Positions 1 through 37,921 of a stretch of 37,921 bases of DNA are shown in pieces. The notes beneath the pieces are model-generated. The model saw nothing but the letters and a program-made list of their open reading frames with translations, was not told where the DNA came from and ran no database searches. Numbering within the stretch: position 1 is the stretch's first letter; the number at the start of each line of letters is the position of its first letter. The position numbers were made by a program, and so were the translations under genes. The DNA lies in the NCBI RefSeq assembly GCF_002684405.1, contig NZ_NYVD01000104.1:1-37921 (forward strand), read 5' to 3'. This DNA is from Parvibaculum sp. (lineage in GTDB: Bacteria; Pseudomonadota; Alphaproteobacteria; Parvibaculales; Parvibaculaceae).

Positions 1-2553
1 TCGGCCCGCGTGGTCGGCGATGTGATCGGGAAGTATCACCCGCATGGCGACCAGTCGATTTACGACGCGCTGGTGCGCATGGCGCAGGATTTCTCCATGC
101 GCCTGCCGCTGGCCGACGGTCAGGGCAATTTCGGCTCGGTGGACGGCGACCCCGCCGCCGCCATGCGTTACACCGAAGTGCGCATGGCCAAGGCCGCGCA
201 CGCGCTCCTGAACGATATCGACAAGGATACGGTCGATTTCCAGGACAACTACGACGCAACCGAGCGCGAACCCAGCGTTCTGCCGGCCGAGTTTCCGAAC
301 CTTCTTGTCAACGGCGCCAATGGTATCGCCGTCGGTATGGCGACCAATGTACCGCCGCATAATCTCGGCGAAGTGATCGACGCCTGCGTTGCGCTGCTCG
401 ACAATCCGGATATCTCCATCGATGAGCTGATCGAATATGTTCCGGGGCCGGACTTTCCGACCGGCGGGATCATGCTCGGCCGCGCCGGGGCGAAATCGGC
501 CTATCACACGGGGCGCGGTTCCATCGCCGTGCGCGCGAAGGTCGATATCGAGGAGACCAAGAAAGACCGCCAGGCGATCATCGTCAGCGAAATTCCCTAT
601 CAGGTGAACAAGACGACGCTGATCGAGAAGATTGCCGAACTGGTTCGCGACAAGCGTGTCGAAGGCATCAGCGACCTGCGCGACGAGTCCGACCGGCAGG
701 GCATGCGCATCGTGATCGAGCTGAAGCGCGACGCGGTGCCCGATGTCGTGCTGAACCAGCTTTATCGCTTCTCGCAGCTTCAATCGTCCTTCGCCGCCAA
801 CATGCTGGCGCTCGACCATGGCCGCCCGGAAGTGATGAACCTGAAGCGGATGCTGCAGGCCTTCGCGGCTTTCCGCGAAGAAGTCATTACGCGGCGGACC
901 AAGTTCGAACTCGGCAAGGCGCGCGACAGGGCGCATGTGCTGGTGGGACTTGCCATCGCCGTTGCCAATATCGACGAATTCATTCGGATCATCCGTTCAT
1001 CGCCCGATCCCTCGACGGCGCGTGAGCGGCTGACGGAGCGGAGCTGGCCCGCGCAGGACATTGCCCCGCTGGTGCTCCTCATCGACGATCCGCGCCATCG
1101 CCTGTCGGACGACGGCACGCTGACCCTCAGTGACACTCAGGCCCGCGCCATTCTCGACCTGCGCCTGCAGCGCCTCACGGCACTGGGCCGCGACGAAATC
1201 GGCGACGAGCTGAAGGGCTTAGGCGAAAGCATCGAGGAATATCTTTCCATTCTCCGCTCGCGCGAGAGGGTGCTTGAGATCATCCGCGACGAGCTGATCG
1301 GCATCCGGAAGGAATTCGCCACGCCGCGACGCACCGAGATCGCGGCAGCCGAATTCGAGATGGAAGACGAGGATCTCATCCAGCGTGAAGAGATGGTCGT
1401 CACGGTCAGCCATCAGGGCTACATCAAGCGTGTGCCGCTCTCCACCTACCGGGCACAGCGCCGTGGCGGCAAGGGCCGTTCCGGCATGTCGACCAAGGAT
1501 GAGGATTTCGTCACCCGTATCTTCGTGGCGAACACGCATACGCCGATGCTGTTCTTCTCGTCGAACGGCATGGCCTACAAGCTGAAGGTCTGGAAGCTGC
1601 CTCTGGGCTCGCCGACCTCGCGCGGCAAGGCGATGATCAATCTGCTGCCGCTGGCGCAGGACGAGTATATCTCCACGGTCATGCCGATGCCGGAGGATGA
1701 GGAGAGCTGGGGCAACCTCCATGTGATGTTCGCCACCCGGAGCGGCAATGTCCGTCGCAACAAGCTGTCCGACTTCGTGCAGATCAATCGCGGCGGCAAG
1801 ATCGCGATGAAGCTGGAAGACGAAGAGGACGGTATCGTCTCGGTTCAGATCTGCACCGAAGACGACGACGTGCTGATGACGACGGCAGGGGGACGCTCGA
1901 TCCGCTTCCCCGTTACCGATGTGCGCGTCTTTGCGGGCCGCACCTCCACTGGCGTGCGCGGCATTCGCCTTGGCGACGGCGATACGCTGATCGGCATGAG
2001 CATCTTGCGCCATGTCGATGCCACGCCCGCGGAGTCCCGCGCCTATCTGAAACAGGCCGCTGCCATGCGCCGTGCCGCGGCAGGCGAAGCCCATGAGGCG
2101 GAGGCCGATATCGCCGAGCCGGAAGAGGGCGACGAGGAGGGAGGCGACGAACTCACGCTTTCGCCCGAGCGCTATACCGAGCTCGGCGCGAGAGAGCAGT
2201 TCGTTCTCACCGTTAGCGAAAAGGGCTTCGGCAAGCGATCCTCGTCCTATGACTACCGGACTTCCGGACGTGGCGGCAAAGGCATTATCGCGATGGCCGT
2301 CACGCAGCGGAACGGCAATCTCGTCGCTTCCTTCCCCGTGGAGGGACACGACCAGATCATGCTGGTAACCGATGCGGGTCAGCTCATTCGTTGCCCGGTG
2401 GACGATGTTCGCGCCGCCGGCCGCGCGACGCAGGGCGTCACCATTTTCCGCACGGCGGCCGATGAGCGAGTTGTTTCCGTCGAACATATCGGCGAGGCTG
2501 GCGAGGAAGAAGGCGACGACGCCGAAAGCGGTGGCGAAGAAGCTGGCGAGTAA
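1..2553 (+). CDS. gyrA: DNA gyrase subunit A, 3' part (5' end outside window)
   Basis: This is the breakage-reunion subunit of DNA gyrase, which introduces negative supercoils with GyrB. The frame is open from base 1, and by comparison with E. coli GyrA about 65-70 N-terminal residues lie upstream of the window. The catalytic tyrosine sits in the AAMRYTE motif (codon 169-171). The C-terminal beta-pinwheel carries a GyrA-box (QRRGGKG, about 1456-1476), which favours GyrA over ParC, and a second blade with RGGKG near 2268. An acidic insert (about 2070-2160, rich in Glu and Asp) interrupts the C-terminal domain, and the tail is also acidic. In the quinolone-resistance region the residue aligned with E. 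coli Ser83 is Gln (codon 52-54), while the Asp87 equivalent is kept. coaD follows after 33 bases. Confidence 0.97.
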
Positions 2554-2586
2554 GCCGGTAAAAAGGACGGGCAGGAGATTTCCGGC

Positions 2587-3099
2587 ATGACGAAAACGGG
2601 GCTTTATCCCGGCACATTCGACCCGATGACGAACGGCCATGTGGACATCATCCGGCGGGCGCTCAGGGTGGTGGATCATCTGGTTATCGCCATTGGCGTT
2701 CATGCCACCAAGGCGCCGATGCTGTCGCTGGACGAGCGCTTCGACCTGATCGAACGCGAAGTCTCGCCGATCGCGAAGGAAATGGGCGGCAAGGTTTCGA
2801 CCGCATCGTTTTCCGGGCTCGTGGTCGATGCGGCCGATGAGTTCGGCGCCTCCATCATCGTGCGCGGCTTACGCGGATCGGTGGATTATGAATATGAAGA
2901 AGCCATGGTGGGGATGAACCGCACCATGAACCCGAAAGTCGAGACGGTGTTTCTTGCCGCCTCGCCGGAAACGGGACATATCTCGTCCACGCTCGTGCGT
3001 CAGATCGCGCAGATGGGCGGCGATATTTCGCCTTTCGTGCCTGTATCGGTGCGCGAAAAGATGATGGCCAGGGTTGCCGAGCTGAAAGCCAAGGGCTGA
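2587..3099 (+). CDS. coaD: Pantetheine-phosphate adenylyltransferase
   Basis: It catalyses the penultimate step of coenzyme A synthesis: 4'-phosphopantetheine plus ATP gives dephospho-CoA and pyrophosphate, in the cytosol. The 170-residue length is normal for the family. The nucleotidyltransferase signature is present: YPGTFDPMTNGH at residues 6-17/18, with the T/HxGH-type His at 18. The ISSTLVR motif near the C-terminus binds the ATP phosphates. The ATG at 2587 is supported by an AGGAG at 2573-2577. It lies between gyrA and two cyclophilin genes on the same strand, an arrangement common in alphaproteobacteria, so co-transcription is likely. Confidence 0.97.
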   Translation: MTKTGLYPGTFDPMTNGHVDIIRRALRVVDHLVIAIGVHATKAPMLSLDERFDLIEREVSPIAKEMGGKVSTASFSGLVVDAADEFGASIIVRGLRGSVDYEYEEAMVGMNRTMNPKVETVFLAASPETGHISSTLVRQIAQMGGDISPFVPVSVREKMMARVAELKAKG

Positions 3100-3135
3100 A
3101 CCGGGCTCATTGCTCCCTAAAAACCGGAGATCAGA

Positions 3136-3687
3136 ATGCACAAACTCGTAGCGGCCTTTGCGCTTGCGGCATTTGCGTTCCTTGCGCCTCTCGCGCATGC
3201 CGAGGACGGGCAGAAGCTCGATCCGGAAAACACGCTCTACATGGACCTGAAAGACGGCCGTGTCGTCATCAAGCTCTATCCGGAAATCGCTCCCAAAACG
3301 GTCGAGCGGATCAAGAAGCTGACGCGGGAGGGCTTTTACGACGGGCTCGTCTTCCATCGCGTAATCGACGGCTTCATGGCCCAGGGCGGCGATCCCACGG
3401 GTACGGGACGGGGTTCTTCCATGTATCCGGACCTGCCGGCCGAATTCACCAACAAGCTGAGCTTCGGGCGCGGCACGGTCGGTCTCGCGCGCTCATCGTC
3501 GCCTGACAGCGGCAACAGCCAGTTTTTCATCTGTTTCCAGGATTGCAGCTTCCTGGACGGGCAATACACCATCTGGGGCCAGGTCGTCTCCGGCATGGAT
3601 CATGTCGACAACATCAAGCGCGGTGAACCGCCTGTAAATCCCGACAAGATTGTTCGGATGCAGGTTGCCGCAGACGCCAAGAAATAG
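3136..3687 (+). CDS. Exported cyclophilin-type peptidyl-prolyl cis-trans isomerase
   Basis: This 183-residue cyclophilin starts with a Sec signal peptide (MHKL, a hydrophobic Ala/Phe-rich core, and a probable cut after AHA at residue 22), so it should act in the periplasm as a proline-isomerising folding factor of the PpiA type. The cyclophilin core is intact: FHRVIDGFMAQGGDPTGTG (active-site Arg in FHRV; QGGD loop), SQFFICF and the WGQV segment. The start ATG has GGAG at 3126-3129. The next gene encodes a closely similar cytosolic paralogue 11 bases downstream, so the pair looks like a tandem duplication in which one copy gained or kept a signal peptide. Confidence 0.93.
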   Translation: MHKLVAAFALAAFAFLAPLAHAEDGQKLDPENTLYMDLKDGRVVIKLYPEIAPKTVERIKKLTREGFYDGLVFHRVIDGFMAQGGDPTGTGRGSSMYPDLPAEFTNKLSFGRGTVGLARSSSPDSGNSQFFICFQDCSFLDGQYTIWGQVVSGMDHVDNIKRGEPPVNPDKIVRMQVAADAKK

Positions 3688-3698
3688 GAGCCGCCTTC

Positions 3699-4172
3699 AT
3701 GGCCGATATCAAAGACCCCGAAAACACGCTCATCATGGAAATTCCTCATGGTGAGGTCGTCATCGAGCTTCGTCCGGACCTCGCGCCGAAGCATGTCGAA
3801 CGCATCAAGGAGCTGGCCCGCGAAGGCTTTTACGACGGCGTCGCTTTCCATCGCGTGATCGACGGCTTCATGGCGCAGGGCGGCGATCCGACGGGCACCG
3901 GCACGGGCGGCTCCGGCAAGAAGCTGCCGGCCGAGTTTTCGCGTGAGCCGCATGTCCGCGGCGTCTGCTCCATGGCCCGCACGCAGGACCCGAACAGCGC
4001 GGATTCGCAGTTCTTCATCGTCTTCGACGACGCCAGCTTCCTCGACGGCCAGTACACGGTCTGGGGCAAGGTGATTTCCGGCATGGAAGCCGTTGACAAG
4101 ATCAAGCGCGGCGAGCCGGTGCGTGAGCCCGACCGGATCGCGTCCATGAAGGTCGCGGCGGACGTGGCCTAA
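3699..4172 (+). CDS. ppiB: Cytosolic cyclophilin-type peptidyl-prolyl cis-trans isomerase
   Basis: This 157-residue cyclophilin has no signal peptide, so it is a cytosolic PpiB-type isomerase. FHRVIDGFMAQGGDPTGTG, SQFFIVF and DGQYTVWGKV are the conserved active-site segments. The ATG is preceded by AGGAG at 3688-3692, immediately after the stop codon of the exported paralogue, so the two are surely co-transcribed and probably translationally linked. It shares long identical stretches with that neighbour. A palindromic intergenic region follows, with the first hairpin 16 bases after the stop. Confidence 0.94.
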   Translation: MADIKDPENTLIMEIPHGEVVIELRPDLAPKHVERIKELAREGFYDGVAFHRVIDGFMAQGGDPTGTGTGGSGKKLPAEFSREPHVRGVCSMARTQDPNSADSQFFIVFDDASFLDGQYTVWGKVISGMEAVDKIKRGEPVREPDRIASMKVAADVA

Positions 4173-4187
4173 GGCAAAAACAGTGTC

Positions 4188-4210
4188 ATTGCCGGGCTTG
4201 ACCCGGCAAT
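4188..4210. repeat. Short perfect inverted repeat after ppiB
   Basis: A perfect 9-bp inverted repeat (ATTGCCGGG / CCCGGCAAT) surrounds a 5-base loop, 16 bases after the ppiB stop. No T-run follows, so it is either a weak terminator or, more likely, one of the dispersed palindromes with this core found between genes of many alphaproteobacteria. The latter is recalled knowledge; copy number elsewhere in this genome cannot be seen. Confidence 0.6.
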
Positions 4211-4293
4211 CCAGCTCCGGTCCCATCTGCAATCAATCAGGTGCCCGGAGTCTATGACCGCACAGTTGGCGGCCATAGTTGGATATAACAGTC

Positions 4294-4382
4294 GTCATGG
4301 CCCGCTTTATGCGGGCCATCCACGTCTTGTCGCCCGGAAAACCGTAAAAGACGTGGATGACCCGGACGAGCCGGGTCATGAC
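4294..4382. repeat. Long imperfect palindrome (two ~35-bp arms)
   Basis: The arms at 4294-4328 and 4348-4382 are reverse complements except for a few bases. They start with GTCATGG and end with GGTCATGAC, share the block CCACGTCTT / AAGACGTGG, and leave a 19-base centre. Each arm also contains its own smaller palindrome (GGCCCGC/GCGGGCC; ACCCGG/CCGGGT), so the element could fold as a cruciform or a three-stem structure. It carries no ORF. This resembles dispersed non-coding palindromic elements of alphaproteobacterial intergenic regions. It separates the gyrA-ppiB group from queA-tgt, and could also stabilise or terminate the upstream transcript. Confidence 0.7.
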
Positions 4383-4451
4383 GGTAATTCGTATGCCCGG
4401 CCATGAGTGAAGCCCGGGCTGCCGGTTTGTATGAATAGTCGGATCAAACCC

Positions 4452-6655
<2,204 letters not shown>

Positions 6656-6660
6656 ATGCT

Positions 6661-6704
6661 ATCTTGCCCAAAGCGTGGTTTTCTCAAGCTCAATCTTGCC
6701 CAAA
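6661..6704 (+). repeat. 12-bp direct repeat pair between tgt and tRNA-Lys
   Basis: ATCTTGCCCAAA occurs at 6661-6672 and again at 6693-6704, 32 bp start to start (about three helical turns). It lies just upstream of the probable tRNA-Lys promoter and just after the tgt stop. It could be a protein-binding pair or chance; nothing else in the sequence decides. Confidence 0.5.
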
Positions 6705-6718
6705 CCATGTCTGGAGTG

Positions 6719-6747
6719 TTGACCGCCGCCCAAGCTCCCCTTAAGTT
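6719..6747 (+). promoter_or_regulatory. Probable sigma-70-type promoter for tRNA-Lys
   Basis: TTGACC at 6719-6724 and TAAGTT at 6742-6747 are separated by exactly 17 bp, and the downstream stretch CCGCGCA is GC-rich, as expected for a stringently controlled stable-RNA promoter. Transcription would start near 6754, about 55 bases before the mature tRNA. This is a sequence-pattern call only. Confidence 0.5.
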
Positions 6748-6807
6748 CCGCGCACTTTCCGGCGGCTGGCGCGGGTCCCCGACTCGCCCGAATAGCCGTT
6801 TCAGGAC

Positions 6808-6883
6808 GGGCCCTTAGCTCAGCTGGTAGAGCAACTGACTTTTAATCAGTAGGTCGATGGTTCGAACCCATCAGGGCTCACCA
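6808..6883 (+). tRNA. tRNA-Lys (anticodon UUU)
   Basis: A complete 76-base cloverleaf is visible. The acceptor stem is GGGCCCT (6808-6814) with AGGGCTC (6873-6879), including one G-T wobble. The D-arm contains AGCTCAGCTGGTAGAGC. The anticodon stem ACTGA/TCAGT holds the loop CTTTTAA with anticodon TTT at 6841-6843. The T-arm is GATGG-TTCGAAC-CCATC, the discriminator is A6880, and CCA is encoded at 6881-6883. It ends 12 bases from the stop of the convergent oxygenase gene. Confidence 0.98.
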
Positions 6884-6894
6884 CTTATCCCCGC

Positions 6895-8301
6895 TCAATC
6901 TCCCGCATGTACCGTCGGCGTCGAGACGTGGAATTTCGGATCGTCGAAATTCGCGCGCTTTTCGGCGTAATAGCGTTCGTACCAGTCGCCTTCGCGTTCC
7001 GCATTGAAGGTGAGGAACATGGCCCGGCGGGATGTGTTGCTCTCATTGGGCGAGGAACGGTGCGGCGCGAAACTATCGAAGATCACGAGGTCGCTCGGCG
7101 CGGTTTCGACGGTCTGCCAGTCCAGCGCGTCGGCGATTTCCGGCGCGATGTCGCCATTGTGCGGACCGCCGTTCTCGAAGCGCAGCAACGCTCGACCGTC
7201 GATGCGTTCTTCCACGGCATCGGCGTGATTGTCGGGAAACCCGGCCCAATCCTTTGCGAATTCCAGGCAGCCGTTTTCCCGGGTCGCCGGGTCGACCGAG
7301 ATCATGGCCGTCACATTGTAGCGTGGTCCGAATGATTTATAGGCCGCGAAATCCTGATGTGGGCCGAAGGCGCCGCCGCCGGGATGCTTCTCATTCTCCT
7401 TATCCTTGAAGGGGATAAAGGCCTCGCCCGTCAGTGCCTCGATCACGGGCGCGATGCGGGTGTCGATAAGGTTTTTGAACTCCGGACGGCTGCCCAGCAG
7501 ATACTCAAAACGGCAGATTTGCAACGGATCGGCGGCTTCCGGCACGACGATGAGTTCGTCGGGGCGCGTCGCAAGCAGTTCAGCCACCGGTTTGCCACTG
7601 TAGATCGCCTCACGCAGAAGCAAGTCCGCGCTCGCGCCCATTTCGCTCGACAGGCGATTGAAGGTTGCGGCTTCCGCTTCCGAAAAGAAGCCGCGCAGCA
7701 CAACGACGCCGTCGCGCCGGAATGTTTCACGTTCTTTATTGCTGATCGCAGCGGCGGGCAGATAACGCAGGAAGTGCTCGAGAGGCGGGGTCTCCATTGC
7801 CGGGTCTTTCGCCTCTTCATCATAGCGGCGCAGGCGAATGGCCTCGTCAGCATAATCCTTCGCAATGAAGGCGGCGGTTTCGCTCTCGCTCATCGGGCCG
7901 CCTTGCAGCTTCAGGGTTAACACGGAATCGGGCGCGAGCTTGTCCATATAGCCGGGTTCGGTCGCGCAGAGATAGCGCTTGGCCTCCACATGCATCCGTA
8001 CCGGTTCGGCAAGGGCGGCGGGCAGGCGTTTCGCGAGCCATTTCGCACCGAGTATCTCGTGTCGGTCGTCGACCCCTTCCTCAGCCGGGTTCTCGCCCAG
8101 CTTGTGGATCATGTGCCCAACATCGTGAAGCAGCGCAGCGAGAATGAGGGCAGGGGCTTCGCCGTTCGTTTCCGCCAGCGCTGCGCTTTGCAGCGCGTGC
8201 TGAAGCTGGTTGATGTCCTCCAGCCCATATCGGCTCGTGGCACGCTCAGTGTAGATCTGCGTGATTTCATCGACTGCTGAGATACTGGCTTGTTCCGGCA
8301 T
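6895..8301 (-). CDS. HD-domain (PhnZ-like) + phytanoyl-CoA dioxygenase (PhnY-like) fusion oxygenase
   Basis: This 468-residue protein joins two oxygenase domains. Residues 1-180 match PhnZ, the mixed-valent diiron HD oxygenase that splits the C-P bond of 1-hydroxy-2-aminoethylphosphonate to glycine and phosphate. Metal ligands are His35, His59-Asp60, His63, His81, His104 and Asp161; Lys108 (AKRY), the LQGGPM segment, and Tyr25/Glu28 (Tyr24/Glu27 in PhnZ, which gate and hold the substrate) are kept. Residues 190-468 are a PhyH-type Fe(II)/2-oxoglutarate dioxygenase with HxD at His315/Asp317, distal His414 and a following Arg pair for 2-oxoglutarate; PhnY, which makes the PhnZ substrate, is of this type. 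The ATG at 8301 has AGGA nearby and fits the PhnZ N-terminus; an upstream in-frame start at 8448 adds Arg-rich non-family sequence. No phosphonate transport gene is adjacent, so the substrate is inferred. Confidence 0.88.
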   Translation of the reverse strand: MPEQASISAVDEITQIYTERATSRYGLEDINQLQHALQSAALAETNGEAPALILAALLHDVGHMIHKLGENPAEEGVDDRHEILGAKWLAKRLPAALAEPVRMHVEAKRYLCATEPGYMDKLAPDSVLTLKLQGGPMSESETAAFIAKDYADEAIRLRRYDEEAKDPAMETPPLEHFLRYLPAAAISNKERETFRRDGVVVLRGFFSEAEAATFNRLSSEMGASADLLLREAIYSGKPVAELLATRPDELIVVPEAADPLQICRFEYLLGSRPEFKNLIDTRIAPVIEALTGEAFIPFKDKENEKHPGGGAFGPHQDFAAYKSFGPRYNVTAMISVDPATRENGCLEFAKDWAGFPDNHADAVEERIDGRALLRFENGGPHNGDIAPEIADALDWQTVETAPSDLVIFDSFAPHRSSPNESNTSRRAMFLTFNAEREGDWYERYYAEKRANFDDPKFHVSTPTVHAGD

Positions 8302-8381
8302 GGCGATCCTGCTGACTACGGGAGGAGCGCCAAGTTTATCCACGAATGTGACAGGCCGAATAGAAGATCGTTTCGGCGTGA

Positions 8382-9062
8382 TCAGCCGTTCGCGTCTACC
8401 AGCTTCAGCGCCCGGCAGTCTTTTCCCCGGGCCTTCAACTGCGCGCAAAGCGTTTCCGCGGCGGCGCGGCTCGACAGGGGGTCGGTCAGGAGGCGGGTGT
8501 AGACCTTTCCATCCCGGCTTTCATATCTCATCGTCGTCCAGCCCCGTCCCGACAGCATGTCCGGATAACGAGCGGAAAGAATGCGCTTTCCTTTCTCGAT
8601 ATTGGCAGCATCGAGATAGGACGCGAGATGGACGGCCCAGCCGCTCCGGTTCCGCCCATCCTCGGCGCCGTCGGTAAGAGTGGGGCGGATGTCGAGGTGT
8701 ACGGGCTTTGCGGCCGGCTGCTGCTTCTGCCTTGGAGAAATGGAGGCGGTGGTGAGGCCTAGCCCGGCTTCGAGCGTACCCAGCCGATTGTTCATCGACC
8801 GGTCGCTTGCCTTGAGGTCGGTCAGCACCGGCTCGATAACGGAGTATTTTCGATCCAGCGTCGCAACGCGGGCTTCCAGACGATCGAGGCGCCGTTCGAC
8901 GCTTTCCGCGGGCGGGGCCTGGTCGGCCGCTGCTTCCGCCTTGTCCTGCTCTGTGGGCACGCCTGCGCCCGCTGCGCGCTCCGAGCAGGCGGACAGGCCC
9001 AGCGAAAGCGGGGCCATGATAAGCGCTGCTGCGATTGCGCCGGGCACCGGCCTGATTGTCAT
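8382..9062 (-). CDS. SPOR-domain lipoprotein, coiled-coil region
   Basis: The 226-residue product begins with a lipoprotein signal peptide: a hydrophobic stretch and a lipobox LSAC with the lipidated Cys at 26. A short Ala/Glu-rich linker leads to a predicted coiled coil (about residues 48-95, VERRLDRLEARVATL and following). The last 80 residues look like a SPOR domain (WAVHLASYLDAANIEKG, YTRLLTDPL, CAQLKARGKDC), which binds denuded septal peptidoglycan, so a cell-envelope or division role is likely. The ATG at 9062 is chosen over a TTG at 9080 because GGAGGT lies about 10 bases upstream. It is 80 bases upstream of the fusion oxygenase gene on the same strand; a functional link is not evident. 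Confidence 0.8.
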   Translation of the reverse strand: MTIRPVPGAIAAALIMAPLSLGLSACSERAAGAGVPTEQDKAEAAADQAPPAESVERRLDRLEARVATLDRKYSVIEPVLTDLKASDRSMNNRLGTLEAGLGLTTASISPRQKQQPAAKPVHLDIRPTLTDGAEDGRNRSGWAVHLASYLDAANIEKGKRILSARYPDMLSGRGWTTMRYESRDGKVYTRLLTDPLSSRAAAETLCAQLKARGKDCRALKLVDANG

Positions 9063-9343
9063 CGAAAGTCCGACCTCCAAACTGCGATACCGCGACCACC
9101 GATCACCGCATCACCTGTCTTTCGTTAGTGCGAGTCGGGCAATGCGGTCAAACGCAGGACTCCGGGCCTTCTGCCGATTTCTTGTGCAAGGTGCGAATGT
9201 TTTGCCCGGCTCGACAAGGAGAGGGGTTCCGGTAAATCTTAGCAAATGCATGATTGTGCGTGAGGCCCGTTTTCTGCATAGGATTGCGCCAGGACGGTCG
9301 GTCGCGGCAGCCGGTCCAGAGGAAACTAGAAACGGGGAAAGGC

Positions 9344-9649
9344 ATGTCGTTGAACGAGTTGGTGGGGAGCCTGACGGCGCAGGAATTGGCGGTCGCCGGC
9401 GGGCTGGTTTTCTTTGCGATTTTCTTTCTGGGCCTGGTCATAAGGAGCTGGTTTCTGACCCAGCTCCTGAATGAGCGGGCGGCGAGAACCGAGGCGTCGA
9501 GCCGCCTGGAGCGGGCCAAACCCGCTGTGGTTTCCTCCAAGCCGGTACGCGCTGCGTTGCGCAAACCGATCCCGGCTGTGCGCTCGGCAGTCCCGGCGCC
9601 CCGAAATCATCGCTACAATGGTTCAAACGGGCGGGCCCGCAGCTCGTAA
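9344..9649 (+). CDS. Small single-pass membrane protein, unknown function
   Basis: A 101-residue product with one clear transmembrane segment (about residues 14-38, AVAGGLVFFAIFFLGLVI) followed by a basic, Arg/Ala/Pro-rich tail that would lie in the cytosol. The ATG at 9344 has a GGGGAAAGG purine run just upstream; earlier in-frame starts give a non-conserved Arg/Cys-rich leader. I do not recognise the family. It stands alone: the preceding gene is divergent (281 bases, no obvious site) and cysD follows 174 bases later. Confidence 0.6.
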   Translation: MSLNELVGSLTAQELAVAGGLVFFAIFFLGLVIRSWFLTQLLNERAARTEASSRLERAKPAVVSSKPVRAALRKPIPAVRSAVPAPRNHRYNGSNGRARSS

Positions 9650-9823
9650 CGAAGAATATTCTGCGTCTATTGTCGCTATGGTTCTTTCTTAAGCGATGAG
9701 GCCTTGCAATCGCGAACGTGCGCGTCTAAATCACATTCAATATCGGGGTTGAAGATAACTCCACAATTTTTTCTTGTAATATAGTCACGCGGATATGTCG
9801 ACCGCCGTGTGAAGGAGCAAGGC

Positions 9824-10618
9824 ATGGATCGTCTCGATCAGCTTGAGAGCCAAAGCATCTACATCTTCCGGGAAGCGTTCAACCGGATCGAAAACATCGC
9901 GATGTTGTGGTCGCTGGGCAAAGACTCCAACGTGATGATCTGGCTTGCCCGCAAGGCATTCTTCGGCCACGTGCCTTTCCCGGTGATGCATGTGGATACG
10001 GAAAAGAAGTTTCCGGAGATGTATGATTTCAGGGACCGCTATGCAGACGAGTGGAACTTGAACTTTATCCGCGAGCTTTGCCCGCCGATCGAGGAAGTCG
10101 ATCAGACGCTTCCGCCTGCCGCGCGCTCCGCCTCGCGCAAGACGGCGGGACTCAAAGCCGCCATCCAGAAGCACCAGTTCAACGCGCTTTTCGCCGGCAT
10201 TCGCCGCGACGAGGAGGCCACTCGCGCCAAGGAGCGAGTCTTCAGCCCGCGCGGCCAGACGGGTCAGTGGGATTTCCGCGATCAGCCGCCGGAGTTCTGG
10301 GACCAGTTCAAGACTGAGTTCCCGCCCGGGACCCATGTGCGCGTGCATCCGCTGCTGCACTGGACGGAGATCGACATCTGGCTCTACACGCAGCGTGAGA
10401 ACATTCCGGTCATTCCGCTCTATTTTGCAAAGGACGGAAAGCGCTACCGCTCGCTGGGCGATCAGGACATCACCAATCCGGTGGAGAGCGAAGCGTCGAC
10501 GATCGAGGAGATCATCGAAGAGCTGAGCACGACCAGGGTCTCCGAGCGCTCCGGCCGCGCTATGGATCATGAATCCGAGGATGCTTTCGAGCGTCTTCGC
10601 GCCGATGGCTACCTGTAA
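9824..10618 (+). CDS. cysD: Sulfate adenylyltransferase subunit 2
   Basis: CysD is the ATP-pyrophosphatase subunit that, driven by the CysN GTPase, makes adenylyl sulfate from ATP and sulfate in the cytosol. The PP-loop SLGKDS is at residues 30-35, followed by the family segments FPVMHVDTEKKFPEMYDFRD, FAGIRRDEEATRAKER and HPLLHWTEIDIW. The length of 264 residues is normal. The ATG at 9824 is chosen because AAGGAG (9812-9817) sits 6 bases upstream; an in-frame GTG at 9809 lies before that site. The region upstream (9700-9785) is unusually AT-rich for the window and probably holds the promoter, but no clean -35/-10 pair with normal spacing was found. cysNC follows after 12 bases. Confidence 0.96.
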   Translation: MDRLDQLESQSIYIFREAFNRIENIAMLWSLGKDSNVMIWLARKAFFGHVPFPVMHVDTEKKFPEMYDFRDRYADEWNLNFIRELCPPIEEVDQTLPPAARSASRKTAGLKAAIQKHQFNALFAGIRRDEEATRAKERVFSPRGQTGQWDFRDQPPEFWDQFKTEFPPGTHVRVHPLLHWTEIDIWLYTQRENIPVIPLYFAKDGKRYRSLGDQDITNPVESEASTIEEIIEELSTTRVSERSGRAMDHESEDAFERLRADGYL

Positions 10619-10630
10619 GGGGGATAAGAC

Positions 10631-12553
10631 ATGACCAAGGCACAGGCAGACACGGCTATGAAAGTCATCGAAGGCGGCAAAAGCGTTGGCAATGCGCGCG
10701 ACCTGCTCCGGATCGTGATCGTGGGGCATGTGGACCACGGCAAATCCACGCTTGTCGGGCGGATGTTCCACGACACCGGCTCGCTGCCCGACGGTAAGTT
10801 CGAATCCATCACCGAGATGTGCAAGCGGCGCGGCGTGCCCTTCGAATGGGCGTTCCTGATGGATGCGCTTCAGGCCGAACGCGATCAGGGCATCACCATC
10901 GATACGAGCCAGATCTGGTTCAAGACGGATCAGCGCGACTACACGATCATCGATGCGCCGGGCCACAAGGAATTCCTGAAGAACATGATCACCGGCGCGG
11001 CTCAGTCCGATGCGGCGCTGCTCATCATCGATGCGGCGGAAGGCGTGCGCGAGCAGTCGCGGCGCCACGGTTACCTGCTGCATCTTCTCGGCGTGCGCCA
11101 AGTGGCGGTCGCGGTGAACAAGATGGACCTTGTCGATTATGACAAGGAGACCTTCGACCGGATCGAGGCGGAGTATCGCGACTATCTCCGCTCCATCGGT
11201 GTCGAACCCACTTTCGTCATTCCAGTGTCGGCGCGCGAAGGCGATAATATCGTCGGACCGTCCACCAATACGCCCTGGTACAAGGGGCCGAGCATTATCG
11301 GTGCGTTGGACAGTTTCCAGCCCAAGAGCGACCCGGTAGACAGGCCGCTGCGCATGCCGGTGCAGGATGTCTACAAATTCGATCAGCGCCGCATCATCGC
11401 AGGCCGCGTCGAGGAAGGCGTCATCAAGGTCGGCGACGAGTTGCTGTTCTCGCCCTCCAACAAGACCGCGCGCGTGGAGTCCATCGAAGAGTGGCATCAG
11501 GTCCCCGGCCGCAAGGCGCCGACCCAAGCGGAAGCGGGCTATTCCATCGGCATTACGCTCGATGAGCAGATTTTCGTCGAGCGCGGCGAGGTCATCAGTC
11601 ATGTCGAACACTCACCCATCGAGACGGATGTCTTCCGCGCCCGTGTTTTCTGGCTGGGCAAGGAACCGATGGTGCCCGGTAAAACCTACCGTCTGAAGCT
11701 CGGGACGTTGGATGCGCCGGTTACAGTGCAGTCGATCGAAACGATCATCGATACGTCGGACCTTTCCGGTACCTCCTCGCATCAGGTCGAGCGCAACCAG
11801 GTAGCGGAGGTCGTGATGCGGGCCCGCCGCATGCTGGCGCTGGACGAATTCGAGACCTCGCCCAAGAGCGGCCGTTTCGTCCTTGTCGACAAATACGACA
11901 TTGCCGGCGGCGGCATCATTTCCATGGAAGGCTATGCCGACCAGCGAGGCCTCATTACTGCACGGTCCAGCAACATCACCAAAGTGGAGCACGGGATCGA
12001 CGAGCAGGCGAGGGCGTTCCGCAACGGGCACAAGGGCGGGGTGCTCTGGTTCACCGGCCTGTCCGGCGCCGGTAAATCCACGCTGGCCGTCGCGCTGGAG
12101 AAAAAGCTCTTCGAGAAGGGCTATAACGTCTATGTGCTCGACGGCGACAATATCCGCCACGGGCTCAATGCCAATCTTGGCTTCTCGCCGGAGGACCGGG
12201 CTGAGAACATTCGTCGCGTCGGTGAAGTGGCAGCGCTGTTCGCTCGTGCCGGCATGATTGCAATCACCTCCTTCATCTCGCCTTACCGGTCGGATCGCGA
12301 CCGGGCGCGCGAGGCGGGCGGCGACGATTTCCACGAGATCTATGTGAAGGCCGATGTGGAGACGTGCGAAAAGCGCGATCCGAAAGGTCTCTACAAGAAG
12401 GCCCGCTCTGGCGAGATCAAGGATTTCACGGGTGTCTCGGCGCCTTATGAGGCCCCTGATATGGCGGACCTTGAAGTCGACACATCCGCAGGATCGGTCG
12501 AGGAGTGCATCGAGCAACTCGCCAATTACGTCGAGGCCCGGTTCAAGATGTGA
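10631..12553 (+). CDS. cysNC: Bifunctional sulfate adenylyltransferase subunit 1 / adenylylsulfate kinase
   Basis: This 640-residue protein fuses the CysN GTPase with the CysC kinase, so it drives APS formation with CysD and then phosphorylates APS to PAPS. The EF-Tu-like GTPase part shows GHVDHGKST (residues 32-40), GITIDTS, DAPGH and NKMD, then beta-barrel domains to about residue 445. The kinase part starts with [12 protein letters not shown] (P-loop at 476-483) and carries [10 protein letters not shown] and [14 protein letters not shown]. The same fusion is known as NodQ/CysNC in rhizobia. The ATG has GGGGGA about 7 bases before it. No sulfite- or PAPS-reductase gene is in the window, so the use of PAPS (cysteine synthesis or sulfation) cannot be read here. 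Confidence 0.96.
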
Positions 12554-12575
12554 GCCCGGCACCTGCCGAATATCG

Positions 12576-12607
12576 TCTTGCCCGGTTCCCTTGTGAGCCG
12601 GGCAAGA
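12576..12607 (+). terminator. Hairpin after cysNC
   Basis: A perfect 10-bp stem TCTTGCCCGG / CCGGGCAAGA (12576-12585, 12598-12607) with a 12-base loop lies 22 bases after the cysNC stop. No clear T-run follows, only an AT-rich stretch (TATAAATTTATTT), so it may terminate inefficiently, or only stabilise the 3' end. It is the best terminator candidate for the cysD-cysNC operon. Confidence 0.5.
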
Positions 12608-12746
12608 TAGTGAAATATAAATTTATTTCAGAACAGACTGATCTCCGTGCGAATTTGCCCGCGCTCGACCATCGAGTCGCGGTATTTTCATATGTGCGTC
12701 CGACTGTTCTTTTTTTCCGGACGCCTGAAGACGAAACGGATAGGTG

Positions 12747-14108
12747 ATGGCGAGAGAGACGGTCACTGCAATCATTCTCGCAGCGGGGAAGGGCACGCGC
12801 ATGAAGTCGCGGCTGCCCAAGGTCCTGCACAAGATTGCCGGCCGGCCGATGCTTGGCCATGTGATCTCCTCGGTTCATGAAATTCCCAATGCCCGCTCCG
12901 TGCTGGTGGTCGGGCCGGACATGGACGAAGTCGCGACCTATGCGAAGAGCCTCGCTCCAGATACGGGCATTGCCGTCCAGACCGAGCAACTCGGCACGGC
13001 CCATGCCGCGCTGATGGCTCAACCTGAAATCTCCGACCGGGAGGGCGTCGTCCTTGTGATCTTCGGCGACACGCCTCTGATGCATCCCGAAACACTTGCC
13101 GCCATGGCCAATAACTGCCGTGAGGAAGCCGATATCGTCGTTCTGGGCTTCCGGCCCGCGGATCCGGCCGCCTATGGGCGACTGGTACTCGATGAGGTCG
13201 GTACGCTTCAGAAGATCGTCGAATTCAAGGATGCAAGCGCGACCGAAAGGGCTATTACCCTGTGCAATGGCGGCGCGATGGCGGTTCGTGCCGAATATCT
13301 TTTCGATCTCCTTTCCAAAGTCGGTAACGACAATGCGGCTGGTGAATATTATCTGCCAGACATTGTCGGCCTCGCGCGTGAAAAGGACCTTACCTGCCGC
13401 GTGCAGGAAGGTGAGGAAGAGGAAGTGCAAGGGGTCAATAGCCGGGCCGATCTCGCCGCAGCGGAAGCGGTTATGCAGCGCCGCTTGCGACAGGCAGCGA
13501 TGGCGGGCGGCGCAACGCTTGCCGACCCGGATAGCACCTATTTCAGTTTCGACACGGTACTCGGGCAGGACGTGACCGTCGGACAGAACGTCGTCTTCGG
13601 CCCCGGCGTGAACGTTGCTGATGGCGCGACGATCAAACCCTTCTCTCACCTGGAAGGAGCGACGGTTGCGGCCAATGCGGAAGTCGGGCCTTTTGCCCGC
13701 ATTCGTCCAGGATCTTCCATTGGCGCGGGCGCAAAGATCGGCAATTTTGTGGAAACGAAAAAGGCCGAGATCGAAGAAGGCGCGAAGGTCAGTCACCTTT
13801 CCTATATCGGCGACGCGCGCGTTGGCGCCCATGCCAACATCGGGGCGGGCACGATCACCTGCAATTACGACGGCTACAACAAGTTCTTCACCGATATCGG
13901 GGCCGGGGCGTTTGTCGGCTCCAATTCGGCTCTGGTCGCACCGGTAAAGATCGGCGATGGGGCTTATCTTGGGTCGGGCAGCGTTATTACCAAGGACGTC
14001 ACGCCGGATGCGCTGGCCTTTACACGGCCAAAACAAATCGAAAAATCCGGGTGGGCCTCGACATTCCGTGCAAAGAATGAGTCCCCTGACAAGAAAACGA
14101 AGGACTGA
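12747..14108 (+). CDS. glmU: Bifunctional glucosamine-1-phosphate acetyltransferase / UDP-GlcNAc pyrophosphorylase
   Basis: GlmU acetylates glucosamine-1-phosphate and couples it to UTP, giving UDP-GlcNAc for peptidoglycan and lipopolysaccharide. The N-terminal nucleotidyltransferase domain shows LAAGKGTRMKSRLPKVLH (residues 11-28). The C-terminal part, from about residue 245, is a left-handed beta-helix of hexapeptide repeats, with HLSYIGDARVGAHANIGAGTITCNYDG split across the acetyl-CoA/active-site region. At 453 residues it is full length. The ATG at 12747 is preferred to the adjoining GTG at 12744; GGATAGG precedes it. glmS starts 3 bases after the stop, so the two genes form an operon. 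Confidence 0.97.
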   Translation: MARETVTAIILAAGKGTRMKSRLPKVLHKIAGRPMLGHVISSVHEIPNARSVLVVGPDMDEVATYAKSLAPDTGIAVQTEQLGTAHAALMAQPEISDREGVVLVIFGDTPLMHPETLAAMANNCREEADIVVLGFRPADPAAYGRLVLDEVGTLQKIVEFKDASATERAITLCNGGAMAVRAEYLFDLLSKVGNDNAAGEYYLPDIVGLAREKDLTCRVQEGEEEEVQGVNSRADLAAAEAVMQRRLRQAAMAGGATLADPDSTYFSFDTVLGQDVTVGQNVVFGPGVNVADGATIKPFSHLEGATVAANAEVGPFARIRPGSSIGAGAKIGNFVETKKAEIEEGAKVSHLSYIGDARVGAHANIGAGTITCNYDGYNKFFTDIGAGAFVGSNSALVAPVKIGDGAYLGSGSVITKDVTPDALAFTRPKQIEKSGWASTFRAKNESPDKKTKD

Positions 14109-14111
14109 GCG

Positions 14112-15935
14112 ATGTGCGGTATTGTCGGGATCATCGGAAAACAGGATGTAGCACCGGTCATACTCGAGGCGCTGAAACGTCTTGAATATCGTGGCTATGA
14201 CAGCGCGGGCATCGCAACGCTCGACAACGGGCAGCTCACGCGCCGCCGGGCGGAAGGCAAGCTCTTCAACCTCGAAACAGCGCTTACGGCCCAGCCTCTT
14301 CATGGCGGGCTTGGCATCGGCCATACGAGATGGGCAACCCATGGCGCGCCGACGGAAAACAACGCGCATCCTCATGTGACCGACCGGGCTGCTATCGTCC
14401 ATAACGGCATCATCGAAAATTTTCGCGAATTGCGGCAGATGCTGCTGGAGAAGGGGTTCTCTTTTTCCACCGATACCGATTCCGAAATCATCGCCCATTT
14501 GGTGACCGATCATCTGAACCGGGGCAAGGATCCCCGGAAGGCCGCCGCCGATGCGTTACGCGAACTGGAAGGCGCGTTTGCCGTTGCCATCATTTTCTCC
14601 GGCGAAGAAGATTTGATGATCGGCGCGCGGCGCGGCAGCCCGCTTGCCGTCGGCTATGGCGACAATGCGATGTATCTCGGTTCGGACGCGTTTGCGCTGG
14701 CCCCGATGACGAACCGCGTCTCCTTCCTGGAAGAGGGAGATCGCGTCGAACTTACACGTGCGGGCGCGGTTATTTACGACGCGGCGGACCAACTCGTGGA
14801 ACGCCCCGTCAAGATCACCGATGTTTCCGCCGCCCTGGTGGACAAGGGCAATCATCGTCATTTCATGGCGAAAGAGATATTCGAGCAGCCAGAAGTGATC
14901 GGACATACGCTGTCCGAATATCTAGATCTGGTGAACGAAAAGCTTCATCTGCCGGATTTGCCGGTCGACCTTGCCACGGTACCGCGCATCACCATCATTG
15001 CCTGCGGCACAGCGTTTTATGCGGGGCTCGTCGCTAAATACTGGTTCGAAAAGCTTGCACGTATTTCGGTCGAGGTCGATATCGCGTCGGAGTTCCGCTA
15101 TCGCGAAGCGGCCTTGCCGGAAGGCGGGCTCGCCATCTTCATTTCTCAATCGGGTGAAACCGCAGACACGCTGGCCGCGCTTCATTACTGCAAATCGCAA
15201 GGCCAGAAGACGCTGTCCGTCGTCAATGTGGTGGAGTCGAGTATCGCGCGCGCATCGGATGTCATCCTGCCGACTTTTGCCGGGCCGGAAATCGGTGTGG
15301 CCTCGACCAAGGCATTTACCTGCCAGCTTGCCACGCTGCTCGTGCTCGCTGTGAGGGCCGCCATCGCGCGCGGACAAATCGATACTGAAGAAGAGCGCCG
15401 GATCGTTCATACGCTGATCGAAACGCCGAGACATGTCGCCGAGGCGCTCGGAGCCGATGGCGCAATCCAGGACCTGAGTGTCGATCTCGCGAAAGCGCGC
15501 GATGTGCTCTATCTGGGGCGAGGCCACAATTATCCGATTGCCCTTGAGGGTGCTCTCAAACTCAAGGAAATCTCATATATCCATGCCGAGGGCTATGCCG
15601 CGGGCGAGCTTAAACATGGCCCTATCGCTCTCATCGACGAGAATGTGCCCGTGATCGTGATAGCGCCGATGGACCCGCTCTATGAGAAAACGGTGTCCAA
15701 CATGCACGAAGTCATCGCGCGCAGCGGCAGGGTGCTTTTGATCGGGGACAAGGCCGGGATCGAGCATGCGGGCGAGGGATTGTGGGAATCCATAGAGATT
15801 CCGGCGGTGGATCCCCTGATCGCTCCCATCATCAATGCCATTCCGGTGCAGCTTCTGGCCTATCACACGGCCGTCTCCAAAGGCACCGATGTCGATCAGC
15901 CGCGAAATCTGGCAAAATCCGTCACAGTCGAATAA
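14112..15935 (+). CDS. glmS: Glutamine--fructose-6-phosphate aminotransferase (isomerising)
   Basis: GlmS makes glucosamine-6-phosphate from fructose-6-phosphate and glutamine, the entry step to amino-sugar synthesis. The Ntn-type glutaminase domain starts MCGIVGIIG, with Cys2 becoming the N-terminal nucleophile; RWATHGAPTENNAHPH is the glutamine-binding segment. Two SIS domains follow (CGTAFYAG and SQSGETADT; LGRGHNYPIALEGALKLKE split across the second), and the C-terminus LAKSVTVE is the family tail that shapes the active site. Length 607 is standard. Only 3 bases separate it from glmU, so there is no room for a glmS ribozyme. A weak 6-bp hairpin (15934-15953) overlaps the stop codon. Confidence 0.98.
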   Translation: MCGIVGIIGKQDVAPVILEALKRLEYRGYDSAGIATLDNGQLTRRRAEGKLFNLETALTAQPLHGGLGIGHTRWATHGAPTENNAHPHVTDRAAIVHNGIIENFRELRQMLLEKGFSFSTDTDSEIIAHLVTDHLNRGKDPRKAAADALRELEGAFAVAIIFSGEEDLMIGARRGSPLAVGYGDNAMYLGSDAFALAPMTNRVSFLEEGDRVELTRAGAVIYDAADQLVERPVKITDVSAALVDKGNHRHFMAKEIFEQPEVIGHTLSEYLDLVNEKLHLPDLPVDLATVPRITIIACGTAFYAGLVAKYWFEKLARISVEVDIASEFRYREAALPEGGLAIFISQSGETADTLAALHYCKSQGQKTLSVVNVVESSIARASDVILPTFAGPEIGVASTKAFTCQLATLLVLAVRAAIARGQIDTEEERRIVHTLIETPRHVAEALGADGAIQDLSVDLAKARDVLYLGRGHNYPIALEGALKLKEISYIHAEGYAAGELKHGPIALIDENVPVIVIAPMDPLYEKTVSNMHEVIARSGRVLLIGDKAGIEHAGEGLWESIEIPAVDPLIAPIINAIPVQLLAYHTAVSKGTDVDQPRNLAKSVTVE

Positions 15936-16066
15936 GCCGAATCAGTGCGGCTTGAGGTGTGCCTCGGTTAACTGGCTGTAAAGCGTTGCGTTCGATCCTG
16001 ATGTAACAGGCGGGGACGCCCGAGGGTTGTTTCCGGAACCGCGGCACGCACGCAAAGGACGGGACC

Positions 16067-17236
16067 ATGATCGCAAACAGGCGGAGCAAGGGGATCCTGC
16101 ATTATGCAGCGATGGCCGCTGTTGCCGCCTTGCTGATCTCCGCCGTTCCGGCCCGTGCCGATGCGATCGATGATCTGCATGGCGGTGCGCAGGCCATCGA
16201 ACAGGGTCAATACGCTCAGGCCATTTCCCTTTTCGACAAGGTGATCTCCAGCGGCGCGCTCAACGAGCACGGGCTGGCGCTTGCGCATCATCATCGGGGC
16301 ATCGCCGAGCAGAAGCTGGGGCAGACCGCTGCTGCCATTGGCGATTACAGCAAAGCCATTTCAGGCAATGCTCTGCCGGAGGCCGTGCTGGCGCGGGCGC
16401 ACTACAATCGCGGCATTGCCTATTCGCAACAGGGCGAGGACGCCAAGGCCGAGGCAGATTATCGCGCAACCGTAAAGCTGGTGCCGAGTTATGGCGCCGC
16501 CTATCACAATCTGGCCAATATCGAGCGTCGGCGGGGAAATCAGAAGGCCGCCATTGCGGACTACTCCAAGGCGCTGGAATACATGTCGGGCGATGCCCGA
16601 AAGTATGCTTTTCATGGCCGTGGTCTCTCCTATGAGGCGGAGGGCGACAAAAGCAAAGCGAAGGCCGACTACGAAGCGGCGCTTAGGATCGACGGCAATT
16701 TTGCGCCTGCCAAAACCGAACTCGCTGCGCTGGACCGGCCGCAACCGAAGCCTCTTATCGGCTCAGACACCGCGACGAACGGCAAGGAAGGCAAGGCCAA
16801 GGTCATTCGCGTGGCATCGGCATCGGGTTGGGAAACGACCGCCGTCAGATATGCCAATCCCGCCGGGAACAAGCCGAAAGCCGGGCCTGTGCCTACCAGC
16901 AATGCAGCGGTGCAGTCGCCCGAGAGGCAGGTAAATATCGGCGATGCCGCGAACAGGCCGGTGCCCGAAGCAAGCACTGCACCGGCGCCCGGCCCGTATC
17001 AGGTCCAGCTCGGGGCTTACCGCGACGAAGAGACGGCGAAGGTCGCCTGGCGCAATCTGGTCACCCGCAGCCAGGGTAGGCTTTCCGGCATCGAACATCG
17101 GGTAGTTCGGGCCGACCTCGGCGAGCGGGGAATTTTCTATCGCCTGAGAGCGGGCGGTTATGCGGAAGAATCCGTGGCGCACAGGCTCTGCGCCCGGCTT
17201 TCGACGGTCGGTATCGAGTGTGTCGTTCCTCGCTAA
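16067..17236 (+). CDS. Exported TPR-repeat protein with C-terminal SPOR domain
   Basis: The 389-residue product has a Sec signal peptide (about residues 1-32, cut near ARA|DA), then about four to five tetratricopeptide repeats (residues 36-230; for example ALAHHHRGIAEQKLGQTAAA and ARAHYNRGIAYSQQGEDAKA). A Pro/Ala/Lys-rich linker (about 230-305) leads to a SPOR domain (310-389, YQVQLGAYRDEETAKVAWRN ... FYRLRAGGYAEE). TPRs bind partner proteins and SPOR binds septal glycan strands, so a periplasmic scaffold at the division site is a fair inference. An AAAGGAC run precedes the ATG. It is separate from glmUS by 131 bases, and ends in a hairpin. Confidence 0.82.
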   Translation: MIANRRSKGILHYAAMAAVAALLISAVPARADAIDDLHGGAQAIEQGQYAQAISLFDKVISSGALNEHGLALAHHHRGIAEQKLGQTAAAIGDYSKAISGNALPEAVLARAHYNRGIAYSQQGEDAKAEADYRATVKLVPSYGAAYHNLANIERRRGNQKAAIADYSKALEYMSGDARKYAFHGRGLSYEAEGDKSKAKADYEAALRIDGNFAPAKTELAALDRPQPKPLIGSDTATNGKEGKAKVIRVASASGWETTAVRYANPAGNKPKAGPVPTSNAAVQSPERQVNIGDAANRPVPEASTAPAPGPYQVQLGAYRDEETAKVAWRNLVTRSQGRLSGIEHRVVRADLGERGIFYRLRAGGYAEESVAHRLCARLSTVGIECVVPR

Positions 17237-17252
17237 GGCGGCCTGACGTAAC

Positions 17253-17274
17253 GGCACTCAAGCGTTTGAGTGCC
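17253..17274 (+). terminator. Hairpin after the TPR-SPOR gene
   Basis: A perfect 9-bp stem GGCACTCAA / TTGAGTGCC with a GCGT loop lies 16 bases after the stop of the TPR-SPOR gene. No T-run follows, so it is either an atypical terminator or a 3'-end stabilising structure. It separates this gene from the HMG-CoA-synthase-like operon. Confidence 0.5.
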
Positions 17275-17357
17275 CGGTACGGTAAGCAGTTGTGCGGGCC
17301 GCTCTATCGCTCCTAAACTCTTCCCAAAACAAGCACAAACATCTGATGGGAGGACCT

Positions 17358-18857
17358 ATGGCCGAACAAACGGTAGGTTTGACGGGCTTTGGCGGATATA
17401 TCCCCCGCCTTCGTCTGCAGCGAAAGGCCATCGCCCAGGCCAATGCCTGGGTTGCGCCGAATTTCCTTGGCAAGGCCAAGGGCGAACGCTCCATGGCCAA
17501 TTGGGACGAGGATTCTGTGACGATGGCCGTAGAGGCCGCACGCGACCTGCTAGGTCCCGACGACGATCGCAGCCATGTGGATGCTGTCTATTTCGGCTCG
17601 ACCACCATGCCCTTTGCAGATCGTCTCAACAGCGGCATCATTTCAGCGGCGCTGACACTGGAAGATCATGTGCGGGCGATCGACGTGTCGTCCACGCAGC
17701 GCGCGGGTACGAGCGCGCTCATGCAGGCGCTCACCTCCGCGAAATCTGGAGAAACCAGGAACGGGCTGGTTCTCGCTTCAGATCATCGCAAGACAAAAGC
17801 CGTGACCGCGCAGGAACTCGATTTCGGCGATGGCGCCGCTGCGCTTTCCGTCGGCACGGACAATGTCATCGCCAAATATCTGGGCGGGGCCAGCCTGACG
17901 GTCGATTTCGTGGATCACTTCCGCGGCGATACCGAAGAGTTCGACTATAATTGGGAAGAGCGCTGGGTCCGCGACGAGGGCTTTTCCAAGATCGTGCCGC
18001 GCGCCGTGAAGTCGGCATTGGGCGATGCCGGCCTCAAGGCTGAGGACATCGCGCATTTCGTCCTTCCGTCCGTATTCGGAATGAAGTTCATTGCCGGCCT
18101 CGCCAAGAAATGTGGCCTCAACCCCGAGGTCGCGCGCGATACGCTGGCGGCCAATTGCGGCGAGACCGGTACGGCGCACGCGCTGGTCATGCTCATCAAT
18201 ACGCTGCAGACCGAAGCCAAACCCGGCGACAAGGTGCTGGTGGCGCAATTCGGCGGTGGGTGCGATGCACTCATTTTCGAGGTAACGGACAAGCTTTCCA
18301 CCATGTCCGGCAAGCGCGGTATTGCGGGCTCGCTGGCCGAGCGTGTCGAAGAGAACAACTACATGAAATTCCTGACCTTCAACGGTTTGGTTGAATGGGA
18401 ACGGGGCATGCGAGCTGAGCAGGACAAGAAGACTGCGCTCACGACGCTTTACCGTAACGAAGATATGCTCATGGGGCTCGTCGGGGGGCGGTGCACGGAA
18501 ACGGGCGTCATCCAGTTCCCGCGTTCGCGCATCTCGGTGAACCCGAACAAGCATACGGTGGATACGCAGGAGCCGTACAAGTTCGCCGAAAAGAAAGCGA
18601 AAATCCTCAGCTGGTCGGCCGACTATCTCTCCTTCTCCATGAACCCGCCCAACCATTACGGCATGGTGGTGTTCGACGAGGGCGGCCGTATCATGATGGA
18701 TTTCACCGATGTCGAAACCGGCAATGTGGAATCGGGCATGGAGGTACGCCTCGTCTTCCGTGTGAAGGAAGTGGACGAGAAGCGCGGTTTCAAACGGTAT
18801 TTCTGGAAAGCCGTTCCTATACCGGCCAGCGTCGCGGGCGCACAGGCCGCCGAGTAA
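17358..18857 (+). CDS. HMG-CoA-synthase-like protein fused to a DUF35 OB-fold domain; catalytic Cys replaced by Gln
   Basis: Residues 1-312 align from memory with archaeal HMG-CoA synthases over their whole length (GFGGYIPRLRL, NWDEDSVTMAVEAAR, NCGETGTAHALVML, AQFGGGCDALIFEVTDK). The catalytic residues differ. The Cys of the archaeal FACKAGTA motif is Gln114 here (SSTQRAGTSAL), the Glu of GSE is Thr82 (GSTTMP), and the FHQP His has no counterpart. The same Cys-to-Gln change turns polyketide ketosynthases into decarboxylases (KSQ). Residues about 365-490 look like a DUF35 acyl-CoA-binding OB fold; the zinc-ribbon region (RCTETGVIQFP) keeps a single Cys. The start at 17358 has GGGAGG 8 bases upstream and gives 499 residues. 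A thiolase gene follows after 48 bases, recalling the archaeal thiolase-DUF35-HMGCS complex. True substrate unknown. Confidence 0.85.
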   Translation: MAEQTVGLTGFGGYIPRLRLQRKAIAQANAWVAPNFLGKAKGERSMANWDEDSVTMAVEAARDLLGPDDDRSHVDAVYFGSTTMPFADRLNSGIISAALTLEDHVRAIDVSSTQRAGTSALMQALTSAKSGETRNGLVLASDHRKTKAVTAQELDFGDGAAALSVGTDNVIAKYLGGASLTVDFVDHFRGDTEEFDYNWEERWVRDEGFSKIVPRAVKSALGDAGLKAEDIAHFVLPSVFGMKFIAGLAKKCGLNPEVARDTLAANCGETGTAHALVMLINTLQTEAKPGDKVLVAQFGGGCDALIFEVTDKLSTMSGKRGIAGSLAERVEENNYMKFLTFNGLVEWERGMRAEQDKKTALTTLYRNEDMLMGLVGGRCTETGVIQFPRSRISVNPNKHTVDTQEPYKFAEKKAKILSWSADYLSFSMNPPNHYGMVVFDEGGRIMMDFTDVETGNVESGMEVRLVFRVKEVDEKRGFKRYFWKAVPIPASVAGAQAAE

Positions 18858-18905
18858 TCGAAACCCGAATAATCCAAACACGAAATTCCCGAACGGGAGG
18901 AAAAC

Positions 18906-20108
18906 ATGGCTACAGGTATCAAGGACAAGGTTGCGATCGTCGGCATGGGCTGCTCGAAATTCGGCGAGCGCTGGGACAGCGGTCCCGAAGAGCTGATGGT
19001 CGAGGCCTATCTCGAAGCAATGCAGGATGCCGGGATCGAGCCGACGCAGATCGACGCGGCCTGGTTCTCGACGCATATCGACGATATCGGCACGGGCAAG
19101 GGCGGCACGCCGCTTTCACTGGCGCTGCGCCTGCCGAATATTGCGGTGACGCGCGTGGAAAACTTCTGCGCGTCCGGTTCCGAAGCTCTGCGCGGCGCTG
19201 TCTATGCGGTCGCCTCGGGCGCCTGCGACATCGCGCTGGCGGTCGGTGTCGAGAAGCTGAAGGACACTGGCTATGGCGGCCTGCCGGTCGGCAATATGGG
19301 CACGCTCAACCCGCAATGGTCGCCGAGCGGTTCCGCTCCCGGCAATTTCGCTCAGCTTGCCTCGGCTTATCGCGCCAAGCATGGCGTTGCCAAAGAAGAC
19401 CTGAAGCGCGCCATCGCCCATGTGTCGGTAAAGAGCCACGCCAATGGCGCCAAGAACCCGAAGGCTCATCTGCGCAATGAAGTCAGCGAAGAGCAGGTGA
19501 TGAACGCGCCGATGATCGCCGAGCCGCTCGGGCTCTTCGATTGCTGTGGTGTGTCGGACGGCGCGGCGGCGGCCATCGTCACCACGCCCGAGATCGCCAA
19601 GGCGATGGGCCGGAAGGATATCGTGACGGTGAAGGCGATGCAGCTCTCCGTCTCGAACGGTCTTGAATCCCAGCACAATAGCTGGGACGGCAGCTACTTC
19701 CATACCGCGCGCATCGCCGCCAAGAAGGCCTACAAGGAAGGCGGCATCGACAATCCGCGCGAACAGGTCAGTATGATGGAAGTGCATGACTGCTTCTCCA
19801 TCACCGAACTCGTGACCATGGAAGACCTGTTCATTTCGCCGGAAGGCGGCGCCGTGAAGGATGTGATGGACGGCTTTTACGACAGCGACGGCAAGGTGCC
19901 GTGCCAGATCGATGGCGGCTTGAAGTGCTTCGGCCACCCGATCGGCGCCTCCGGGTTGCGCATGGCCTATGAGATGTATCTGCAGCTTCAGGGCCGGGCA
20001 GGGGAACGCCAGCTTCCCAATCCGAAGATCGGCCTTACGCACAATCTCGGTGGTGCACCGTCGCAGAATGTGTGCTCGGTGACGATCATCGGTGCCGAAG
20101 GGGCATAA
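18906..20108 (+). CDS. SCPx/lipid-transfer-type thiolase (acetyl-CoA acetyltransferase family)
   Basis: A 400-residue thiolase of the SCPx/archaeal type, making or breaking a C-C bond between acyl-CoA units. Catalytic residues are intact: nucleophilic Cys88 (ENFCASGSEAL), His294 (EVHDCFSITEL), and Cys341/His344 in GGLKCFGHPIGASG. GGAGG lies 5-9 bases before the ATG. It is the second gene of a two-gene operon with the DUF35-bearing HMG-CoA-synthase-like protein. Thiolases of this type often need a DUF35 partner (archaeal thiolase/HMGCS complex; Ltp2-type retro-aldolases of steroid side-chain degradation), so the two proteins probably form one complex. A strong terminator follows. Confidence 0.92.
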   Translation: MATGIKDKVAIVGMGCSKFGERWDSGPEELMVEAYLEAMQDAGIEPTQIDAAWFSTHIDDIGTGKGGTPLSLALRLPNIAVTRVENFCASGSEALRGAVYAVASGACDIALAVGVEKLKDTGYGGLPVGNMGTLNPQWSPSGSAPGNFAQLASAYRAKHGVAKEDLKRAIAHVSVKSHANGAKNPKAHLRNEVSEEQVMNAPMIAEPLGLFDCCGVSDGAAAAIVTTPEIAKAMGRKDIVTVKAMQLSVSNGLESQHNSWDGSYFHTARIAAKKAYKEGGIDNPREQVSMMEVHDCFSITELVTMEDLFISPEGGAVKDVMDGFYDSDGKVPCQIDGGLKCFGHPIGASGLRMAYEMYLQLQGRAGERQLPNPKIGLTHNLGGAPSQNVCSVTIIGAEGA

Positions 20109-20130
20109 ACCGCCCTGACATCAACGTTGA

Positions 20131-20157
20131 AAAGGCCGGTCTCGACCGGCCTTTTTT
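20131..20157 (+). terminator. Rho-independent terminator after the thiolase gene
   Basis: A canonical terminator: the stem AAAGGCCGGT / ACCGGCCTTT (20131-20140, 20145-20154) with a CTCG loop, running into six T residues (20152-20157), 22 bases after the thiolase stop. It closes the HMGCS-like/thiolase operon. It is the clearest terminator in the window. Confidence 0.92.
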
Positions 20158-20271
20158 GCGTTTTGTGTGAGGCATCCTCACCCTGCCTAAAACAAGGCGC
20201 ATTTTCTCCAGATAAGTGCCCGAAATCCCTTGTTTCTTGCAGTGCAGCTAGGACTGCAGGAAGAGGGGAGC

Positions 20272-21300
20272 GTGGACACGGAATCCAGCCATCGTTCGAG
20301 CGACGCGCCGCGGCGCCGGCAGCGTCTGGTACTGTTTCGCTATCTGGCGGCAATGGTCATAACCGTCAGTGCAATCACAGGCTCCGTCCTCGCGGTCAAC
20401 CTCGCCGTGGATCCGCTTCACTATTTCGGAGGCAATGCGAAGCTGGCGCATGCTACGCGCTTCGATGAGCGCCGTCAGAAGCTCTATCACCTTCTCGCCA
20501 AACGGGATCGGTATGACTGCCTGATTTTCGGCAGTTCCCGGACGATCCTCTTACCGACACATCTGCTCGAGGGGCATAATTGCTTCAACCTCGCATTCAG
20601 CGCAGGGCGTATCGGCGAATTTCTCTACTATGCCAAATATCTGAGTGACCGCGGATTTCACCCCTCGCTCGTCATCACGGGCGTTGACGATTTCGATTTC
20701 GAAACGACCGGCGGTTGGAATGTTCCGCCCTTCGTGAAGAAGGGGGAGGATCCTCCATCTCCATTTCTCGTTTACTCATCTCTCGACGGGCTTCAGCGTT
20801 CATGGGAAGCCCACCGGGACCGCAAACCTGATGATTGGGTTTGCACTATCGATTTCGATTGCCGCATCCCGCGCCCATTCAAGACATACAGGCCGGGTAA
20901 ACGAGATCGGAGCGCGGGCCCCTTCAAGTCAGAGGTCGCGAAGCTCTATGGTCGGCTCGGTGCGTATTTTCCCAATGCTCGGTTTGTCGGCTATGTCCCA
21001 CCGATTTCCGCCTGGCGCGTTGAGAATATGGCGCGCGAAAAGGAGCTGCGGTCCTACCTGACCAGCCTCAAGAAGACCTCGCAGTATTTCGACCGTTTCG
21101 TCGATTTCAGTGTGGTGACGAAGATGACTGCCGATCCCGACAATACCCCCGACGGTTCTCACTATGCCTATCGCGTCAATCGCGTGATAGCGACGCATGT
21201 TCTTTCCGGCGGCCCCGGGCCTGGTCTCGATGTGAAGAAGATGAGCGTCGATCGGTTGATGGCAGCCCATCTTGCCGGGCTTCGCCGTTTCCGGGACTAA
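20272..21300 (+). CDS. SGNH-like membrane-anchored protein, probable MBOAT partner
   Basis: The product has a basic N-terminus, one transmembrane anchor (about residues 23-47, RYLAAMVITVSAITGSVLAV) and a large outside domain. IFGSSRT (Ser89) looks like an SGNH block I, and PDGSHY (Asp294, His297) like block V, so it resembles DltD/AlgX/AlgJ-type partners that move acyl groups to polymers outside the cell. The MBOAT acyltransferase gene begins 22 bases downstream, which supports this. The start is uncertain: GTG at 20272 has a GGAAGAGGGG run just before it; in-frame TTG (20230) and GTG (20242) are further upstream without a good ribosome site. At GTG 20272 it has 342 residues. Confidence 0.75.
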   Translation: MDTESSHRSSDAPRRRQRLVLFRYLAAMVITVSAITGSVLAVNLAVDPLHYFGGNAKLAHATRFDERRQKLYHLLAKRDRYDCLIFGSSRTILLPTHLLEGHNCFNLAFSAGRIGEFLYYAKYLSDRGFHPSLVITGVDDFDFETTGGWNVPPFVKKGEDPPSPFLVYSSLDGLQRSWEAHRDRKPDDWVCTIDFDCRIPRPFKTYRPGKRDRSAGPFKSEVAKLYGRLGAYFPNARFVGYVPPISAWRVENMAREKELRSYLTSLKKTSQYFDRFVDFSVVTKMTADPDNTPDGSHYAYRVNRVIATHVLSGGPGPGLDVKKMSVDRLMAAHLAGLRRFRD

Positions 21301-21322
21301 CTGGCGGCGATGGAGTGATCGG

Positions 21323-22834
21323 ATGCTTTTCAACTCGCCGGTTTTCATATTCGTTTTTCTGCCCGTCACAGCATTGCTTTGTTTCGTTATCCGTGTGCGT
21401 GCGGGCAGGGAGGCGGCACTGGGCTTTCTGGTGCTTGCATCTCTCTTCTTTTACGGATGGTGGAATCCTCTCTATTTGCCGCTGCTGATCGGGCTCACGG
21501 TCTTCAACTTCCTTCTCGCCCGACTGATCATGGCGGAAAGAAGAAGACCGAATGAGGGGCGCGCCACCGCGCTGGTGACGTTCGGCGTATCGGTCGACCT
21601 TCTCTCGCTTGCCTACTTTAAATATGCGGACTTTTTCATCGGCAGCGTGAACGCGGTTGCAGAGACGGACATTCCGCTTCAACACGTCATTCTGCCACTC
21701 GCCATTTCGTTCTTTACCTTCCAGAAGATCGCCTATCTGGTCGATGCGCGGCGCGGTGAGGTAGAACCTCACAGCTTCCTCGAATACAGCTTCTTCGTGA
21801 TGTTCTTTCCCCAGCTCATCGCGGGGCCGATCGTGCATCACAAGGAAATCTTCGCGCAGACAAAGCTCAATCGGAGCTTCAATTTCGACTGGACGAATAT
21901 CTCTGTGGGCACAACGATCTTTCTAATCGGGCTCTTCAAGAAGGTTGTGCTGGCCGACAATGTCGCGCCGATCGCAACACATGTTTTTGGCCTGGCCGAC
22001 CAGGGTGAGCACGTAACTTTCCTGCAGGCTTGGCAGGGAACTATTTCCTACACGCTGCAAATCTATTTCGACTTTTCAGGCTATTCGGACATGGCGATCG
22101 GGGCGGCCCGAATTTTTGGTATTCGTCTGCCGCTCAATTTCCACTCGCCCTATCAGTCGGAAAATATCATCGATTTCTGGCGCCGGTGGCACATGACGCT
22201 TTCGCGTTTTCTGCGCGACTATCTCTACATCTCACTCGGCGGCAACAGGAAGGGCAAGTACAGGCGATATTTGAACCTTTTCGCCACGATGGCCATTGGC
22301 GGGCTATGGCACGGCGCGGCATGGACTTTTGCATTGTGGGGGGCGATGCACGGTCTATACCTCATCGTTAATCACGGCTGGCGGGCCCTCGGGATACCGC
22401 CGATCGATCGCTGGGGGTCGCGCGTCGCCGCGCGCTTGCTCACCTTTGTCGCCGTGGCGATGGCATGGGTGGTCTTTCGTGCCGAGACCATGGACGGCGC
22501 TATCACTGTCTATGCGGCGATGTTTTCATGGCCTCGAGAAATGCCTCTCGCCGAATTCGCCGTATCGGTGAGCTGGCTGGTCTTCTGGCTGGCGCTTGTC
22601 TGGTATTGGCCAAACACACAGCAATGGCTGGCGCGCGCCAATCCGGCCTTCAACTATTCATGGAGGGACCGGAAACAGGATCCGCTTCTCTTGCCGGTGG
22701 AGGGAAATCGCTGGCGTGAAAGGCTGTTGCGATGGCGCCCGGGAGTTCCACATGCCGTCGCGGTAGGGACTGCCGGCGCGCTGGCCTTTCTCAGCCTTCA
22801 GCGGATCAGCGAGTTTCTATATTTTCAGTTCTGA
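21323..22834 (+). CDS. MBOAT-family membrane O-acyltransferase (AlgI-like)
   Basis: A 503-residue polytopic membrane protein with about ten to twelve hydrophobic segments. MLFNSPVFIFVFLPV is the usual AlgI-type N-terminus. The family signature is seen in FWRRWHMTLSRFLRDYLY (His290) and GGLWHGAAWTFALWG (His330, the presumed catalytic His). Such proteins pass acyl groups across the membrane to an SGNH partner, which puts them on exported polysaccharide or lipid; the gene before it encodes such a partner. The ATG at 21323 has GGAG 7-10 bases upstream. No polysaccharide synthase gene is adjacent, so the acceptor is unknown. Its stop abuts the stop of a convergent PAS gene. Confidence 0.93.
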   Translation: MLFNSPVFIFVFLPVTALLCFVIRVRAGREAALGFLVLASLFFYGWWNPLYLPLLIGLTVFNFLLARLIMAERRRPNEGRATALVTFGVSVDLLSLAYFKYADFFIGSVNAVAETDIPLQHVILPLAISFFTFQKIAYLVDARRGEVEPHSFLEYSFFVMFFPQLIAGPIVHHKEIFAQTKLNRSFNFDWTNISVGTTIFLIGLFKKVVLADNVAPIATHVFGLADQGEHVTFLQAWQGTISYTLQIYFDFSGYSDMAIGAARIFGIRLPLNFHSPYQSENIIDFWRRWHMTLSRFLRDYLYISLGGNRKGKYRRYLNLFATMAIGGLWHGAAWTFALWGAMHGLYLIVNHGWRALGIPPIDRWGSRVAARLLTFVAVAMAWVVFRAETMDGAITVYAAMFSWPREMPLAEFAVSVSWLVFWLALVWYWPNTQQWLARANPAFNYSWRDRKQDPLLLPVEGNRWRERLLRWRPGVPHAVAVGTAGALAFLSLQRISEFLYFQF

Positions 22835-23329
22835 TCAGACCTTGGCCTTGTCGGCGGCGATGACGCAGAAGATCTGGTCGGCCTGCGACCCGTCGGTCGT
22901 TACCGGGAAGACACCGCGATAGGCGGTGATGAACTCGCGGTCGGGAATGGGAAGTGGTGTCTGCGAAAAGATCGGTTCGCGGCGGTTGAGCGCGTGGAAG
23001 AATTCCTGTCGCCGGATCTTCATGGCTTCCGGGTCGATGTTTTCTCCCAGCAGCCGGTTCGTGTAGTCGACGCCGAACAATTCAGTGCAGCCCGTCCCTG
23101 CAAGCCGGTAACGGAACTGCCAATCAGGTGCCTGGCCACACCGTTCGAGAATCAGCAGCCAGGGAATGGCGGAAAGCATCTCCGACGGCTTGAGGTCAGA
23201 CCGCCGGGGCAGGGAGCTACCGACATGCCGCTTGGCGCTCCAGTAACGGGCGAAAACCGCGACCGGATGCCGGTCGGGCAGCTGCTCCTGCGAGACTTCA
23301 ACATATTTTCCGCACGAAGCTTGGTACAC
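22835..23329 (-). CDS. PAS_5-type PAS domain protein
   Basis: A 164-residue single PAS-like domain protein resembling the PAS_5 family common in alphaproteobacteria: an N-terminal FARYWSAKR helix, LPRRSDLKPSEMLSAIPWLLI, then FRYRLAGTGCTELFGVDYTNRLLG and a beta-sheet end. Such proteins are usually stand-alone; ligand and partner are mostly unknown. The start is a GTG at 23329, chosen because the conserved part begins close to it; no strong ribosome site is seen. Its stop is directly adjacent to that of the convergent MBOAT gene (22834/22835), leaving no room for separate terminators. A 7-bp inverted repeat lies just upstream of the start. Confidence 0.78.
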   Translation of the reverse strand: MYQASCGKYVEVSQEQLPDRHPVAVFARYWSAKRHVGSSLPRRSDLKPSEMLSAIPWLLILERCGQAPDWQFRYRLAGTGCTELFGVDYTNRLLGENIDPEAMKIRRQEFFHALNRREPIFSQTPLPIPDREFITAYRGVFPVTTDGSQADQIFCVIAADKAKV

Positions 23330-23333
23330 CGTT

Positions 23334-23362
23334 ACTCACCACTTCGGATTGAAACGGTGAGT
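23334..23362. promoter_or_regulatory. Inverted repeat upstream of the PAS gene (possible operator)
   Basis: ACTCACC (23334-23340) and GGTGAGT (23356-23362) are perfect inverted copies with a 15-base spacer, starting 4 bases before the GTG start of the PAS gene. The position fits an operator or a leader hairpin that could affect translation. Seven base pairs can arise by chance, so this is a weak call. Confidence 0.28.
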
Positions 23363-23419
23363 TTCCCTTCAAGTCGTGAAAAAACGGTTGTTTCTGCTCG
23401 GTAAATTGAATGGAAGTAC

Positions 23420-23806
23420 TTATTTCCCACCGCTTTCTTCTTCAAGCGCTCTCCGGTAGCCGGAGTACTTCGGCTGATCGATAGCGAGCTTGGCGAGCGT
23501 CGTGGCCCAGAGGTGGTCCTTCAGCCCTTCCGTGTCGAGCGTCAGCTCTCCGGCATAGATGCGGGTGCAAAGCTCCCTGTTCAAATCATCCAGAGAACCG
23601 TCCGCACCCAGCAGTGCTTTCAAGCGCTCATGCTCCTCGGTATTCGCCTCCGGCGCGATCTCCAATTCGCGCTTCACGATGTCCAGCGCATTGGCCGCCA
23701 CGCGGGCATGGAAGGCCGCATGGCCTTTGAGCTGGGGCATGGCATGGGTGCGGATGAAGTCGGCTACCGCTCCGACGAGTTCGGCCGATGTGGGTTGGTC
23801 CTGCAT
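23420..23806 (-). CDS. DUF6285 family protein
   Basis: A 128-residue helical protein of the DUF6285 type (MQDQPTSAELVGAVADFIR; HARVAANALDIVKRELE; LWATTLAKLAIDQPKYSGYR). Genes of this family are typically next to an APH-like phosphotransferase gene, often with an acyl-CoA dehydrogenase, and that pairing is seen here; biochemical function is unknown. The ATG at 23806 has GAGGAG about 6 bases upstream; a longer in-frame version to 23878 overlaps the neighbouring gene and lacks family sequence. It starts 10 bases after the kinase gene's stop, so it is the third gene of the operon. Confidence 0.85.
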   Translation of the reverse strand: MQDQPTSAELVGAVADFIRTHAMPQLKGHAAFHARVAANALDIVKRELEIAPEANTEEHERLKALLGADGSLDDLNRELCTRIYAGELTLDTEGLKDHLWATTLAKLAIDQPKYSGYRRALEEESGGK

Positions 23807-23816
23807 GGCGTTCTCC

Positions 23817-24824
23817 TCAGATTCGTGGCGCCAGAAGGCGCAGCAGGTCAATCTCTGTTTCGGACGAGCGGCGGCCAATCGTGGCGCGTTCCACGGACGG
23901 GTCGAGGCCGCTCTTGAAGGCCGCCACCATGCCGGTGCACATGATGCCCCATTTAAGCGTGCCCAGGACCTCCCAGAACTTAACCCGTTCCGGGTCCACC
24001 GGTTGGCCGCTCACGGCCTCGTAGCCGGCGAACATGTCCTCGCGCACTCCGAAGCCTCCCACGGGCTGGTCGATATTGCCGAACCGCCAGGAATTTACGC
24101 AGATCCAGCCCAGATCCTCCATCGGGTCTCCGACATGGGCGAGTTCCCAGTCGAGCACGCCGCGAACCCCGTCCGCTCCAATCATCAGATTGCCATTCCG
24201 GAAGTCCCCATGGACGAGCGTCAGCCCGGTATCCCCGGCGGGCAGATTGTCTTCGAGCCAGCGGAAGGCCAGCTCGAAAACGGGATGGGGATGGCCATGG
24301 TCACGCAGGGCGGCGTGGTACTGCCTGATTTCCTCCTTGGCGTCCGCCGTGCGCAGGGCAGGTAGCCGCTCTTTATCGATGCGATGCAGCCGCGCGAGGA
24401 TTTCGCCGCATTGGCGGGCAAGTTTGGGCCGCGTCTCGGCATATTCCTCGTCCCGAAGAATCTTGCGGGCAATGGTCTCGCCGGTCAGCCGGTTCATGAT
24501 GAAGCCTTGTCCCACGCCATCTTCCGGCGTGAGGACGTGACGTACTTTCGGGACGGGGATACCTGCTTCTTCCGCCAGTTCGATCAGCACGGCTTCCGTT
24601 TCGAGTGCTACGGCCGTCGTCTTTTCGGCCCGCGTTCCGCCCGGTGCACGGCGCAGGATCAGGGGAACAGGCGCCCCCTTCGAGGTGGTTGCATCGAAGG
24701 CCCAGGTCTCCTGGCTCGCGCCGCCCGAGAGGCGCTGGAGACCGTCAATGCCCGTGGCGTCTTCGATATGCTGTCTAACCGCTTCGGAGAGCGAAGCGGC
24801 AAATTCGTTATCCGTTCCGCTCAT
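23817..24824 (-). CDS. APH/choline-kinase-like phosphotransferase (ACAD10/11-type)
   Basis: A 335-residue kinase-fold protein of the aminoglycoside-phosphotransferase superfamily. It shows LSGGASQETWAF (glycine-rich loop, about residues 32-43), LVHGDFRNGN with catalytic Asp207 and Asn212, and LDWELAHVGDP with the metal-binding Asp225. This subgroup is close to the kinase part of mammalian ACAD10/ACAD11, which phosphorylate 4-hydroxy acyl-CoAs on the way to beta-oxidation, so a role in hydroxy-acid or lipid catabolism is more likely than antibiotic resistance. One base separates its ATG from the stop of the upstream gene, and DUF6285 follows after 10 bases. Confidence 0.9.
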   Translation of the reverse strand: MSGTDNEFAASLSEAVRQHIEDATGIDGLQRLSGGASQETWAFDATTSKGAPVPLILRRAPGGTRAEKTTAVALETEAVLIELAEEAGIPVPKVRHVLTPEDGVGQGFIMNRLTGETIARKILRDEEYAETRPKLARQCGEILARLHRIDKERLPALRTADAKEEIRQYHAALRDHGHPHPVFELAFRWLEDNLPAGDTGLTLVHGDFRNGNLMIGADGVRGVLDWELAHVGDPMEDLGWICVNSWRFGNIDQPVGGFGVREDMFAGYEAVSGQPVDPERVKFWEVLGTLKWGIMCTGMVAAFKSGLDPSVERATIGRRSSETEIDLLRLLAPRI

Positions 24825-24825
24825 C

Positions 24826-25857
24826 TCAAGCCACGCTCACAGGTTTGCCGTCGACGATCTGGTCGAGATATTCCGACATGCCCAAGCCGGTTATCCCGTT
24901 GCATCGGTACTCTGTCATGCCTTCGGTGATGCGGGTATTGAGATCGGTTCCATCGGGCGCCTTGCGCCTGTTGCGCAGCGGGATGAGGGAAATCACGTCG
25001 CCCTCGACATCGTATTTTGCGCCGGACTCCGTTTCGACGTGAGCCTTCAGTGATGTCTGATACCAGTCGTCGTCCCATTCGCTGTCGATGCTGCATTTCC
25101 GGATGAGGTCGTATTCGCCATTCTTGAGCACCATTCCGCCCTGGCGTTGCTGACCTTCCTCATTGGTCACGATGGAGATCATCATCGCGAAGTCGGGGCC
25201 GAAATTCATCGGCAACCAGCGATACCAGTGAATGGCCTGCCAATGACGCGGGCCCCAGCTCTTATCGCGAAGCCCAAAGCCGGAAATCTCGAAGCTCTCG
25301 TCGCCCAGCGTGAATTTTCCCTCGGCCGCCATATGCTGCTCGTAGTGAGCCTTGGCGAAGGATTTCTCCGGGTCGAGGTCGAGGGGCGATCCGTCTTCCT
25401 TTACCACCTCGCCACCGAACATGGGCGAGACGCCCTTGAAATCGAGGGAAACGGTGCAGGGCACGGTGGGGTTTTCGGTGAAGGCCTTTTTGGGGTCGGC
25501 CATCTCGTCGGGCCGGTCCAGCAGAAGCGCCTTGCCGGTGTAGTTCAGCTTCAGATGCTTGAACGGCTCAACCACATCGATGCGCAGCCCACCGGCGTTC
25601 ATCTCGTCATTCGAAGTGATTTCGGGTTTCTTGTACATGAAGGCAACCCGTCCGCCCGGCAGATAGAGACATATGGTCATCTCGGCGTAGCGTTCATTCG
25701 GGCGGTTGCCGAGCCTGAACCAGCCGCCGATCCGGCGCTCCGGATCGAACACATTGAAATACATACTTTCATTGTAATTTGAGGCGGAATCCGGCGCGTG
25801 CGGATATTCATCCTCCGGGGCGAGGCGGGTCTTCGTGCCCTTTATCGCGTTGCTCAT
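24826..25857 (-). CDS. DUF7064/DUF7065-like (AttH/CrtC-type) protein
   Basis: A 343-residue soluble protein without signal peptide. GFGLRDKSWGPRHW (about residue 200) matches the RDxSWGxR signature of beta-barrel proteins related to AttH/CrtC and annotated as DUF7064/7065; no enzymatic activity is known to me for this branch. The ATG at 25857 has GGGAGG 5-10 bases upstream. It is the first gene of an operon with the APH-like kinase (1-base gap) and DUF6285. A role with hydrophobic or acyl-CoA substrates is inferred only from that context. The divergent DUF502 gene begins about 160 bases away. Confidence 0.75.
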   Translation of the reverse strand: MSNAIKGTKTRLAPEDEYPHAPDSASNYNESMYFNVFDPERRIGGWFRLGNRPNERYAEMTICLYLPGGRVAFMYKKPEITSNDEMNAGGLRIDVVEPFKHLKLNYTGKALLLDRPDEMADPKKAFTENPTVPCTVSLDFKGVSPMFGGEVVKEDGSPLDLDPEKSFAKAHYEQHMAAEGKFTLGDESFEISGFGLRDKSWGPRHWQAIHWYRWLPMNFGPDFAMMISIVTNEEGQQRQGGMVLKNGEYDLIRKCSIDSEWDDDWYQTSLKAHVETESGAKYDVEGDVISLIPLRNRRKAPDGTDLNTRITEGMTEYRCNGITGLGMSEYLDQIVDGKPVSVA

Positions 25858-26013
25858 CGGGTCCTCCCAGGGGCCTTGCGGCACCGTTGTTTGAATTTTG
25901 CTGGGCCTATCTTGGAACGCATAATTCTGACAGGAAAGGGCTGCTTGGTTACAATTGAGGAACCCCAGCGAGACGCGGCGTCAAGAGCCGCAAATGAAAG
26001 TGCGGCCACCGAA

Positions 26014-26751
26014 ATGACTGCGAAAAAGACCGACAACGACACCTCGAATCCGGAAGAATCCGAGCACGGTCCGGGCGAACCACTGATCCTGCCGCCCAAG
26101 AAGCACGGCATTCCCACCCGGATCAGAAACTACTTCCTGACCGGTATCGTTGTTGCCGCGCCGATTGGCCTGACGATCTACATTACGACGTGGTTCATCG
26201 ACCTGGTGGACAACTGGTTCACGCCGCTCATTCCGGCCCCCTACAGGCCCGACAATTTCCTTCCCGTTGAAATCCCGGGCCTCGGCCTGATTATCGCATT
26301 CGTGTTGCTCACGCTGCTGGGCGCCATTACGGCGAATTTCATCGGGCGGACGATACTGAACGCGGGCGAACGGCTCGTATCGCGAATGCCCGTGGTGCGA
26401 AGCATCTATGGCGCTCTCAAGCAGATTTTCGAGACCGTCATTTCGCAGAGCAATCAATCCTTCCGGGAGGTCGGCCTGATCGAGTATCCCCGGAAAGGCA
26501 TCTATTCGATCTGCTTCATCACGACACGGACGAAACACGAGATCGCGACCCGGACAGGCCATGAGCTGGTCAGCGTCTTTGTACCGACTACGCCAAATCC
26601 GACTTCCGGGTTCCTTCTTTTCGTGCCCGTTGACGACATCACCATTCTCGATATGTCGATAGAGGAGGGCGCAAAAATGATCATTTCCGCCGGTCTGGTC
26701 GAACCGCCGCACGGTGTTGCCGAGGATTCGAATACTCCCTTGCCGGAATGA
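26014..26751 (+). CDS. DUF502 family membrane protein
   Basis: This protein shows the DUF502 pattern: two transmembrane segments (YFLTGIVVAAPIGLTIYITT and LGLIIAFVLLTLLGAITANF), then the conserved RMPVVRSIYGALKQIFETV stretch and a soluble part (EVGLIEYPRKGIYSICFITT; VSVFVPTTPNPTSGFLLFVP). The function of the family is not settled. The start is ambiguous. ATG at 26014 (245 residues) is preferred because codons before it lack the usual GC3 bias. An in-frame TTG at 25945 (268 residues) has a good AGGAAAGG site. The extra residues would be hydrophilic and would not change the topology. Confidence 0.82.
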   Translation: MTAKKTDNDTSNPEESEHGPGEPLILPPKKHGIPTRIRNYFLTGIVVAAPIGLTIYITTWFIDLVDNWFTPLIPAPYRPDNFLPVEIPGLGLIIAFVLLTLLGAITANFIGRTILNAGERLVSRMPVVRSIYGALKQIFETVISQSNQSFREVGLIEYPRKGIYSICFITTRTKHEIATRTGHELVSVFVPTTPNPTSGFLLFVPVDDITILDMSIEEGAKMIISAGLVEPPHGVAEDSNTPLPE

Positions 26752-26940
26752 TCCGTCGCGCCTGCGGACCTGACGCTGCGTAAGGGTGTCGTAGCGGCGC
26801 ACATGGAAAACAAAAATTCCAGCTGCTTTACGCCACGTCATCCGCGACACCTTGGCACTTTCTTCCCTAGGTTCGGGTAAGCCAAACTTGGCGGATAAAA
26901 AAAGCGCATGGCAGTGCGCATAAACAGTCGGGAGAACAGG

Positions 26941-28215
26941 ATGAAAATCCCCCAGGAAATCGCCGAGACGATTATCGACCCCAAGGCCTATGGCGAGAAC
27001 AAGCCGGTGGACGACGCCTTCGCATATCTCCGCCGCGAAATGCCGTTGGCCGTTGCCGAGCCGGAAGGCTTCGATCCGTTCTGGGTTGTCACCAAGTATA
27101 ACGACATCCGCACGGTCGAAGGTCAGAACGAGCTTTTTCACAATGGCGACCGCGCCACCACGCTCGTCACCAAGGAAGGGGACCGCAAGGTCCGCGAGAT
27201 GATGGGCGGCTCGCCTCATCTGGTGCGTTCGCTCGTGCAGATGGACAATCCGGATCATATCGCCTACCGCAAGCTCACCCAGTCCTGGTTCATGCCGCAG
27301 AACCTGAAGAAGCTCGAAGCGCGTATTCGCGAGATCGCCCGCAACGCCGTCGACAAGATGGCGGAGAAGGGCGGCGAATGCGATTTTGCAAGCGACATCG
27401 CGTTTCTCTATCCGCTGCATGTCATCATGGAAATTCTGGGCGTGCCGGAAGAAGACGAGCCGATGATGCTGAAGCTCACCCAGGAGCTTTTCGGCGCGGC
27501 CGATCCCGAGCTATCGCGTACGGGCGAGCAGCAGATGACCGACGAGCAGCGCGTTCTCGCGCTGCAGGAGACAGTCGGCGAGTTCATTGCCTATTTCTCG
27601 GAAATGACGAAGGATCGCCGCGCTCATCCGCGCGACGACGCAGCCTCCGTCATCGCCAACGGCCAGGTGCATGGCGGGCCGCTGGGCGAGCTGGAGGCGA
27701 TGTCCTACTACATCATCGTCGCCACGGCCGGCCATGACACGACCTCGAACACGACGGCATCGGGCCTTTGGGCGCTGGCCGAGAATCCCGACCAGTTTGC
27801 CATGTTGAAGAAGGATCCGTCGCTCATTCCGAGCTATCTGGACGAGTCGATCCGCTGGGCCACGCCGGTGAAGCATTTCATGCGCACCGCCACGGCGGAT
27901 GCCGAAGTGGCGGGACAGAAGATTGCCAAGGGCGACTGGATGATGCTTTCCTATCCTTCGGGCAATCGCGACGAGGATGTGTTCGACGACCCGTTCTCCT
28001 TCAAGGTCGATCGCTCGCCCAACAAGCATGTCGCGTTTGGCTATGGAGCGCATGTCTGCCTTGGACAGCATCTCGGCAAGATGGAAATGCGTATCCTGTG
28101 GGAGGAATTGCTGCCGCGACTGGAATCCCTGGAACTCAACGGCTCGGCCCAGCTCAGCCAGTCGAATTTCGTCTGCGGACCGAAGCATGTTCCCATCCGC
28201 TACAAGATGAACTGA
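26941..28215 (+). CDS. Cytochrome P450, CYP108-like
   Basis: A 424-residue soluble bacterial P450 (haem monooxygenase). The I-helix oxygen-activating motif AGHDTT is at 263-268, the ExxR motif is Glu302-Arg305, and the haem ligand is Cys373 in [15 protein letters not shown]. The C-terminus ([13 protein letters not shown]) strongly resembles P450terp (CYP108), a terpene-alcohol hydroxylase, so a hydrophobic terpenoid or fatty substrate is plausible. The ATG at 26941 has GGGAG about 11 bases and AGG 1 base upstream; an earlier ATG at 26908 precedes that site. A rubredoxin gene follows after 13 bases and may be its electron donor; no ferredoxin or reductase gene is adjacent. Confidence 0.95.
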
Positions 28216-28228
28216 TTGGAGCGCGATC

Positions 28229-28408
28229 ATGGCGGAAACCGAATTCAAGGTGTGGCAATGCCAGACTTGCGGCTACATCTATGACGAAGCCGAGGGCGAT
28301 CCGGATGAAGGTCTGAAACCGGGCACACGCTGGGCCGATATACCCGAAGACTGGGTCTGCCCGATGTGCGGGACGCCCAAGTCCGATTTCGAAATGGTCG
28401 AGCTTTAA
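28229..28408 (+). CDS. Rubredoxin
   Basis: A 59-residue rubredoxin, a one-iron electron carrier. Both iron-binding knuckles are complete: [10 protein letters not shown] (Cys11, Cys14) and [11 protein letters not shown] (Cys44, Cys47), with the family segments [20 protein letters not shown] between them. The ATG at 28229 has TTGGAG about 9 bases upstream. It lies 13 bases after the P450 gene, so the two are co-transcribed. Rubredoxins usually serve AlkB-type alkane hydroxylases, and a P450 partner is unusual. Its 3' end overlaps that of recG on the other strand by 4 bases. Confidence 0.97.
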
Positions 28409-30489
28409 CCCGACCTCAGATAACGGATGGCTTCGTCCCGTTCGAATAGATAGAGAAGGATACGGAGCGCCTTACCGCGCTCCGTTTCCAGTTCCGGGTC
28501 CCGCTCGAGGATCATCCTTGCATCATCATAGGCGGCGGCCAGCAATTCACTCTGGCTCTCCGCATCGGCGATCCGGAACTCCGGCAACCCGCTTTGGCGC
28601 GTTCCGAGCAGTTCACCTGCGCCGCGCAGCCGTAAGTCCTCTTCGGCGATCCGGAAACCGTCTTCGGTTTCACGCATGATACGTATGCGCGCCGCCGCCG
28701 TTTCGCCCAGAGACGACGCATAGAGCAGGAGACAGGTGGATTTGTCCGCGCCGCGCCCGACACGCCCGCGCAGCTGATGAAGCTGCGCCAGACCGAAGCG
28801 TTCGGCGTGTTCGATGACCATCACTGTCGCATTGGGCACGTTGACGCCGACTTCGATGACGGTTGTCGCCACAAGAATGCGCGCCTCTCCCTTTTCGAAA
28901 CGCATCATGACCGCGTCCTTCTCGGCGGGCTTCATGCGGCCATGGATGAGCGCCACGCTTTCTCCGAAAATACCGTGAAGATGTTTGTATCGTTCCTCGG
29001 CCGCAGCGGCGTCGACCTCGTCGCTTTCCTCCACCAACGGGCAGACCCAATAGACCTGTACGCCCGCCTTGAGCGCGCGGCGCATGGCGGTCACCACATC
29101 GTCCAGCTTCTCAAGCGGCATGGCGCGCGTGTCGACGGGTTTTCGGCCCGGCGGTTTCTCGTCGAGCTTCGAGACTTCCATGTCGCCATACGCGGTCAGC
29201 GTCAGCGTGCGCGGAATAGGGGTCGCGGTCATCACCAGCACGTCGGTTCCCTTGCCGCCCTTGCTGGAGAGTTCCATCCGCTGATGCACCCCGAAACGAT
29301 GCTGCTCATCGACCACGGCCAGCGCCAGCGCGTGGAAGGCAACATCCGCCTGGAAGAGGGAATGCGTGCCGACGAGAATGTCCAGTTCTCCCGTGGCCGC
29401 GTCCCGCAATATTTCCGCCCGCTGGCGGCCCTTGTCTCGTCCGGTGAGGAGCGCGATCCTTACCCCTGCCTCCGCGCAAAGCGGCTCCAATGCGGCATAG
29501 TGTTGTCGTGCGAGAATTTCCGTCGGCGCCATCATCGCCGCCTGATATCCGGCCTCGACCGCATTGAGCATGGCGAGCAACGCAACGACCGTCTTGCCGC
29601 TGCCGACATCGCCCTGCAACAGACGCAACATTCTGTGCGAGCTATGCATGTCGTCGTCTATCTCACGCAATGCGCGCGACTGCGCGCCGGTGAGCGCGAA
29701 GGGAAGGGCGGTGACGACCTTTTTGCGCAGACGGCCGTTTCCCTCAATCTCGCGTCCCGGCAGCTTTTTCATCCGTAACCGCACCAACCCCAGCGCCAGT
29801 TGGTTCGACAGGAATTCGTCGAATGCGAGCCTCTCCCTCGCCGGGGCCTCCGGTTTCAGGTCGGCCAGCGATTGAGGATGATGGGCGTGCGTTACGGCGT
29901 CGTGCCATGCCGGATAGCTGTTCTTTGCAAGCCAGCCTGCATCCTGCCATTCCGTCAGCTCCGGCACGCGCTCCAATGCACCTGAGATGGCTTTCTGGAT
30001 CGATTTCTGCGGCAGCCCGGCCGTCAGGGGATAAGTCGCTTCCAGCAGCGGCAGCTTGTCGATTTCCTCCGGCGCTACGACATGATCGGGATGCGTCATT
30101 TGCGGCTCGCCCTGATAGAAATCTATGCGACCGGAAATGATGCGCTTTGCGCCTTCGGGAAATGTCCTGGCGAGACAATCGGCACGTGGATTAAAAAAGA
30201 CGAGTTGCATCTCGCCGGTTTCGTCATGGATATGGATGCGATAGGGCAAGCCTTTCCGCCGCGCCGGCACATGCAGGCCGATCGTCACTTCCATCGTAGC
30301 GATTTCGCCGTCTCTGGTTTCATTGATCTTCGGCCGCTCGCGCCGGTCGATCAGACCGGATGGAAGGTGCCAGAGCAGGTCGACGACATTGGGACCCGCC
30401 AGTTTTTCGACCAGCTTTTCCATACGGGGGCCGATGCCGGGCAGAGAGCGGGCAGGCGCAAAAAGGGGGAAGAGGATTTCCGGTCTCAT
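28405..30489 (-). CDS. recG: ATP-dependent DNA helicase RecG
   Basis: RecG remodels branched DNA, reversing stalled replication forks and processing recombination intermediates. The 694-residue protein has the N-terminal wedge/OB domain (about residues 60-160), then SF2 helicase motifs: GDVGSGKT (293-300), DEQH (394-397), TATPIPRTL, and the C-terminal [13 protein letters not shown] and [14 protein letters not shown] segments. The start ATG overlaps the stop of the upstream alpha/beta hydrolase gene as ATGA (30486-30489), so the two are translationally coupled. In many alphaproteobacteria recG is divergent from sdhE-mfd, as here. Confidence 0.97.
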
Positions 30490-31388
30490 GCCGCGTCTTC
30501 CGCATGCCGGGCGAGGAAAGCGGCGATATGTTCAAGACCGTTCACCACCACGGAGAAATGTCCCTCGTTTTCCGGAAAATGCACCTCCGCCTCGGGCATC
30601 GCTTTCGCATAGAACTCGCCTATGGAAACGGGAACGATGGTGTCGGCCCGGCCATGCCAGACGGTCGTCGGGACTGCGATCACGGACGGATCGAAGGGCC
30701 AATCCTCGCCATAGATCCGCGCATCGGTGGACATGCCGAGGGAGGAGCGGGAAAGCCCTTCGCGCCAGTTCGCCAGCATGGCGTTTTCAAGTCCGCCTCG
30801 CATTAGGTCGATATCGGCGCCCGCGCGCGGCATCCGGTCCCGTACCCGCTTCAGCCGCGTCATGGCGCGGTCGGAATGGATCAGGCGTCGCGCAAGCTGC
30901 GACAGGCCGAAGCGGGCAAGGCGGCTCTGGCCGACGCTCCCAAGCAGTTTGAGCCGGCCCGCCGTCATGCCCGGCGCGTCGGGCGGTCCTAGGCCGCAGA
31001 CCAGCGCCAGGGCGCTCACACGTTCGCCAAGGGCATGAGCGATCATGGCGCCATAGGGAGCGCCGCCGGAGAGGCCGATGACGCCGAAGCGCGGCGGCTC
31101 CATCCGGTCCGCGAACTCGGCAATATCGTCCACCCAATCGACCAGACGTCGATGGCGGTCGGGCGAGCTGAGGCCGTAGCCCGGCCGATCAATGCCGATC
31201 AGACGGACTCCCGGGACCGGAAAAAGCGTGGCTTCCAGCCGTGATCCGGGAAATCCGTGAAAATAGAGCACGGGCGCCCCTCCAGGATCGCCGCCCTCGG
31301 CATATCCCAGTTGCCGGCCGTTCCTCAAACGCAGGCTCATGGCCGTTTTCGGGTTCATTTGATCCATTTTCGGCATCCGCGGAATCAT
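30486..31388 (-). CDS. Alpha/beta hydrolase
   Basis: A 300-residue alpha/beta-hydrolase fold protein with a complete triad: nucleophile Ser in GLSGG, Asp in HGRADTIVP and His in NEGHFS, plus the oxyanion-hole motif HGFPGS. The substrate cannot be told from sequence; esterase, peroxidase or dehalogenase relatives all share this pattern, but no halide-binding signature was recognised. The ATG at 31388 is the first of several Met codons within 17 residues and lacks a clear ribosome site, so the true start could be up to 48 bases further in. It overlaps recG by 4 bases and is divergent from sdhE across 93 bases. Confidence 0.88.
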   Translation of the reverse strand: MIPRMPKMDQMNPKTAMSLRLRNGRQLGYAEGGDPGGAPVLYFHGFPGSRLEATLFPVPGVRLIGIDRPGYGLSSPDRHRRLVDWVDDIAEFADRMEPPRFGVIGLSGGAPYGAMIAHALGERVSALALVCGLGPPDAPGMTAGRLKLLGSVGQSRLARFGLSQLARRLIHSDRAMTRLKRVRDRMPRAGADIDLMRGGLENAMLANWREGLSRSSLGMSTDARIYGEDWPFDPSVIAVPTTVWHGRADTIVPVSIGEFYAKAMPEAEVHFPENEGHFSVVVNGLEHIAAFLARHAEDAA

Positions 31389-31481
31389 GGGGCTATTCTA
31401 ACCCTCTCCCTTCGCCCCCGCGAGGCTGACAGACGGGCTTGAGAGGTCTATATCCTCGCGTTGAACCGATAGGAGATGACG

Positions 31482-31772
31482 ATGAGCGATGCCGCGCCCG
31501 AAGACCTTGAAACCCGCCGCCGGCGGCTCAAATTTCGTTCATGGCATCGTGGCATGAAGGAAATGGACCTGATCCTCGGTCATTTCGCCGATACCGAGCT
31601 GGAAAAGCTCTCGCCGGAAGAGCTGGACCTCTACGAGGAACTCATCGAGCTGCCGGACGGCGAGCTTTACAACTGGATCACAGGGCGCGACAAGACGCCC
31701 GCCGAACATGACACGCCGCTCTTCGCTCGCATTCGCTCGCTGAAGCATATGGAAGAGAAGATGTGGCGCTGA
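31482..31772 (+). CDS. sdhE: FAD assembly factor SdhE (succinate dehydrogenase assembly factor 2 family)
   Basis: A 96-residue protein of the SdhE/SDHAF2 family, which helps attach FAD covalently to the flavoprotein subunit of succinate dehydrogenase. The key RGMKEMDLILG motif is present (the RGxxE loop that contacts the flavoprotein), followed by the acidic LSPEELDLYEELIELPDGELYNWITG part. ATG 31482 is chosen over the ATG at 31476 because AGGAG ends at 31475, directly against the first ATG but 6 bases from the second. mfd begins 31 bases downstream, an arrangement often seen in this class. Confidence 0.94.
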   Translation: MSDAAPEDLETRRRRLKFRSWHRGMKEMDLILGHFADTELEKLSPEELDLYEELIELPDGELYNWITGRDKTPAEHDTPLFARIRSLKHMEEKMWR

Positions 31773-31803
31773 TCCCGCCACATCCGCTATCCGAGAGCCG
31801 ATT

Positions 31804-34800
31804 TTGCAGGAACTGGACAAAATTCGAACCGCCCCGGGCCGCCTGACGCTCGGCGAGGTCCCGGAAGGCTTCGACGCGCTGGTACTGGTCGATCTGGCAC
31901 GTGCCCGTGCGGCCGCAGGCGAGGGACCGCTCCTGCACATCGCCCGGGACGATGCACGCCTGTCGGCCATGGCGGAGGCGCTGACCTATTTCGCGCCGGA
32001 TATCGATGTCGAGCAGTTTCCAGCCTGGGACTGTCTTCCCTATGACCGCGTTTCGCCCCATCCCGACATTGTGAGCCGTCGGATGGCGACGCTGTCGCGT
32101 CTTGCTTCCGGCAAGGCGGACGGGCGCCCGGTGGTGGTGCTGGCGACCGTCAATGCCGCGCTTCAGCGCGTGCCCGCGCGCGACAATGTGCAGGGAACGG
32201 CCTGGGCGGCGCATGTCGGCAACCGCATCGATATGGATGCGCTGGCGGTATACCTCGCCGACAATGGCTATATCCGCACCGGCACGGTCCGCGAGAGCGG
32301 GGAATTCGCAGTTCGCGGCGGCATTCTCGATGTCTTTCCACCGGGCTTCGAGGCGCCGGTCCGGCTGGATATGTTCGGCGACACGCTGGATGCGATCCGG
32401 ACCTTCGATCCTGAGAGCCAGCGCACAACCGGGCAAGATACAGCTATAGAATTGGTGCCCGCGGGCGAGGTTCAGCTTGAGAAAGAAGTGATCCGCCGTT
32501 TCCGCGCCGCCTATGTGAAAACATTCGGGTCGGCGACCGATGGGGACCCCCTTTACGAGGCCGTCAGCGAAGGGCGCAAATATCAGGGGATGGAGCACTG
32601 GCTGCCGCTGTTCCATGAAAAGCTCGAGACGCTTTTCGATTTTATCCCCGATGCGCTGGTGACGCTCGATGCGCTGGCGGATGAGGCCCGGACGTCCCGA
32701 CTGGAGCTTATCCAGGATTACTACGATGCGCGCATCTCCGCCCGTCAGGTGAAGACCATCGATGTCCCCAGTTACAAGCCGTTGGCACCGGAAGCGCTTT
32801 ATCTGACCGGGGATGAGTGGAACGGCATTCTCGAAGCGCGACGCACTCGTGTGTTTTCACCCTTCAGCGTTCCCGAGCATGAGGGCATAGCCGCGCTCAA
32901 TCTCGGCGCCCGGCAAGGACGCAGTTTCGCCCCGGAGCGCGCGCAGGACGGCGTGAATATTTTCGAGGTGCTGGGCGGGCATATTCAGGGGTTGCGGAAA
33001 TCCGGCAAGCGGATCGCCATCGCCAGCTGGAGCGAAGGCTCGCGCGACAGGCTGGAGAATGTTCTCGGCGATCACGGTATCCGGAATGTTCTCCCCGCCG
33101 ATAGCTGGACCGATGTTCACAGTGTTAACAAGGCGACGGTTTCGCTAATTGTTCTCGGTCTGGAAGCGGGGTTCGAGACCGACGACCTTGCCGTCATTTC
33201 CGAGCAGGACGTGCTGGGCGACCGGCTGGTGCGCCATCGCAAGAAGCGGCGAGCCGAAAACTTCCTGACGGAGGCGTCCAGTCTCGCGCCCGGTGATCTT
33301 GTTGTGCATGTCGATCACGGCATCGGTCGCTTCGAGCGTCTGCAGACCGTGGAAGTGATGGGCGCGCCGCATGATTGCCTGCTGCTCGTCTATCATGGCG
33401 GCGACAAGCTCTATCTTCCGGTCGAGAACATCGAGCTCTTGTCACGTTATGGCAGCGACGACACCACCACCCAGCTCGACCGGCTGGGCGGGACGGGATG
33501 GCAGTCGCGCAAGGCGAAATTGCGCGAGCGCATTCGCGAAATGGCCGGCGAGCTCATCAAGATCGCCGCGGCGCGCGAACTCAAGAAGGCCGCGGTGATG
33601 GAACCGGCCCCCGGCGCCTATGATGAATTCTGCGCACGCTTTCCCTTTACCGAGACGGACGATCAGGAACAAGCCATCGAGGCCGTTCTGGAGGATCTCG
33701 CAAGAGGACGTCCGATGGACCGCCTCATTTGCGGCGATGTCGGCTTCGGGAAAACGGAAGTCGCGCTGCGCACCGCTTTTGTCGCGGCCATGGCGGGCTA
33801 TCAGGTTGCCGTCGTGGTGCCGACGACGTTGCTCGCGCGTCAGCACTTCAAGACATTCATGGAGCGTTTCCAAGGCCTGCCGCTGAATGTCCGGCAGATG
33901 TCGCGTCTTGTTTCCCAGAAGGAGCTTTCCGAAACGAAAGAAGGGCTGGCCAATGGCGATATCGATATCGTTGTCGGCACGCATGCGCTTCTGGGCAAGC
34001 AGGTCAAGTTCCGCAATCTGGGACTGGTGATCGTAGACGAGGAACAGCATTTCGGCGTCGGTCACAAGGAACGCCTGAAGAAGCTGCGCGCGGAAGTGCA
34101 TGTTCTGACGCTGACGGCGACGCCCATTCCACGAACGCTCCAGCTTGCGCTTTCCGGCGTGCGCGAACTTTCGCTGATCGCTACCCCGCCCGTGGACAGG
34201 TTGGCCGTGCGGACCTATGTGACGCCGTTCGATCCGGTGGTGATCCGCGAGGCGCTGCTACGCGAACATTATCGCGGTGGCCAGAGCTTCTATGTCGTGC
34301 CTCGCATTTCCGATCTGGCGGAAGCGGAGGAATTTCTTCGGGAGTATGTACCGGAGGTGAAATTCATCTCCGCGCATGGCCAGATGGCCCCCGGTGAAAT
34401 CGAAGACCGCATGTCTGCCTTCTACGACGGCAAATACGACATTCTGCTGGCCACGACGATTGTTGAATCCGGCCTCGACATTCCGACCGCAAATACGCTG
34501 GTGGTTCATCGCGGGGATATGTTCGGTCTGGCGCAGCTTTACCAGCTGCGTGGCCGCGTCGGCAGGTCCAAGGCCCGTGCCTATGCCTATATCACCGTGC
34601 CGCCCAACCGGACCCTGACGGCAACGGCGGAGAAACGCCTGCGTGTGCTGCAATCGCTCGATTCCCTCGGGGCGGGCTTCACCCTTGCAAGTCACGATCT
34701 CGACATTCGCGGCGCCGGTAATCTGCTCGGCGACGAACAGTCCGGGCACATCAAGGAAGTCGGCTACGAGCTCTATCAGGAAATGCTGGAAGAGGCGGTG

Positions 34801-35310
34801 GCCTCCATGCGTGGTGGCGGAACGGAAGACGACGAGGAAGGTCAGTGGTCTCCGCAGATCAATCTCGGCACGCCCGTCCTTATTCCGGAACACTATGTAC
34901 CCGACCTCAATGCGCGCATGGCGCTCTACCGACGCCTTTCCGATGTCGAAAGCCGCGCGGAGGTGGACAGCCTGGGAGCGGAACTCATCGACCGTTTCGG
35001 TCCGTTGCCCAAGGAAGTGGAATTCCTGCTCAAGATCATTGAGATCAAAGGGTTCTGCCGCAGTGCGAACGCGGAAAAGATCGACGCCGGACCGAAGGGC
35101 GTCGTGCTGACCTTCCGCGAAAACACGTTCCCCAATCCGGGTGCGCTGGTGGAACTGATCAACGACGAACGCGGCAAGGCAAAACTCCGGCCCGACCACA
35201 AACTCGTTTTCAAGCGCGACTGGGAAACACCGGAAGAGCGCCTTCAAGGCACGTTCCGGCTCATGAAGAGCCTGGCCGAGATGGCAGAAGAGGGCGTGGC
35301 GGCCGCTTGA
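31804..35310 (+). CDS. mfd: Transcription-repair coupling factor
   Basis: Mfd removes RNA polymerase stalled at DNA lesions and recruits UvrA. The 1168-residue length is normal. From the N-terminus it has UvrB-homology domains (with AWDCLPYDRVSPHPDIVSRR), the RNA-polymerase interaction domain (VHVDHGIGRFERLQT), SF2 helicase motifs GDVGFGKT (644-651), DEEQH (745-749) and [22 protein letters not shown], the RecG-like translocation motif (LGAGFTLASHDLDIRGAGNLLG), and a TRCF C-terminal domain. The start is a TTG at 31804; no ATG fits, and the codons after it already match the family. The stop is 4 bases from that of the convergent DsbA-like gene. Confidence 0.97.
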   Translation: MQELDKIRTAPGRLTLGEVPEGFDALVLVDLARARAAAGEGPLLHIARDDARLSAMAEALTYFAPDIDVEQFPAWDCLPYDRVSPHPDIVSRRMATLSRLASGKADGRPVVVLATVNAALQRVPARDNVQGTAWAAHVGNRIDMDALAVYLADNGYIRTGTVRESGEFAVRGGILDVFPPGFEAPVRLDMFGDTLDAIRTFDPESQRTTGQDTAIELVPAGEVQLEKEVIRRFRAAYVKTFGSATDGDPLYEAVSEGRKYQGMEHWLPLFHEKLETLFDFIPDALVTLDALADEARTSRLELIQDYYDARISARQVKTIDVPSYKPLAPEALYLTGDEWNGILEARRTRVFSPFSVPEHEGIAALNLGARQGRSFAPERAQDGVNIFEVLGGHIQGLRKSGKRIAIASWSEGSRDRLENVLGDHGIRNVLPADSWTDVHSVNKATVSLIVLGLEAGFETDDLAVISEQDVLGDRLVRHRKKRRAENFLTEASSLAPGDLVVHVDHGIGRFERLQTVEVMGAPHDCLLLVYHGGDKLYLPVENIELLSRYGSDDTTTQLDRLGGTGWQSRKAKLRERIREMAGELIKIAAARELKKAAVMEPAPGAYDEFCARFPFTETDDQEQAIEAVLEDLARGRPMDRLICGDVGFGKTEVALRTAFVAAMAGYQVAVVVPTTLLARQHFKTFMERFQGLPLNVRQMSRLVSQKELSETKEGLANGDIDIVVGTHALLGKQVKFRNLGLVIVDEEQHFGVGHKERLKKLRAEVHVLTLTATPIPRTLQLALSGVRELSLIATPPVDRLAVRTYVTPFDPVVIREALLREHYRGGQSFYVVPRISDLAEAEEFLREYVPEVKFISAHGQMAPGEIEDRMSAFYDGKYDILLATTIVESGLDIPTANTLVVHRGDMFGLAQLYQLRGRVGRSKARAYAYITVPPNRTLTATAEKRLRVLQSLDSLGAGFTLASHDLDIRGAGNLLGDEQSGHIKEVGYELYQEMLEEAVASMRGGGTEDDEEGQWSPQINLGTPVLIPEHYVPDLNARMALYRRLSDVESRAEVDSLGAELIDRFGPLPKEVEFLLKIIEIKGFCRSANAEKIDAGPKGVVLTFRENTFPNPGALVELINDERGKAKLRPDHKLVFKRDWETPEERLQGTFRLMKSLAEMAEEGVAAA

Positions 35311-35314
35311 GGCG

Positions 35315-35971
35315 TCAGGCGTCCGCCTTTTCTTCCGCTTCCGCTCTCTCTTTGGCGATCAGCTTGTCGAACATGCGTATCAGCGTTTCAGGCTCCTGTG
35401 CGCCGACCATGATCCACTGAGAATTGATGACGAAGGTGGGCACTCCCTGAATGCCCATTTCGCGCGCCAGGGCATCCTCGCGGCGGACAAGCTCCTTATC
35501 CGCATCGCGTGAGAGAAGATCGCCGACGATCGCGGTGTCCATACCCACCTCGTCGGCGGCGTCCACCAGCACGTCATGCCGTCCCACATCCTCGCCATCG
35601 ACGAAATAACGGCGGAAAAGAGTGTCGACCATCCGGCCCTGCACGCCGGCCGTTCCGGCCCAGCGGATCAGACGATGACAGTCCAGCGTATTCGGCGAGC
35701 GTTCGATCCTGTCGAAATTGAAAGTGATGCCCGCTGCTTCGCCGGCCTCACGAATGGTGTTGCCGAGATTTCGGGCGCGGTCGGGCCCGAATTTCTTTTC
35801 CATATAGGCCTTGCGGTCGACGCCTTCGGCAGGAATGGACGCATCGAGCTGGAAAGGGCGGTGAAGCAGCGTGATGCCGTCCTGTCCGCGCATCTCCAGC
35901 GCAGTGTCCAGCCGCTTCTTTCCAATATAGCACCAGGGGCAGACCACATCCGATACGACATCAAGTTGCAT
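35315..35971 (-). CDS. DsbA/FrnE-family thiol oxidoreductase-like protein
   Basis: A 218-residue thioredoxin-fold protein of the FrnE/2-hydroxychromene-2-carboxylate-isomerase branch. It has DVVCPWCYIGKKRL (CPWC at residues 11-14), a long helical insert, and GIQGVPTFVINSQWIMVGAQ with the cis-proline loop. No signal peptide is present, so it acts in the cytosol, unlike true DsbA; relatives are linked to stress responses and polyketide assembly. ATG 35971 has GGGAGA 8 bases upstream and matches the family start; an in-frame extension to 36154 would overlap the divergent SDR gene and is Arg-rich. Confidence 0.9.
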   Translation of the reverse strand: MQLDVVSDVVCPWCYIGKKRLDTALEMRGQDGITLLHRPFQLDASIPAEGVDRKAYMEKKFGPDRARNLGNTIREAGEAAGITFNFDRIERSPNTLDCHRLIRWAGTAGVQGRMVDTLFRRYFVDGEDVGRHDVLVDAADEVGMDTAIVGDLLSRDADKELVRREDALAREMGIQGVPTFVINSQWIMVGAQEPETLIRMFDKLIAKERAEAEEKADA

Positions 35972-36129
35972 GGCTCGTCTCCCGAAGGTTCCAAATGACG
36001 TTGAAGGAATTAGAAAGGCGCGGGCGCGGCTTCGCAAGGGCCGGCGCCCCGGCTTGACGCCCATGACGGCGGCCCTATGCTCCGCCAAACTGGAAAACGA
36101 CGTTAAATCAGCATGATAGGGAGTGTTGC

Positions 36130-36909
36130 ATGGCTGACGCAGGGGAACTCTCACTGCCTTCCTACGATCTGACCGGCAAGGTGGCGCTCGTCACCGGAGC
36201 GACCAGCGGGTTGGGAAAGCGCTTCGCCCTGATTCTCGCCAAGGCGGGGGCCAAGGTCGCCATTACGGGGCGGCGCGTGGAGCGTCTTGCCGAGTTGCAG
36301 AAGGAAATCGAGGCGATGGGGGGCAAGGCGGCCTCGATTGCGCTCGACGTCACCGATACCGACAGCATCGCAGCCTGCATTGAAAAAACGGAAACCGAAC
36401 TCGGTTCCATCGACATCCTCGTGAACAATGCGGGGATGAATGTGGAAGCGCTGCCGGCCGATGTGACACCGGATGGTTTCGACACCATGTTCGACACCAA
36501 TGTGCGCGGCGCCTTCTTCATGGCGCAGGCTGCGGGCCGCAGCATGATTGCGCGCGGGCAGGGCGGGCGCATTATCAATATCGCTTCGATCGGCGCCCAT
36601 ACGGTGCTGCCGGGCCTCACCATCTACTGCATGACAAAAGCCGCCGTCGGGATGATGACAAAGTCGCTCGGCAAGGAATGGGCGCGCCACAACATCAATG
36701 TGAACGCCATGTGCCCCGGCTTCATCGAGACGGAGCTGAACGCCGACTGGTTCGCCTCCGAGGGCGGTCAAAAGCAGATCCGGCGCTGGCCCCGCAAGCG
36801 CCTTGGGCTGGAAGAGGACCTGGACGGCACGCTTTTGCTGCTGGCTTCGGATCATTCGCGCTTCATTACAGGGGCGCTGTTTACCGTCGATGACGGCCAA
36901 TCCCTCTAA
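36130..36909 (+). CDS. Short-chain dehydrogenase/reductase
   Basis: A 259-residue classical SDR using NAD(P)H. The cofactor motif TGATSGLG is at 22-29, NNAG at 99-102, and the catalytic set Asn124, Ser153, Tyr166 and Lys170 (YCMTK) is complete. GRR at 47-49 after the second strand suggests NADP preference. PGFIETEL and FTVDDGQSL are the usual C-terminal parts of 3-oxoacyl-reductase/alcohol-dehydrogenase-like members, so the substrate may be a hydroxyacyl or secondary alcohol, but it cannot be fixed. GGGAG lies about 9 bases before the ATG. It stands alone, divergent from the DsbA-like gene across 158 bases. Confidence 0.94.
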   Translation: MADAGELSLPSYDLTGKVALVTGATSGLGKRFALILAKAGAKVAITGRRVERLAELQKEIEAMGGKAASIALDVTDTDSIAACIEKTETELGSIDILVNNAGMNVEALPADVTPDGFDTMFDTNVRGAFFMAQAAGRSMIARGQGGRIINIASIGAHTVLPGLTIYCMTKAAVGMMTKSLGKEWARHNINVNAMCPGFIETELNADWFASEGGQKQIRRWPRKRLGLEEDLDGTLLLLASDHSRFITGALFTVDDGQSL

Positions 36910-37020
36910 ATAGGTGTAATTACGGAGTAGTCCGGAAAAAGGTCGTTAAGACTTGATTTAAGTTAACGCAGTAGACTGCCTAAATTGGTGGCAATTCACC
37001 GATTGGAACGGCTGCTCGTT

Positions 37021-37206
37021 ATGGAAAAGCTGATTTTTGGGTTTGTGCTGGGCTTTATGGCCTGCACCTGGACGTACGAACTGGATGCCGGACAAGCATT
37101 TCTCGGTTTCGGGCGTAAGTTCGTGACCGCATGCGACCAATTTCTCGATCAGCAAAATGAGTCGAGTGCCCAAATTCCCCTGCCGCTTTCGGCGGAAGGG
37201 TATTGA
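37021..37206 (+). CDS. Small hypothetical protein with one hydrophobic segment
   Basis: A 61-residue ORF, with one hydrophobic segment (residues 4-20, LIFGFVLGFMACTWTY) and a polar tail. The ATG at 37021 is preferred to an in-frame TTG at 36985; the ribosome site (GGAACGG) is weak. Spacing before it (36910-37020) is AT-rich, with a near-palindromic block around GTTAAG...AGTTAAC (36945-36966), which may hold a promoter. I do not recognise the family; coding status is moderately likely. Confidence 0.5.
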   Translation: MEKLIFGFVLGFMACTWTYELDAGQAFLGFGRKFVTACDQFLDQQNESSAQIPLPLSAEGY

Positions 37207-37252
37207 AAGCGCAGGCTGGACATAGCTTGCGACTCTCCCTCACTGTTGCTCC

Positions 37253-37375
37253 ATGATTGGGGAAATAGCGCTTTCAAGCTGGATCGTGCTGCTGCTGCCG
37301 TTCGCAGCGGTCGCGCTGTCGCTTGCGCATCTGCATGACAGGCGGCGCTCCGACAGGGGCGGGGACAAGCAATGA
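37253..37375 (+). CDS. Very small membrane protein overlapping putP-like gene
   Basis: A 40-residue ORF from ATG 37253, with one hydrophobic segment (residues 8-26, SSWIVLLLPFAAVALSLAH) and a basic tail (HDRRRSDRGGDKQ). Its TGA (37373-37375) overlaps the ATG of the symporter gene (37372) as ATGA, the classic sign of translational coupling, which is the main reason to call it. Small one-helix partner proteins are known for some sodium/solute symporters, but I cannot assign it to a family. No strong ribosome site is visible. Confidence 0.48.
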   Translation: MIGEIALSSWIVLLLPFAAVALSLAHLHDRRRSDRGGDKQ

Positions 37376-37921
37376 CGGATAGCGCTGTCGGAACTCCCGC
37401 CATCATCGCATTGGTTCTCTACCTCCTCGCGATGCTGGGTGTCGGCATGGCCGCTTACCGGCTGACGAAGAACCTCTCCGACTACATTCTCGGCGGACGA
37501 AGCCTCGGGGCCGCGGTGACCGCATTGTCGGCAGGCGCGTCGGATATGAGCGGCTGGCTGATGCTCGGCCTGCCCGGCGCGCTATACGCCTCAGGGCTCA
37601 ATCAGGTCTGGATAGCCCTCGGGCTCTCATTCGGTGCGCTGGCCAATTGGCGGTTCGTCGCACGGCGCCTGAGGCGATATACGGAACAGGCCGGCGACGC
37701 GCTCACCATTCCCGACTATTTCGAAAACCGCTTCGGCGATGAAAGCCGGGTGCTCAGGGTCGCATCGGCGGTCGTAATCCTGACCTTCTTCACGATCTAC
37801 ACCTCCGCCGGTCTTGTGAGCGGTGCGATCCTGTTTCAGGAGACGTTCGGGCTGGGATATTTTCCGGCGCTGCTGATCGGCTCCGACGCCATCGTGTCCT
37901 ACACGTTTATCGGTGGCTTCA
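37372..37921 (+). CDS. putP: Sodium/proline symporter-like (SSS family), 5' part
   Basis: The first 183 codons of a sodium:solute symporter run off the window's end. The sequence closely follows PutP, the sodium/L-proline transporter: an N-terminal helix (IIALVLYLLAMLGVGMAAYR), DYILGGRSLG, the sodium-site segment ALSAGASDMSGWLMLGLPGA, WIALGLSFGALANWRFVARRLR, YTE...ALTIPDYFENRF, and VVILTFFTIYTSAGLVSGA. The ATG at 37372 overlaps the preceding 40-residue ORF; GGGGCGGGGA lies upstream. Proline as substrate is likely but needs the missing C-terminal part. Confidence 0.92.
   Translation, partial: MTDSAVGTPAIIALVLYLLAMLGVGMAAYRLTKNLSDYILGGRSLGAAVTALSAGASDMSGWLMLGLPGALYASGLNQVWIALGLSFGALANWRFVARRLRRYTEQAGDALTIPDYFENRFGDESRVLRVASAVVILTFFTIYTSAGLVSGAILFQETFGLGYFPALLIGSDAIVSYTFIGGF

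Follow-up and report, generated by a model that had tools for sequence, protein, structure and literature searches.

A gene for a fused HD and PhyH-type oxygenase in Parvibaculum with a predicted role in oxidative phosphonate cleavage

The window, i.e. the whole stretch of 37,921 nucleotides that was analysed, carries at 6895..8301 on the minus strand a gene for a fused HD and PhyH-type oxygenase, whose translation yields 468 amino acids without an internal stop codon. An earlier note on this DNA had given the same range, which we confirm as an open reading frame and which includes the stop codon. A longer alternative frame with a TTG start at 8448 would encode 517 amino acids. We prefer the ATG at 8301, because similarity to full-length relatives begins at residues 11-12, in agreement with this start, and because an AGGA lies a few bases upstream of it. 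Profile matches divide the protein into an HD oxygenase domain (residues 9-181; 7759..8277, minus strand), assigned by TIGR03276 and by similarity to TmpB and PhnZ in sequence and fold, and a PhyH-type 2-oxoglutarate/Fe(II) oxygenase domain (residues 194-427; 7021..7722, minus strand), assigned by PF05721 and fold. The gap between the two matches leaves a join of about a dozen residues (182-193; 7723..7758, minus strand). The HMM search that the earlier note had proposed thus matches both domains and bears out its description of two oxygenase folds on one 468-residue chain with the HD part first. A promoter scan found no site and a terminator scan found one, fewer than in shuffled sequence.

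The HD part matches TIGR03276, the model for phosphonate degradation HD-domain oxygenases, with 214.9 bits (E 6e-64, residues 9-181), which exceeds the curated cut-off of 214.6 bits by a margin of only 0.3 bit. In a six-frame search of the whole genome, the same region (7759..8277) scored 217.4 bits and was the sole match. The nearest solved relatives found with phmmer are TmpB (E 3e-33) and then PhnZ (E 5e-23). We compared 13 active-site positions in the phmmer alignments (Tyr25, Glu28, His35, His59, Asp60, His63, His81, His104, Lys108, Ser126, Gln133, Arg158 and Asp161) and observed that all 13 are identical in the window HD, PhnZ and TmpB. The residue matches to PhnZ claimed earlier, from His35 to Asp161 and including Lys108, are one-to-one in this alignment: window Tyr25, Glu28, His35, His59 and Asp60 correspond to PhnZ 24, 27, 34, 58 and 59, and His63, His81, His104, Lys108 and Asp161 to PhnZ 62, 80, 104, 108 and 161, with the TmpB residues identical. 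Four of the 13 positions, Lys108, Ser126, Gln133 and Arg158, presumably contact the phosphonate in PhnZ; they are kept in the window HD, and the standalone HDs keep all four too. The diiron motif of these enzymes reads H...HD...H...H...D (accessible part of PMC8177086), and its ligands are all present, as aligned to PhnZ and TmpB: His35 (8197..8199), His59-Asp60 (8122..8127), His81 (8059..8061), His104 (7990..7992) and Asp161 (7819..7821), all on the minus strand. Among the HD profiles named for a substrate, the TmpB model NF049941 scores best with 167 bits, below its curated cut-off of 300; the model for the hydroxymethylphosphonate oxygenase GmPhnZ, NF052439, gives 117 bits and likewise stays below a cut-off of 300.

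Tyr25-Glu28 (8218..8229, minus strand) forms a YxxE loop that maps to PhnZ Tyr24/Glu27; the Glu of this loop turns towards the amino group of the substrate, as described in the accessible part of PMC8177086. The earlier note took the pair as a hint of an amino-bearing substrate. The mapping to PhnZ holds, but the hint is soft: one fusion, L006, has Ser at position 28, and Glu also occurs in the HD protein of L110, which lies in a methylphosphonate-type-looking pair and whose best substrate-named model is the hydroxymethylphosphonate one, so that Glu28 is no proof of an amino substrate. The other four of the five fusions have Glu28, and Glu is absent here from all 25 standalone HDs aligned with them (19 Ser, 3 Tyr, 2 Ala, 1 Thr). 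In a wider set of 105 HD rows, position 28 is Ser in 68, Glu in 25, Ala in 5, Thr in 3, Tyr in 3 and His in 1. When the HD tree was thinned to 49 rows, the fusions were placed together (91/84) with the standalone L080, which also has Glu and no PhyH frame beside its HD gene; the join between L080 and the fusions is weak (87/44). As judged from these alignments, most fused HDs carry a PhnZ-like Glu that is mostly missing from the closest standalone HDs.

The second part of the protein belongs to the PhyH family, as it matches PF05721 with 56.5 bits (cut-off 22; E 6e-15; residues 194-427) and contains the HxD...H triad His315, Asp317 and His414. The HxD iron motif His315-Gln316-Asp317 (7351..7359), the distal iron ligand His414 (7060..7062) and Arg425-Arg426 (7024..7029), all on the minus strand, are invariant in 9/9 aligned PhyH rows, in line with the iron ligands named in the earlier note. 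We take one of the two arginines to be the binder of the 2-oxoglutarate carboxylate. The sole NCBIfam model matched by this part at E < 1 is that of the methylphosphonate hydroxylase GmPhnY, NF052437, with 126 bits at a curated cut-off of 500. All ten control PhyH proteins, which have no HD gene found nearby, match the same model with 112-184 bits, eight of them above 126. These controls come from the 18 loci L132-L149 (L133, L143, L145, L146, L148 and L149, on the minus strand, as well as L135 and L141 were left out) and are the next-best matches to the window PhyH part in the class-level search, i.e. near kin instead of random PhyH proteins. Since all ten match it too, eight of them better, the NF052437 match does not identify the substrate of the PhyH part, and we rejected it as proof of methylphosphonate.

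An AlphaFold model of the window protein reached a mean pLDDT of 79.1 and a pTM of 0.76, from an input alignment of 30 sequences in which five rows cover the PhyH part. The first PDB matches of the model are ten TmpB/PhnZ chains over the HD part (TM 0.79-0.85 by target length), so the overlay on PhnZ suggested earlier agrees for this part. The remainder is matched, more weakly, by PhyH-type proline and ectoine hydroxylases (TM about 0.5-0.6). The pLDDT falls below 50 at residues 303-309, directly N-terminal of the HxD motif.

The genome survey for the fusion that had been proposed yielded five distinct HD-PhyH fusions, namely those of the window, L006, L007 (Parvibaculum sedimenti), L008 and L009; to judge from the length of their contigs and their position in them, L006, L007 and L008 are identical with the genes in genomes G036, G014 and G021, hence the total of five. 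The other four are 58-72% identical to that of the window. In the family to which the window belongs, 4 of 40 genomes carry the protein, always at full length and always within the genus of the window (4/27), and a full-length search at the order level gave the same 40 genomes. Among the GTDB contigs, we found 74 related loci, comprising four full-length fusions (L006-L009) and 70 loci that match the HD part only; four of the latter (L034, L072, L076 and L078) might still be fusions, as the contig ends within their HD frame. A class-level draw of 385 genomes contained 115 with a match at E 1e-10 or below, and the window's own protein was the only full-length one among the matches listed. A phylum draw for PhyH relatives returned one of 398 genomes, the window's own, a result limited by the draw or by the first-look stage, since the class draw had yielded genome G362 at 50% identity. 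The HD-PhyH fusion is rare among the searched genomes and loci. One candidate for a fusion in reverse order, L075 (Acidisphaera), was rejected, as it has no PhyH match and the extra frame before its HD part reads like non-coding sequence. The fusion is under purifying selection in both domains: dN/dS among the five fusions (Nei-Gojobori) is 0.10-0.25 in 19/20 domain comparisons and not computable in one, values that are rough because dS is near saturation.

The fusion gene is present or absent as a single gene. In the close relative G012, the Tgt protein is 97% identical and no fusion match is found at E 1e-10. Window 5000-6903 and 8392-9622 align (blastn, 88% and 83%) to adjoining stretches of the corresponding G012 locus, L150, so that these abutting blocks delimit a segment of 1,488 bases (6904..8391) that is absent from G012. 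Its edges are fuzzy by some bases, and the last nine bases of the fusion gene lie just outside; the fusion gene is the sole gene that the gene finder called in the segment. A tRNA-Lys(ttt) gene (6808..6883, plus strand; ARAGORN) lies 11 bases from the fusion stop codon and borders the absent segment; tRNA genes are a usual place for inserted DNA. No integrase gene was seen at the segment, and a search for a target-site duplication at its edges found none, as the two 8-base edges differ. Between tgt and tRNA-Lys, window 6658-6705 contains two copies of ATCTTGCCCAAA, and L150 has a similar stretch. The other fusions lie at other sites: L006 and L007 share an upstream helicase gene, L008 and L009 have no neighbouring genes in common with these two or with the predicted genes of the window, and ARAGORN found no tRNA gene beside the fusion in L006-L009 (0/4). 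This pattern is most simply explained by single-gene gain at several sites, and it is possible that the fusion gene was lost in G012 instead.

We searched for 11 phosphonate markers and found that none matches the window, L006-L009 or L129-L131 at E 1e-10. These markers do recover the transporter genes in L126 and L128. The earlier statement that no phosphonate transporter or regulator is nearby stands for the transporters, while regulators were outside the marker set, and a phnC-phnD-phnE-like set lies on another contig of this genome. This set (L126, G000:C156:9000-21000, 3516-8110) is followed by genes for a D-2-hydroxyacid dehydrogenase and a LysR regulator. Its phnC scores 281.5 bits (cut-off 266.1) and its phnE 300.1 (cut-off 216.7); the binding protein scores 241.7 with TIGR01098 (cut-off 112.05) and 204.3 with the PhnD model, below the cut-off of 261.1. 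To us, the layout recalls phosphite (ptxABCDE) operons. Four of the five fusion genomes, all except that of L009, were searched for markers genome-wide. PhnE is above its cut-off in one of the four, the window's own. PhnJ has no match in any of the four, with the E. coli positive control matched; PhnW is above its cut-off in 0/4, and PhnX, PhnA and PEP mutase each in 0/5 (the four fusion genomes and G012, which lacks the fusion). The searches for PhnW, PhnX, PhnA and PEP mutase are without a positive control, as no control genome passed the cut-off, and PhnW, PhnX and PEP mutase have weaker matches in every searched genome, as expected for large families. As the window's genome is 91.67% complete, absences there are provisional.

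Of the 70 standalone HD loci, three (L023, L073 and L076) have phnC, phnD and phnE together and 22 further ones have only phnK/phnC-like ABC ATPase matches; with less than 12 kb of sequence in 25 of these 70 loci, neighbours may be missed. L016:1114-6531 and similar Reyranella-type HD loci share a conserved neighbourhood, with a protein-isoaspartate-methyltransferase-like gene, whose sequence cluster is seen in 37 loci, and a membrane protein of 881-885 amino acids in 46 loci, which has no NCBIfam match at E 1e-20. In these HDs, Ser mostly replaces the Glu of the YxxE loop, and the substrate of the standalone Reyranella-type HD may be other than a phosphonate.

The two domains also occur as separate genes. 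On plasmids of Dietzia and Rhodococcus, an HD gene comes directly after a PhyH gene, and the two overlap at their ends. In genome G228, the gene row is phnD, phnC, phnE, PhyH and HD, where PhyH and HD are assigned by profile models, the ATPase and permease match Variovorax phnC and phnE, and sequence and position gave the binding protein its name. When the models named for a substrate are compared, the PhyH-HD pairs of Dietzia and G228 reach their highest scores with the methylphosphonate pair, below the cut-offs. Furthermore, a Variovorax HD gene adjoins phnC-phnD-phnE and C-P lyase genes, and an Asticcacaulis HD gene adjoins an FAD oxidoreductase gene and phnX. In a maximum-likelihood tree of 27 PhyH rows, the five fusions group (91/91) and form one clade (100/99) with the orphan PhyH of G362 and the PhyH of Azospirillum thermophilum. 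This clade sits next to the PhyH genes of PhyH-HD pairs and apart from 17 others; the tree tool warned that long branches, including the Azospirillum PhyH, may join falsely.

The Azospirillum PhyH is 40-44% identical to the PhyH part of the window protein. Its gene cluster encodes a PEP mutase (385.7 bits, cut-off 319.55) and a phosphonopyruvate decarboxylase (401.8 bits, cut-off 312.5), and the same annotated frame continues after PhyH into a fragment of 2-aminoethylphosphonate transaminase (241.4 bits, below the cut-off of 360.8). This joined gene inside the PEP-mutase cluster (L109:9031-10770, on an A. thermophilum plasmid) is likely two genes or a sequence error, as the PhyH end looks frame-shifted. 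In this cluster, the Azospirillum hydroxylase is most simply read as a maker of 1-hydroxy-2-aminoethylphosphonate, a compound that the accessible part of PMC8154272 mentions in bacterial membrane lipids and amoeba polysaccharides.

From these observations, we consider it probable that the single chain carries out a two-step oxidative cleavage of some phosphonate. First, the C-terminal PhyH domain would hydroxylate the carbon bound to phosphorus in a reaction that needs Fe(II), 2-oxoglutarate and O2. The HD domain at the N-terminus would then cleave the C-P bond of this intermediate at a mixed-valent diiron centre, with a further O2 consumed and phosphate released, and the intermediate may be handed over between the two sites. 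This reading builds on what is observed, i.e. both domains with their ligands, the predicted fold, the conservation of the fusion, the purifying selection and the presence or absence as a single gene. The earlier idea of two oxygenases on one chain is further supported by the adjacent separate genes and by the PhyH relative in a biosynthesis cluster, in addition to the profiles, the ligand mapping and the five fusions. The most likely main substrate is 2-aminoethylphosphonate, for which our confidence is evenly balanced and which would be converted to (R)-1-hydroxy-2-aminoethylphosphonate and then to glycine and phosphate. This preference comes mainly from the Azospirillum PhyH in its phosphonate biosynthesis cluster, i.e. 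from one relative at 40-44% identity, with a frame-shifted-looking gene and a long branch. Further points against our reading are that phosphonate markers are missing beside the fusions, that most close standalone HDs lie away from phosphonate loci, that Glu28 is Ser in L006, that the TIGR03276 margin is 0.3 bit, that PhnE is above its cut-off in only 1/4 fusion genomes and that the model has low pLDDT just ahead of the HxD motif.

The same two-step chemistry might act on methylphosphonate, giving formate and phosphate, or on another small alkylphosphonate. The PhyH part does match NF052437 (126 bits) and the HD part NF052439 (117 bits), the model pair with which the Dietzia and G228 pairs also score best, below the cut-offs. 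However, the scores are far below the cut-offs of 500 and 300, the PhyH profile is unspecific, as shown by the 10/10 matching controls, the HD part scores higher with the TmpB model (167 bits) and the PhyH domain groups with the enzyme of the aminoethylphosphonate cluster, apart from the operon-type ones. We thus regard this substrate class as unlikely. An N-methylated aminoethylphosphonate, e.g. 2-trimethylaminoethylphosphonate, is very unlikely in our view: TmpB is the closest solved relative and gives the best substrate-named HD profile, but 167 bits are below the cut-off of 300. TmpA, the known first enzyme before TmpB, is not known to belong to the PhyH family, so that the partner domain would not match.

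Two other explanations question the phosphonate or the sequence of steps itself. The HD domain could have left phosphonate chemistry, as its standalone Reyranella relatives may have, and the fusion would then oxidise another compound in two steps. This would agree with the lack of phosphonate markers beside the fusions (0/11), with the 67 of 70 close standalone HD loci that are without phnC, phnD and phnE together in the DNA examined, and with the large membrane protein gene that 46 loci share instead. We nevertheless find it unlikely, because the partner PhyH has a relative among phosphonate biosynthesis genes and Glu28 is present in 4/5 fusions and absent from 25/25 standalone HDs; Lys108, Ser126, Gln133 and Arg158 are kept as well, although the standalone HDs keep them too. 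Alternatively, the domains might be joined without acting in sequence, with one site idle or regulatory, or with the fusion being an accident of neighbouring genes. The very short join and a hand-over that is only inferred would fit this, but the five fusions keep the ligands in both domains, and dN/dS is 0.10-0.25 in both where computable, which makes it most improbable.

The closest known system to our proposal of two-step cleavage by one chain is fungal. The earlier note described the two oxygenases as usually separate proteins. Their union on one chain is not new: according to the accessible part of PMC10574752, PhoF of the fungus Fonsecaea multimorphosa is a bifunctional fusion of PhnY and PhnZ that acts on 2-aminoethylphosphonate and 3-aminopropylphosphonate. 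PhoF and the window protein are alike in combining, on one chain, a 2-oxoglutarate oxygenase similar to PhnY with an HD oxygenase similar to PhnZ. In PhoF, the 2-oxoglutarate domain is reportedly N-terminal and the HD domain C-terminal, whereas the window protein is bacterial and has the HD before the PhyH domain, i.e. the reverse order. This reversal would mean separate fusion events, where PhoF is compared by description only. The window protein is probably the fungal fusion idea with the parts swapped, in bacteria, with its function predicted from sequence. A bacterial HD-PhyH fusion is not mentioned in the accessible parts of PMC10574752, PMC8177086, PMC8154272 and PMC9381506, which our searches of open-licence literature returned.

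The other close systems differ in that they consist of separate proteins. PhnZ (HF130) has a similar HD fold, and the six ligands, the YxxE loop and the other positions are identical (13/13), but it is a protein separate from PhnY*, and the HD identity is 32-34%; our comparison covers the PhnZ side. TmpB, at 39% identity over the HD part, is closest among the solved HD relatives and also separate from its partner TmpA, and the window HD is below the TmpB cut-off (167 of 300 bits). GmPhnY and GmPhnZ of Gimesia maris are, like the window protein, a combination of PhyH and HD, and the window protein matches both NF052437 and NF052439; yet they are two enzymes (accessible part of PMC10574752), and the window scores are 126 of 500 and 117 of 300 bits.

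Taken further, bacteria might have fused HD and PhyH independently, with the domain order reversed relative to the fungal enzyme, and the gene might move alone between chromosomal sites, giving the use of aminophosphonate phosphate without an operon to genomes without another recognised C-P cleaving enzyme. We hold this idea of a portable one-gene pathway tentatively, at slightly less than an even chance. If true, phosphonate use can be overlooked in genomes without phn operons; it would be easily missed in the four fusion genomes searched, where PhnJ, PhnW, PhnX and PhnA are all below the cut-offs. Furthermore, two successive phosphonate oxygenases would have been joined at least twice, in a fungus and, with the two parts exchanged, in bacteria, and the use of the fusion, be it the capture of the intermediate or the transfer of a pathway as one gene, could be tested by comparing the two solutions.

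Among the two-gene relatives, the Dietzia and Rhodococcus plasmids share a larger block (L110:4009-8358 and L111:3840-8202), in which genes for a methionine-synthase-II-like protein, a second 2-oxoglutarate oxygenase and a YaaH-type transporter are followed by the PhyH-HD pair. This block may be a phosphonate module that includes a dedicated transporter.
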